Origin: Herpetosiphonaceae bacterium
GTDB lineage: Bacteria; Chloroflexota; Chloroflexia; Chloroflexales; Kallotenuaceae
Assembly: GCA_036374795.1 (NCBI GenBank)
Contig: DASUTC010000190.1
Location: 1 to 50,253 of the forward strand
Direction of reading: 5' to 3'
DNA: 50,253 nucleotides
Position 1 is the first letter of the stretch. The number at the start of each line of letters is the position of its first letter. Under the pieces are notes generated by a model. The model did no database searches. It was not told where the DNA came from and saw only the letters and a program-made list of their open reading frames with translations. Made by a program: the position numbers and the translations under genes. Of the stretch, positions 1 through 50,253 are shown piece after piece.

Positions 1-456
1 CTGCGGGCAGGGATCTTGCAGGAATCCGATCTGCCGCGCTCCTGCATCGACGTGCTAGGCGTCACCCACTCGCAGCGCATCAACACCATGGTCTGCGATC
101 TGATCGACAACAACTGGTGGGCGACCGGCGAGGGTACGCCGCCCGAATCACGCACGATCACGATGAGCCCGGCGATCCTGGAGGCGACGAACACGCTGCG
201 CGAGTTTATGTTTGCGAACGTGTATGTGACGGGACCGGCGAAAGAAGACGACCACAAGGTCTATTTTGTGCTCGGCCAGCTTTTCACGCACTTCATGCAG
301 CATCCCGAAGCGCTGCCCGCCGAACTCCTGGCGATCTGTGATCGGCATGGTGATAATGTCGAATGCGCGGTCGTTGATTATATTGCAGGCATGACCGATC
401 GCTATGCGCTCAAGGTATTTAATCAGATCTATGTGCCGCGCACATGGAGTATGTAA
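1..456 (+). CDS. dgt: dGTPase-like dNTP triphosphohydrolase, C-terminal part
   Basis: The reading frame is open from the first base of the window, so the gene begins upstream and only about 151 codons are present. The visible protein resembles the C-terminal helical part of bacterial deoxyguanosinetriphosphate triphosphohydrolase-like proteins: a stretch reading DYIAGMTDRYAL followed by a short NQIYVPRTW end is typical of that family. The HD-domain metal ligands would lie upstream and cannot be checked. These enzymes cleave dNTPs to the deoxynucleoside and triphosphate in the cytoplasm. dnaG follows on the same strand about 100 bp later, so co-transcription is possible. The TTG at 16 is in frame but inside the gene, not its start. 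Confidence 0.8.
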   Translation: MRAGILQESDLPRSCIDVLGVTHSQRINTMVCDLIDNNWWATGEGTPPESRTITMSPAILEATNTLREFMFANVYVTGPAKEDDHKVYFVLGQLFTHFMQHPEALPAELLAICDRHGDNVECAVVDYIAGMTDRYALKVFNQIYVPRTWSM

Positions 457-558
457 CCTTTATCGATCGGCTACCCGCTCGGCTGTACTCGTCGCGTCGC
501 CTGGGCGCGCATGCGGCTGGAGCAGGTAGGCCGTCCCGAAACGGCGAGTGTCTGCGCT

Positions 559-2499
559 ATGACGGTAACGGATGACATCAAGCAGCGCCTCGACATCGTT
601 GCTCTGATCAACGAGAGCGGTGTTCAACTGCGTAAGGCGGGCCGCAACTTCACCGGCTTCTGCCCGTTCCACCCCAACGCCCGCACACCGGCGTTCTATG
701 TCTTTCCCGACACGCAGAGCTACTACTGCTTCAGTTGCCACGCGGCTGGCGATGTCTTTAACTTTGTGATGGGGCGGCAAGGGCTGGACTTCGGCGATGC
801 GCTGCGGCAGCTTGCTGGGCGCGCGGGTGTTCACCTTGAGCAGCGCACCCCGGAGCGCGAGCAAGAGGACGCCACGCGGGTTCGGCTGCGTCAGATCAAC
901 GAGGACGCGGCGATCTACTGGCAGCATGTGCTGGTGAGCACCCAGAAGGGCCAGATCGGGCGGGCCTACATCGAGCGGCGTGGCCTCACGCAGGCGACGG
1001 TCGAGGCCTGGCAGCTTGGCTACGCTCCCGACGACTGGAGCGATCTGCTGCGCTATCTGACCGATCGCAAGGGCTACCAGCCCGACGAGCTGGAGGCCGC
1101 CGGATTGGTGATCAAGCGCGAGCAGGGCGGCTACTACGATCGCTTCCGCAACCGGCTGATGTTTCCGATCCGCAGCCTCAAGGGCGAGATCATCGGCTTC
1201 GGAGGGCGGGCGCTCGGCGATGATCACGCCAAGTACATGAACACGCCCGAAACGCCGCTCTTTCACAAATCGAGCGTGCTCTACGGCATCGATATGGCCC
1301 GCGAGGCGATCCGCCGCGAAGATGCCGTGGTGGTTGTCGAGGGCTACGTCGATGTGCTGATGGCGCATCAGGCCGGCTTTGCCAACGTCGTCGCGCCGAT
1401 GGGCACCGCGCTGACCGCCGAGCAGGTCGGGATCGTCAAAAAGCTGACGCGCAGCGTCTATCTGGCGCTGGACGCCGACGCCGCCGGGACCAACGCGACG
1501 CTCAAGGGCCTGCAAACGCTGCGTGAGAACATGGACTCCACCGTGGTGCCGGTGCCGACGCCGCAGGGCTATATCCGCTGGGAGCGCGAGCTTGACGGCG
1601 TGATTAAAATTATCGCGCTGCCGCCAGGGCGCGATCCCGACGAGGTGATCCGCGCCAATCCCGACGACTGGCGAGCGCTGGTCGCCGCCGCGCAGCCGCT
1701 GATGGTGTACTACCTCGATCAGCTAACCGACGATCTGGACCTGCGCAGCGCCAAAGGCCGCGCCGATGCGGTGGAGCGTCTCGCGCCGCTGATCGGGGCG
1801 CTGGTAAATCCGGTGGAGCGCGCGCACTACGTGCAACAGTTGGCGCAGAAGCTTGGTCTTGAGGAGCGGCTGATCCGCGATCAGGTCGAGCGTGTGCGGC
1901 GCGGTCGTGGGGTGAATCGCTCGAATCTTGAGATCGGCCCGACCGCAGCTAGTACCTCATTGAGTCGCGAAGACCAACTATTGTCTCTCTTGCTCCGTTT
2001 CCCTGGCGTCCGTTCTGCGGTAGAATCGGAATTGTCAAAGGACATTTCACAATTTCCGGAGATCGTCGGCGACATCCAGGGCTCGGTGGAGGAACCATTG
2101 GTCCACATCGAGAACCAGCAGATCTGGCAAACCTGGCTGCGCCACGCCCAACCGTCCACACCCGATCTAACCGCCTGGCTGGATGCTCTCGACCCGTATC
2201 TTAAGACACACGCGCAGCGCTTGTTAACATATCAGGACACACCTGAGCTGCCCGTGGTCAACCGCCAGTATCACGCTGCCGAGCTTGCTACACGCATCGC
2301 CCAAGAACTTCGCAAAACCGTCGTGATCACTCGTAAGAATCAGCTCAAGGCCATGTATGAGTCAGTGGACGATCCCGAAGACCAGCGGACCCTTGAAAGC
2401 CGTCTTGTGGCGCTCAACAAGTATCAAAATCTGGTGACAGCGCCCCGCCGGAGCACGTTTTACATCGACCTCGGCAATCGTCTTGATCAGTTGAAGTAG
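559..2499 (+). CDS. dnaG: DNA primase
   Basis: Makes RNA primers for DNA replication at the fork, working with the DnaB helicase. I prefer the ATG at 559 over an upstream in-frame ATG at 511, because the protein then begins MTVTDDIKQRLDIV, as DnaG proteins normally do; this gives 646 residues. The N-terminal zinc ribbon has ligands Cys35, His38, Cys57 and Cys60. The TOPRIM core shows VVVVEGYVDV (around residues 257-266, with the catalytic Glu) and YLALDADAAG (around 300-309). The C-terminal third is the less conserved helicase-binding region. The gene lies just upstream of rpoD, an arrangement seen in many bacteria (the macromolecular synthesis operon, here without rpsU). Confidence 0.96.
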   Translation: MTVTDDIKQRLDIVALINESGVQLRKAGRNFTGFCPFHPNARTPAFYVFPDTQSYYCFSCHAAGDVFNFVMGRQGLDFGDALRQLAGRAGVHLEQRTPEREQEDATRVRLRQINEDAAIYWQHVLVSTQKGQIGRAYIERRGLTQATVEAWQLGYAPDDWSDLLRYLTDRKGYQPDELEAAGLVIKREQGGYYDRFRNRLMFPIRSLKGEIIGFGGRALGDDHAKYMNTPETPLFHKSSVLYGIDMAREAIRREDAVVVVEGYVDVLMAHQAGFANVVAPMGTALTAEQVGIVKKLTRSVYLALDADAAGTNATLKGLQTLRENMDSTVVPVPTPQGYIRWERELDGVIKIIALPPGRDPDEVIRANPDDWRALVAAAQPLMVYYLDQLTDDLDLRSAKGRADAVERLAPLIGALVNPVERAHYVQQLAQKLGLEERLIRDQVERVRRGRGVNRSNLEIGPTAASTSLSREDQLLSLLLRFPGVRSAVESELSKDISQFPEIVGDIQGSVEEPLVHIENQQIWQTWLRHAQPSTPDLTAWLDALDPYLKTHAQRLLTYQDTPELPVVNRQYHAAELATRIAQELRKTVVITRKNQLKAMYESVDDPEDQRTLESRLVALNKYQNLVTAPRRSTFYIDLGNRLDQLK

Positions 2500-2574
2500 C
2501 ATGTTCACCAGCTTTGGACATCGTTTGTTCTTGATCTTTCGCCCTATGCATCTTGGCTGAGGAGACATCATCGT

Positions 2575-4254
2575 ATGGCTGACCACGATCTTGATTTAAC
2601 TGAAGACTTAGGATATACCCCGTCCCAGACAGCCGAGACTGCATTGGAGGAAGTTGCTGCGGCTGAGGCGGTTCATTCGCTCGAGCAGTTGATCCAGCGC
2701 GGTAAGGAGCGCGGCAAGGTCACGCAAGAAGAGATCATGCAGCTTGTCGCCCAGCCGGAAGAAAACCTGGATCAGCTTGAGGAGATCTACGAGGCGCTGA
2801 CCAAGGCCGGGATCACGATCATCGACGAGCTGGTCGAGGAGGAAGATTTCACGCTGGATATCGATCTCGACCCGATCGTGATCGTCGGCGACGTGCTCGA
2901 TCACTCCGATCCCGGCGTCGGCGATAGCGTGCGCATGTATCTGTACGAGATCGGGCGCGTCGCGCTGCTGACCGGCGATCAGGAGGCGCGGCTGGCGCGG
3001 CAGATCGAGCAGGGCGAGAAAGCCGAGGCCAAGCTCAAGCGTCTGACCGACCCGCACTCGGCTGAGGCCGCCGACCTGCGCCGGGCGATCGAGGTGGCGC
3101 AGGAGGCGCGCGCCGCGCTGACCAACGCGAACCTGCGGCTGGTGGTCAGCGTCGCCAAGAAGTATATGAATCGCGGCCTGTCGCTGATGGATCTTGTCCA
3201 GGAGGGCAACATGGGCCTGCTGCGCGCCGTCGAGAAGTTCGACTACCGCAAAGGCTACAAGTTCTCAACCTACGCGACGTGGTGGATTCGCCAGGCGATC
3301 ACTCGCGCCATCGCGGACCAGGCCCGCACGATCCGCATTCCGGTTCACATGGTCGAGACGATCAACCGGCTGATGAAGATCAGCCGCCATCTGGTACAGG
3401 AGCTTGACCGCGAGCCGACGATGATGGAGCTGGCGCTGGAATGCCGTATTCCCAGCATTCTGACCGAGCAGCAGCGCCTGATGTACCAGTTGATGCCCTC
3501 GCAGTTGGACGAGGATTGTGTCGGGGCGTACGATCCCCAGATGATCCAGAGCCTCAAGCGCGCCGCCGATCGCGTCCAGAATGTCATGGCGACCGGCGAT
3601 GTCAACAATCCGACCTACGTGCGGCTGAAGGAGACACAGACGTATCTCCAGCGGGTGCTGCGCCGCGTGCCGAGGCCGGAGGAGATCGCGCTGGAGTGCC
3701 ATCAGCCCGATATTTTGCCGGAGCAGATTCGCATCCGGTTGCAGACCAGCCCGGCGATCATCAATCCACAGTCCAAGCACTACGATGTGAGCATGCGCCA
3801 GTTGCTTGAGCGGGCCGCCAACAAGGTCCGCGATATTCACAAGGCGGCGCAGGAGCCTGTATCGCTGGAAACGCCCGTGGGGCAGGAAGAAGATAGCAGC
3901 CTGGGCGACTTCATCGAGGACTCGAAGGTCGAAGCGCCGTCGGACGCGGCGGCCAACCAGATGCGCAAGGAGGCGGTCGAGCAGGTGCTCGATCAGCTCA
4001 ACGAGCGCGAGCGGCTGGTCATCAAGCTGCGCTATGGGCTGCATCTGACCGATGAGGAGCGGCGCATGCTGCTCGATCTGCCCTCGCGCAAAAAGTACGA
4101 TTTCCAGATCGAGGGCGGGCGGCATAATACGCTGGAAGATGTCGGCAAGATCTTCGATGTCACGCGCGAGCGGATCAGGCAGATCGAGGTCAAAGCGCTG
4201 CGCAAGCTCAGGCATCCCAAGCTCGGCAAGAAGCTCCGCGATTATCTTGAATAG
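2575..4254 (+). CDS. rpoD: RNA polymerase primary sigma factor (RpoD/SigA) with internal duplication
   Basis: Directs core RNA polymerase to housekeeping promoters. 559 residues. Region 1.2 begins near [10 protein letters not shown] (119-128). Region 2 is canonical ([16 protein letters not shown] and [16 protein letters not shown]). The C-terminal helix-turn-helix reads [20 protein letters not shown]. Two oddities are clear. Between region 3.0 and the region 3.2 motif [11 protein letters not shown] there are about 80 extra residues, built as a second degenerate copy of region 3 (copy A about 264-343, copy B about 350-424). About 23 extra residues (about 490-514) also split region 4.1, between KLRYGL and [14 protein letters not shown]. 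The GAGGAG ribosome site at about 2560 supports the start. It follows dnaG by 75 bp. Confidence 0.95.
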
Positions 4255-4292
4255 AAACGACTCCTCGATCGAGCGCACGTGCGGAATCAGAC

Positions 4293-4315
4293 AAGGACGG
4301 GAAATTCCCGTCCTT
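4293..4315. terminator. Hairpin between convergent rpoD and oxidoreductase genes
   Basis: Perfect 10-bp inverted repeat AAGGACGGGA / TCCCGTCCTT with a 3-nt loop, lying in the gap between two converging genes. No strong T tract follows on either strand. A bidirectional terminator is the likely role. Confidence 0.6.
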
Positions 4316-4340
4316 AGTCGTGTCTAATCCTGGTCCGTGC

Positions 4341-5366
4341 TCATCGCGCCGCGATCCGCTCTGCCACTTTCCAGCCCTGCTCGATCGCGAGGTGAACGCG
4401 GCCCTGGCCCGCCGTGTAGTCGCCAGCGAAGAATAGCCCGCCGATCGCGCTGTTGAGCGTCTCGAAGTCGGCGCGACCGTCGGGCAGGGCGTAGCGCCAG
4501 CCCTGCCGATCCGACCACAGCGGCGCGCGCAGGCTTTCTTCGAGCAGGCTGCCGACCAGCTCCGCGACCTGCTCTGCCAGCAGCGGGGGCGGGTCGTTCC
4601 AGTGCGCGACGCTCCACTCAGGGGCCATCTGCGCGATCAGCACGTGCTGATCGGCACTGCTCCGGCCGGGCTTGAGGTGCTCGTAGGCCAGCCACGAGAT
4701 CGGGTGCTGCCGATCGGTGTTGACCAGCGCGTAGAACGGACGCGAGCGCAGCCGTGGCGGATAGCCCAGCGTCACCGAGAGACAGGCGCGATACGTCACC
4801 TTGTCCAGCTCGGCCAGGATCGTCGTCTGCGCCGTGCGAGAGAGCGCGCTCGCGGCGATCAGGTCGCGCGTCTGCGGCGCTGGCGGCGTGAGCAGAACGG
4901 CATCCGTCGCGCCGACAATCGTATCCTGCTCGTCGAAGAGGATATACGAGCCGTTGGCCTGCGCGATGCGGCTGATGCGCGTCGTGAGGCGCAGATCGAG
5001 GCCATGCGCCAGCTCTTTGGCAAGCCGGGTAATGCCGTCGACGTAGGTCCACTTGGGATCGCGGTTTTGGGCGTGATCGCCCTCGGCGATGCGATTGTGC
5101 CGGTCGAAGGTCCAGACCGGCAGCGCAATATCAACGGGCGCGGTGGGCAGCGTGTGCCGCAGCAGCGCTTCGAGCTCCGGCGTCGGCGCTTTGACGTACT
5201 GCGCGCCGTGGTCGAAGGTCGCGCCGTGTGCCCGTCGTGTCGCGGCTCGCCCACCGACGCCCCGGCTTTTCTCGAATACGACGATCTCAAGCCCCGAACC
5301 AAGGCTGCGCAGCCTGTGCGCGGCGGCCAGTCCCGCGACGCCTGCTCCAATGATCGCCAGCTTCAT
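4341..5366 (-). CDS. FAD-dependent oxidoreductase, renalase/amine-oxidase-like
   Basis: 341 residues. The N-terminus is a clear dinucleotide-binding Rossmann motif: IIGAGVAGLAAAHRLRSLG, followed by the acidic strand end VVFEKSRGVGGRAATR. This is the pattern of the flavin amine oxidase, renalase and protoporphyrinogen oxidase-like superfamily. The C-terminus has the second FAD motif, GLFFAGDYTAGQGRVHLAIE. The overall size fits the renalase-like bacterial NAD(P)-binding proteins, which oxidise wrongly reduced nicotinamide isomers or unknown small molecules. The substrate cannot be told from sequence. It follows the GNAT gene by 6 bp on the same strand, so the two are probably co-transcribed. 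No signal peptide is seen. Confidence 0.85.
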   Translation of the reverse strand: MKLAIIGAGVAGLAAAHRLRSLGSGLEIVVFEKSRGVGGRAATRRAHGATFDHGAQYVKAPTPELEALLRHTLPTAPVDIALPVWTFDRHNRIAEGDHAQNRDPKWTYVDGITRLAKELAHGLDLRLTTRISRIAQANGSYILFDEQDTIVGATDAVLLTPPAPQTRDLIAASALSRTAQTTILAELDKVTYRACLSVTLGYPPRLRSRPFYALVNTDRQHPISWLAYEHLKPGRSSADQHVLIAQMAPEWSVAHWNDPPPLLAEQVAELVGSLLEESLRAPLWSDRQGWRYALPDGRADFETLNSAIGGLFFAGDYTAGQGRVHLAIEQGWKVAERIAAR

Positions 5367-5372
5367 CGCTCG

Positions 5373-5849
5373 CTACCTCGCATGATCGGTCAGGTCGTAG
5401 GAGAAGACCAGCATATCGCGGATCTGGATGCCGTTCTCGTAGCGCGGCTCGCGGTAGTACCGAAAGTAGTCGTGGCGGATGTGGTCCATCCGAAAGCCGA
5501 CTTTTTGGTAAAACGCGATGTTCGAGATGCTGCTGTTAGCGGTCCCGACCAGCATACGCTTTTTGCGGCGGCGTCTGGCCTCGGCGAGCAGCCAGGCAAG
5601 CAGGTGCTTGCCCAGGCCCTGGCCCTGCCGCCCCTCGACGATCGCCAGCTCTTGCAGCTCGCACGGCTCGTCGTTCCAGCGCATCGTGGCCGCGCCCACA
5701 AGCTGCCCGTCGTCGTCCATGCGATAGACGGTATCGACCAGATGCGCCAGGCCCCAGCGCAGCGCCCGCTCGGACTCTTCCGCCAGCAGCAGCACCGGGA
5801 TCACGGCCTCGATCTGATCCCCTTGCACTTCGCGAATGACGATCGCCAT
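5373..5849 (-). CDS. GNAT family N-acetyltransferase
   Basis: 158 residues from the preferred ATG at 5849, which has AAAGGGCGG just upstream; a TTG seven codons earlier is possible. The acetyl-CoA pyrophosphate loop is visible as VEGRQGQGLGKHLLAWLLAEA, shortened here to its key RQGQGLGK element, at about residues 85-92. It is followed by NIAFYQKVGFR, the usual motif B. Such enzymes transfer an acetyl group from acetyl-CoA to an amine, but the acceptor is unknown. The gene sits between a terminator of the M16 peptidase gene and the renalase-like gene, and is likely the first gene of that two-gene unit. Confidence 0.85.
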   Translation of the reverse strand: MAIVIREVQGDQIEAVIPVLLLAEESERALRWGLAHLVDTVYRMDDDGQLVGAATMRWNDEPCELQELAIVEGRQGQGLGKHLLAWLLAEARRRRKKRMLVGTANSSISNIAFYQKVGFRMDHIRHDYFRYYREPRYENGIQIRDMLVFSYDLTDHAR

Positions 5850-5886
5850 ATCCGCCCTTTGTTTCTCCAACCCAGCCTCGTCCTAG

Positions 5887-5915
5887 AAAAATGACGTGGG
5901 GATCTTCCCCACGTC
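5887..5915 (-). terminator. Rho-independent terminator of the M16 peptidase gene
   Basis: Inverted repeat GACGTGGGG / CCCCACGTC (5893-5901 and 5907-5915) with a closing A-T pair. Read on the minus strand it is followed after two bases by TTTTT (5891-5887). It sits just beyond the stop codon of the peptidase. Confidence 0.8.
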
Positions 5916-5948
5916 CCCGGTTTGCATGCTGCTCTACGTACGCCGCGT

Positions 5949-7217
5949 TTAGATGTCGAGCAGGCTGGCAAACAGCGCCTCGTCGTCGTACGGGCCGATC
6001 ACCGCCAGATAGAGCGCGGCGGGCGTGATCAGCCGCTGCGCCACACGCAGCACGTCCTCGCGCGTCACCGCCTCGATCTCGGCGACGACCTGCTCGACCG
6101 GAATCACCGTGTCGTAGCGCAGGATGTGCGAGCCGTTGCGCGAGGCGACCGACCACGTATCCTCAAGGCCGATCAGCATGCCGCCCTTGACCTGCTCTTT
6201 GACGCGCTGAAGCTCCTGCTCGGTGATGCCGTCTTCGCGCACCTTGCGCAGCTCCGTCAGGCACGCGACGATCGCGTCCTGCACTTTGCCCAGCTCCACG
6301 CCGCCGCTGATGACCCACTTACCGGCGTCGTTGAACTCGGCGGTGTAGGAGTAGACCGAGTAGGCCAGCCCGCGCTCTTCGCGAATCTCCTGAAAGAGCC
6401 GCGAGGCCATGCCGCTGCCGAGGATCGAGTTGAGCACCTGGAGCGGACGGCGATCGGGATCGGTGTAAGGCAGCGCTGGCAGGCCCAGGCAGAAGTTCGC
6501 CTGCTCGGTGCTCTTGGTCAGCAGCCGCACCCGGCTCTGCCGCTGCGGGCCGCGCGATGGCTCCGGCTCGAAGCGCTGGCCGCTGCGGTAGCTGTGCAGC
6601 GCCTTGGTCCAGGTATCGACCATCTCATCGGTCGAGATGTTGCCCGCGATCGATACGACCGTGTTGGGATAGGTGTAGTGCTGGTCTTTGTAGCCGATCA
6701 GATTGTCGCGCGTGATGCCGCTCACGGTTTCCGCCGTGCCCGCGATGTCGCGTCCGAGCGCCTGATCGCCCCACATCGTCTCATCCAGGAGCTGGTGAAC
6801 CCAATCGCCGGGCGAGTCCAGGCTCATGTTGATCTCTTCGATGATGACCCGCCGCTCTTTCTCGATCTCCTTCTCGTCGAAGAGCGAGTTGAGCAGCATA
6901 TCGCTCAGCGTGTCGACGGCGCGATCGAAGTGGATGTCGGCGACTTTCGCGTAGTAGCAGGTCGAGTCGTATGAGGTGTAGGCGTTGAGCATGCCGCCGA
7001 TGCCTTCGATCGCCTCGCTGATCTGCTTGGCGTTACGCCTGGACGTGCCCTTGAAGAACATGTGCTCCAAGAAATGCGACACGCCGCTCAGCGGCGCTGG
7101 CTCGTAGCGCGAGCCGACTTTCGTAAAAACGCCCATCGACACGGAGTGCGTATGCGGCATCTCCTCGGCAATGATCCGTAGTCCGTTTGGAAGATCGATT
7201 TTGGTGTACGGCGACAT
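5949..7217 (-). CDS. M16 family zinc metallopeptidase (processing peptidase-like)
   Basis: About 422 residues. The inverted zinc motif HFLEH is present near residue 48 (GVSHFLEHMFFKGTS), and the downstream glutamate lies in EKERRVIIEEINM, the standard M16 layout. A second inactive half-domain of about 200 residues follows (GLPALPYTDPDRRPLQVLNSILGSGMASRLFQ, of which the SRLFQ element is typical). This is the M16B type that forms a dimeric clam-shell and degrades or processes peptides; bacterial members are often annotated as insulinase-like or PqqL/YmxG-like. I chose the ATG at 7217 because AAAGGTG precedes it by five bases. An in-frame ATG at 7232 is less likely. Confidence 0.9.
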   Translation of the reverse strand: MSPYTKIDLPNGLRIIAEEMPHTHSVSMGVFTKVGSRYEPAPLSGVSHFLEHMFFKGTSRRNAKQISEAIEGIGGMLNAYTSYDSTCYYAKVADIHFDRAVDTLSDMLLNSLFDEKEIEKERRVIIEEINMSLDSPGDWVHQLLDETMWGDQALGRDIAGTAETVSGITRDNLIGYKDQHYTYPNTVVSIAGNISTDEMVDTWTKALHSYRSGQRFEPEPSRGPQRQSRVRLLTKSTEQANFCLGLPALPYTDPDRRPLQVLNSILGSGMASRLFQEIREERGLAYSVYSYTAEFNDAGKWVISGGVELGKVQDAIVACLTELRKVREDGITEQELQRVKEQVKGGMLIGLEDTWSVASRNGSHILRYDTVIPVEQVVAEIEAVTREDVLRVAQRLITPAALYLAVIGPYDDEALFASLLDI

Positions 7218-7283
7218 AGACACCTTTCTCATATTGTCAAGTTACAACGATACCACGTCTGGACGATCGTTGTCGTGCCAGAT

Positions 7284-7766
7284 TTAGCCCAGTGCTTCTA
7301 TGATCAGCGCTAAAGCGCGCAGCGCGGTCTGCTGTTTGTTGGCATGACGATCGCCCTCGAACACGTAGTGGCGGCTCAGCGTTGTCTCAGGTGTGACCAC
7401 GCAGATATGTACCAGCCCGACCGGCTTCTCGGCTGTGCCGCCGCCAGGACCGGCGATGCCGGTCGTCGCGACGCCCACCGAGGCTTGCAGGCGCTCGCGC
7501 ACGCCCTGCGCCATCGCGCGCGCCGTCGCCTCGCTGACCGCGCCCTCGGTTTCCAGGATCGTCTGGGGCACGCCCAGATGGCGCTGCTTGACGGCGTTGC
7601 TGTAGGCGACGATCCCGCCCAGGTAGTAGGCCGAGCTTCCCGCGATCTCGGTCAGCAGATGCCCGATCAGCCCGCCGGTACACGACTCGGCGGTGGCGAT
7701 GGTCCAGCGGCGCTGTGTCAGGGCCGCGCCGGCCTGTTGCGCCTGCTCGATAGCGGATGCTGTCAT
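7284..7766 (-). CDS. pncC: PncC / CinA C-terminal nicotinamide-nucleotide amidase
   Basis: 160 residues matching the stand-alone CinA C-terminal domain. It shows the family signatures ATAESCTGGLIGHLLTEIAG (about 23-42), YSNAVKQRHLGV, and TTGIAGPGGGTAEKPVGLV. The enzyme deamidates nicotinamide mononucleotide to nicotinate mononucleotide in NAD salvage. The N-terminal molybdopterin-like domain of full CinA is absent. The start at 7766 lies only six bases after a good -10 element (TATACT) and has no ribosome site, so the mRNA is probably leaderless. An in-frame ATG at 7790 lies upstream of that -10 element and is unlikely. The gene is divergent from tsaE. Confidence 0.9.
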   Translation of the reverse strand: MTASAIEQAQQAGAALTQRRWTIATAESCTGGLIGHLLTEIAGSSAYYLGGIVAYSNAVKQRHLGVPQTILETEGAVSEATARAMAQGVRERLQASVGVATTGIAGPGGGTAEKPVGLVHICVVTPETTLSRHYVFEGDRHANKQQTALRALALIIEALG

Positions 7767-7772
7767 GCAGGC

Positions 7773-7781
7773 AGTATACCA
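7773..7781 (-). promoter_or_regulatory. Extended -10 promoter of pncC (leaderless)
   Basis: On the minus strand TGG-TATACT (extended -10) is followed by GCCTGC and then the ATG. No good -35 is seen. The start point predicted from the -10 falls at or next to the start codon. Confidence 0.6.
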
Positions 7782-7805
7782 TCTGATCATAGGATCTGTG
7801 GCTGT

Positions 7806-7835
7806 TTGAAGCTAGCCGATCGGATGTGCTACAAT
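7806..7835 (+). promoter_or_regulatory. Promoter of tsaE (leaderless)
   Basis: TTGAAG (7806-7811), an 18-bp spacer, then TACAAT (7830-7835), followed by GCGCTGC and the ATG at 7843. Transcription would start within a base or two of the start codon. Confidence 0.65.
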
Positions 7836-7842
7836 GCGCTGC

Positions 7843-8364
7843 ATGTCGCACGCAAACACCGCGTCACCGGCGACGCTGGACCTGATCAGTCACAGCGAAG
7901 CAGACACGATCGCGTTCGGACGGCGGCTCGGCGCGCTGCTCCAGCCCGGCGATCTCGTGCTGCTCTTCGCGCCGTTCGGCGCAGGCAAGACCCACCTGAC
8001 GAAAGGGATTGCCGGGGCGCTCGGCGTTGACGAGGCCGACGTGAATAGTCCCTCTTTTGTTCTGATCAACGAGTACCAGGCGGATCGTGCCCACGGTCGC
8101 ACGCCGATCTACCATGTCGATCTGTACCGCATCGAAACGCCCGACGAGCTGGCGACGATCGGGCTGGACGATGTGATCGCCGGTCATGGCATCGCGGTGA
8201 TCGAGTGGGCCGAGCGCGCGGCAGGCTGGTTTCCGCACGAGCACCTGGCGATCGAGATCACGCATCAGGGCGAAACCGAACGCCGGATCAGCGTGCGGCC
8301 TCGCGGCGCGCGCTACGCCGCGCTGGTCGAGCAACTGCGGCCCGCATCAAGCCTATGCTATTAG
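7843..8364 (+). CDS. tsaE: tRNA threonylcarbamoyladenosine biosynthesis ATPase TsaE
   Basis: 173 residues. TsaE is the small ATPase that works with TsaB and TsaD to place the t6A modification at position 37 of ANN-reading tRNAs. The P-loop is FGAGKTHL with Lys49. The family motifs SPSFVLINEY and HVDLYRI follow, then VIEWAERA near residue 125. The ATG at 7843 is preferred to the one at 7834, because the latter overlaps the -10 box. No ribosome site is present, in keeping with a leaderless transcript. tsaB overlaps its end by 10 bp, so translation is coupled. Confidence 0.92.
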   Translation: MSHANTASPATLDLISHSEADTIAFGRRLGALLQPGDLVLLFAPFGAGKTHLTKGIAGALGVDEADVNSPSFVLINEYQADRAHGRTPIYHVDLYRIETPDELATIGLDDVIAGHGIAVIEWAERAAGWFPHEHLAIEITHQGETERRISVRPRGARYAALVEQLRPASSLCY

Positions 8365-9062
8365 CGATCGACACATCGACAAACGATAGCGGCATCGCGC
8401 TCTACGACGAGCGCGTGCTGGCCGAGTGTGCGTGGCACTCGGAGCGGCGGCATGCAGAGCAAGTGCTGCCGATGATCGATGTGCTGCTGCGCAACCTCGA
8501 CGCGACGCCCGCCGATCTGACGGCGGTGGCGGTCGCGCTTGGTCCCGGCAGTTGGAGTGGCCTGCGGGTGGGCGTGAGCCTGGCAAAATCGCTGGTGTTC
8601 GCGCGCAGCCTGCCGCTGATCGGCGTGCCGACGCTGGATGTGCTGGCCTTTCCGCATCGTCACGGCGCGCTGCCCGTGGTGCCGATTGTGCGGCTGGGTC
8701 GCGACCGCTACGGCGCGGCGGTGTTCCGGCATACGACAGCCTGGGAGCAGATCGGGCCATTGTATAATCTAGCGCTTGAGGAGCTGCCCGGCATTGTCGA
8801 TGTCGGTCTGTTCTGCGGCGATGTCGATCAGGCGGCACGCGCGTTGCTGGTGGAACATCTGGGCGATGCGGCGTCGTTTGCGACTGGCACGGATAACGTG
8901 AGACGGCCAGCGGCGCTGGCTGAGCTAGCCTGGCAGCGCTTGCAGGCTGGCAGGGTGGACGATGTGACAATGCTTGAGCCGATCTATCTGGGGAGTCCGG
9001 TGAAAGAGAACAAAGCACAAAGAACAAAAAGCAAAGGGGAAGAACCAAGGGCCAAGCGCTAA
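8355..9062 (+). CDS. tsaB: tRNA threonylcarbamoyladenosine biosynthesis protein TsaB
   Basis: 235 residues. It begins MLLAIDTSTNDSGIAL, the ASKHA-fold start of TsaB, and contains the GPGSWSGLRVGVSLAKSL signature at about residues 60-77. TsaB is the scaffold partner of TsaD in t6A synthesis. It starts within the last codons of tsaE (10-bp overlap). The last 18 or so residues (ENKAQRTKSKGEEPRAKR) are strongly basic and are encoded by the intergenic heptamer repeat that begins at 9007. The natural end of the TsaB fold appears to be PIYLGSPVK, so the repeat has extended the protein. Confidence 0.92.
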   Translation: MLLAIDTSTNDSGIALYDERVLAECAWHSERRHAEQVLPMIDVLLRNLDATPADLTAVAVALGPGSWSGLRVGVSLAKSLVFARSLPLIGVPTLDVLAFPHRHGALPVVPIVRLGRDRYGAAVFRHTTAWEQIGPLYNLALEELPGIVDVGLFCGDVDQAARALLVEHLGDAASFATGTDNVRRPAALAELAWQRLQAGRVDDVTMLEPIYLGSPVKENKAQRTKSKGEEPRAKR

Positions 9063-9170
9063 GAACCGGGTGCCAGACCGGGTGCCCTTTGGGCATGGCA
9101 CCCGGTCTGGGCGCCCGGCGCACAAAGGGAAACTTTGAACTTGAAACTTTGAACTTGAAACTTTGAACTC
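9007..9170. repeat. Composite intergenic repeat: heptamer array, long palindrome, 14-nt direct repeats
   Basis: Three parts. From 9007 to 9069 there are nine back-to-back heptamers, beginning AGAACAA, AGCACAA, AGAACAA. From 9073 to 9110 there is a perfect 14-bp inverted repeat (CCAGACCGGGTGCC / GGCACCCGGTCTGG) around the 10-nt loop CTTTGGGCAT. From 9129 to 9170 a 14-nt unit GAAACTTTGAACTT occurs three times, the last ending in C. The start of the array codes for the end of TsaB, and the end of the element abuts the fhaA ribosome site. Related elements occur in at least eight other gaps of the window. Confidence 0.85.
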
Positions 9171-9187
9171 GAAAGGTGGAGGTTGGG

Positions 9188-9934
9188 GTGAGCGCACTAT
9201 CCCGATTTGAAGGCTTTATGGAAAGCGTCGTCGAGGGATCGGCCAAGCGGCTGTTCCGCTCGCCGATTACGGCGGCGGAGATCACGCGGCGGCTCGAACG
9301 GGCCATGGAAAGCCAACAAACGATTACCGTCGATCGGGTGATTGTGCCGAGCTTCTACCGGGCGTTTTTGAACCCCGAAGATTTCCGCGCGTTCGAGCCG
9401 ATCCAGGAAGAGCTGGAGCGCGAGATGGCGAACTACCTGCGCGATCTCGCTCGTGAGCGCGGCTTTACGCTCTTGCAGCATCCGGGCGTCGACGTCGCGC
9501 CCGATCCGGCGGTCGGTCGCCGCAGCATCCAGGTGGTTGCCGAGATGGCCGCAGCGCAGGCGCGCAGCAACAGCCTTGCCGAGGGGCTGGAGAGCACCCA
9601 GGTGATCCAGTCCAAGGGGCAGGCCGGGCAGCAGCAGGCGGGGCCGCGCGCGGATCTGGTCATGCAGACCGCCGCGGGCATGCATACGTTTCCGCTCGAA
9701 AGCAGCCTGGTGACGATTGGACGCGGCTTAAATAATGATATTATCTTGGAAGATCCGCGTATCTCGCGGCAGCACGCGCAGTTGCGCTATAAATCGCGGC
9801 GCTTCTTGATCGCCGATCAAGGATCAACCAATGGCACGTACGTCAATGGAACGGCGGTGACAACCGAGCATGTGCTGCGCGACGGCGATATTGTCTCGCT
9901 GGGCGGCCTGGAGTTGATCTTTCAGCAGCGTTAG
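9188..9934 (+). CDS. fhaA: FhaA-like protein: DUF3662 N-domain plus C-terminal FHA domain
   Basis: 248 residues from a GTG start with AGGTGGAGG six bases upstream. The N-terminus (SALSRFEGFMESVVEGSAKRLF) matches the DUF3662 domain of FhaA. A flexible linker spans about 120-155. The C-terminal FHA domain, about 160-248, shows the conserved GRGLNNDIIL, RISRQHAQL and STNGTYVNG motifs used to bind phosphothreonine. In Actinobacteria FhaA binds phosphorylated partners that control cell wall synthesis and division. fhaB follows 72 bp downstream. The usual neighbours (a Ser/Thr kinase, PP2C phosphatase, RodA and a penicillin-binding protein) are not in this window. Confidence 0.88.
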   Translation: MSALSRFEGFMESVVEGSAKRLFRSPITAAEITRRLERAMESQQTITVDRVIVPSFYRAFLNPEDFRAFEPIQEELEREMANYLRDLARERGFTLLQHPGVDVAPDPAVGRRSIQVVAEMAAAQARSNSLAEGLESTQVIQSKGQAGQQQAGPRADLVMQTAAGMHTFPLESSLVTIGRGLNNDIILEDPRISRQHAQLRYKSRRFLIADQGSTNGTYVNGTAVTTEHVLRDGDIVSLGGLELIFQQR

Positions 9935-10006
9935 CGCGGTGAGTCGTAGGGGATGCGTCGATCCTGGCGCTCTCGTGGAGCGCTGCGTTGAAGCCTTTGG
10001 GAGTGT

Positions 10007-10453
10007 ATGGACATCGGCAACCTTTCGATCGAATTTATCATCCTGGCACTGCGGATCGCAGTGGTCTTTTTGTTGTACCTGTTTCTGTATCAGGTGCTGC
10101 GGACGATTACTCGTGAGCTGCGGACGGCAGGAGCGGAGACGACGCCCGCCTCGCAGTATGGCTACCTGACGGTGATCAATCCAGGGCAGAGCGGCCTGCC
10201 GCCGGGCAAGAAGTTTCCGCTCAATCAGGTCAACACGATCGGGCGGGCGATGACCAACGACATTCCGCTCAACGACTCGTTTCTATCGGGCGAGCACGCG
10301 CTGCTGGAGTGGGACGGCAATACCTGGATCGTCGAGGATCTGGGCAGCACCAACGGCTCGTGGCTCAACGGTCGTGAGCTTGATCAGCCAATGGCGCTGA
10401 GCTATGGCGACGTGATTCAGGTCGGCCATGTCGAGCTGAAGCTGTCGCGCTGA
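10007..10453 (+). CDS. fhaB: FhaB-like membrane-anchored FHA domain protein
   Basis: 148 residues. One N-terminal transmembrane helix (about residues 9-30, IILALRIAVVFLLYLFLYQV) anchors a cytoplasmic FHA domain (about 65-148). That domain contains GRAMTNDIPL, FLSGEHALLE and STNGSWLNGRELD. It reads phosphothreonine marks set by Ser/Thr kinases. The layout of short anchor, linker and FHA matches FhaB/FipA of Actinobacteria, where it takes part in division. It is probably co-transcribed with fhaA. Confidence 0.87.
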   Translation: MDIGNLSIEFIILALRIAVVFLLYLFLYQVLRTITRELRTAGAETTPASQYGYLTVINPGQSGLPPGKKFPLNQVNTIGRAMTNDIPLNDSFLSGEHALLEWDGNTWIVEDLGSTNGSWLNGRELDQPMALSYGDVIQVGHVELKLSR

Positions 10454-10513
10454 TGGGTGATCAAGGAACCTGTGCGGAGATAGCATGTGCTGATCCAGGC
10501 CAGGAACAAGGAC

Positions 10514-10534
10514 TGTTTGGGAGCGTTTCCCAAA
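10514..10534 (+). terminator. Possible terminator after fhaB
   Basis: Inverted repeat GTTTGGGA / TCCCAAAC with a 5-nt loop, 60 bp past the fhaB stop and upstream of the nuo promoter. There is no T tract, so the call is tentative. Confidence 0.45.
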
Positions 10535-10599
10535 CCCCGGCCTGACGACGAGCCGCTTTTGCAATAGCAGCGGCACTTGTGAAATTGATTATCATCTGT

Positions 10600-10629
10600 T
10601 TGCAAGCAAAAAGTAGTATGTGATACAAT
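10600..10629 (+). promoter_or_regulatory. Promoter of the nuo operon
   Basis: TTGCAA (10600-10605), 18-bp spacer, TACAAT (10624-10629) preceded by TGA, an extended -10. The expected start point is near 10636, leaving a leader of about 87 nt before nuoA. Confidence 0.75.
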
Positions 10630-10655
10630 GCACATAGTCCTTATAGAGTCCTGAT

Positions 10656-10690
10656 AGAGCGATGTGGCCCAATATCCATACGCTCTTTTT
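10656..10690 (+). terminator. Terminator-like hairpin in the nuo leader (possible attenuator)
   Basis: AGAGCG (10656-10661) pairs with CGCTCT (10681-10686). After one bulged A the stem continues as TGTGG / CCATA, giving about 11 bp. TTTTT runs to 10690. It lies between the nuo promoter and the nuoA ribosome site, where an intrinsic terminator would act as an attenuator. Confidence 0.55.
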
Positions 10691-10722
10691 GCTTGTCGAG
10701 GAGTCCTAAAGGAGTTGCCATT

Positions 10723-11079
10723 TTGCTGTCCAATTATGCGTTCATCGGCATCTTCACCATCGCGGCGATAACATTCCCCCTGTTGCCGCTCATTATTTCA
10801 TGGCTCGTCCGGCCCAAGCGCCCTACCCCGATCAAGCAGAGCACGTACGAGTGCGGCCTGGAAGCGATCGGCGACATCTGGGTGCAGTTCAAAGTGCAGT
10901 ACTATCTGTACGCGCTGGCATTCGTCGTCTTCGACATTGAAACAGTCTATTTGTATCCCTGGGCGGTGGCCTACAACCAGCTTGGCCTCTTTGCTCTGAT
11001 CGAGATGGCAGTATTCTTGCTGATCCTGGTAGCCGGGCTGGTGTATGCGTGGCGCAAGGGCGCGTTGGAGTGGCTATAA
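10723..11079 (+). CDS. nuoA: NADH-quinone oxidoreductase subunit A
   Basis: 118 residues from a TTG start with AAAGGAG eight bases upstream; a TTG ten codons earlier lacks a ribosome site. NuoA is a small three-helix membrane subunit of complex I at the junction of the membrane and peripheral arms. The family signature between helices 1 and 2 is present ([14 protein letters not shown], with the conserved Cys and Glu), followed by the [15 protein letters not shown] motif of helix 2. It is the first gene of a 12-gene operon running to 24701. Confidence 0.95.
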
Positions 11080-11082
11080 CGA

Positions 11083-11160
11083 CAGAACAAAGAACAACAC
11101 AACAAAGAACAGAGGGTTTTCGATTTTGTTCTTTGTGCTCTGCTCTTTGTTCTCTGCTAG
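11083..11160. repeat. Heptamer-repeat hairpin between nuoA and nuoB
   Basis: The left side contains AGAACAA units. The right side is a heptamer series TTGTTCT, TTGTGCT, CTGCTCT, TTGTTCT, CTGCTAG. Positions 11101-11114 pair with 11138-11151 at 13 of 14 bases, so the nuo transcript would fold into a hairpin here. Confidence 0.8.
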
Positions 11161-11173
11161 GTGAACAAACATT

Positions 11174-11971
11174 ATGACTTCTGCCCCAAAAGATTATGAT
11201 GCGATGACAGACGAAGAGGTGCAGCTAGAGCTTGAGCAGCAGGGTGTGCTGCTGACCAGCGTCAACTGGCTGTACAACTGGGGTCGGCGCTCGTCGGTCT
11301 GGCCGATGCTCTTCGGCCTGGCCTGCTGCGCGATCGAGATGATCGCGTCGGCGACCTCACGCTACGACATTGCGCGCTTCGGCTCGGAGCTGTTTCGCGC
11401 CTCGCCGCGTCAGGCCGACGTGATGATCGTGTCGGGAACGGTGACGAAGAAGATGGTGCCGCAGATCGTCCGGCTCTACAACCAGATGCCGGAGCCGAAA
11501 TGGGTAATCTCGATGGGCGCGTGCGCCACGTCGGGCGGCCCCTTCCGCGACGGCTACAACGTGGTGCGCGGCGTCGATCTGTATGTGCCGGTAGACGTGT
11601 ACATTCCGGGCTGCCCGCCGCGCCCTGAGGCGCTGCTGCATGCGCTGATCACGCTTCAGGAGCAGATCGACGAGGAGAAGATCAGCAAAGTGCGCTGGTA
11701 CGACAAGCTCAAGAGCGGCAGCACCGACTATCCGGTGCCGCAGTTCGGCGCGCACGGCCTGATGGTCGCGGGGATCGACGGCGTGGCCGATCCGGTCGGC
11801 GGCACGCCCCAGATGATGCCGTTCGTCAGCCCGGCGCTGGGCGGCAAGGGCGAGCGCCACACCGATCCGCGCGTGCTTGAGGGCAACCTGCCCAAGGGCT
11901 TGATCGGCGAGATCATCGGCAAGCGGCAGACGCCAGGATTGCCGGAGGAGGACCGCGATGTCGTTGCTTAG
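11174..11971 (+). CDS. nuoB: NADH-quinone oxidoreductase subunit B
   Basis: 265 residues. NuoB holds iron-sulphur cluster N2, the last electron carrier before quinone. The ligand set is visible: the tandem cysteines in [10 protein letters not shown], the cysteine in [13 protein letters not shown], and the final one in [14 protein letters not shown]. The protein is about 80 residues longer than the short bacterial NuoB. The extra part is a Gly/Pro-rich C-terminal tail (after about residue 180) with no recognised domain. It overlaps nuoC by 14 bp, so the two are translationally coupled. Confidence 0.95.
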
Positions 11972-12608
11972 CAAAGGCGAGCTGCGCGCGATCCTTGAGC
12001 GCGATCTTCCGGGCGTGATTGCTCCGCCGCTCAGGCCGACACGCACCAACGGGCACGGCTCGCACCAGCAGGACGTGCAAGAAGATGCCGCCGAGACGAC
12101 GGGCGATACGACGCCAGCGCCGCGCGACAGCGACTCTGCCGCTGCCAAGGGCGCGAAGTCCCAGGAGTCGCACAGGCCGCTGCCGCAGTTGAACGACGAC
12201 GACGCGGTAGTAGTTGCCGAGCGTCTGCCGGAGGTGCTATCGTTTATGCGCGAGCGGCTGGGCTACCAGTATCTATCGCACATCACGGCGGTCGACTATC
12301 TGGAGTACGGCGTGATCGAGGTGATCTATCATCTCTTCCGCATCGAGGGCGGCCCAGGGCAGATGGTGCGGGTGCGGGCGCCGCGTGAGAACCCGGTGAT
12401 CCCGTCGATCACGCCGATCTGGCCGGGCGCGAACCTGCAAGAGCGCGAGGCGTGGGACCTGTACGGCGTGCAGTTCCCCGGCCATCCGTATCACAAGCGC
12501 GTCTATATGTGGGAAGAGTTCGAGGGCCACCCGATGCGCAAGGACTTCGAGAAGATCGGCGATGCCTACTACCACTTCAAGTGGAAGGGGGAAGAGGAAG
12601 AAGAGTAG
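11958..12608 (+). CDS. nuoC: NADH-quinone oxidoreductase subunit C
   Basis: 216 residues. NuoC is a peripheral-arm subunit that packs against NuoD. The 30-kDa subunit domain spans about residues 85-205 and contains [19 protein letters not shown], the family signature. An N-terminal segment of about 60 residues (about 25-80) is low-complexity, rich in Asp, Glu, Ser, Thr and His, and not part of the usual fold. nuoC is separate from nuoD here, not fused as in E. coli. It starts inside nuoB. Confidence 0.94.
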
Positions 12609-12653
12609 CTGCGACGTATGCAGCCGCTTCTTATCTTCTCGGAACGAAAAGCT

Positions 12654-13778
12654 ATGCTGAAAACAGAAGAACTACAGATAAATATCGGCCCGCAGCACCC
12701 GTCGACGCACGGCGTGTTCCGCATGGTCGCGACGATCGACGGCGAGACTGTGGTGCATCTGGAGCCGGTCTTTGGCTACCTGCACCGCAACCACGAGCAG
12801 CTCGGCGAGGTCTTTACCTATCTCCAGATCGTCCCGTTCACCGATCGACTCGACTACTTCAACTCGATGATCAACGAGCACGGCTTCTGCATGGCGGTCG
12901 AGAAGCTGGCGGGCATTGAGGTGCCGGAGCGCGCCGAGTACATCCGGGTGATCATGGATGAGCTGTCGCGGATTCTGAACCACGCGACGGCGCTGGGCTT
13001 CTTGCTCAACGACATGGGCGCGTGGCAGACGCCGCTGCTCTACGGTATGCGCCAGCGCGAGATGATCATGGACATCTTCGAGTCGCTGGGCGGCTCGCGC
13101 ATGATGTGTAACTACTTCCGCTTCGGCGGCCTGGTGCGCGATCTCACGCCTGCGGTGCTGGAGCAGATCAACCTGCTGATGGAGCAGTTGCCGAGCTTCT
13201 TCGAGGAGTTCGAGCGGCTGCTGAGCGGCAACGAGATCCTGCTGACGCGCGCCCGTGGCGTCGGCATCCTGCCCAAGGAGCTGGCGGTTTCGTACAGCGT
13301 CACCGGGCCGGTGCTGCGCGCCTCAGGTATTGCCTACGATGTGCGCAAGGCCGAGCCGTACTCGATCTACGATCGCTTCACCTTCGATATTCCGATCGGC
13401 ACCGTCGGCGATGTCTATGATCGCTACCTGGTGCGGATCGAGGAGATGCGCCAGAGCTACCGCATCTTGCAGCAGGCGATCAAGGATCTGCCCAATGCCG
13501 AGGGCTCGTACATCAACCAGGCGATGAAGGCCGCCTCGAAGCAGCAAAGCCTGAAACCGGCGGTCGGCGAGGCATACGCGCGGGTCGAGTCGCCCAAGGG
13601 CGAGCTCGGCTACTACCTCGTCAGCAACGGCGGCAGCTCGGCCTACCGCTATAAGATTCGTGCCCCAAGCTTTATTAACCTGTCGGGTCTGAACGACATG
13701 TGTCGCGGCCATAAAGTCGCCGACGTGGTCGTGATCCTGGGTAGTATCGATATTGTGATGGGAGAAGTCGATCGATGA
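12654..13778 (+). CDS. nuoD: NADH-quinone oxidoreductase subunit D
   Basis: 374 residues. NuoD lines the quinone-binding pocket. It begins [20 protein letters not shown], and the His in GPQHPSTHG is the loop that contacts quinone. The C-terminus IVMGEVDR is the conserved end of the family, related to [NiFe]-hydrogenase large subunits but without metal-binding cysteines. I chose the ATG at 12654 because the family start is close to the GPQHPSTHG motif. An in-frame ATG at 12618 would add 12 residues. The stop overlaps the start of nuoI. Confidence 0.95.
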
Positions 13779-14818
13779 CCGTGACGCCCCAAACACATAC
13801 GCCGACACAGACGGCTGCGCTTGCGAACGGCGGCGGGGTCGTCGTGGTCCGGCGCAACGACGATCAGGTCCGGGTCGGTCAGGGTATGCTCAAGGGCATG
13901 CTGACCGTGATCCGGCACTTCGGCAAGTCGTTCACCTCATACGGCGACGACAAGAACGATAACACCGGCATGTTTACAGTGCAGTATCCCGAAGAGCGCA
14001 TGGCGCTGCCCGAAGCATTCCGCAACATGCCGATCCTGCTCTACGACGATAAGACCGGCCACGAGCTGTGTACCTCGTGCTTTCAGTGCGAGCGGATCTG
14101 CCCGCCCAAGGTGATCCATATCACCCAGGCGACCGATCCGAGCACCGGCAAGGCGGTGCCAGCGGCGTCGGAGTTCGTGATCGAGTACGACTCGTGCATG
14201 AGCTGCGGCTACTGCGCCGAGGTCTGCCCCTTCGACGCGATCAAGATGGACCACCACTACGAGCTGTCCACGCCCGATCACCTGAGCATGGACGTGGCTA
14301 AGGCGGACTTGAATCGCCCGATCTCGTACTACCAGACGATCGCGCCGAACTTCTGGGCCGAGGTCGAGGCCAGCGCGATGAAGAAGCTGCAAAACAACAT
14401 CAAGCGTCGCCCCGGCACGATCGGCGTCGCGCCGCACATGATCGGCAGGGCTCAGCAGGCTGCGCCCGCCGCAGCCGGTGGCGCTGCCAGAGCGGCAGTT
14501 GCCAAGCCAGCCGCGCCGGTCGCCGCGATCGGCAAGAATATGCCGCCGGAGAAGGTGGCTCGGCTGGAGGCGATCCGCGCCGCCAAGCGCGGCGGAGCCA
14601 GCGCGCCGGTCGCCGCCGTCGACACGGCTCCGGTGCCGTCGGCTGAGGCGCTGGACGGGCAGACAGCCGCAGAGCAGGGCACGCACATGGCCGAGTCGCA
14701 GGGCGGCGCGCCCGCCGCAAGCGGGCCGGTCGCAGCGCCGGGCAAGAATATGTCTGCCGAAAAACTGGCGCGGTTGGAAGCGATTCGCGCGGCGAAGCGA
14801 GCACAGCAAGGAGAATAG
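13775..14818 (+). CDS. nuoI: NADH-quinone oxidoreductase subunit I with long repeated tail
   Basis: 347 residues, about twice the usual length. The core carries two [4Fe-4S] motifs: Cys99, 102, 105 and 109 ([12 protein letters not shown]), and Cys141, 144, 147 and 151 ([12 protein letters not shown]). They bind clusters N6a and N6b on the path to NuoB. From about residue 215 a tail rich in Ala, Gly and Pro follows. It contains a 20-residue motif twice, at 253-272 and 323-342, of the form [20 protein letters not shown] (17 of 20 identical). Many codons differ between the copies. It overlaps nuoD by 4 bp (ATGA). Confidence 0.93.
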
Positions 14819-14825
14819 ATACACC

Positions 14826-16028
14826 ATGCAGGCATTGTGGAATGCTATCTTTGGCGAAGGCTGGCTCGCAAATCTCGCGACCTACATCACGATCTCGACC
14901 GCGATCCTGATCGTAGGGCCGGTGATGATGATGCTCTTCACCTGGATCGAGCGGCGCGGCATCGCCTATATGCAGGATCGCAAAGGGCCGAACCGCGTTG
15001 GCCCGTTCGGCCTGTTCCAGCCGATTGCCGAGGCGATCAAAACCATGACCAAAGAGGACATCACGCCGGCGGGCGCTGACCGCTGGGTGCATTTCCTCGC
15101 GCCGGTCGTAGTCATGTTCGCGACGATCATGACGTTCGCGGTGATCCCGTGGGGTAATCTGGTGCCGGTCGACATCAACATCGGCGTGCTCTTCATCGTG
15201 GCAATCGGCGCGATGCACACGCTCGGCATGCTCATGGCGGGCTGGGGATCCAACAACAAGTTTGCGCTGCTCGGCGGCATGCGCGCGGCGGCGCAGATGA
15301 TCTCGTACGAGATTCCGCAGGTCATGTCGCTGGTGTCGATCGTGATGCTGGTGGGCACGATGAGCGTCCGAACGATCGTCGAGAATCAGCGCGACTGGTT
15401 CGGCTTCGGCTGGTACGTCTTCACGCCGATCGGCCTGCTGGCGTTCATCATCTTCTGGATCTCGTCGCTGGCGGAGGGCGAGCGCACGCCCTTCGATATT
15501 CCTGAGGCCGACTCGGAGATCGTCGCGGGGTATATGACCGAGTATTCAGGCATGAAGTTCGCGGTCTTCTATCTGGCGCAGTACATGACCAACCTGGCGA
15601 TCTGCGCGGTGGCGGCGGCGGTCTTCCTCGGCGGCGGCGCGGGACCCGGCTCGTCGATTCAGGGCGGCCTGGGCACGTTCCTGTCGGTGATCTACTTCTT
15701 GATCAAGACCATCGGTTTGTTCTTTTTGATGGTCTGGATTCGCGGCACGTTTCCACGGCTGCGCATCGATCAACTGATGGCCTTCGCCTGGAAGTTTCTG
15801 CTGCCGCTGGCGCTGATCAACATCTTCAGCACGAGCCTATGGATCGCGATCACGCGCTGGGGTGTCGAGCAGGGCATGGGCGTTGTGGATGGCATGGATT
15901 ATCCGGTGCGGCTGGCGATTGCCTTCGCTGTCACCGGCGTGATCAACGTCGTGTCGTTCTTGCTGCTGGTGCGCATGAATACCAGCCGGGGCGCGATGAG
16001 CTATCAGACCAGTCCGTCGGGTGTGTAG
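14826..16028 (+). CDS. nuoH: NADH-quinone oxidoreductase subunit H
   Basis: 400 residues, eight-helix membrane subunit that closes the quinone chamber and links it to the proton channels. Signatures include FTWIERRGIAYMQDRKGPNRVG (its core ERRGIAYMQDRKGPNRVG is near residues 40-57) and SSLAEGERTPFDIPEADSE (its core AEGERTPFDIPE is near 218). I chose the ATG at 14826 with AAGGAG upstream. The frame is open far upstream but that part overlaps nuoI in another frame. Confidence 0.95.
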   Translation: MQALWNAIFGEGWLANLATYITISTAILIVGPVMMMLFTWIERRGIAYMQDRKGPNRVGPFGLFQPIAEAIKTMTKEDITPAGADRWVHFLAPVVVMFATIMTFAVIPWGNLVPVDINIGVLFIVAIGAMHTLGMLMAGWGSNNKFALLGGMRAAAQMISYEIPQVMSLVSIVMLVGTMSVRTIVENQRDWFGFGWYVFTPIGLLAFIIFWISSLAEGERTPFDIPEADSEIVAGYMTEYSGMKFAVFYLAQYMTNLAICAVAAAVFLGGGAGPGSSIQGGLGTFLSVIYFLIKTIGLFFLMVWIRGTFPRLRIDQLMAFAWKFLLPLALINIFSTSLWIAITRWGVEQGMGVVDGMDYPVRLAIAFAVTGVINVVSFLLLVRMNTSRGAMSYQTSPSGV

Positions 16029-16183
16029 CGGGTTCGCAGAGAGCCAGGGGCGGCGCGCTCCTGGCTTCGGCGTGTCTGCTAGAGACAGCATCGTTCCGTG
16101 GTACAATCGCGCCGCAAACAAAAGGAAATACACAACGTTTGTGCAGCGCCCCTGGTGCGTTCGCCGCAAACCGAGGAGTGTGC

Positions 16184-16912
16184 ATGGATTTCATTATTGG
16201 TCTGATTTTCTGGATTCTGGCGGGGCTGATCTTATTCTCCGGCCTGATGGTGGTCACGGTTAAAAACATCATCCACGCAGCCCTGTGGCTGATCGCCTCG
16301 TTTGCCGGCGTCGCAGCGTTCTATTTCTTGCTGGAAGCGCCGTTCATCGGGGTGGTGCAGATCTTGGTCTACACCGGGGCGATCTCGATCCTGGTTTTGT
16401 TCGCCATCATGTTGACGCGGCAAGTCACCGGCGAGGGAACGCGCCAGCTCTTCGAGCGCTGGTGGGTCGCCGCGCTGGTCGCCGTTGCGCTCTTCGGCGC
16501 GGTGATCGTGCCGGGGCTTTGGTCGCCGGAGCTGCCGGTGCAGCAGCCCAACCAGCCGACGTACTGGCCGCAGACGGATCTGATCGCGCAGCAGCCAGCC
16601 GCCAGCCCCGCGCCGGACGCGCAGCCGCTCGCAAGCCCCCCATCGATCGCGGGAGCGTTCGAGATCGGGCGGTCGTTCATGGCCGAGTACCTGATCCCGT
16701 TCGAGGTTTCGTCGATCCTGCTGCTGGTCGCGCTGATCGGCGCGATCGTGATCGCCTATGAGGAGCGTACGCGCCGCCGCCGCATCCTGACACTGGCCGA
16801 AGAGGCCGAGCTGCGGCGCTCGCTCACCGGCCTGGGCCTGGAGCGTCCCGTCCAGGCGACCGGCAACGTGCCGCAGGGTACGTCCGACGCGGGGACGGCG
16901 GAGCGAAGATAG
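16184..16912 (+). CDS. nuoJ: NADH-quinone oxidoreductase subunit J
   Basis: 242 residues from an ATG preceded by GAGGAG. NuoJ is a five-helix membrane subunit. The conserved helix-3 region is present (VQILVYTGAISILVLFAIML, about residues 57-76), including the pi-bulge segment that couples quinone chemistry to proton transfer. An Ala/Pro/Gln-rich loop (about 120-155) lies between helices 4 and 5. A charged C-terminal extension of about 50 residues follows the last helix. The 155-bp gap upstream holds no other gene. Confidence 0.92.
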   Translation: MDFIIGLIFWILAGLILFSGLMVVTVKNIIHAALWLIASFAGVAAFYFLLEAPFIGVVQILVYTGAISILVLFAIMLTRQVTGEGTRQLFERWWVAALVAVALFGAVIVPGLWSPELPVQQPNQPTYWPQTDLIAQQPAASPAPDAQPLASPPSIAGAFEIGRSFMAEYLIPFEVSSILLLVALIGAIVIAYEERTRRRRILTLAEEAELRRSLTGLGLERPVQATGNVPQGTSDAGTAERR

Positions 16913-16924
16913 GAGCCTATACTG

Positions 16925-17254
16925 ATGAATCATTCGATTGTGACAGCAATGCCGCTCGAAGCGATCCTGACCGTCGCGGGTGGCCTCTTCTGTATCGGCT
17001 TGTTTGGAGCGCTCTCTCGCCGCAACACTGTTGGGATTTTGATGGGCGTCGAGCTGATGCTGAACGCCGTCAATATCAACCTGATCGCGTTCTGGCGCTA
17101 CCTGGAGCCTGCCAACACCAGCGGCCTGATCTTCGCGATCATCGCGATCACGGTCGCGGCGGCGGAGGCGGCGGTCGGCCTGGCGATGGTGATCGCGATG
17201 TACCGCACGCGCATGACGATCAATGCGGATGAAGTAGATACGATGAAAGGCTAG
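16925..17254 (+). CDS. nuoK: NADH-quinone oxidoreductase subunit K
   Basis: 109 residues, three transmembrane helices. NuoK is a small antiporter-like subunit in the proton path. The conserved glutamates are in GILMGVELMLNAVNINLIAF (helix 2) and in the AAAEAAVGLA segment (helix 3). The ATG at 16925 has TAGGAG about eight bases upstream. An internal Met9 is an alternative start. It follows nuoJ by 12 bp. Confidence 0.95.
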   Translation: MNHSIVTAMPLEAILTVAGGLFCIGLFGALSRRNTVGILMGVELMLNAVNINLIAFWRYLEPANTSGLIFAIIAITVAAAEAAVGLAMVIAMYRTRMTINADEVDTMKG

Positions 17255-17256
17255 AT

Positions 17257-17366
17257 GAGAACAACGGCGCAGCGGAACAACGGAACAAAAGATCCAAGCA
17301 TTGTTCGCTTGTGCGCCCGGCGCCCTTTGGGCATGGCACCCGCCTCGCTTGTTCTCGGTTCTTAAA
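17257..17366. repeat. Intergenic repeat with palindromic core between nuoK and nuoL
   Basis: The left arm carries GAGAACAA and CGGAACAA units, and the right arm carries TTGTTCT and CGGTTCT. Between them lies GCGCCC-GGCGCC followed by GCCCTTTGGGCATGGCACCC (17322-17341). That 20-mer is identical to 9084-9103 in the tsaB-fhaA gap. Confidence 0.85.
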
Positions 17367-17380
17367 TCTAAGGAAGCAAC

Positions 17381-19699
17381 ATGAATTTTTTTGAGCTAGC
17401 CTGGTTAATTCCTCTTCTGCCGCTGGCGGCGTTTGTGTTTATCACGCTGCTCTCGCCGTTCTACCGCAGCCGTGTGATCAGCGGCTGGGTGGCGATCCTG
17501 GCGATGCTGGCGGCAACTGGCCTGGCCTGGGGCATTCTGTTCCAGAGCGCGGCTGCGGGCTTTCCCGGTGGCGGCGAGGCCGCGCCGCACTCTAAAGCGG
17601 CGGGCTATCTGGCGAGCGCCGCGCCCGGCGCGCTGGCGGCTGAAGAAGAGGGCGAGGGCCATCACTTCGCGGGCTTTGGCGGCGCGTACACCCGCAGTAT
17701 GCCGTGGGCCGCGACCGGCGAGACGACTTTCAACGTCGGCTATTACATCGATGCGCCCGTGGCGCTGATGCTGGCGATGGTGACGCTGGCATCGTTCTGT
17801 ATTCATCTCTTCTCGCTGGGCTACATGGCTCACGACGAGTATCCGGCGGGTCACGAGCGACAGTCACGCTTCTTCTCGTTCATCGCGCTCTTTACGGCGT
17901 CGATGCTCGGAATGGTGCTTGCCGATAATCTGTTGCTCTTCTTCATCTGCTGGGAGCTGATGGGACTGTGCTCGTATCTGCTGATCGGCTTCTGGTACTT
18001 CAAGCCGTCGGCCTATCGCGCCGCGCGCAAGGCGTTTATCACCACGCGCATCGGCGATGTCGGCATGATGCTCGGCCTGTTCTACCTCTACACCCAGTCG
18101 GGATCGCTGACCTTCGGCACGGGCGAGGGGCAGGTCTTCAACCCTGAGTTTCTTGAGCGCATCCACGGGCAGACGACGTTCCTGGGGATGAGCGTGGCGA
18201 CGGCGATTGCGCTGCTGCTGTTCATGGGCACGATCGGCAAGTCGGCGCAGTTCCCGCTGCACGTCTGGCTGCCCGACGCGATGGAAGGTCCGACGCCGGT
18301 ATCGGCGCTGATTCACGCGGCGACGATGGTGGCGGCGGGCGTGTTCCTGGTTGCGCGCACCTATCCAATCTTTCTTGCGAGCGAGACAGCGCTGGCGGTG
18401 GTCGCGCTGGTCGGCGCGTTTACCGCGATCTTCGCGGCGCTGATCGCGGTCGGCCAGTTCGACATCAAGCGTATTCTGGCGTACTCGACGCTCTCGCAGC
18501 TTGGCTTCATGGTCGCGGCGCTCGGCGTCGGCGGCTGGGTGGCGGGCCTGTTCCACCTGCTGACGCACGCCTTCTTCAAGGCGCTGCTCTTTCTCGGCTC
18601 CGGCTCGGTGATTCACGGCATGGAGGCGGCGGTCGGGCATGATCCCGACAAGGCGCAGGACATTCGCAACATGGGCGGCCTGTCGCGCTTTATGCGTGTC
18701 ACCTGGATTACGTACATGATCGGCTATCTGGCACTGTCGGGCGTGCCGCTCTTCTCCGGCTTCTTCTCGAAGGATGAGATCCTGGCGGATGCGTTCAATG
18801 CTGGCGGCACGGTCGGCACAACAGTGTACGCGCTGCTGACGGTAGCGGCGTTCCTGACGGCGTTCTACATGACGCGGCAGATCATGGTGGTCTTCTATGG
18901 CCCGTTCCGTGGCTTCCAGCCGCGTCCCGTCGATGCGCAGGAGCACAGCGAGCCGGTGCCGGTCGAGAGTCCGGCGCATCATCCGTCGCGGTCGCCGGAG
19001 GTGGCAGGCGCGGCGCATGGCGTCACCGCCAAGACCTACGACACGCACGAGCACGGCGCGCACGGACACCACGAGGCACACGAGCCACACGAGTCGCCCT
19101 GGTCGATGACGCTGCCGCTGCTGATCCTGGCGATCTTCGCCTTTGGCGCGGGCTACGCCAACTGGCCGTTTGCCGAAGTTACCGGCGGTGGGCACTGGCT
19201 CTCGCACTACCTGGGGCAGGAGGCTGCCGCGTTCAACATCACCACTGCCGCCATTGCGACTGGCCTTGCGTTCCTTGGGATCTTCCTGGGCTGGGCGCTC
19301 TACCGGGGCGCGTTCGCCCGCTCGACCGATCTCGATCCGCTTGAGGCGCGAGCGCCGGGCCTGTTCCGTCTGCTCAACCGCAAGTTCTACTTCGACGAGC
19401 TGTATGGAGCGACGATTGGCCGCTTTACCAACTGGCTCGGTCGCGGCCTCGGCTTCTTCGACCAGAACGTGGTCGACGGCACGGTCAACGGCGTTGGCTT
19501 CGGCTCGCTGCTGCTGGCGAAGATCAACTTCATCCTCGATGACTTTGTGCTGAACCAGGGCGCTGATACGCTGGCGGACGCGACGACGTACACCGGCGAT
19601 GGGCTGCGCCAGACGATCACCGGCAAGATTCAGGATTACGGCGTGCTGATCTTCGCCGGCGTGGTGATGCTGGCGGTGATCTATTTGTATGCATTCTAA
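17381..19699 (+). CDS. nuoL: NADH-quinone oxidoreductase subunit L, enlarged
   Basis: 772 residues against about 610-650 normally. NuoL is the distal proton-pumping subunit with the lateral helix that runs along the membrane arm. The antiporter core is typical (LLFFICWELMGLCSYLLIGF; KSAQFPLHVWLPDAMEGPTP; LTHAFFKALLFLGSGS). Three additions are visible: a loop at about 50-105; a His-rich loop at about 515-573 containing HEHGAHGHHEAHEPHE; and a longer lateral-helix region. In the last, 41 residues separate VNGVG from GKIQDYG, where about 15 are usual. An AAGGA site precedes the ATG. Confidence 0.94.
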   Translation: MNFFELAWLIPLLPLAAFVFITLLSPFYRSRVISGWVAILAMLAATGLAWGILFQSAAAGFPGGGEAAPHSKAAGYLASAAPGALAAEEEGEGHHFAGFGGAYTRSMPWAATGETTFNVGYYIDAPVALMLAMVTLASFCIHLFSLGYMAHDEYPAGHERQSRFFSFIALFTASMLGMVLADNLLLFFICWELMGLCSYLLIGFWYFKPSAYRAARKAFITTRIGDVGMMLGLFYLYTQSGSLTFGTGEGQVFNPEFLERIHGQTTFLGMSVATAIALLLFMGTIGKSAQFPLHVWLPDAMEGPTPVSALIHAATMVAAGVFLVARTYPIFLASETALAVVALVGAFTAIFAALIAVGQFDIKRILAYSTLSQLGFMVAALGVGGWVAGLFHLLTHAFFKALLFLGSGSVIHGMEAAVGHDPDKAQDIRNMGGLSRFMRVTWITYMIGYLALSGVPLFSGFFSKDEILADAFNAGGTVGTTVYALLTVAAFLTAFYMTRQIMVVFYGPFRGFQPRPVDAQEHSEPVPVESPAHHPSRSPEVAGAAHGVTAKTYDTHEHGAHGHHEAHEPHESPWSMTLPLLILAIFAFGAGYANWPFAEVTGGGHWLSHYLGQEAAAFNITTAAIATGLAFLGIFLGWALYRGAFARSTDLDPLEARAPGLFRLLNRKFYFDELYGATIGRFTNWLGRGLGFFDQNVVDGTVNGVGFGSLLLAKINFILDDFVLNQGADTLADATTYTGDGLRQTITGKIQDYGVLIFAGVVMLAVIYLYAF

Positions 19700-19758
19700 G
19701 AACCAAGAACCCAGAACCAAAAAGTTGTTTGCTACGCTGGTTCTCAGTTCTCGGTTCT
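19699..19758. repeat. Heptamer-repeat hairpin between nuoL and the first nuoM
   Basis: The left arm is AGAACCA AGAACCC AGAACCA (19699-19719). The right arm is TGGTTCT CAGTTCT CGGTTCT (19738-19758). The arms match at 18 of 21 positions around an 18-nt loop. The left arm overlaps the last base of the nuoL stop codon. Confidence 0.85.
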
Positions 19759-19773
19759 CGCTAATGGAGCAAC

Positions 19774-21459
19774 ATGGAACAGTCCATTAACTATCTCAAT
19801 TTTCGCGGTGGCGTTCCCTGGCTGAGCCTGCTGATCTTCCTGCCGCTGCTCGGCGCGGTGCTGGCGGCGATCACGCCTGAGGGACGCGATGGGCGGGCGG
19901 GTGCCCCCTGGGCGAAGTGGGGCACCTTCTTGCTTAGCCTGGCTCCGCTCGGCATCGCGATCTATCTGGCGGCGACCTACCAGGGCCGCACCGTGGATAA
20001 CGGACTCCAGCAGGTCTACGACTATGCCGAAAGCCTGCCGTGGATCAGCGTGCTCGGCGTGACCTACACGCTCGGCCTCGACGGTATTTCGCTGCCGCTG
20101 GTGCTGCTGACAACGCTGATGACGCCGCTGGGTATTCTGGCCTCGTTCAATCTGCGGGAGCGTCCGGCCTATTTCTTCGCGCTGATCCTGCTGATGGAGA
20201 CGGCGATGCTGGGCGTTTTTCTGTCGCTCAACTTCTTCCTGTTCTTCATCTTCTGGGAAGTCTCGCTGATCCCCGGCTTCTTCTTGATCAGCACGTGGGG
20301 CCGCGAGAACCGGCGCTATGCCGCGTTCAAGTTCTTTGTCTATACGATGGCGGGCTCGGTGACGATGCTGCTGGCCTTCGAGTTCTTCTATCTGGCCGCC
20401 GGAACGTTCGACATCGTGCAGTTGACGCGCCTGTCGCAGGGCTTGCCGGTGCAGGGCGTGCAGGGCAACCTCTCGGATCTGGTCTTCGGCTTCATGCAGC
20501 GCCTGGGCGTGGTCAATATCCTGGGTGGCTCGCCCGGCTTCTACATGGGCGCGCTCTTCCTGGGCGTCTTCGTCGCGCTGGCGGTCAAGCTGGCGGTCTG
20601 GCCGTTCCATACGTGGCTGCCCGACGCCTATAGCGAGGCTCCGACCTCCGCGTCGATGCTGATCGCGGGCGTGCTGACCAAGATGGGCGCGTTCGCGATG
20701 CTGCGGCTGATGCTGCCGATCTTCCCGACGCAGATGCAGCAGGCCGCGCCGGTGCTGGGCTTCTTCGCCTTCATGAGCATTATCGTCGGCGCGTGGGTCG
20801 CCTACAACATCGCGCGCAATCCAGAGCGCCGCGAGCGCAAGCTCAACGATCTGAAGCGCGTGATCTCGTATCTGTCGATCAACCACATGGGCTACGTCAT
20901 GCTGGCGATTGCCGCTGCGGGCGCTGCGGGCGCTGCCGGCGATCTCAATAGCCGCGCGATTGCGCTCAACGGCGCGGTGATGCAGATGTTCGCGCATGGC
21001 CTCTCGACGGGCGCGCTATTCTTCCTGGCGGGCATCCTGGCCGAGCGCACCGGCACGTATGAGCTGACCGCGTTCGGCGGCCTGCGGATGGTCGTGCCGC
21101 TCTTCGCGGGTCTGATGGGCATCGCGATGTTCGCCAACCTGGGGCTGCCCGGTATGGCCGGTTTTGTGGGCGAGTTCTTTATCTTCCGTGGCACGTGGCC
21201 GACGCTGCCCGCGCTGACGATCGTCTCGATGATCGGCCTGGTGATCTCGGCGCTGGCGCTGCTGCTGATGTACCAGCGTATCTTTTCGGGGCCGGTCAAC
21301 GAGCGGCTGCGCGCGCTGCCCGACATCAATCTGCGTGAGTGGAGCGTCCTGCTGCCGCTGCTGGCCCTGCTGATCGTCTTTGGCGTGTACCCGCTGCCGC
21401 TGATGAGCATCGCCAATCAGACGGCGCTGGCTGTCGTGCGCTTCTTTGCTGGAGCCTAA
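19774..21459 (+). CDS. nuoM: NADH-quinone oxidoreductase subunit M, first copy
   Basis: 561 residues, antiporter-like membrane subunit. NuoM identity rests on LGLDGISLPLVLLTTLMTPL, FFIFWEVSLIPGFFLIS (its Glu is the conserved helix-5 residue) and AVWPFHTWLPDAYSEAPTS with the conserved Lys just before it (VKLAVWPFH). A second gene with the same family features follows immediately, so this genome encodes two NuoM-type pumps in one operon. GGAGC lies just upstream of the ATG. Confidence 0.93.
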   Translation: MEQSINYLNFRGGVPWLSLLIFLPLLGAVLAAITPEGRDGRAGAPWAKWGTFLLSLAPLGIAIYLAATYQGRTVDNGLQQVYDYAESLPWISVLGVTYTLGLDGISLPLVLLTTLMTPLGILASFNLRERPAYFFALILLMETAMLGVFLSLNFFLFFIFWEVSLIPGFFLISTWGRENRRYAAFKFFVYTMAGSVTMLLAFEFFYLAAGTFDIVQLTRLSQGLPVQGVQGNLSDLVFGFMQRLGVVNILGGSPGFYMGALFLGVFVALAVKLAVWPFHTWLPDAYSEAPTSASMLIAGVLTKMGAFAMLRLMLPIFPTQMQQAAPVLGFFAFMSIIVGAWVAYNIARNPERRERKLNDLKRVISYLSINHMGYVMLAIAAAGAAGAAGDLNSRAIALNGAVMQMFAHGLSTGALFFLAGILAERTGTYELTAFGGLRMVVPLFAGLMGIAMFANLGLPGMAGFVGEFFIFRGTWPTLPALTIVSMIGLVISALALLLMYQRIFSGPVNERLRALPDINLREWSVLLPLLALLIVFGVYPLPLMSIANQTALAVVRFFAGA

Positions 21460-21462
21460 CGC

Positions 21463-23046
21463 ATGAATATCTTTCCCTTGTTTCCGCTGCCGCAAGGAGT
21501 GCCGTACCTCAGCTTCATCTGGCTGGTGATGCTGGTCGGCGCGGTGATTATCGCGGTGCTGCCGGGTAGCGCCAAGAACGCGATCCGCTGGACTGCGGCA
21601 ATCTGCTCGTTTCTCTCGCTGGTCGTTTCGCTGCTGGTCTATTTCGCCTACGATCCTGCCGGTCCGACGTTCCAGTTCGTTGAGTATCTGAACTGGGTGC
21701 CGAGCCTGGGCATAGCCTACTTCGTCGGTGCGGACGGCATCAGCCTGGCGATGCTGATCCTCAACGGCTTTGTGATCTTCACCGGCTCGCTGATCTCGTG
21801 GAATATCGAGAACCGGGTCAAAGAATATTTCGTCCTGCTGCTGCTGCTGGTCGTCGGTGTCTATGGCGTCTTCATGTCGCTCGATCTGTTCCTGTTCTTT
21901 GTGTTCTACGAGCTGGCCGTGCTGCCGATGTACCTGCTGATCGGCGTGTGGGGCTCGACGCGCAAAGAGTACGGCGCGATGAAGCTGACGCTCTATCTGA
22001 TGATCGGATCGGCGTTTTGTATCATCGGCATGCTGGCGATCTACTTCGGCTCAGGGCTGCGCACGTTCAATATGGTCGAGCTGGCGAATATCCGTCCGGG
22101 CTTCTCGACGGGCTTCCAGTTCGCGTTCTTTATGCCGATGTTCGTGGGCTTCGCGGTGCTGGCGGGTATGTTCCCGTTCCACACGTGGTCGCCCACAGGC
22201 CACGTTGCCGCCCCGACCGCCGTGTCGATGCTGCACGCGGGCGTGCTGATGAAGCTGGGCGCGTACGGCTGTCTGCGCGCGGCGATCTGGCTGATGCCCG
22301 AAGGCGCGCAGATCTGGGCGCCGGTGATCATCACGCTGACGCTGCTGAACGTGGTCTATGGCGCGTATATCGCGATGGCGCAGCGCGACTTCAAGTATGT
22401 GATCGGCTACTCGTCGGTGTCGCACATGGGCCTGGTGGTGATGGGCCTCGCGGCGCTGAACCAGATCAGCATCAACGGCGCGGTCTTGCAGATGTTCGCG
22501 CACGGCGTGATGACCGCGCTTTTCTTCGCGGTTGTGGGGCGGATGGTCTACGACCGCACGCACACGCGGCAGTTGCCGGAGCTGGGCGGCCTGGCGCAGG
22601 TCTTCCCGTTCGCCGCGCTGATGTTCATCATCGGCGGCTTTAGCTCGATGGGCATGCCGGGCACGGCGGGCTTCTTCGCCGAGTTCAATATCTTCCTGGG
22701 CGTGTGGGCGCGCTTCCCGCTGGTGGCGGTGCTGGCCGGGATCGCGATCCCGATCACGGCGGCGTATATCCTGCGCGTCGTGCGTCAGGTCTTCTTCGGC
22801 GAGATCCGCAATCCCGAATTCCGCCGCCTGCCCAAGCTGACCTGGCAGGAGTATACCAGCGGGGCGATCCTGGCGACGCTGGTGCTCGTGCTGGGCCTGT
22901 TCCCGGATCTGATGCATCCGATCGTCAACAGCAGCGTGACGCCGGTGGTGCAGCGGCTGGAAACAGCGCGCCAAACGCTGAGCGTCGTCGGTAATCCGCT
23001 CCTGGGCGATAATCCTAGCTTGGAAGCACAGGAAGGTCAACGATAA
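21463..23046 (+). CDS. nuoM: NADH-quinone oxidoreductase subunit M, second copy
   Basis: 527 residues, starting 3 bp after the first nuoM. It is clearly NuoM-like: VGADGISLAMLILNGFVIF, LFFVFYELAVLPMYLLIGVWG, FPFHTWSPTGHVAAPTAVSM and FKYVIGYSSVSHMG. It differs from the first copy throughout, for example in reading FYELAVLP in place of FWEVSLIP, so it is an old paralogue and not a recent duplication. Its stop overlaps the nuoN start. Together with the first copy it points to a complex I with an additional pumping module. Confidence 0.92.
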   Translation: MNIFPLFPLPQGVPYLSFIWLVMLVGAVIIAVLPGSAKNAIRWTAAICSFLSLVVSLLVYFAYDPAGPTFQFVEYLNWVPSLGIAYFVGADGISLAMLILNGFVIFTGSLISWNIENRVKEYFVLLLLLVVGVYGVFMSLDLFLFFVFYELAVLPMYLLIGVWGSTRKEYGAMKLTLYLMIGSAFCIIGMLAIYFGSGLRTFNMVELANIRPGFSTGFQFAFFMPMFVGFAVLAGMFPFHTWSPTGHVAAPTAVSMLHAGVLMKLGAYGCLRAAIWLMPEGAQIWAPVIITLTLLNVVYGAYIAMAQRDFKYVIGYSSVSHMGLVVMGLAALNQISINGAVLQMFAHGVMTALFFAVVGRMVYDRTHTRQLPELGGLAQVFPFAALMFIIGGFSSMGMPGTAGFFAEFNIFLGVWARFPLVAVLAGIAIPITAAYILRVVRQVFFGEIRNPEFRRLPKLTWQEYTSGAILATLVLVLGLFPDLMHPIVNSSVTPVVQRLETARQTLSVVGNPLLGDNPSLEAQEGQR

Positions 23047-24701
23047 TGCAGTTTAGCTTTTTTCCAGATGTGCTGAAGATCCTGCCGGAGCTGATGCTGG
23101 CGCTGCTGGCGATCATGGTCGTCGTCGGCGATCTCTTCAGCGGCGATGCTTCCGAGGAGCAGCGCTTTGCCGATGCCGCCTCGACGACGGCGATGGGCCT
23201 GGGCCTGGTGCTGGTGCTAGTGGTGTTGCAGGGTGGCTATATCGTCAACCGCTTCATCGATCCGTCGGCGGTCGATACAGGAGCGGGCGGTATCGCCGGT
23301 TTCTTCGCCAATGTCTTCCGCAACTTGCAGAGCGTCACCGAGTCCACGGCGGGTCCCGGCGGTCAGCCGGGCAATGTGCTGCTCAACGGCGCGTTCGTGG
23401 TCGATAACCTGACGATGCTGTCGCGGCTGCTCTTTATCTCGGCGGCGCTGATCACGGCGCTGCTGACCAGGGATTATGCCTCAAGCGCCAATCCCGCAGA
23501 GTTCTATGGCCTGCTGCTCTTCTCGACGATCGGCATGAACCTGATGGCGGGCGCGGGCGAGATGATCAGCGCGTATCTGGCGCTGGAGCTGGCCTCGGTG
23601 TCGCTGTATATCATGGCGGGCTACTTCAAAGGCGATCTGCGCTCGTCAGAGGCCGGGATCAAGTATTACATCTTCGGCGCGCTATCGTCGGGTATTCTGC
23701 TGTACGGCCTGTCGCTGTGGTACGGCTACGCGGCCTACAATAAGATCGAGAGTCCGACGACCTTCAGCGCGATCACGCAGGTGATCGCGCAGGCGGGCAG
23801 CAACTCGAATCTGCTCTATCTGGCGCTGATCTTTATCATCGCCGGCCTGGGCTATAAGGTCGCGGTGGTGCCGTTCCACTCGTGGTCGCCCGACGTGTAC
23901 CAGGGCGCGCCGACGCCGGTCACGGCCTTCCTGTCGACGGCATCGAAGGCGGCGGGCTTTGTGCTGCTGTATCGCGTGCTGGTCAACGGCTTTGGTCCGC
24001 TGGCGGGCACGGCGGCGGTGACAAGCGGCTTTGGCGGCTGGGCCAGCATCCTGGCGTTCATCGCCTTCCTGACGATGACCTACGGCAATCTGGCGGCGAT
24101 CACGCAGACCAATGCAAAGCGCCTGCTGGCCTACTCGTCGATCGCACACGCGGGCTTCCTGCTGCTCGGCCTGATCGCGGCGTATGCGCCCGGTGGCACC
24201 ACGGGCCAGTTCTCGCAGTTTGGCGTGCCGTCGCTGATCTTCTATCTGGTGGCCTACACCTTCACCAACCTGGGCGCGTTCGGCGCGCTGGCGGCGGTCA
24301 GCCGCGTGGTCGGCGGCGATCAGATGAGCGATCTGAACGGGCTGTACAAGCGCAATCTGGGCCTGGCGGTGCTGCTGGTGATCTTTGTGCTGTCGCTGGC
24401 CGGTATTCCGCCGCTGAGCGGCTTCTGGGCCAAGTTCCTGGTCTTCCAGGCGGGCTGGGAAAGCGGCGCGATCTGGCTGGTAGTGGTCGCGGTGCTCAAC
24501 ACGATTATCAGCCTGTACTACTACCTGCGCATGCTCAAGGCGATCTTCATCAACGAGCCGACCGACGACCGGCGGATCAGTGTTCCGGCTGGGATCAACT
24601 TCTCGCTGGTGCTTTCGGCGATCATCGTCTTTGTGATGGGCCTGATCCCCAACTTCTTCCTGCCCGCGATCAACAGCGTGACGCAGGTGGCTGGCGGATA
24701 G
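23046..24701 (+). CDS. nuoN: NADH-quinone oxidoreductase subunit N
   Basis: 551 residues, the third antiporter-like class, next to NuoK in the membrane arm. Signatures include YLALELASVSLYIMAGY, GIKYYIFGALSSGILLYG, VAVVPFHSWSPDVYQGAPTP and AYSSIAHAGFLLLG. It is longer than E. coli NuoN (about 485) because of a loop at about 65-110 rich in Gly, Pro and Ala. Start and preceding stop overlap (TAATG). It ends the operon: a strong palindrome follows at 24742. nuoE, nuoF and nuoG are not in the operon. Confidence 0.94.
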   Translation: MQFSFFPDVLKILPELMLALLAIMVVVGDLFSGDASEEQRFADAASTTAMGLGLVLVLVVLQGGYIVNRFIDPSAVDTGAGGIAGFFANVFRNLQSVTESTAGPGGQPGNVLLNGAFVVDNLTMLSRLLFISAALITALLTRDYASSANPAEFYGLLLFSTIGMNLMAGAGEMISAYLALELASVSLYIMAGYFKGDLRSSEAGIKYYIFGALSSGILLYGLSLWYGYAAYNKIESPTTFSAITQVIAQAGSNSNLLYLALIFIIAGLGYKVAVVPFHSWSPDVYQGAPTPVTAFLSTASKAAGFVLLYRVLVNGFGPLAGTAAVTSGFGGWASILAFIAFLTMTYGNLAAITQTNAKRLLAYSSIAHAGFLLLGLIAAYAPGGTTGQFSQFGVPSLIFYLVAYTFTNLGAFGALAAVSRVVGGDQMSDLNGLYKRNLGLAVLLVIFVLSLAGIPPLSGFWAKFLVFQAGWESGAIWLVVVAVLNTIISLYYYLRMLKAIFINEPTDDRRISVPAGINFSLVLSAIIVFVMGLIPNFFLPAINSVTQVAGG

Positions 24702-24741
24702 GCTGTCGCTGCTCGCACGGCAATTTGTCGATGTATTGATT

Positions 24742-24773
24742 CCGTAGGGGCGTGTTGCAATACGCCCCTACGG
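24742..24773. terminator. 12-bp perfect palindrome after nuoN
   Basis: CCGTAGGGGCGT / ACGCCCCTACGG with an 8-nt loop. It is placed to end the nuo transcript. The GTAGGGGCG...CGCCCCTAC pattern resembles dispersed palindromes found in many bacterial genomes, so it may also be a REP-like repeat. Confidence 0.7.
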
Positions 24774-24809
24774 ATCGTGGAATGGCTAACGATGGTTCGA
24801 GGATTAAGG

Positions 24810-25322
24810 ATGAGTATGCTGGCGGGGCTGCTCCTGCTGCTGGCGGCCTGCGGCAGCGGCGCGGCGTCCAATGGCGGCCAGTCCGCTACCCCGGCCCCAG
24901 CCGATCAGCAGGCGCAGGGTGGGAGTCAGCCAGGCGCTCCCGCTACGCCGGGCACTGCCGACGAAGGGGCCTTGCCGCTCGCGGTGCTGACCCGCTCAGG
25001 TGGCATCCAGGGCAGCACCGAGACGCTGGTGGTGCAGAGCGATGGCCTGCTGCGGCTGATCGACGGCGACATCGGCGGACAGCCGCTCAAAGAGGCGCGG
25101 GCGACAGCGGCGCAGATCGATACGCTGAAAGCGGCGGTGCAGGCCGAGGGCTGGCAGCAGTTGCAGGAGACGTACGGCGCGCAGACGCCCGATGCCTATG
25201 CCTACACGATCAGCGCGAACTCCAAGACGATCACGACGTATGACGGCGCGCAAAATCCGCCGCTGCTCGATGATGTGCTGCGCCAGCTCAACGATCTGTG
25301 GCAGCACGCGCTGACGAGCTAG
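24810..25322 (+). CDS. Putative lipoprotein of unknown function
   Basis: 170 residues from the ATG at 24810, which has GAGG seven bases upstream; ATGs at 24777, 24792 and 24816 are also in frame. A lipoprotein signal is clear (MLAGLLLLLAACGSG, lipobox LAAC), then a Ser/Pro/Gln/Gly-rich linker of about 45 residues. The remaining 110 residues form a small domain with LPLAVLTRSGGIQGSTETLVV and TISANSKTITTYDG. I do not recognise a specific family, although the TRSGGI...L.V..DG pattern is common in uncharacterised bacterial lipoproteins. The product should be anchored to the outer face of the membrane. Its stop overlaps that of the convergent coaE. Confidence 0.75.
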   Translation: MSMLAGLLLLLAACGSGAASNGGQSATPAPADQQAQGGSQPGAPATPGTADEGALPLAVLTRSGGIQGSTETLVVQSDGLLRLIDGDIGGQPLKEARATAAQIDTLKAAVQAEGWQQLQETYGAQTPDAYAYTISANSKTITTYDGAQNPPLLDDVLRQLNDLWQHALTS

Positions 25323-25987
25323 CCGGTAAACGGCCGATCTTCACCCCCGAAGCCCGCCCCTTGAATTGCGCTCAAGGCCGCATCGACCTGCCGCTCGGTC
25401 TGCGCAAGCGCGCCGCTGTTGTCAATCACGACATCGGCGACGGCAACTTTCTCATGCTGCGGCGGCTGCGCCGCGATCCGCTGTCGCGCGTCGGCCTCGC
25501 TCATGCCGCGCAGTGCTACCAGCCGCCGGATCTGCTCCTGCTCGTCGCAGATGACCACCCACACGGCATCGCAGAACGCGGGATAGCCCGCCTCGATCAG
25601 CTTGATCGCATCCACGACCGCGATCTCGCGGCGCTGGCGCTGCTGCGCGGCGGCATCGCGCTGGTGGAGCCAGGCCAGAATTGCCGCGCGCGTGGCGGGA
25701 TGGACGATGCGCTCAAGGGTGGTGAGCGCCGCCGGATCGCCGAAGACCACGCGGCCCAGCGCAGGCCGGTCGATCGGGCCGCCCGGCATCTGGAGGATAC
25801 CCGGCCCGAAGACCTCGACGATCTGCCGGTAGGCTGGCTGCCCGACCTCCATCACCTGTCGCGTGACGGCATCCGCGTCGATGATCTGCGCGCCGCGCGC
25901 CGCGAGCATCCCGACGACTGTGCTTTTCCCGCAGCCGATGTTGCCGGTCAGGCCGATCAGGTAGAGATGTAGGAATTGTCGAGTCAT
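25319..25987 (-). CDS. coaE: Dephospho-CoA kinase
   Basis: 222 residues. Performs the last step of coenzyme A synthesis, phosphorylating the ribose 3'-OH of dephospho-CoA. The P-loop is GLTGNIGCGKSTV near the N-terminus, followed by the substrate motif IIDADAVTRQV. The lid and C-terminal region shows RERIAAQP-like spacing (DARQRIAAQPPQHEKVAVADVVIDNSG, core AVADVVIDNSG), typical of CoaE. I chose the ATG at 25987. Upstream codons fall in the intergenic heptamer repeat. The 3' end overlaps the stop of the convergent lipoprotein gene. Confidence 0.93.
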   Translation of the reverse strand: MTRQFLHLYLIGLTGNIGCGKSTVVGMLAARGAQIIDADAVTRQVMEVGQPAYRQIVEVFGPGILQMPGGPIDRPALGRVVFGDPAALTTLERIVHPATRAAILAWLHQRDAAAQQRQRREIAVVDAIKLIEAGYPAFCDAVWVVICDEQEQIRRLVALRGMSEADARQRIAAQPPQHEKVAVADVVIDNSGALAQTERQVDAALSAIQGAGFGGEDRPFTG

Positions 25988-25993
25988 AATCGT

Positions 25994-26028
25994 AGGTTCG
26001 AGTTCAAGGTTTCGAGTTTCGAGTTCAG
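25994..26028. repeat. Heptamer array between coaE and the ABC-F gene
   Basis: Five consecutive 7-nt units: AGGTTCG, AGTTCAA, GGTTTCG, AGTTTCG, AGTTCAG. It is followed by GCCTCACCCCGC, which also follows the heptamers at 29031-29065 in nearly the same form. It lies between two minus-strand genes. Confidence 0.8.
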
Positions 26029-26031
26029 GCC

Positions 26032-28041
26032 TCACCCCGCCAGCTCCGCCCACAGATCGTACTGCGCCTGTAGCTCCTGCTCAAGCGCGACGTACTCCTC
26101 GCCCAGGCGGGCGATGTCGTCGAGCTTGCGCTCGGCGGTGGCGCTCTCGATCGCCGATTGCAGCACATGCAGCTTGCGTTCGAGATCGGCGACATGCCGC
26201 TCGACCGCGTTGATCCGCTTCTGGCGCTCGCGCTGCTGCCGCTCCTGCTCGCGATGATCGCGGCCTGAGAGGCCCGTCGTCGGCTTGTCCTTGCCGCTCT
26301 GCCCATCCGAGGCGGCGCTGCGCGCGGGCGGCGCGCTGGCAGGGACGCTATCGGCCTTCGGATCGATCGCCTTCTTGCGCTCTAGCTCTAGCTGCGTCAC
26401 GTGCGCGGCGTAGTCGGTGTAGTCGCCCTCGAACGTCGTGACCGTGCCGCTCTCGACCATCCAGATCGTGTCCGCCAGGGCGTCGATGAAGTAGCGATCG
26501 TGGGAGACGAACAGGATCGTGCCTGGAAAATCCAGCAGCACGCCTTCCAGCGCCTCGCGCGCTGCGATGTCGAGGTGGTTGGTCGGCTCGTCGAGGATCA
26601 GCAGGTTCGGCTCTTTGAGCGTCAGTTGCGCCAGCGCCACACGGCTGCGCTCGCCGCCCGACAGATCGCCGACGCGCTTGAAGACATCGTCGGCGGAGAA
26701 CAAGAAGCGTCCAAGCAGCGTCCGAATGCGCTCGGTTTTTTCCAGCGGCTTGACCCGATGCACTTCTTCGAGCACGGTGTTGTCTAGGTTAAGCTCGTCG
26801 TGCGTCTGCGCGTAGTAGCCCACCGACACGCCCACGCCAGACGAGACGCGCCCGCTCAGCGGCGGCAGCTCCCCGACGATCGTCCGCAGCAGCGTGGTCT
26901 TGCCCGATCCGTTCGCGCCCATCAGCGCGACGCACTGGCCGCGATACAGCTCAAGTGCGGGCGTGCGTACCAGCGGCTTGTCGCCCTGCGGCGTTTTGTA
27001 GCCCACGGTCAGGCCGTCGCTGGTGTTGAGCACGATCAGACCTGAGCGCATGTCGGTGCTCAGGTTCAGCTTGAGCTGCTTCTGGCTCTTGGGCGCGTCG
27101 ATGCGCTCGTCGATCCATTGGCCGCCCGCGCCCTGGTAGCCGTGCTTGAAGCGCTCAAGCCGCTTGCGACGGCCCTGCGCCTCTTTGGTGCGCTGCCCGG
27201 CGATATGGCGACGGATAAACTCCTCTTCCTTGGCGATGAACGCCTGCTGCGCATCGTACTCTTTCTGCATGCGCTCGTCGCGCTCGGCTTTGAGCAGCAG
27301 GTACTTGCTGTAGTTGCCGGGCCAGTCGGTGAGCTTGCGCCAGGCCATCTCGAAGGTGCGCGTGGTCACTTTGTCGAGGAAGTAGCGATCGTGCGAGATC
27401 ACGATCAGTGTGCCCGGCCAGGTGCGCAAAAACTCTTCCAGCCATTGCAGGGCGTGCAGATCGAGATGGTTGGTCGGCTCGTCGAGCAGCAGCAGGTCCG
27501 GGTCTTGCAGCAGCGTGATCGCCAGCGCCGCGCGGGTTTTCTGACCGCCGCTGAACTCGCGGATCGGCTGATCGTACTGCGCTCTGGTGAAGCTCAGGCC
27601 CTCCAGCGTGCGCTCGATCATCCGCTCGGTATCGTAGCCGCCGCCATGCTCGAAGCGTGCCATCAGGTCGCCGTAGCGCTCCATGCGCGACTCCCATTCG
27701 GGATGCTCGGTATCGGCGATCAGCGTCTCAAGCTGGCGGATCTCGGCCTCCATCTGGTGCAGATGCGCGAACGCCTGGTGCGCCTCCTGCATCAGCGTCC
27801 GATCGCCGCTGAAGTGCGCCTCCTGCGCCAGGTAGCTTACGAGCGTGCCGCGCGCCAGGCTGATCGATCCGGCGGTCGATTCTTCGATCCCGGCGATGAT
27901 TTTGAGCAGCGTGGTCTTGCCCGCGCCGTTGGTGCCGACGAGCGCGATCTTATCGCCGCGATTGACCGAAAAGTTAACGCCGCTGAAGATCTGATCAGCG
28001 CCGTAGTATTTGCTAAGCTGGCTCCCCGAAACAACTGCCAT
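26032..28041 (-). CDS. ABC-F family ATPase
   Basis: 669 residues with two ABC ATPase domains in one chain and no membrane segments, the ABC-F plan. These proteins act on the ribosome, in translation control or antibiotic protection. The first Walker A is GTNGAGKTTL (about 36-45) with signature FSGGQKTRAALA. The second is GANGSGKTTLL with signature LSGGERSRVALAQ. LLLDEPTNHLD and LILDEPTNHLD are the Walker B elements, and an inter-domain linker rich in Lys and Arg lies between. The C-terminus (about 595-669) is a predicted coiled coil, as in the Uup/EttA group. GGAG nine bases before the ATG at 28041 sets the start. Confidence 0.92.
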   Translation of the reverse strand: MAVVSGSQLSKYYGADQIFSGVNFSVNRGDKIALVGTNGAGKTTLLKIIAGIEESTAGSISLARGTLVSYLAQEAHFSGDRTLMQEAHQAFAHLHQMEAEIRQLETLIADTEHPEWESRMERYGDLMARFEHGGGYDTERMIERTLEGLSFTRAQYDQPIREFSGGQKTRAALAITLLQDPDLLLLDEPTNHLDLHALQWLEEFLRTWPGTLIVISHDRYFLDKVTTRTFEMAWRKLTDWPGNYSKYLLLKAERDERMQKEYDAQQAFIAKEEEFIRRHIAGQRTKEAQGRRKRLERFKHGYQGAGGQWIDERIDAPKSQKQLKLNLSTDMRSGLIVLNTSDGLTVGYKTPQGDKPLVRTPALELYRGQCVALMGANGSGKTTLLRTIVGELPPLSGRVSSGVGVSVGYYAQTHDELNLDNTVLEEVHRVKPLEKTERIRTLLGRFLFSADDVFKRVGDLSGGERSRVALAQLTLKEPNLLILDEPTNHLDIAAREALEGVLLDFPGTILFVSHDRYFIDALADTIWMVESGTVTTFEGDYTDYAAHVTQLELERKKAIDPKADSVPASAPPARSAASDGQSGKDKPTTGLSGRDHREQERQQRERQKRINAVERHVADLERKLHVLQSAIESATAERKLDDIARLGEEYVALEQELQAQYDLWAELAG

Positions 28042-28133
28042 ATCCGGCTCCATAGGATGTGCAAAGATGCCTAATGATAACAAAAAGGTCGGGGCAGCGC
28101 ACGCGGCTTAAGACGAGTTGCGCGGGTGTGGGG

Positions 28134-28164
28134 TTGTACAGTATCGTACCGCCTGGGTTATACT
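28134..28164 (+). promoter_or_regulatory. Promoter of the alpha/beta hydrolase gene
   Basis: TTGTAC (28134-28139), 19-bp spacer, TATACT (28159-28164), 67 bp before the start codon at 28232. Confidence 0.55.
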
Positions 28165-28231
28165 AGCAGCACTACGAGCGGAGCGAGATCATGGTCAAAC
28201 AAACGTCGATACATAAACGACAGGCACACAT

Positions 28232-29020
28232 ATGCAGCTTGAAGTGATCAACCCGGAGCTATCCGCTATCACCCGCTCGACGCCGCTCGTCTTCGTGCAT
28301 GGCGCGTGGCATGCCGCCTGGTGCTGGCAGGAGCATTTCATCCCCTACTTCACGCGCGCGGGCTTTCCGGTGTACGCCCTGAGTCTGCGCGGGCACGGGC
28401 CTAGCGATGGCCGCGAGCGGCTGCGCTGGACGCGAATCGATGATTACGTGGAGGATGTTGTCAGCGTGGCAGCCGCGCTCACGCCCGCGCCGGTACTGAT
28501 CGGCCACTCGATGGGCGGGCTGGTGGTCCAGAAGTATCTGGAGCGCTACCCGGCGGCGGCAGGCGTCCTGCTCGCCTCGGTCCCGGCCTCAGGTGCGCTC
28601 GCGACGACGCTGCGGATCGCGCGGCGGCATCCAAGGCAGTTTCTCAAAGCCAACCTGACGCTCAGACTGTACCCGCTGGTCGAGACGCCGGAGCTGGCGC
28701 ACGAGCACTTTTTCTCTGCGACGATGCCCAGAGATCAGGTCACGTGGTACTGGCAGCGTTTGCAAGACGAGTCGTATCGCGCGTTTCTGGATATGGTCGT
28801 GTTCAATCTGCCGAAGCCCGATCGGGTGCCGGTCCCGATGCTGGTGCTGGGCGGCGCTGAAGACACGATCTTCTATCCCTACGAGGTAGAGGCGACGGCG
28901 CGAGCGTATGGCACGAGCGCTACGATCTTTCCCAACACGGCCCACGACATGATGCTCGATCCCGGCTGGCAGCCGGTCGCCGATACGATTCTGGCATGGC
29001 TCGACGGGCAGGGTCTTTAG
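28232..29020 (+). CDS. Alpha/beta hydrolase
   Basis: 262 residues. The oxyanion-hole segment is FVHGAWHAAWCW (21-32), the nucleophile elbow is GHSMGG (Ser93), and the likely acid and base are Asp211 (GGAEDTIF) and His238 (NTAHDMML). This completes a catalytic triad in the usual order. No signal peptide or membrane helix is present, so it is cytoplasmic. The cap region between about 120 and 190 is of the short helical type found in esterases and carboxylesterase-like hydrolases. The substrate cannot be inferred. It is preceded by its own promoter and followed by repeat DNA, so it appears monocistronic. Confidence 0.85.
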   Translation: MQLEVINPELSAITRSTPLVFVHGAWHAAWCWQEHFIPYFTRAGFPVYALSLRGHGPSDGRERLRWTRIDDYVEDVVSVAAALTPAPVLIGHSMGGLVVQKYLERYPAAAGVLLASVPASGALATTLRIARRHPRQFLKANLTLRLYPLVETPELAHEHFFSATMPRDQVTWYWQRLQDESYRAFLDMVVFNLPKPDRVPVPMLVLGGAEDTIFYPYEVEATARAYGTSATIFPNTAHDMMLDPGWQPVADTILAWLDGQGL

Positions 29021-29030
29021 GGGCGGGGAG

Positions 29031-29220
29031 TTTCAGGTTCCAAGTTTCAAGTTTCACGTTCCAAGGCCCTCACCCCGCTTCGCTGCGCTCAGCACCCCGC
29101 TCCCATTCCGATCGGAGAGGGGAAGGAAAGCGTGGGGAATACCCGCGCCGGGTGTCCTCCGGGCATCGCCCCCGCCCCGCTGTTCCCTTGCTCCCTTGCT
29201 CTCTTGTTCCCTTGTTCCCC
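29031..29220. repeat. Composite intergenic repeat: heptamers, G/C-rich palindrome remnant, octamers
   Basis: Five 7-nt units at 29031-29065 (TTTCAGG, TTCCAAG, TTTCAAG, TTTCACG, TTCCAAG). A diverged relative of the palindromic core lies at about 29149-29175 (GGGTGTCCTCCGGGCATCGC). Five exact-phase 8-nt units follow at 29181-29220 (TGTTCCCT, TGCTCCCT, TGCTCTCT, TGTTCCCT, TGTTCCCC). The element fills the gap between two converging genes. Confidence 0.8.
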
Positions 29221-29228
29221 TAGCTCCG

Positions 29229-31256
<2,028 letters not shown>

Positions 31257-31337
31257 CGGCGCTCAGTCGCGATCACGTCGGGCGCTGCTTCCAGCTTGGC
31301 GCTGATCAACGATCGCAGGCCCCTGTTGCAACTGGAA

Positions 31338-31367
31338 ATTGTAGCATACTGCGCGCAGACAAAACAA
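31338..31367 (-). promoter_or_regulatory. Promoter of the histidine kinase gene
   Basis: On the minus strand TTGTTT (31367-31362), 18-bp spacer, TACAAT (31343-31338). The -35 sits in the T-rich tail of the terminator of the gene upstream. Confidence 0.6.
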
Positions 31368-31396
31368 AGCAGCGCCCCTCAGATGAGGAGCGCTGC
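31361..31396 (-). terminator. Rho-independent terminator of the GlsB-like gene
   Basis: GCAGCGC / GCGCTGC (31369-31375 and 31390-31396) with an inner CCTC / GAGG after one mismatch. On the minus strand it is followed by TTTGTTTT. Confidence 0.8.
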
Positions 31397-31424
31397 CTTG
31401 AAGCGTAATCGATGTGTGTCGTTC

Positions 31425-31694
31425 TTAGCGCACGGTGCCGCGTCGGAACAGGTTGACGATGCCGAGTAGCACGATCGCGCCGAGCAGCGAAACCAGGATT
31501 GCGCCGAGATCGAGCGGGTCCTGGTTAATGGATGGCTGACCGAGCAGTGCGCTAAACAGCCACCCGCCCAGGAGCGCGCCGATGATGCCGACGATGATGT
31601 TCAGGATAATGCCCTGCTGGGCGTCCGTGCGCATAATGATGCTAGCCAGCCAGCCGACGATACCGCCGATGATAAGCCAAATAATGAGTCCCAT
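31425..31694 (-). CDS. GlsB/YeaQ/YmgE family small membrane protein
   Basis: 89 residues with three hydrophobic segments separated by short Gly-rich turns. The family signature is TDAQQGIILNIIVGIIGALL (residues about 23-42), preceded by LIIWLIIGGIVGWLAS. These are the transglycosylase-associated, stress-induced inner membrane proteins of enterics and many other bacteria. Their molecular job is unknown. A closely similar paralogue lies 108 bp upstream on the same strand. AGGGAGGA just before the ATG is a strong ribosome site. Confidence 0.88.
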   Translation of the reverse strand: MGLIIWLIIGGIVGWLASIIMRTDAQQGIILNIIVGIIGALLGGWLFSALLGQPSINQDPLDLGAILVSLLGAIVLLGIVNLFRRGTVR

Positions 31695-31723
31695 GATAAT
31701 TCCTCCCTTAGGTTCTGCGCTAG

Positions 31724-31742
31724 GAGTGGGAACATCCCACTC
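31724..31742. terminator. Short perfect hairpin between the two GlsB-like genes
   Basis: GAGTGGGA / TCCCACTC with a 3-nt loop. No T tract follows. It could reduce read-through between the paralogues, together with the hairpin at 31763. Confidence 0.4.
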
Positions 31743-31762
31743 ACAGGTTGCTATCGTCTAAA

Positions 31763-31787
31763 GCAGAGAGCGTGCCACGCTTTCTGC
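31763..31787 (-). terminator. Hairpin downstream of the upstream GlsB-like gene
   Basis: GCAGAGAGCG pairs with CGCTTTCTGC with one G-T pair. On the minus strand it is followed by TTTAGA. A weak intrinsic terminator is likely. Confidence 0.5.
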
Positions 31788-31802
31788 CAAGGGGGTGCGA
31801 AA

Positions 31803-32072
31803 CTAGACTCGCCGTCGACCTGTCACCATGCCAACCAGGAAGAGCAGGATACATGCGCCGATGATCGCCGTGATCCAGCTACCGATGTCCCAGAAGCCAT
31901 AGGGTTCGGGATCGCCTGAAATCATTCCCCAGAGGAAGCCGCCGATAAACGCGCCGACGATGCCGACGATGATGTTCAGTAAGACGCCCTGTTGTGCATC
32001 GGTGCCCATGATCTTGCTGGCAATCCATCCAACCAGACCACCGAAGATCAGCCAGAAGATAATCCCGCCCAT
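31803..32072 (-). CDS. GlsB/YeaQ/YmgE family small membrane protein, paralogue
   Basis: 89 residues, three membrane segments, with the signature TDAQQGVLLNIIVGIVGAFI and a start MGGIIFWLIFGGLVGWIASK. It is the same length as the downstream neighbour and about half identical by eye, so the pair arose by tandem duplication. The last loop (SGDPEPYGFWDIG) differs from the partner. GGGAGGCG precedes the ATG. Each gene appears to have its own terminator, so the two may be controlled separately. Confidence 0.88.
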   Translation of the reverse strand: MGGIIFWLIFGGLVGWIASKIMGTDAQQGVLLNIIVGIVGAFIGGFLWGMISGDPEPYGFWDIGSWITAIIGACILLFLVGMVTGRRRV

Positions 32073-32271
32073 GTAACGCCTCCCTTAGTGTGAGATTGAC
32101 TGACATCGTTGTTGCGACGTATCGCTGCCAGGATATATGGCATAAAGCGTGCCAGGACCGCAGTACGATGCTATGAGTATCTTTTTTTGTGGGCGTGTGA
32201 GTACTCCCTGAGCCATGCTATACTGCGCTCTGATCGCCTACCAGAGCAGGCAGATGTTACAGGAGGAGTAC

Positions 32272-33141
32272 ATGGCACACGCGACGATTGGCGTGATCGG
32301 CGGGAGCGGGCTGTACGATATGCCGGGCCTGACCGACCGCGAAGAGCTTGAGCTGACGACGCCCTTCGGCTCGCCCAGCGACCGGTTTGTGCTGGGCACG
32401 CTGGCCGGTCAGCGCCTGGCGTTCTTGCCCCGGCATGGGCGCGGCCATCGCCTGCTGCCCACCGAGGTGCCGAGCCGTGCGAATATCTATGCCTTCAAGG
32501 AGCTGGGCGTGCAGCGGCTGATCTCGGTCAGCGCCGTAGGCAGCCTGCGCGAAAAGCTGCCGCCGGGCCGCATGGTCGTCCCCGATCAGCTCGTCGATCG
32601 CACCAAAGGCGTGCGCCCATTCACCTTTTTTGGCGCGGGCGTCGTCGCGCATGTCACCTTCGACCAGCCGTTCTGTCCTGAGCTGCGCGAGGCGCTGTGT
32701 GAGGCGATCCGCGAGACGCAGCAGGCGGTCGAGGAGCGCGCCACGCTGTGTGTGATGGAGGGTCCGCAGTTCTCGACGCTGGCAGAGTCAGAGCTGCACC
32801 GGCGCAACGGCTTCGATCTGATCGGCATGACGGCGCTGCCGGAGGCCAAGCTGGCCCGCGAGGCCGAGCTGTGCTACGCCACGCTGGCGCTCGTCACCGA
32901 CTATGATTGCTGGCATCCGCACCACGACAGCGTCACCGTCGATGCGGTCGTGCAGGTGTTGCAGCAGAATGTCAGAAACGCTCAGGCAGTAGTTGCCGCG
33001 CTGATTCCGCTGCTGGCCGACGCGCCCGGCTGCAAGTGCGGCAGCGCGCTGCAAAACGCGATCATGACTCCCGCGCATCTGATCCCGGCGGAGACTCGCG
33101 AGCGCCTGCAATTGTTGATTGGACAATACCTTGGAGCGTAG
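32272..33141 (+). CDS. mtnP: S-methyl-5'-thioadenosine phosphorylase
   Basis: 289 residues. Cleaves methylthioadenosine, the by-product of polyamine synthesis, to adenine and methylthioribose-1-phosphate, the first step of methionine salvage. It has the MTAP-type start IGVIGGSGLYDMPG, the phosphate-site PRHGRGHRLLPTEVPSRAN (core PRHGRGHRLLP), and the substrate-site motifs MEGPQFSTLAESE and LIGMTALPEAKLAREAE. The ATG at 32272 has a perfect AGGAGG nearby; an in-frame ATG at 32215 is upstream of it. No other mtn genes are present. It is followed after 3 bp by the flippase gene. Confidence 0.93.
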   Translation: MAHATIGVIGGSGLYDMPGLTDREELELTTPFGSPSDRFVLGTLAGQRLAFLPRHGRGHRLLPTEVPSRANIYAFKELGVQRLISVSAVGSLREKLPPGRMVVPDQLVDRTKGVRPFTFFGAGVVAHVTFDQPFCPELREALCEAIRETQQAVEERATLCVMEGPQFSTLAESELHRRNGFDLIGMTALPEAKLAREAELCYATLALVTDYDCWHPHHDSVTVDAVVQVLQQNVRNAQAVVAALIPLLADAPGCKCGSALQNAIMTPAHLIPAETRERLQLLIGQYLGA

Positions 33142-33144
33142 CCT

Positions 33145-34737
33145 GTGACCGCGACCGGCCCGATCTCGCCGAAGCTGGCCGTGGCAATCGCAGTTTTTGT
33201 CGCCGGGCTGGTGCTGCTGGCGCTGGCCGTGCCGCTGGCTGTGCTGCTTTCGAGGCGAAGGCGGCAGACGCCAAGCCAGGATTATGCCGTGCGGCTGCTG
33301 CGCAATAGCGCCGTGCCGTTTGCGATCCAGTTGATCAACCAGGCGATCAACTTTGGCTTTGGCCTGGTGCTCTACCGTATGCTGCTGCCGACGGCAATCG
33401 CCGATTTTGTGTTTGCCGCCTTCGTGACGACGATGCTGCTGGCGACGATCGCTGAGTGGGGCCTAAATATCTACCTGACCCGCGAGGTGGCGCGCAGCTC
33501 CACGGCGATCGAGCAGACCTTTGGCACGGCGCTGCTGATCCGATTCGTGCTGGCGGCGGTGGTCATTCCCGCCAGCGTGCTGATCGTGCTGAGCTACAAC
33601 GGCTTGCAGGCGGCGGGGCTGATCGAGTACGGCTTCGATCGCGAGGGCCTGTTGCTGATGCTGATCCTGGCCTGCACCGTGCTGCCGGGCGCGTTCAGCG
33701 CGGCGGTTTCGGCGCTGTTCATGGCGACGGAGCGACCGATCGTGTCCGCCGTAGTGAATCTGCTGACCAATATCGTGAGCACGCTGCTCAAGATCGGGGC
33801 GCTGGTGCTGGGCTGGGGCGTGCTTGGTGTGGCCTGGGCGGCGCTCGCGGCGACGATTGCCAGCGCTGTGCTGTTCGGGGTGCTGCTGCTGCGCAACTGG
33901 GGCGTGCCCCGGGTGCGCTTCGACCGCGCGCTGGCTGGCACGATGCTGCGCGCTGGCTGGCCGCTGATGCTGAATAGCCTGCTGCTGGCGGTCTTCTTCC
34001 GCTTCGACGTGGCGATCATCAAGGCGTCGCGGGCGGTGGAGCTGGCGGCCTACGATGCCGCCTACAAGTACATCACGCTGACGCAGATCTTGCCGCCGAT
34101 CGTGATCAACGCGGTCTTTCCGCTGTTTGCGCGGCAGGCCGCCACCGATCGGGCGGCGCTCCAGCGCGCCTACACCTATCTGGTGCGCCTGCTGCTGCTG
34201 CTGGCGCTGCCGATCGCGACTGGCGTGACGGTGCTGGCGCCCTGGCTGATCGCGATCTATGGCGCGGAGTACGTGGCGCTGGGCGCGCCAGCGCTGGCGA
34301 TCTTGATCTGGTATCTGCCCCTGAGCTATGTCAACGGCGTGACGCAGTACGTGCTGATCGCGCTGGATCGTCCCCGCACCATCACCGTGTCGTTCGGCGC
34401 TGCCGCCGTGTTCAACCTCGGCTTCAATCTGGCCTTTGTTCCAGGCTACGGGGTGCAGGCGGCAGCGCTCGCGACGATGCTCTCGGAGATTGTGCTGTTT
34501 GTTCCGCTGTGGTGGGTGCTCCGCACCGAGATCGAGCCGCCAGCGGTCTGGCGTCTGGCCTGGCGTCCCGCGCTAGCCGCCGTTGGGATGGCGGTCGGTA
34601 TGCTGGTGGCGGGGCAGATGCATGTTCTGCTGAGCATCCTGCTTGGCCCGCTGATCTTGTGGGGCCTACTGCTGATCGTCGGTGCGGTGCAAGAAGAAGA
34701 TCGGCGTTTGGCAAGACGGGTGCTGCGCCGGGCCTAG
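33145..34737 (+). CDS. Polysaccharide flippase-like membrane protein (MOP superfamily)
   Basis: 530 residues with about 14 predicted membrane helices, the layout of the Wzx/MurJ-type lipid-linked oligosaccharide flippases. The first helix (about 9-35, VAIAVFVAGLVLLALAVPLA) precedes an Arg-rich turn and then the repeated helix pairs. RLLRNSAVPFAIQLINQAIN and WGLNIYLTREVARS near residues 48-120 are typical of the oligosaccharide flippase family. The start is GTG at 33145, 3 bp after the mtnP stop, so translation may be coupled. No glycosyltransferases are nearby, so the glycan it carries is unknown. Confidence 0.82.
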   Translation: MTATGPISPKLAVAIAVFVAGLVLLALAVPLAVLLSRRRRQTPSQDYAVRLLRNSAVPFAIQLINQAINFGFGLVLYRMLLPTAIADFVFAAFVTTMLLATIAEWGLNIYLTREVARSSTAIEQTFGTALLIRFVLAAVVIPASVLIVLSYNGLQAAGLIEYGFDREGLLLMLILACTVLPGAFSAAVSALFMATERPIVSAVVNLLTNIVSTLLKIGALVLGWGVLGVAWAALAATIASAVLFGVLLLRNWGVPRVRFDRALAGTMLRAGWPLMLNSLLLAVFFRFDVAIIKASRAVELAAYDAAYKYITLTQILPPIVINAVFPLFARQAATDRAALQRAYTYLVRLLLLLALPIATGVTVLAPWLIAIYGAEYVALGAPALAILIWYLPLSYVNGVTQYVLIALDRPRTITVSFGAAAVFNLGFNLAFVPGYGVQAAALATMLSEIVLFVPLWWVLRTEIEPPAVWRLAWRPALAAVGMAVGMLVAGQMHVLLSILLGPLILWGLLLIVGAVQEEDRRLARRVLRRA

Positions 34738-34741
34738 TTGC

Positions 34742-34930
34742 GAGTTCCAAGACCAGGGATCAGGGTCAGGAATCAGGAGTTTCAAGTTCAACACGTCTGT
34801 TGTTCTCTGCTCTTGGTTCCGTTGTGCGCTGGGCGCCCATGCCAGGTGCCAGGCGGGTGCCAGACGGGTGCCCTCTGGGCATGGCACCCGCCTGGCACCC
34901 GGCTCCCTTGTTTTTGGTTCTTGGTGCTCC
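34742..34930. repeat. Composite intergenic repeat with 17-bp palindrome
   Basis: Seven heptamers lie at 34742-34790 (GAGTTCC, AAGACCA, GGGATCA, ...), then TTGTTCT CTGCTCT TGGTTCC (34800-34820). A perfect 17-bp inverted repeat GGTGCCAGGCGGGTGCC (34845-34861) / GGCACCCGCCTGGCACC (34883-34899) follows. Its interior GGGTGCCCTCTGGGCATGGC differs at one base from the elements at 9 kb. Further TTGGTTC units end the element. It lies between two converging genes. Confidence 0.88.
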
Positions 34931-34936
34931 CTCGGC

Positions 34937-35356
34937 CTAGGCACAGACCGTTTGCAGGTGCAGTGGCAATAGCGGCTGCTTGGAAACCGCTGGCTTGATC
35001 GCGCGGCCCACCATATCGAGCAGTTCGTCGATGGTAAACGGCTTCAGCAGCAGTTGAGCGCCCAGCCGCAGAATGTCGGCCCTGTGATCTTCGCTCTGCT
35101 TGAGCGCGGCGGTGCAGATAATCGCCGGTAGATCGGGCCTCGTGATCTTACGGACCTGCTCAATGGCGATGATGCCAACCGCCTCGAAATCCAGGAGTAG
35201 GTCGGTGATCAGCGCATCGGCGTGCTTGGGCGCAATCTTCAAAAGCTCAGGCAGGGTTTCTGCCGCGACGACCCGGAAGCCTTCATCTTGCAACACTTCG
35301 CATAGCAAGCCACGGATAACCTCATCATCATCTAAGACTAGAATTGTGATACTCAT
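34937..35356 (-). CDS. Single-domain response regulator
   Basis: 139 residues, a lone receiver domain. The acidic pocket is DDDE at 9-12, the phosphoacceptor is Asp52 (ALITDLLLD), the switch residue is Thr82 (ICTAAL), and the conserved Lys is Lys105 (LLLKPF). There is no output domain, so it works by protein contact or as a phosphorelay intermediate. The ATG at 35356 is preferred, as the receiver fold starts at once with MSITILVLDDDE. It has its own promoter (35428-35456). Confidence 0.9.
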   Translation of the reverse strand: MSITILVLDDDEVIRGLLCEVLQDEGFRVVAAETLPELLKIAPKHADALITDLLLDFEAVGIIAIEQVRKITRPDLPAIICTAALKQSEDHRADILRLGAQLLLKPFTIDELLDMVGRAIKPAVSKQPLLPLHLQTVCA

Positions 35357-35427
35357 GGCCGTTCTCCTTCGCCAGGCTCCAGATAGTCGGGTGGGACGTG
35401 GGGAGAATGTAGGGGTCGTTGCGACCA

Positions 35428-35456
35428 ACTATAACAGAATGTATGCTGCATGTAAA
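35428..35456 (-). promoter_or_regulatory. Promoter of the first response regulator gene
   Basis: On the minus strand TTTACA (35456-35451), 17-bp spacer, TATAGT (35433-35428). A good match to the housekeeping consensus, with a leader of about 65 nt. Confidence 0.7.
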
Positions 35457-35536
35457 GCGGTACGCCAACCCGCGCCCTTTACAGCAGCGGATACTGGGGC
35501 TGTATATCTCAGAGTGGGGGAGAATGCCAAGTTTGC

Positions 35537-35971
35537 TTAGACAGCTTGTTGCGCCGAGACGCCAAGCTGACGCAGGCAACGGTCAAGCTCGGCAAGCTCG
35601 AAAGGCTTGGGGAGCACAACGGTCGGCGCGATGTCCATCGTCGTGCCAATCTGCCGCTGCTTCTCGTTGGATCGCCAGGCGGCACTCATCAGCACCACCG
35701 GCAGGCGGCGTCCTGAGGGATCGCTCCTCAACTGGCGTAAAACTTCAAAGCCGTCCGTCTCCGGCATCATAATATCGAGGATCAGCGCTGCGGGCTGCAC
35801 ATCCTTGATGCAGCGGATCGCCTCGCGGCCATCGCTGCACACCGTTACATCGTAGCCCTCATCAATCAATACGTTCGACAACATATCGGCGAGTTCGCGC
35901 TGATCGTCGACGATCAAGATGCGCGTGCGTGGTGGTTGGACCTGCTCCGATTGGACTTTGCGAATGGGCAT
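35537..35971 (-). CDS. Single-domain response regulator
   Basis: 144 residues, again a receiver domain alone, with a 15-residue N-terminal arm. The pocket is VDDQ (21-24), the phosphoacceptor is Asp66 (LILDIMMPETDGFEVL) and the Lys is Lys122 (VLPKPF). It is closer to the standard consensus than its neighbour, which lies 180 bp downstream on the same strand. GGAG lies upstream of the ATG. Both regulators may serve hybrid or orphan kinases such as the one at 29-31 kb, but nothing in the sequence fixes the pairing. Confidence 0.9.
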   Translation of the reverse strand: MPIRKVQSEQVQPPRTRILIVDDQRELADMLSNVLIDEGYDVTVCSDGREAIRCIKDVQPAALILDIMMPETDGFEVLRQLRSDPSGRRLPVVLMSAAWRSNEKQRQIGTTMDIAPTVVLPKPFELAELDRCLRQLGVSAQQAV

Positions 35972-36111
35972 GGTTGGTTGTCTCCGAAGAGCTGCCGACC
36001 GCGACGTAGGCTACGCCACCGGTTGGACAGCAATACTGTGATCGAATACAGGCACAGCATCGTCGATGTGCCGGTACACCCTTTGATCCTTGGGCTACTG
36101 CGTTAGAAATC

Positions 36112-36139
36112 TGGTCGACCCTAGAGGAAGGGTCGACCA
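36112..36139 (-). terminator. Terminator of the PRC-barrel gene
   Basis: Perfect 11-bp inverted repeat TGGTCGACCCT / AGGGTCGACCA with a 6-nt loop, just beyond the PRC-barrel gene. On the minus strand it is followed by GATTTCT. Confidence 0.65.
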
Positions 36140-36152
36140 TACGATGGTGTTG

Positions 36153-37538
36153 TTACAACCCAGCGTTGTGCTCGCGTTCTTCCAGCGAGGCGCTACCCCG
36201 CTCTGACGCTCGCAGTTCGTCCGTCGAGATGTCGGGATCTTTATCATACACCGAGCTTAGCAAGATGTCGAGTACTCCTGCCTGGCGGGCCGTGTCGATG
36301 GCCTGGTGCGTGATCAGCTCGCCGACGTTGAGGATGACCCGGTCCTGCGGGTCGAGGATCACCCGCGATACCGGACGGCCAAGCGCGTCTTTGATGCGGT
36401 GGTCGAGCGTCTGCTGCTCGGTGCGCGTCTGGAAGTCGTTGACCGAGGCTTTGACGCGATCCCACAGATTCCCGGCCTCGGCCCTGGTCTGCTGGGCTGT
36501 CGCCTGGACGCGCTCGCCGACTGATGTGGCGGTGGTGCTGGCGCTGGCTTGCGCGGCATCGCCTGTGGAGAGTCCGACCGCGTCCAATAGCTCCTGCTCT
36601 TTGTGATACGTGCGCGCCCGATCGATCACGACCTCGGTGACGATCTGGCTCGGCGCGGCGATAATCACCCCCTCATTCGTGCGCACCGCGCGCTGGGCGC
36701 GCCGCCCCCGCGCCTGCTCGATCGTGGTGCTCGCGACCGCTCCTTGGACGATCTGGCTGATTCCAGCGGTAAGGCGACCGCCCGCCGCCCGGTACAGCCG
36801 ATCCAGCACGCCCTGGCGCTCAGCCTCTTCTGCCGCCAGCGGCGTGACGGACTGACCCTGCGCGACGAGCAGTGTGCCGTCGGGTGTCGCCACATCCTGA
36901 GCGACGCTCTTGCCGACGACGAACGCTTTTTGCTCCGCCGGATCGACCACGGTGTTCGTCAGCGAGGCTGAGGCACGTGCTGTTGTGTCTTCCAGGGTTT
37001 CGCCCGCGCTCTGCGCGGCGGCGCGAATGCCTCCCACCTGCTCCTCCATCAGGTCGGCGGTTTCAGGCGGCACGAACGCCACATCCTCGCCGATCTTGAG
37101 CGTCTGTGGCGCGGGCACGAACGACCGCCCGGAGTACGCATCGGCGAAGAGTCCGCCCGATACCTCGTAGCCCTCGACCGCGCCGGTCTGCTCGTCGAAG
37201 TAGAGATCGACCATCGTGCCGAGATCGCGTCCGTCGGTCGTCATGATTCTCGTGCCTCGCAGCACGTTGTTGCGCTCAAGAATCCGGTGAATCTCCGGCA
37301 CCTGCACCGCATTCACCACCGCGTTCTTCGCGGGTACGATCACCGCGTCCGGCCCGATCGATTGGATACTTTGCAGCGGTAGCACGCGAGCGCTGCTGAA
37401 CCAGCCGCCCTCATCGACCAGGAAGCCAAGCAGTTGATTATTGTTTTGATCGAAGAGCAGATCCTTGATGCTTTCACATTGCTCGCCGCTGTCGAACGCA
37501 ACAACTGGCTTGCCCACTAGCTCTGTTCCTTTGCGCAT
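36153..37538 (-). CDS. Multi-domain PRC-barrel protein
   Basis: 461 residues from the ATG at 37538 (AGGAGAG upstream). Two PRC-barrel-like domains come first. The first, about 5-75, has GKPVVAFDSGEQCESIKDLL; the second, about 90-155, has RIMTTDGRDLGTMVDLYFDE and YEVSGG. PRC barrels occur in RimM, photosynthetic reaction centre H subunits and many uncharacterised proteins. The rest has three degenerate copies of a motif with a shape like DGTLLVAQGQSVTPLAAEEA...GVLDRL, at about 215-262, 300-340 and 405-450. They are separated by an Ala/Thr/Ser/Gln-rich helical linker. No signal peptide is seen. It is co-transcribed with the small membrane peptide upstream. The function is unknown. Confidence 0.8.
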   Translation of the reverse strand: MRKGTELVGKPVVAFDSGEQCESIKDLLFDQNNNQLLGFLVDEGGWFSSARVLPLQSIQSIGPDAVIVPAKNAVVNAVQVPEIHRILERNNVLRGTRIMTTDGRDLGTMVDLYFDEQTGAVEGYEVSGGLFADAYSGRSFVPAPQTLKIGEDVAFVPPETADLMEEQVGGIRAAAQSAGETLEDTTARASASLTNTVVDPAEQKAFVVGKSVAQDVATPDGTLLVAQGQSVTPLAAEEAERQGVLDRLYRAAGGRLTAGISQIVQGAVASTTIEQARGRRAQRAVRTNEGVIIAAPSQIVTEVVIDRARTYHKEQELLDAVGLSTGDAAQASASTTATSVGERVQATAQQTRAEAGNLWDRVKASVNDFQTRTEQQTLDHRIKDALGRPVSRVILDPQDRVILNVGELITHQAIDTARQAGVLDILLSSVYDKDPDISTDELRASERGSASLEEREHNAGL

Positions 37539-37549
37539 CCCGGCTCTCC

Positions 37550-37684
37550 TTACGCTGCACCGAAATTCGGGATCAGGTTGATCAGACCGGCGTACTCGAT
37601 CAGCACGAAGACAACCAGTAGTAATACAAGCAGCAACACAACATACAGACCCGTATTGGAGCGCTGTCCCTCTAGCCTCGGCAT
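37550..37684 (-). CDS. Small membrane peptide, 44 residues
   Basis: ATG at 37684 with a very strong ribosome site (GTAGGAGGAGAGGG) directly upstream, and TAA at 37552-37550. The product has a charged N-terminus (MPRLEGQRSN), then one hydrophobic helix (LYVVLLLVLLLVVFVLIEYA) and a short tail LINLIPNFGAA. The PRC-barrel gene begins 11 bp after the stop with its own ribosome site, so the two form an operon. I recognise no family; the ribosome site, the hydropathy and the tight spacing are the evidence that it is real. Confidence 0.75.
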   Translation of the reverse strand: MPRLEGQRSNTGLYVVLLLVLLLVVFVLIEYAGLINLIPNFGAA

Positions 37685-37780
37685 TTCCCTCTCCTCCTAC
37701 GCGCCCAGCAATGGATATATCTGTGGTTCGCACGCAATTTGTGTGCCAATATCCGCCGGATTCGAGAGGATCGAGCGCGC

Positions 37781-38413
37781 TCAATCCAGCGTCATATTGT
37801 GCTCGTTGGCCCGCGCGGCGACGGCCCGAAAATCGCTCAGCACCAGCGCCCAGGCGGCATCGTAGGCGGCGGGATCGGCGGCCCGCAGCCGAATCAGGTA
37901 CGAGGGATGGAACGTGGCGATCACGTCTTCGCCGTTCGGCCCTGTGAACCATTGGCCCCGCGACTCGGTGATTTTGAATTTTTTGTCAATGACCGCCTGC
38001 GCCGAGGGAGCGCCGATGCAGACTAAGATCTTGGGCTGCACGATCGTCAGCTCGCCGTCCAGCCAGATGCGGCATGCCTGGACTTCGCCCGCTTTGGGCG
38101 CGCGGTTCACTTTGCGCCCCCGCTCGTTGAGCGAGGTAGCCCAGTGTTTGATCGTGTTGGTAATCCACAGCTTCGCCCGGTCGATGCCCGCCGCCGCCAG
38201 CGCCTCGTTGAGCACCTCGCCCGAAGGCCCGACGAAAGGCCGTCCCGCTTTGGCCTCCTGCTCGCCAGGCCCCTGGCCGATCAGCATCACCTGCGCGTAG
38301 GGATCGCCCTCGCCCCACACCACCTGCGTGCCGGTCAGATGCAGGTCACAGCGGGTGCAGGCCATGCCCTGAGCGCGTAGCTGCGCCATCGTCGTCGTAC
38401 GTTCGTCCGCCAT
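37781..38413 (-). CDS. Family 4-type uracil-DNA glycosylase
   Basis: 210 residues. Removes uracil from DNA to start base excision repair. The family 4 [4Fe-4S] form is indicated by four cysteines: CTRC at 19-22, then one in VQACRIW and one in ILVCIG. The catalytic water loop is GQGPGEQEAKAGRPFVGPSG, and the leucine-loop motif is ATFHPSYLIR. This class is common in thermophiles and many Chloroflexota. AAAGGAA precedes the ATG at 38413. It lies 19 bp after uvsE on the same strand, in a run of DNA repair genes. Confidence 0.92.
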   Translation of the reverse strand: MADERTTTMAQLRAQGMACTRCDLHLTGTQVVWGEGDPYAQVMLIGQGPGEQEAKAGRPFVGPSGEVLNEALAAAGIDRAKLWITNTIKHWATSLNERGRKVNRAPKAGEVQACRIWLDGELTIVQPKILVCIGAPSAQAVIDKKFKITESRGQWFTGPNGEDVIATFHPSYLIRLRAADPAAYDAAWALVLSDFRAVAARANEHNMTLD

Positions 38414-38432
38414 GCTGCTGTTCCTTTGTCGA

Positions 38433-39476
38433 TTAGTCGTCGCCCGCCTCCGCCTCCAACAGCTCCTCTGTCCGCTCTTCGTCTTCGGCGCTGGGCCGCG
38501 CTTCCAGTCCGAATCGGGCCGCGACATCGGGCGCGTAGCGCGGTAGATCGCGGCGAATCCGCAGCAGCGCCAGATCTTTGGACTTTGCCTCAAGCATCAC
38601 GTCGAACTCCAGATCGTCCGCCATGCGCATGAAGGAGATCAGCTCGAACGGATTCAAAAAATCGGCATGGCCGGTCCAGATCGGCTCTTGCAGCACGGTT
38701 TCCGTTTTGCCGGTCTTGCGATTCTTGCGCTTGATCTCGCGCATCTCGGTGCGCGGCGACGAGTAGTGGATTTTAGGCCGCACGCCCTCCGGCCACGATC
38801 GGATAAACCGCTCCAGCGTCGGGCGCAGCTCCAGGCTCTCAGGATTGTTGCACCAGTGGTGCTGGTAGTCGAAGACCAGACGCACGCCGGTCTGCTCGTG
38901 GATCGAGAGCACGTCGGCGGCGCTGTAGCGAATATCGTCGTTTTCGAGCACCAGCCGTCGACGCACCGGCTCCGGCAAGCGCTGGTAGGTTTCGATCCAC
39001 CGCTGGCAGCCGCTCCCACGATCGCCGTAGGTGCCGCCGACATGGATCACCAGCACGGCCTCCGGCCCCAGTTCCATACAATCCAGCATTTCGGCCTGCG
39101 CTTCCAGATCCCAGATGCTTTTGTCCACCAGCGCCCGGTCGGGGCTGTTGAGCACCACAAACTGCGACGGATGAAACGATAGCCGCAGCCCTTGCGCCCG
39201 CGCCAGCGCTCCAAGCTCGCGCAGCTCACGGCGGCATTGCTTGATCTGGCCGTGAAACTGCGGCATGTCGGGATGCGTCACGTATGGCGCAATATCCGAC
39301 GACATCCGGTACATCGTGATGCTACGACTGTCGAGATACGCGAAGATCTGCCGCAGATAGTCCAGCGATACGCTGAGATGCGGCTCGTTTTGCCAGCGGC
39401 GCGCGTCGTTGCTTTTAAGTCCGGGCTGTCCCAGCACTTTGACCGCAAATCCAAAGCGTCGCGCCTGTGTGTTCAA
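38433..39476 (-). CDS. uvsE: UV damage endonuclease UvsE (UVDE)
   Basis: 347 residues, TIM-barrel nuclease that nicks DNA 5' to UV photoproducts and other lesions, as an alternative to nucleotide excision repair. Family features: LRLSFHPSQFVVLNSPD (its His is a metal ligand), VIHVGGTYGDR, RRLVLENDDIRYS and LVFDYQHHWCN, then KIHYSSPR near residue 240 and HADFLNPFEL. These supply the His, Glu and Asp metal site. The start is TTG at 39476 with GAAGGAG eight bases upstream. It overlaps the stop of the DHH phosphoesterase gene (TTGA). Confidence 0.94.
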   Translation of the reverse strand: MNTQARRFGFAVKVLGQPGLKSNDARRWQNEPHLSVSLDYLRQIFAYLDSRSITMYRMSSDIAPYVTHPDMPQFHGQIKQCRRELRELGALARAQGLRLSFHPSQFVVLNSPDRALVDKSIWDLEAQAEMLDCMELGPEAVLVIHVGGTYGDRGSGCQRWIETYQRLPEPVRRRLVLENDDIRYSAADVLSIHEQTGVRLVFDYQHHWCNNPESLELRPTLERFIRSWPEGVRPKIHYSSPRTEMREIKRKNRKTGKTETVLQEPIWTGHADFLNPFELISFMRMADDLEFDVMLEAKSKDLALLRIRRDLPRYAPDVAARFGLEARPSAEDEERTEELLEAEAGDD

Positions 39477-40564
39477 TCTTGGACGCTCCTTCGATCTCTA
39501 CCGTTCTCCTGCGATTGTACGTGCATTTCCGGCCCGAACCCCAGGCCGTCGATAAACTCATTCCACGCGCTGTAGCGCAGCATGCCGCCGCTGGCCTGAT
39601 CGTGGCCGTGCCCATAGGCAGCGCCCGCATCGGCTGGCGCGTGCTGCCGCAGAAAATCTAGCAGGTTTAGTTCCCTGGGAGCGCGGGCGCTAAAGTTGAC
39701 GTAGCCCGGCAGGTAGCCGGTATTAACGCCCAGGACGATATACGTCGGCAGCCGCGTGCGCCAGATCTGCGCGATCAGCGGATGGACCTGGCATGGTGTG
39801 TGGATGCGGATCGCCGCGACGTTGCCGCTGAATCTGGGCGCGGCCTTTTTCGCCTCGGCAAAGGCGCGATTGACCTCGGTCTTAGCCTGTTTGAGCCGCT
39901 CGACTTCGGGAGCGGCTCCGCTGATGATCGCGCGCGGCTCGTCGCTAGTCAGCAGCAGGTGGAGCGCCGGAGTTGTGTCGCCGCTGGCGGAGCGGCGGGG
40001 CGCGTTCAGCAGGGTAGTTGCCTCGCGCAGCGGTGTGGCCTTGTAGCGCCGCCTGGCATCGTCCAGCAGCGCGAACGGCGCGCGCTCGCCGATGTCGCTC
40101 AGGATGCTGATCGCGGCGATCCAGCACCAGGCGTCAGTGTCCGTCACCGCCGAGGCGCACCAGTAGGCCAGCAGGCCCGCTGTCGGCGTCGGATCGTGGC
40201 CGTAACCCGTCAGCAGCGCTGCGTTCGGCGCGACGCCCGCCGGACGGTGGTGGTCGATCAGCAGCGTGGGTACGTCCGCAAGGATCGGCTGGTCGCGGCT
40301 GCCCAGGTCGGCGACGATCAGCGCCTGCGGCTTCACGCGGTCAAGGCGGTCGCGGACGCTTGCCGACCAGCCATGCTCACCCTTGCGCGTCACTTCCACC
40401 GCGACCGTATGCCCAAGCTGGCGCAGCGCGCGGACGAGGATCGCCCCTGCCGCGATCCCATCCGCGTCGCTATGACATAACACGGCGATGGTCGGCCCGT
40501 GGACGAGCCGACCGACGAATGCCCGAAATTGCTGTTGTAGATCGTCTATATCGGCTGCCCGCAT
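39473..40564 (-). CDS. DHH family phosphoesterase (RecJ-like)
   Basis: 363 residues. Motif I is HSDADG (about 32-37), motif II VADLGSRD, motif III LLIDHHRP (the DHH signature), and motif IV SILSDIGE. The C-terminal DHHA1 domain ends with AYGHGHDQASGG. Such proteins are metal-dependent exonucleases or nano-RNA/cyclic dinucleotide phosphodiesterases. The protein lacks the long C-terminal OB-fold domain of full RecJ, so whether it acts on DNA or on small nucleotides is open. Translational overlap with uvsE and closeness to a UDG favour a repair role. Confidence 0.85.
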   Translation of the reverse strand: MRAADIDDLQQQFRAFVGRLVHGPTIAVLCHSDADGIAAGAILVRALRQLGHTVAVEVTRKGEHGWSASVRDRLDRVKPQALIVADLGSRDQPILADVPTLLIDHHRPAGVAPNAALLTGYGHDPTPTAGLLAYWCASAVTDTDAWCWIAAISILSDIGERAPFALLDDARRRYKATPLREATTLLNAPRRSASGDTTPALHLLLTSDEPRAIISGAAPEVERLKQAKTEVNRAFAEAKKAAPRFSGNVAAIRIHTPCQVHPLIAQIWRTRLPTYIVLGVNTGYLPGYVNFSARAPRELNLLDFLRQHAPADAGAAYGHGHDQASGGMLRYSAWNEFIDGLGFGPEMHVQSQENGRDRRSVQD

Positions 40565-40619
40565 CGGATGCTCCTGATCGATCTGTGCCCGGCAGCCTGC
40601 GTGCCGCGAGGCCCCTGCG

Positions 40620-41972
40620 CTACAGCGCCAGCCCGCCGCGTCGCTCGATCAACTGCGCGCCGAGGCCCAGGCTCGCCAGCAGGTAGAAGACGATCAGCCC
40701 CGCCGTGGGCGCGATCAGCCCAATGCCGATCACGACTACAAGCTGCGCCGCGACGCCCCACAGCGCGCTGCCGATTGTGACAGCGCCGGTTAGCCGCTGG
40801 CCGAGCGCCTGCCCGACCGCTGCCAGTCCCTGGATGTAGGGCAGATGCAGCAGTAGCAAGATCAGCGGCACCAGCAGGAGGCCAACAACTGTCACCGCCA
40901 GCAGCGCCAGCAGCGGCAGTGTCAGCAGCGCCAGCAGCACGGTGATCAGCAGGCCCGTCCCAAGCGCCAGCCAGGGCCGATCGGGCAGCACGCGGCTGGT
41001 CTGAAGGGTGCGCTGCGGCCACAGCAGCACGACGATTCCCGCGAGCGCCAGGGTGATCAGCGCACCCAGCAGCCCGGTCAGCCCTCGGACAACACCCGGC
41101 GATAGCCGATCGGCGCCGCTGCCGATCGCGCCGCTGAGCGCAATGCTCGTCCCAAGCACGCCACGTCGCTCTACCCCAGCAATCTGGTCTGATTGGGACA
41201 TGATCCACCCGCTGCCGGCCAGGACATCGCCCTGGACCCGCGCGCCGCTCGTGAGCGTGACATCGCCCAGCAGGCTGACGACGTTGCCGCCGACCTGCCC
41301 ATCGACGACGATGTCGCCCCACAGCGAGACGACATCGCCGCCGATCGAGCCGGTCGCGCGGATCGGCTGCGCGATCGTCGCGATGGTAGCCGCTTGTGGC
41401 GCGGATGAGGAATCGGCTTGTTCGGTCCAGCCGAGCAGTGCCCCCGTGCCGAGCACCAGCACGCAGGCGAGCGCTGCCGCGCCAAGAGTGAAGCCGGTGT
41501 TGGGTTGACGTAACGAGCGCTGGAGTAAAAACGCGACGATCGCGGCACCGGCGAGGATGACGATCATCGGCCACACGAACGCGGCGGTGATGTCGAGGAT
41601 GCTCTGAGCGGCAAGGCCGAGCGAGGTTCCGACCCATGCCGATTGTGTGCTGACGCCAAGCAGCAGGCTGGCGACGATCAGCGCGGCAAGGCTGCTACCG
41701 GCGATGTACTGGCGGCGCTGACGCTGGCGTGCCTCACGGCGAGCTATCTCTAGCGGCGACTCCTGCGGTAGGCGCTGGAGCAGTTTGGCGGTGAAATCGG
41801 GCGGCGGCAGCGCTAGCTCGATCGTGGTTTGGGACAGGGCACGCCCCATCGGATCGGCCATGTCGTCGCGGCAGGCTGGACAATGCGCCAGATGCTCGGT
41901 GAGCGCGCGCTGCTCCTCTGGCTGAAGCTGCGGCTCACGGGCGATCAGCGCGTGCGCGTTTCGACAGTCCAC
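40620..41972 (-). CDS. Membrane anti-sigma factor with zinc-finger N-domain and bactofilin-like extracellular repeats
   Basis: 450 residues. The N-terminus is an anti-sigma zinc finger (Cys3, His27, Cys31, Cys34, in LTEHLAHCPACRD). Three membrane helices follow (about 88-110, 124-150 and 160-181). A non-membrane segment (about 190-285) has bactofilin-like beta-helix repeats: SIGGDVVSLWGDIVVDGQVG, then GGNVVSLLGDVTLTSGARVQ. Several more helices (about 290-440) complete the protein. It overlaps the upstream ECF sigma gene by 28 bp, so the pair is coupled. The likely role is holding the sigma factor at the membrane until an envelope signal is felt by the repeat domain. That sensing role is inferred. 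Confidence 0.82.
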   Translation of the reverse strand: MDCRNAHALIAREPQLQPEEQRALTEHLAHCPACRDDMADPMGRALSQTTIELALPPPDFTAKLLQRLPQESPLEIARREARQRQRRQYIAGSSLAALIVASLLLGVSTQSAWVGTSLGLAAQSILDITAAFVWPMIVILAGAAIVAFLLQRSLRQPNTGFTLGAAALACVLVLGTGALLGWTEQADSSSAPQAATIATIAQPIRATGSIGGDVVSLWGDIVVDGQVGGNVVSLLGDVTLTSGARVQGDVLAGSGWIMSQSDQIAGVERRGVLGTSIALSGAIGSGADRLSPGVVRGLTGLLGALITLALAGIVVLLWPQRTLQTSRVLPDRPWLALGTGLLITVLLALLTLPLLALLAVTVVGLLLVPLILLLLHLPYIQGLAAVGQALGQRLTGAVTIGSALWGVAAQLVVVIGIGLIAPTAGLIVFYLLASLGLGAQLIERRGGLAL

Positions 41973-42526
41973 GGCAAAGCTCCTTCTGCGTCGAGCAGCT
42001 CTTCAAGCTGGCGCCGCGCACGGAACAACCGTGTTTTCACCGTCGCTTCGGTCAATCCCGTGATCTGCTCGATCTCCTCGTAGGAAAGATCGTGGTAGTA
42101 GCGCAGCACCGTGATCGACCGGTAGGTATCGGGAAGCTGGTTGATCGCGCGGGCAACGGCTTCGCGCTGCTCACGATTGATTACACTGCGCTCCGGGCCG
42201 GGGGCTTCACTCGGCAGCGCGAACGCAACTTCATCGAGATCCACCAGCGTGGCACGCCGTCGGCGCAGTACATCGATACAATAATTGGAGGCGATGGAGA
42301 GCAGCCAGGTTGAAAACTTACGCTTACGATCGTAGGTTGCCAGCTTGATGTAGGCCCGCAGAAAGATCTCCTGGGCGGCATCCTCGGCCTCCGGCCCGTT
42401 GCGTAGCATCCGATACGCAATGTTGTACACCGGCGCTTTGTATGCATCTACCAGATGTGCAAACGCCTCGTGGCTGCCCAGCAATGCCGCGTCGATCCAG
42501 CGCAATTCGTCGGTCTGCGGCTCCAT
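41945..42526 (-). CDS. ECF-type RNA polymerase sigma factor
   Basis: 193 residues. Region 2 has NIAYRMLRNGPEAEDAAQEIFLRAY (its core GPEAEDAAQEIFLRAY is near residue 45) and FSTWLLSIASNYCIDVLRRR. Region 4 has LPDTYRSITVLRYYHDLSYEEI and the DNA-reading helix TEATVKTRLFRARRQLEELL. Regions 1 and 3 are absent, as expected for an ECF factor. It is translationally coupled to the membrane anti-sigma gene. A possible self-promoter (GAAACT, 17 bp, TACACT on the minus strand at about 42555-42583) is suggestive only. Confidence 0.92.
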   Translation of the reverse strand: MEPQTDELRWIDAALLGSHEAFAHLVDAYKAPVYNIAYRMLRNGPEAEDAAQEIFLRAYIKLATYDRKRKFSTWLLSIASNYCIDVLRRRRATLVDLDEVAFALPSEAPGPERSVINREQREAVARAINQLPDTYRSITVLRYYHDLSYEEIEQITGLTEATVKTRLFRARRQLEELLDAEGALPWTVETRTR

Positions 42527-42667
42527 CGGTGCTCCTTATTCTGTAGTGTACGTTGTTGGCTGCGAGAAGTTTCAGCCGATTTTACCACGGCTCTGTTTGT
42601 GCCTGTTCTGCGGCTGCGTGGTCCCAGGAGTTAAGCGATCTTTAAATCATTTTTAACACATTATGTA

Positions 42668-42697
42668 TTGACATTGTGGAATACCAATTGCTATACT
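42668..42697 (+). promoter_or_regulatory. Strong promoter of the HAD gene
   Basis: Perfect -35 TTGACA (42668-42673), 18-bp spacer, TATACT (42692-42697). The leader is about 100 nt. Upstream DNA (42630-42667) is AT-rich, like an UP element. Confidence 0.85.
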
Positions 42698-42802
42698 ACC
42701 AACACTGTTTTTCTCGGCGTCGTCTGCCACAGGCCCTTCGCAGTGTGGAGGGCCGTTTCTGTCTCTTCTGGAATCGACGCCACGCGCGCAAAGGAGCTAC
42801 CT

Positions 42803-43516
42803 ATGACCATCCGCGCGATTTTATTCGATCTTGACAATACGCTGTATCCAGCATCCTCAGGGGTGATGCAGAGCATTGACCGCCGCATCGGCGAGTATGT
42901 GCAGCAGCGGCTTGGCCTGCCTGAAGATGAAGCGTCGAGGCTGCGCCATCACTTTTATACCACCTACGGCACGACGCTGCGCGGCTTGCAGCAGTACTAT
43001 GCCGACGTGGAGACGGAGGAGTACCTCAGATTTGTCCACGACATCGAAGTCGACAGGTTGCTGCGGTTCGATGCCGAGCTAGATCTGGCACTGGCGCGGC
43101 TGCCGCTGCCCAAGGTGATCTTTACCAACTCGCCGCGCGAACATGCCGAGCGTGTGCTTGGCGCGATGCGCCTGGCACATCATTTCGAGCGCATCTTCGA
43201 TCTGCGCTACTTCAATTTCGTCGCCAAGCCCGATCCGGCGTGCTACCAGCATGTTTTGGATGAGATGGGTCTTGCGGGTCATGAGGCGGTGCTGCTCGAA
43301 GATACGCCGCATAATCTGGCTCCGGCCAAAGCGCTGGGCATGACTACAATCCTGATCGTCGATGCGCCGTGCCCGTGTGATGCCGCCGATTATCAGGTCC
43401 AAAATGTGATGGCTGCGCTCTCGATCGCTCAATCCCTGGCCGAGCCACGCCTGTCGCTGCTGCCCCAGGCCGTACCAGCGCCGAAGCAGCGGGTGCGGCT
43501 GCGACGTTCCGCCTGA
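42803..43516 (+). CDS. HAD-family pyrimidine 5'-nucleotidase-like hydrolase
   Basis: 237 residues from the ATG at 42803 with AAAGGAG upstream. Motif I is FDLDNTLYP (nucleophile Asp9, acid/base Asp11), motif II VIFTNS, motif III the Lys in NFVAKPDPACY, and motif IV LLEDTPHNLAPAKALGM. The small helical cap between about 18 and 90 is that of the SDT1/Phm8-type pyrimidine 5'-nucleotidases. These dephosphorylate UMP/CMP or related phosphates, including damaged pyridine or nicotinamide nucleotides. The C-terminal 25 residues are basic and outside the fold. It is monocistronic, with its own strong promoter. Confidence 0.87.
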   Translation: MTIRAILFDLDNTLYPASSGVMQSIDRRIGEYVQQRLGLPEDEASRLRHHFYTTYGTTLRGLQQYYADVETEEYLRFVHDIEVDRLLRFDAELDLALARLPLPKVIFTNSPREHAERVLGAMRLAHHFERIFDLRYFNFVAKPDPACYQHVLDEMGLAGHEAVLLEDTPHNLAPAKALGMTTILIVDAPCPCDAADYQVQNVMAALSIAQSLAEPRLSLLPQAVPAPKQRVRLRRSA

Positions 43517-43547
43517 TCGCTTCCAATCTCGGTCGCTTCATTCCACG

Positions 43548-43656
43548 CCGAGTTTCGAGTTCCAGGTTGAAGATTTTGCTTTATGCTTCGTTCGTTCGCT
43601 TGGTTCCTGGCTCCTGGTTCTTCGCCCCTTTGGTCTTTGTTCTTTCGTCCTGAGCC
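43548..43656. repeat. Heptamer array after the HAD gene
   Basis: Starts with GAGTTTC, GAGTTCC. Continues at 43601-43649 as seven phased units: TGGTTCC, TGGCTCC, TGGTTCT, TCGCCCC, TTTGGTC, TTTGTTC, TTTCGTC. It lies between two converging genes. Confidence 0.8.
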
Positions 43657-43680
43657 ATGCAGCCCGAAGATCGTGTCCTG

Positions 43681-44364
43681 TTAAAATCGTAGGTGCGCAT
43701 AATCGAGCATAAAGAACGGCGGGCGGCTAAACGCGCCTGGCGCGAGATTGCTGATGCCGATCACGTTGCGCCCAGGACGCAAAAGCACCGCGTCGAAGCG
43801 CCAGGTGTAGGTTGCCCAGGTTCCTGTGTCGAGCGGCAAATCGTCGTCGGGCAGCGGGTTGGGACCGTTAAAAATCTCTGTGTTGTTGACGCTTATGCGA
43901 ATCGGCGTTTTGGCCGCGCCCTCGGAGTCCATACCCTCGATACTGAGCTCGGCCATGCCACCCGGCTGCACGGTCAGCTCGAAGATGGCTTGCATAGTGT
44001 TGTACTGCGTGCTGCTGCCATAGATCCACGTCGCCGTTCGGCCCCCGTACACGCTGTTGCCGCTGGCACGTCGATAGCCGCCCTGCCAGGCGGTATCTTC
44101 GAGCAGCAGCGGCGCGGCCGCGTCTCCGCCTGCTGCGGGTGGGCTGGATGCGGGTGGACTTGCCGGAGGCACGTCGCCGCCGACCGGAACAAAGGTTGGC
44201 GTCGGCACCTTGGGCGTCGGCGCTGCCGCGACGGCGCTGGGAGCGCTCGTCGGTCGTCGCTCAGCGGTCGGCACCGCCACGCGCTCATCCGCCAGCGAGC
44301 ACGCGACGAGGCCAAGCAGCACGAGGCCAGCGCTTGCATATCTCCTAAGCCGTTGTGTGTTCAT
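43681..44364 (-). CDS. Putative lipoprotein with carbohydrate-binding-like domain
   Basis: 227 residues. The N-terminus is a lipoprotein signal (SAGLVLLGLVACSLAD, lipobox LVAC). A long Pro/Ala/Ser/Thr linker (about 30-85) follows, then a beta-rich domain (about 90-227) with DTAWQGGYRRASGNSVYGGR, ISVNNTEIFNGPNPLP and a C-terminal FMLDYAHLRF. The pattern of Trp, Tyr and Asn in beta-strands, ending in an LDYxxL strand, resembles the jelly-roll carbohydrate-binding or discoidin-like modules, but the family is not certain. It should be displayed on the outside of the membrane. No clear ribosome site is seen upstream of the ATG. Confidence 0.72.
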   Translation of the reverse strand: MNTQRLRRYASAGLVLLGLVACSLADERVAVPTAERRPTSAPSAVAAAPTPKVPTPTFVPVGGDVPPASPPASSPPAAGGDAAAPLLLEDTAWQGGYRRASGNSVYGGRTATWIYGSSTQYNTMQAIFELTVQPGGMAELSIEGMDSEGAAKTPIRISVNNTEIFNGPNPLPDDDLPLDTGTWATYTWRFDAVLLRPGRNVIGISNLAPGAFSRPPFFMLDYAHLRF

Positions 44365-44434
44365 GCTGCCAGGCTACTGCAACCTGCGGGCCACCTGTTC
44401 TGCTGTCCACGGACGTCGACGGCTGCTTAAACGT

Positions 44435-44467
44435 CACAGCGCCGCTCCAATCAAGAGCGACGCTGTG
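44435..44467 (-). terminator. Terminator of the tRNA/rnpB cluster
   Basis: CACAGCGCCGCTC pairs with GAGCGACGCTGTG with one mismatch (13-nt arms). It lies just past the CCA of tRNA-Gln on the minus strand and is followed by a short GTTTAA. Confidence 0.7.
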
Positions 44468-44471
44468 TGCG

Positions 44472-44545
44472 TGGCTGGGGTACAGGGATTCGAACCCCAA
44501 CTACCTGATCCAGAGTCAGGCGTCCTACCATTAGACGATACCCCA
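44472..44545 (-). tRNA. tRNA-Gln (CUG)
   Basis: Acceptor TGGGGTA pairs with TACCCCA, then G73 and an encoded CCA. The anticodon loop CTCTGGA gives anticodon CTG. The T-arm is GGGGTTCGAATCCC. Last gene of the stable-RNA cluster. Confidence 0.95.
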
Positions 44546-44552
44546 ATAGATG

Positions 44553-45018
44553 ATCAAAAAGGCCGTACCCCCGATTCTGTTCGTGTCCGTCATCTCTCTC
44601 TCCTGCGGTGCAGGAGGCGGCTTGTGGTCTGTTGAGCGTTACTCAACCTCGCCCGCGCCGCGGCGATGTGAGCCTGCGAGGTGGTCGTCGCGCGATCATG
44701 CGCTGGGCATGACCGCTGCCACCAATAAGCCGGCCCCACACACCTTGCTCTCCCTGGGCCAGCGCTGTCGCCTAGCCGCCGCCGTTGCCGACGACGCTGG
44801 TGGTCGCTTAAGCCACCGGTTTCAGCCCTCACCTGTGCTCCGGAGCGATGCCCGGAGCCATCGGCGGGTGTGTTTGCTGTTGCCGCCTTGCGTCAGCCGC
44901 CAGTTACTCGGCGGCTGCCCCTGCTTGCTGTTTCGCAGGGTGGCTTGCTCTTGAATCAAGAGCGGAGAGTCGGGAAGTTCCTCTAGCAATATATGCCAGC
45001 GACGGAACGCCTTTTTGA
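44553..45018 (-). ncRNA. rnpB: RNase P RNA (bacterial type A-like)
   Basis: The RNA subunit of RNase P, which trims tRNA 5' ends. Conserved blocks on the minus strand are: GAGGAACTTCCCGACTC (44983-44967, the P4 5' strand region); ACAGCAAACACACCCGCC (44880-44863); GGTGAGGGCTGAAACCGGTG (44833-44814); and, near the 3' end, AACAGAATCGG (44581-44571). The ends pair in a long P1 helix: ATCAAAAAGGC near 45019 with GCCTTTTTGAT near 44552. That pairing sets the approximate boundaries, which may be off by 10-20 nt. It lies between tRNA-Gly and tRNA-Gln on the same strand. Confidence 0.92.
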
Positions 45019-45026
45019 TTTGTTAA

Positions 45027-45102
45027 TGGAGCGGGAGACGGGATTCGAACCCGCGACCTTCTCCTTGGCAAGGAGATGCTCTACCAACTGAGCCACTCCC
45101 GC
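45027..45102 (-). tRNA. tRNA-Gly (GCC)
   Basis: Acceptor GCGGGAG pairs with CTCCCGC, then T73 and an encoded CCA. The anticodon stem-loop CTCCTTGCCAAGGAG gives GCC. D-arm GGCTCAGTTGGTAGAGC. Confidence 0.97.
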
Positions 45103-45103
45103 A

Positions 45104-45141
45104 AACGAAAAGGTATTAGAGCAAGCGCTAATACCTTCGTT
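45104..45141 (-). terminator. Hairpin between tRNA-Glu and tRNA-Gly
   Basis: AAGGTATTAG / CTAATACCTT, extended by AACG / CGTT, fills the whole spacer between the two tRNAs. It could be a weak terminator or a processing signal in the common precursor. It has no long T tract. Confidence 0.5.
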
Positions 45142-45218
45142 TGGTGACCCCAGCGGGATTCGAACCCGCGATCTTCACCTTGAGAGGGTGACGTCCTAGG
45201 CCGCTAGACGATGGGGCC
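45142..45218 (-). tRNA. tRNA-Glu (CUC)
   Basis: Acceptor GGCCCCA pairs with TGGGGTC, then A73 and an encoded CCA. The anticodon loop CTCTCAA gives CTC. First gene of the stable-RNA cluster. Confidence 0.96.
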
Positions 45219-45302
45219 GTATGTTGATGTCCGCTCACAGCGATGTGCCCGGTCCGCAAACAACGCCCCCGACGTTGTCAGGGGTTTGCTTAGCGCTCAC
45301 GT

Positions 45303-45331
45303 AGTGTACCTTAAGTCCGTCAAGAATGCAA
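45303..45331 (-). promoter_or_regulatory. Promoter of the tRNA-Glu/tRNA-Gly/rnpB/tRNA-Gln cluster
   Basis: On the minus strand TTGCAT (45331-45326), 17-bp spacer, TACACT (45308-45303). The same -35 word and spacer occur at the tRNA-Lys promoter. The leader is about 75 nt. Confidence 0.7.
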
Positions 45332-45455
45332 ATCTTTTTGCCGTGAATTTCCGCAGGCCTGTGGCTGCAACTCTCGCGTCGGCTGGCTCGTCTAAGCGAA
45401 ATCATACCGCGATCGTGACAGGCATGACGTGCCGCTATTCGTACAAGGAGCAGCT

Positions 45456-46118
45456 ATGGGGACCGAGTTCGTCGAATCGCATACCGCGCAGGAGCAGCGT
45501 TCAGGATTTTCGTCGGCGGGCATGACCACGCAGCGTTTCTCGACGGCAGGGCAGGAGCAGGCGGCGCTGGCGACGCAGCGACGCAATAACGCTGTTGCGC
45601 TGATATTGCTGTTTGTCGGTCTGCTGATGCTGCTGGGCCGCATCGCCTCAGGGATCGCTAGTCCGCCAATGCCGCCGATGCCGCCGATGCCGCCGATGCC
45701 GCCGATGCCGGGCAGCGCCGTAGCGGGGACCTTCACGGCGAGTATGGTGCTGCTGACGATCGCGAGTTGCATTCTGTTCTTCGCGTTCTGGCGGCGGCTG
45801 TACGGGCTGCTGATCCCCGGCGCGCTTCTGGTTGGGCTGGGCATGGGCTTAACGTTCGTGCCGCTTGCGGGCGCTACGGCGATCCTCTGGGGCCTTGCGG
45901 TGGGCTTTGTCGGGATCTTCGTGGTTGGGCAGCGGCTCTTTAACGTCCGTAGTCCCTGGCCGATCTTCCCGGCGGTGCCGCTCTTTGGCGCGGGGCTGAT
46001 CGTGGCGATCGTGCAGGGGGCGCGTCTCTTTGCCGTCGCCAATAGCCTGATCTGGCTGCCGCTGATCTTGATCGGCGCGGGGCTGTACCTGGGCTGGGGC
46101 CGCAGAGCCTCCGCCTGA
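45456..46118 (+). CDS. Integral membrane protein of unknown function with Pro-Pro-Met repeats
   Basis: 220 residues from the ATG at 45456 (AAGGAG upstream). A 45-residue polar N-terminal tail rich in Gln, Thr and Ser precedes about six hydrophobic segments. The first is at about 48-66 (VALILLFVGLLMLLGRIA). Directly after it comes a PPMPPMPPMPPMPPMPG segment, encoded by a 9-bp tandem repeat and probably placed outside the membrane. The rest is four or five helices with short loops (FFAFWRRLYGLLIPGALLVG, WGLAVGFVGIFVVGQRLF). I recognise no family. It converges on the gene at 46205. Confidence 0.78.
   Translation: MGTEFVESHTAQEQRSGFSSAGMTTQRFSTAGQEQAALATQRRNNAVALILLFVGLLMLLGRIASGIASPPMPPMPPMPPMPPMPGSAVAGTFTASMVLLTIASCILFFAFWRRLYGLLIPGALLVGLGMGLTFVPLAGATAILWGLAVGFVGIFVVGQRLFNVRSPWPIFPAVPLFGAGLIVAIVQGARLFAVANSLIWLPLILIGAGLYLGWGRRASA
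45663..45707 (+). repeat. 9-bp tandem repeat coding for Pro-Pro-Met
   Basis: Five units of CCGCCGATG, the first with one change (CCGCCAATG), in frame. Copy-number change by slippage would alter the protein without a frameshift. Confidence 0.95.
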
Positions 46119-46154
46119 TTCGGCTGGCCGGGCCTCAAGGGCCGCAATACGACA

Positions 46155-46181
46155 ACGGGACTGGAGCGTATCCAGTCCCGT
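46155..46181. terminator. Bidirectional terminator-type hairpin
   Basis: Perfect 11-bp inverted repeat ACGGGACTGGA / TCCAGTCCCGT with a 5-nt loop, between two converging genes. Confidence 0.7.
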
Positions 46182-46204
46182 CTGCTATGCTCTCAGCTTT
46201 GTTG

Positions 46205-46651
46205 TCAGGCGGTGGGCGGCTGCATTGCCTGACCGTTGCCACCGGCGACCTGCAACATGCGCAGCGGCACGGTCTTCAGGTGTCGCCCATCGATCACGAT
46301 ATGGAACTCGTACGCGCCAGGACGCTGGAACTGAAGGCCCATCATGTTGACGGGGATCAGCACCGAGCTGGGGCCGCCCGGATCGTCGGGGTCGGGGCCG
46401 ACGCCGAACTCCGCGCTGATCGCCGGATCGAGCACCGGATTACCGCGCTCGTCCCAAAGATCGATCTGGATCTGATGAGGCCGGTTGCACTCGCTGGCGA
46501 GTAATTGCACCTTGATCACCAGCGTCATCGAGGGATGGGTTGTCGGAAACTGCTGGGCGTGAATACGGTCGACGCTGCCGCCAAGCACATAAAGCTTCCC
46601 ATCGGGCGGAACCTGTGCTGCATCGGCGAGGAAAGCGAATTCAATTTCCAT
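46205..46651 (-). CDS. Conserved hypothetical protein (DUF6941-like)
   Basis: 148 residues, soluble, no signal peptide. It starts MEIEFAFLADAAQVPPDGKL and has YVLGGSVDRIHAQQFPTTHP, VLIPVNMMGLQFQRPGAYEF and HIVIDGRHLKTVPLRMLQVA. The C-terminal half reads as beta-strands ending in the pattern GxYxFxIxIDG, typical of a small family of uncharacterised bacterial proteins that begin FAxLADxA and are annotated DUF6941. The role is unknown. The end of the protein is rich in Gly, Gln and Pro. It lies just downstream of tRNA-Lys on the same strand, 37 bp away, so it may be read from the tRNA promoter. Confidence 0.75.
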   Translation of the reverse strand: MEIEFAFLADAAQVPPDGKLYVLGGSVDRIHAQQFPTTHPSMTLVIKVQLLASECNRPHQIQIDLWDERGNPVLDPAISAEFGVGPDPDDPGGPSSVLIPVNMMGLQFQRPGAYEFHIVIDGRHLKTVPLRMLQVAGGNGQAMQPPTA

Positions 46652-46688
46652 AGGGTAGCTTTAATGCCTTTATTGGTGGAGAGGTGCG

Positions 46689-46764
46689 TGGTGGGCCCCC
46701 TGGGACTCGAACCCAGAACCGGCTGATTAAGAGTCAGATGCTCTGCCAATTGAGCTAGAGGCCC
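46689..46764 (-). tRNA. tRNA-Lys (CUU)
   Basis: Acceptor GGGCCTC pairs with GGGGCCC, with T-G and G-C pairs, then A73 and an encoded CCA. The anticodon loop CTCTTAA gives CTT. D-arm GCTCAATTGGCAGAGC. Confidence 0.96.
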
Positions 46765-46782
46765 ACGCCGTTTGCGTCGAGG

Positions 46783-46811
46783 ATTATACCAGAGGCTTGT
46801 GAAAGATGCAA
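46783..46811 (-). promoter_or_regulatory. Promoter of tRNA-Lys
   Basis: On the minus strand TTGCAT (46811-46806), 17-bp spacer, consensus TATAAT (46788-46783). The start point should lie about 12 nt before the tRNA. Confidence 0.85.
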
Positions 46812-46949
46812 ACAATCATCGCGGCGATTGGGCGGTGGTTGCTGGCACATGCCTTGCCCAGCCGGACCGCGTAGCGCGCGAGCCATAACTGACAGGCGTT
46901 ACGCGGTGAGCATTCCGGACCTGCGGCAGAGCGGTACACCGTCTTTTTG

Positions 46950-46986
46950 GGGTCTGGTTTGGTGCTGCAAGCGCGAAACCAGACCC
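46950..46986 (+). promoter_or_regulatory. Long hairpin in the leader of the SDR gene
   Basis: Perfect 11-bp inverted repeat GGGTCTGGTTT / AAACCAGACCC with a 15-nt loop, ending about 28 nt before the start codon and next to the AAAGGAG site. It has no T tract, so an mRNA structure or operator is more likely than a terminator. Confidence 0.5.
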
Positions 46987-47014
46987 ATTAAGAGGAAGAA
47001 AGGAGCAGGCAGCG

Positions 47015-47881
47015 ATGTCCGAAGACGAGAATCAGCAGCTTCAGCCGCCGCAGCATCAGGAGCGTCAGCCCGGCATTGAGTCGGAGATGACGCCGCGCCC
47101 GGAGGCAGAGGATGCGTCGTACCGGGGCAGCGGCAAGCTGAGCGGTAAAGTGGCGTTAATTACGGGCGGCGACAGCGGCATCGGGCGGGCGGTGGCGATC
47201 GTGTTTGCCAAGGAAGGAGCGGACGTAGCGATCGTCTATCTTGACGAGCATCAAGACGCCGAGGAAACCCGGCGGCAGGTCGAGCAGGAGGGCCGTCGCT
47301 GCCTGACGATCGCGGGTGATGTCGGAGACGAGCAGTTTTGCCGTCAGTCGGTGCGGCAGACCGTCGATCAGCTTGGCCGCCTCGATATTCTGGTCAACAA
47401 CGCCGCCGAGCAGCATCCGCAGGAGAGCATCGACAAGATCAGCGCCGAGCAGCTGGAGCGCACGTTCCGCACTAATATTTTCGCCATGTTCTACCTGACC
47501 ACGGCGGCGCTGCCGCATCTGGGCCAAGGCAGCGCGATCATCAACACCACGTCGGTGACGGCCTACAAGGGCAGCCCGCAGTTGCTCGACTACTCATCGA
47601 CCAAGGGCGCGATCGTGGCGTTTACGCGCTCGCTGTCGATGTCGCTGGTCGAGCAGGGCATTCGGGTCAACGGCGTCGCGCCCGGCCCGATCTGGACGCC
47701 GCTGATCCCGGCGACCTTCCCGCCCGACAAGGTCGCCAAGTTCGGCGCGGACGTGCCGATGAAGCGAGCGGGCCAGCCCGAAGAGGTGGCGAAATGCTAC
47801 GTCTTCCTGGCCTCCGATGACTCGTCGTACATCAGCGGGCAGATTTTGCACCCGAACGGCGGCGAGATTGTGAACGGCTAG
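47015..47881 (+). CDS. Short-chain dehydrogenase/reductase (YghA-like)
   Basis: 288 residues. NAD(P)-binding motif TGGDSGIGRAVA (50-61), the NNAAEQ strand (128-133), and catalytic Ser180, Tyr193 and Lys197 (INTTS and DYSSTKGA). A 45-residue N-terminal arm, rich in Gln, Glu and Pro and ending KLSGKVALI, is typical of the YghA/general stress protein 39 subgroup. The C-terminal motif GQILHPNGG also fits. The arm may mediate tetramer contacts. The substrate is unknown; members act on aldehydes or sugars. AAAGGAG lies upstream of the ATG. Confidence 0.9.
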   Translation: MSEDENQQLQPPQHQERQPGIESEMTPRPEAEDASYRGSGKLSGKVALITGGDSGIGRAVAIVFAKEGADVAIVYLDEHQDAEETRRQVEQEGRRCLTIAGDVGDEQFCRQSVRQTVDQLGRLDILVNNAAEQHPQESIDKISAEQLERTFRTNIFAMFYLTTAALPHLGQGSAIINTTSVTAYKGSPQLLDYSSTKGAIVAFTRSLSMSLVEQGIRVNGVAPGPIWTPLIPATFPPDKVAKFGADVPMKRAGQPEEVAKCYVFLASDDSSYISGQILHPNGGEIVNG

Positions 47882-47887
47882 GGCGTC

Positions 47888-47927
47888 AAAGGGACAAAGG
47901 AACAGGGGAACAAACGAACAAAGAGTA
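47888..47927. repeat. Octamer array after the SDR gene
   Basis: Five phased 8-nt units: AAAGGGAC, AAAGGAAC, AGGGGAAC, AAACGAAC, AAAGAGTA. It belongs to the same word family as the 7-nt arrays elsewhere in the window. Confidence 0.75.
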
Positions 47928-47961
47928 GCGCGCCGGGAGTTTGGAAAGGCCCGGCAGGTTT

Positions 47962-47998
47962 CGGCGGCGGCTGATCTGTCATCGATCAGTCGCCGCCG
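47962..47998 (+). terminator. Terminator-like hairpin after the SDR gene
   Basis: CGGCGGCGGCTGATC pairs with GATCAGTCGCCGCCG (15-nt arms, one G-T pair) around a 7-nt loop. No T tract; TGTGTT follows. Confidence 0.6.
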
Positions 47999-48095
47999 TG
48001 TGTTCGATCCGGCTGATCGAATCGGATTATACTGAAAGCAGAGCATCCTGCCTGTGTTCCCCATCCACAATAGACTAGCAAAAGAGGTGATGACG

Positions 48096-49163
48096 ATGAT
48101 CAAAAACAAGCGCGCCAGACGACGGGCGAATCCGCTCTTGTCGACGGCGAAAGGCATCGGCGGGCTGCTGGCAGCACTGGCGACCGCGATAGGGGGCTGG
48201 ATCGGCTATAGCGCGCTGGCGATCAACCATGACATGGATCTGGCCCCGGCGCTGGATGCCGAGCGGCAGACGTTCGAGAGTGCAAGTGCAGGCGGGCTGA
48301 GCTACTACGCCGATCGAGGTGGAGCGGGCCGATCGCTGGTGCTGATCCACAGCATCAACGCGGGCGCTTCGGCCTACGAGATGCGTCCGATCTTCGAGCA
48401 CTACCGTGGTCAGCGTCCGGTCTACGCGCTCGATCTGCCGGGCTTTGGCTTCTCCGAGCGCTCGGATCGGGTGTACTCGCCCGCGCTGTACGCCAGCGCG
48501 ATCCATGAGTTCATCGAGACGCAGGTGAGCGACAAAGCCGATGTGATCGCGCTCTCGCTAGGAAGCGAGTTCGTGGCGCGGGCGGCCTACGAGCGGCCCG
48601 ATCTCTTCCACTCGCTGGCGCTGATCTCGCCGTCGGGCCTGAGCGAGCGCAACGCCGAGAACCGGGTACAGAGCGCGGGGCGGCAGGGCAGCGGCGATCG
48701 GCTGCTGCGGATCTTCTCGTTTCCGCTGTGGAGCCAGGCATTCTACGATCTGCTGGTTTCGCCGCCGAGCCTCAGGTACTTTCTTAGCCGGAGCTTCGTC
48801 GGGCCGGTCGATCAGGGCTTGCTTGAGTACGCCTACCCGACGACCCACCAGCCGGGCGCGCGCTACGCGCCGCTGTACTTTGTGAGCGGCAAGCTGTTCA
48901 CGCCCGACATCTGGCAGAGCGTGTACCAGCGGCTTGAGCTGCCGGTGCTGGTGATCTACGATCACGATTCCTATGTCAGCTTCGAGCTGCTGCCCAGAGC
49001 GCTTGAGCTGCCGAACTGGCACGGCGCGCGCATCACGCCGACGCTGGGCCTGCCGCACTTCGAGAAGCTGCCCGACGTGGCGCACGCGCTCGATCGTTTC
49101 TGGCGCTTGTGGCAGGAGCCGGAGGCGACAACCGACGAGGCGGCGCGGCAGGTGGAACGGTAG
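48096..49163 (+). CDS. Membrane-anchored alpha/beta hydrolase
   Basis: 355 residues from the ATG at 48096 (AGAGGTG six bases upstream; in-frame ATGs at 48090 and 48054 are alternatives). A basic N-terminus (KNKRARRR) and one hydrophobic helix (about 18-42, GIGGLLAALATAIGGWIGYSAL) suggest a signal anchor with the catalytic domain outside. The hydrolase domain has VLIHSINAGASAYEM (oxyanion region), DLPGFGFSER, and a nucleophile elbow ALSLGSEF in place of the usual GxSxG, with the likely base in GLPHFEKLPD. The elbow change from Gly to Ala makes activity less certain, though many family members tolerate it. A TATACT at 48028-48033 may be its -10. Confidence 0.82.
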   Translation: MIKNKRARRRANPLLSTAKGIGGLLAALATAIGGWIGYSALAINHDMDLAPALDAERQTFESASAGGLSYYADRGGAGRSLVLIHSINAGASAYEMRPIFEHYRGQRPVYALDLPGFGFSERSDRVYSPALYASAIHEFIETQVSDKADVIALSLGSEFVARAAYERPDLFHSLALISPSGLSERNAENRVQSAGRQGSGDRLLRIFSFPLWSQAFYDLLVSPPSLRYFLSRSFVGPVDQGLLEYAYPTTHQPGARYAPLYFVSGKLFTPDIWQSVYQRLELPVLVIYDHDSYVSFELLPRALELPNWHGARITPTLGLPHFEKLPDVAHALDRFWRLWQEPEATTDEAARQVER

Positions 49164-49188
49164 ATCGGCGCGATCCGAGCGCGGCGCT

Positions 49189-50001
49189 CTAGCGCTGGCA
49201 TCCGGGGCAGTAGTGGGTATTGCGTCCGCCAAGCCGCACGCGCTCGATCGGCGTTTGGCAGCGCGGGCAAGGCTCTGCCGTGCGCTCGAAGATGTTGCGG
49301 CGATGTTTGGCGCGGCCTTTGCGTCCAAACAGATCGCGCTGCGTGCCGCGCAGAGCTATGCCTTCTTCGAGCACCGCGCAGATCGCACCGTGGAGCCGCT
49401 GTAGCTCATCCGTCGTCAGCGAGGCCGGTACACGCCGGGGATCGATGCCCGCCAGCCACATACTCTCGTCGGCATCGCGGTTGCCCAGCCCGGCCAGCAC
49501 GCGCTGGTTGAGCAGCACCGTCTTGAGCGCGCCGCGCCGCCCGGCAAGCTGGCGCGCCAGCACCGCGACGCTAAAGCCGGGATCGAGCGCTTCGGGGCCG
49601 AGCGCATGGAGATCGAGTCGCTCGGCCAGCGTTGCGGGCGCTGCCAGGGCCGCGCGAGCATAGCCCAGCGTGTCGAGCAGACGCAGCTCCTCATCGCGAT
49701 CCAGCGTCCAGACAATCAGCGTATCGGCGGGACGCGGCGCGTCGGCGGGCGTGAGCGTCAGCGTACCCCAGAGCATAAAGTGGATCGCCAGCAGCAGATC
49801 GCCGGAGAGCGGCAGCAGGATATACTTCGCGCGGCGCTCCGCAGCCAGCACATGCCGCCCGGCCAGCAGCGCGACGAACTCATCGGGCGCTGGGAAGCGC
49901 ACCGCCTCCGCCCGAATCACCTCCGCCCCCATGATCCTACGCCCGATCACCGCCAGGCGCAGATCGCGCACGATCGTTTCCACTTCCGGCACTTCGGCCA
50001 T
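49189..50001 (-). CDS. Fpg/Nei-family DNA glycosylase homologue lacking the catalytic proline
   Basis: 270 residues. Fpg (MutM) removes oxidised purines using the N-terminal Pro2 as nucleophile. Here the protein begins MAEVPEVET, where the family has MPELPEVET, so Pro2 is Ala; Glu3 is kept. The start is secure, as AGGAGG lies directly upstream of the ATG. The C-terminal zinc finger is intact (CPRC ... CPGC with 16 residues between). Other family motifs are altered: GLGNRDADESMW in place of GLGNIYADEALW, HFMLWGTL in place of HLGMTGRL, and DTLGYARA where DxRxFG is expected. It is best called an Fpg-family protein; the activity may differ or be lost. Confidence 0.85.
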   Translation of the reverse strand: MAEVPEVETIVRDLRLAVIGRRIMGAEVIRAEAVRFPAPDEFVALLAGRHVLAAERRAKYILLPLSGDLLLAIHFMLWGTLTLTPADAPRPADTLIVWTLDRDEELRLLDTLGYARAALAAPATLAERLDLHALGPEALDPGFSVAVLARQLAGRRGALKTVLLNQRVLAGLGNRDADESMWLAGIDPRRVPASLTTDELQRLHGAICAVLEEGIALRGTQRDLFGRKGRAKHRRNIFERTAEPCPRCQTPIERVRLGGRNTHYCPGCQR

Positions 50002-50130
50002 ACTGCTCCTCCTGTTGTGCTCCGCGATCGCCATCTTGCACGGGACGTGCCAGCTTTTGGTTGAATCGCGCTCGTACTGTAGCTACGATTACTCCGTACT
50101 ACTAGATCACCTCCTGACCATCAGGACCAT

Positions 50131-50160
50131 TTGACGTTGCACGAGCATGTGCAGTACGAT
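50131..50160 (+). promoter_or_regulatory. Promoter with embedded inverted repeat at the right edge
   Basis: TTGACG (50131-50136), 18-bp spacer, TACGAT (50155-50160). The spacer holds TGCAC-N6-GTGCA (50138-50153), and CCTGA-CCA-TCAGG (50113-50125) lies just upstream of the -35. Both could be operators. Confidence 0.55.
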
Positions 50161-50235
50161 ATACATGGTGGTTGGAGCGTAGATCGCACGCCGCAATGAC
50201 GATCACTCCCCGTTTAGATACAGCCGGAGAACGCA

Positions 50236-50253
50236 ATGAAGCTTTCGGGAACG
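50236..50253 (+). CDS. Possible start of a gene cut by the window end
   Basis: ATG AAG CTT TCG GGA ACG runs to the last base, with GGAGAA five bases upstream and a good promoter about 80 bp before. Only six codons (MKLSGT) are visible, so the product cannot be named. Confidence 0.35.

Follow-up and report, generated by a model that had tools for sequence, protein, structure and literature searches.

A conserved 44-residue membrane peptide gene behind a sigma-54-type promoter element and ahead of a PRC-barrel gene in Chloroflexia

The locus

Is the 44-codon open reading frame that lies directly ahead of a PRC-barrel gene in a Herpetosiphonaceae bacterium a true gene and, if so, what drives its expression and what does its product work with? 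We analysed the window, a stretch of 50,253 nt (contig DASUTC010000190.1) from a genome of 7.7 Mb in 373 contigs (G000 in what follows). A sequence-only reading of this DNA had proposed a 44-residue frame with a strong ribosome site, a hydrophobic helix and a position 11 bp upstream of the PRC-barrel gene. Each of these proposals was borne out: the frame runs from ATG to TAA at 37684-37550 on the minus strand (translation MPRLEGQRSNTGLYVVLLLVLLLVVFVLIEYAGLINLIPNFGAA), the ribosome site lies at 37698-37691, the hydropathy maximum over 19 residues is 3.18, starting from residue 11, and the PRC-barrel gene occupies 37538-36153. That reading did not mention a sigma-54-type promoter or the company of stress genes. 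The features of the unit are as follows.

37734..37748, minus strand: sigma-54-type -24/-12 element TGGCACACAAATTGC, 64 bp upstream of the peptide ATG
37691..37698, minus strand: Shine-Dalgarno sequence AGGAGGAG of the peptide gene, 6 bases from the ATG
37550..37684, minus strand: gene of a 44-aa single-pass membrane peptide (MPRLEGQRSN... family), assigned from sequence and conservation
37544..37549, minus strand: ribosome site GGAGAG of the PRC-barrel gene, directly 3' of the peptide TAA (37552-37550)
36153..37538, minus strand: gene of a PRC-barrel protein, 461 aa, with two PF05239 stretches (E 9.8e-22) and a C-terminal helical part
36112..36139, minus strand: hairpin 3' of the PRC stop codon, 11 bp stem, found by folding, without a clear T run

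The order of the unit is thus -24/-12 site, peptide gene, PRC-barrel gene and hairpin. The hairpin (-21.5 kcal/mol, z -4.63, with none of 200 shuffles equally stable) possibly marks the end of the operon; a scan of 34900-38500 for the terminator consensus gave no site. In relatives, seven 60-nt foldings were made across the 120 nt past the PRC gene, and the most stable of them reached -25.1 (G001), -19.6 (G002), -25.2 (G003), -27.5 (G012) and -18.2 kcal/mol (G004), these values being free energies with no shuffle comparison.

Distribution and gene order

The frame was to be doubted if close relatives lacked it. A search of 82 genomes of the order with the peptide profile found it kept in eight, and the proposal stands: carriers are all six genomes of the window's family (G000-G005, G000 being the window's own) and two genomes of a second family (G012 and G030). 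Genus g4, with six genomes, and families f3 and f4 gave no match to the profile. In a sample of the phylum, seven of 400 genomes matched the peptide, three clearly and four weakly and partially. We put the weak partial matches in G201, G068, G142 and G185 (E 3e-5 to 4e-4; frames 119 to 607 aa long) down to chance similarity in the hydrophobic part, and likewise a further weak match within G000 (E 0.68). In a named collection of 84,980 species the pattern appeared in seven stretches, four of which were confirmed (LB3_2, CP_BM_RX_R8_21 (Chloroflexota), LB3_1 and Herpetosiphonaceae bacterium OHK22); these four fall among the eight peptide genomes and do not add to them. A search of a plasmid collection with the peptide gave no match.

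Of 60 genomes, G000 among them, 17 have a PRC match, and the long matches are those of G000, G001, G002, G003, G004 and G012. All six long orthologues have the small peptide gene directly upstream, and in each of them the ribosome site of PRC touches or overlaps the stop codon of the peptide. The check suggested in the sequence-only reading, a look for such a small gene ahead of PRC genes in relatives, thus came out in its favour, and the close coupling that it had noted in the window was confirmed. Ahead of PRC matches of lesser length (some 130 to 205 residues) no such small frame was seen in listings judged by eye.

The wider context, determined by tblastn, is variable. G000 and G001 have UvdE, UDG, the peptide, PRC and two response regulators; G002 has the same set minus the UDG match; G003 has no UDG match and a single response regulator, followed by the contig end. 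In G004 and G012 only the peptide and PRC of the G000 set are found within 11 to 12 kb. In G005 UvdE, UDG, the peptide and two response regulators are present and PRC is absent, and in G030 the peptide alone of the G000 set is found in 3.1 kb (1.5 kb on each side). PRC therefore follows the peptide in six of the eight peptide genomes. The two stand-alone response regulators of the window (34937-35428 and 35537-35971, minus strand) are kept downstream in G001, G002 and G005, in the last of these without PRC.

Is the peptide an obligate anchor of the PRC-barrel protein?

Adjacency and coupling in all six genomes with the long PRC protein are what one would expect of an obligate membrane anchor or subunit, that is, of a split version of the layout of PuhA, the H subunit of the photosynthetic reaction centre, which has one membrane helix and a PRC-barrel. 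The PRC protein does match the PuhA model, faintly (E 0.034) and at 13.6 bits against a cut-off of 200, far below family level. The two systems share a membrane helix plus a PRC-barrel protein and differ in that here two genes are used and the peptide occurs also without an adjacent PRC gene. An obligate partnership is disfavoured because the promoter and the peptide are retained without an adjacent PRC gene in G005 and G030, and in G005 the PRC found elsewhere is only a distant match (35% over residues 1-155). We consider such an obligate anchor unlikely. As G005 and G030 keep promoter and peptide, the peptide should have a role of its own or another partner there. Docking of the PRC-barrel protein in a less exclusive manner is a tentative proposal, possible rather than probable. 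A paper on a PRC-barrel protein and a small membrane protein in one operon was not found in the open-licence PubMed Central literature.

The PRC protein itself resembles the YlmC/YmxH PRC-barrel proteins through a weak NCBIfam match over residues 6-68 (23.7 bits, below the cut-off of 44.2), that model having 76 positions against 461 residues here. Its structure was predicted with low confidence (pLDDT 58, pTM 0.22); judged by eye on this model, the C-terminal half seemingly contains three similar strand-strand-helix-helix modules (about 208-251, 278-321 and 387-428). Comparison of the PRC profile with solved structures gave no match at E 0.1. G005 also has a PRC-barrel paralogue on contig C2 (1591312-1592539), which follows rpoN on its strand at a distance of a few hundred bases.

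The promoter element

A pattern [CT]GGC-N7-TTGC is located 54-69 bp upstream of the peptide ATG in all eight genomes, one per 110 bp; its background in the fetched loci is about 0.027 per 110 nt (an over-estimate), and the eight genomes are related rather than independent. The exact form TGGCAC-N5-TTGC is present in five of the eight; it is altered in G004, G012 and G030 with GGC and TTGC retained. The sigma-54 consensus has GG at -24 and GC at -12. A sigma-70-like site upstream of the peptide was not found in the scan of 34900-38500. Since the site is present in 8/8 genomes and PRC in 6/8, it is the peptide together with the sigma-54-type site that makes up the constant unit. Judged by its sequence, the peptide promoter is very probably of sigma-54 type.

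The presence of the machinery agrees with this assignment. An rpoN match was observed in 24 of 60 genomes, including all eight peptide genomes (partial in G001). Six of the eight (G000, G002, G004, G005, G012 and G030) have an NtrC-class activator that combines receiver, AAA and lid domains, as does G021; an HTH_8 match was seen in the activators of these six, not in that of G021. No activator was found in G003, whose assembly is 86% complete, and G001 (80% complete) has only a different activator of 657 aa. A second activator-domain protein of 646 aa occurs in G005. Among genomes without rpoN, at E 1e-30, G010 has no activator and G026 has one activator-domain protein in a 633-aa frame. In the own genome, contig C125 encodes a second activator, in which neither a receiver nor an HTH domain was matched at E 0.01; this atypical activator lies about 10 kb from the N-terminal part of a second RpoN, which is cut by the contig end and has a sigma-54-type box 77 bp upstream of its ATG.

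The locus thus shares with sigma-54 (RpoN)/NtrC-class promoters the -24/-12 GG and GC at canonical spacing and the presence of rpoN and a receiver-AAA activator; it differs in that the genes downstream are of general-stress type and that no activator site was found. A gapped dyad search in 26 upstream stretches gave best dyads in 8/26, with shuffles reaching up to 6; these dyads were G+C-rich and no clear activator site emerged.

This last result, together with motif counts that do not follow rpoN, would fit a box that serves some other factor in front of a genuine gene. Numbers of N5 matches against matches to the reversed pattern were 206/86 in six genomes with rpoN (G000, G002-G005 and G012) and 164/71 in six without it; N5 against N6, with one extra base in the spacer, the numbers were 206/100 and 164/114, respectively. 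Further genomes with rpoN gave N5/reversed/N6 counts of 46/9/32 (G006), 55/11/40 (G021), 29/13/7 (G013) and 21/6/6 (G017). We rejected the genome-wide counts as a proof that a sigma-54 regulon exists, as relatives without rpoN exceed the reversed pattern to a similar degree and one of them (G010, 28/6) has a high N5/N6 ratio. Because the 15-bp motif spans five codons, reading-frame bias may inflate N5 counts in any genome. Still, a -24/-12 layout in 8/8 genomes within a narrow range of distances, the retention of GGC and TTGC where other bases differ and an rpoN match in every peptide genome speak against another factor, which we regard as improbable.

A box TGGAAY-N3-ATGTGCTTT was noticed upstream of six PRC paralogues of genus g4 (L009, L010, L011, L012, L014 and L016), its GG and GC being spaced as in sigma-54 sites; it is perhaps a variant -24/-12 site.

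Genes behind the motif

The own genome contains 43 occurrences of TGGCAC-N5-TTGC. Pfam families downstream of some matches include SOD, SRPBCC, YflT with DUF2382, DUF892, HSP20, a zinc-ribbon protein and a nucleotidyltransferase, and further FKBP, SDR (172 bp away), TerC, a response regulator and the second RpoN N-terminal part; others gave no match. The 20 proteins scanned with Pfam were picked by hand and included matches from G002, G003, G005 and G012, so these family names are not a random sample.

Comparison of G000, G002, G005 and G012 is more informative as to conservation of position. Here 24 of 130 N5 matches fell into nine clusters conserved between genomes (SOD, SRPBCC, YflT, DUF892, HSP20, CsbD, nucleotidyltransferase, zinc ribbon and the peptide); SOD, HSP20, YflT, DUF892, CsbD and SRPBCC each occur behind the motif in at least two of the four genomes. 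In the spacing control (N6) 0 of 50 matches clustered (P 3e-4), a comparison in which the larger N5 set is favoured by size alone; matches examined were 130 of 133 for N5 and all 50 for N6. A start with a Shine-Dalgarno sequence 35-160 bp downstream was found for 76/130 N5 and 14/50 N6 matches (P 4e-4). Of the 43 matches in the own genome, 34 are outside all nine clusters and several seem to be within long open reading frames. A looser comparison, including part of the G003 and G004 matches, produced more groups, some of them doubtful. As raw counts do not separate genomes with rpoN from those without it, our claim of a regulon is drawn only from position and conservation; on these grounds we hold, on balance, that the peptide belongs to a stress regulon.

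Two side observations concern the motif. The window has a second exact TGGCAC-N5-TTGC at 46843-46857 (plus strand), 172 bp ahead of an SDR gene (47015-47881); short-chain dehydrogenases are among the genes known from stress regulons. At three loci (L107, L124 and L126) a very hydrophilic protein of 60-96 residues comes directly behind a sigma-54-type box.

Properties of the peptide

The 44-residue peptide has one predicted membrane helix, and the best 19-residue stretch has a hydropathy of 2.4-3.4 across the eight members of the family. The net charge is 0 to +3 ahead of the helix and -2 to +1 behind it. Because the charge ahead of the helix is the higher one in 8/8 members, by a margin of 1 to 5, the N-in topology is likely, for some members by a single charge. 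Eight positions (M1, P2, R3, L4, S9, N10, G12 and G33) are invariant across seven aligned peptides; the peptide of G030, which is outside this alignment, retains MPRL and SN and has P at position 12 and D at position 33.

A small single-helix peptide in the company of stress-type promoters brings to mind the TisB-type toxins, membrane-perturbing peptides; by analogy, the product would be induced under stress and lower the membrane potential in favour of dormancy. Yet in this family the polar head MPRLxGxxSN and the helix end are conserved, the peptide forms a unit with a PRC-barrel protein, and an Rfam scan of 34000-40000, which detects described antitoxin RNAs only, gave no match; we regard a toxin of this type as improbable.

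Codon differences in the two closest pairs are dominated by the third position (15/4/20 at positions 1/2/3 for G000-G001 and 6/3/21 for G002-G003), with dN 0.20 against dS 1.21 and dN 0.11 against dS 1.29, respectively. The notion of a chance open reading frame, or of a leader whose amino acids are of no importance, has the short length alone in its favour and can be practically dismissed given dN far below dS, the eight invariant positions and the retention of the peptide across differing gene contexts. From its sequence conservation we regard the frame as a true gene with certainty.

Database searches placed the peptide in no described family: among seven members scanned with Pfam the best E-values were 0.014 or weaker (11.5 bits for member 1 against a cut-off of 25), and the top NCBIfam score for three members was 15.3 bits against a cut-off of 40. 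The 44-residue membrane protein is so far uncharacterised and represents a conserved unnamed micro-protein family.

Proposed mechanism and its meaning

The explanation that we favour, with a probability of roughly 60%, is that a sigma-54 stress regulon includes a bicistronic peptide-PRC mRNA, whose membrane micro-protein probably docks the PRC-barrel protein. Sigma-54 RNA polymerase, activated by an NtrC-class protein, would transcribe this mRNA as part of a stress regulon together with genes of SOD, Hsp20, YflT/DUF2382, DUF892, CsbD and SRPBCC proteins. In genomes that have the PRC gene, translational coupling would yield both proteins together. The peptide would span the membrane, the MPRLxGxxSN head facing the cytoplasm and the short tail the outside; the conserved head and an LExxGxxNLI-like stretch at the helix end may be its working surfaces. 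Under stress the peptide would probably dock the PRC-barrel protein at the membrane, and it may also have a role without an adjacent PRC gene.

Typical sigma-B targets of Bacillus include general-stress genes, and the YflT, CsbD, SOD, HSP20 and DUF892 genes behind the motif resemble such a regulon; the difference is that the promoter element is here of sigma-54 type. In the Psp response of E. coli, PspF and sigma-54 drive small membrane proteins. Compared by description and not by sequence, our locus is alike in having a small membrane protein behind a sigma-54-type element; it differs in that the partner is a PRC-barrel protein and the activator has a receiver domain.

As to the literature, the title of one paper ties sigma-54 to the bacterial exterior (PMC3162934); superoxide and oxidative stress are absent from its main text and its general-stress passages are about sigma-B and sigma-S. 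No title reporting a sigma-54 stress regulon in Chloroflexota was found in the open-licence PubMed Central literature, which is weak evidence of absence.

One could speculate, at odds a little short of even, that in this branch of Chloroflexia sigma-54 and a single NtrC-class activator make up a general-stress system in the role that sigma-B or sigma-S has elsewhere, with the peptide being among its most constant targets and founding a new family of stress-induced membrane docking peptides for PRC-barrel proteins. The finding brings to light a conserved micro-protein family that has no name so far, and it hints, in a testable way, that in a phylum which has received little study a general stress regulon may be under sigma-54.
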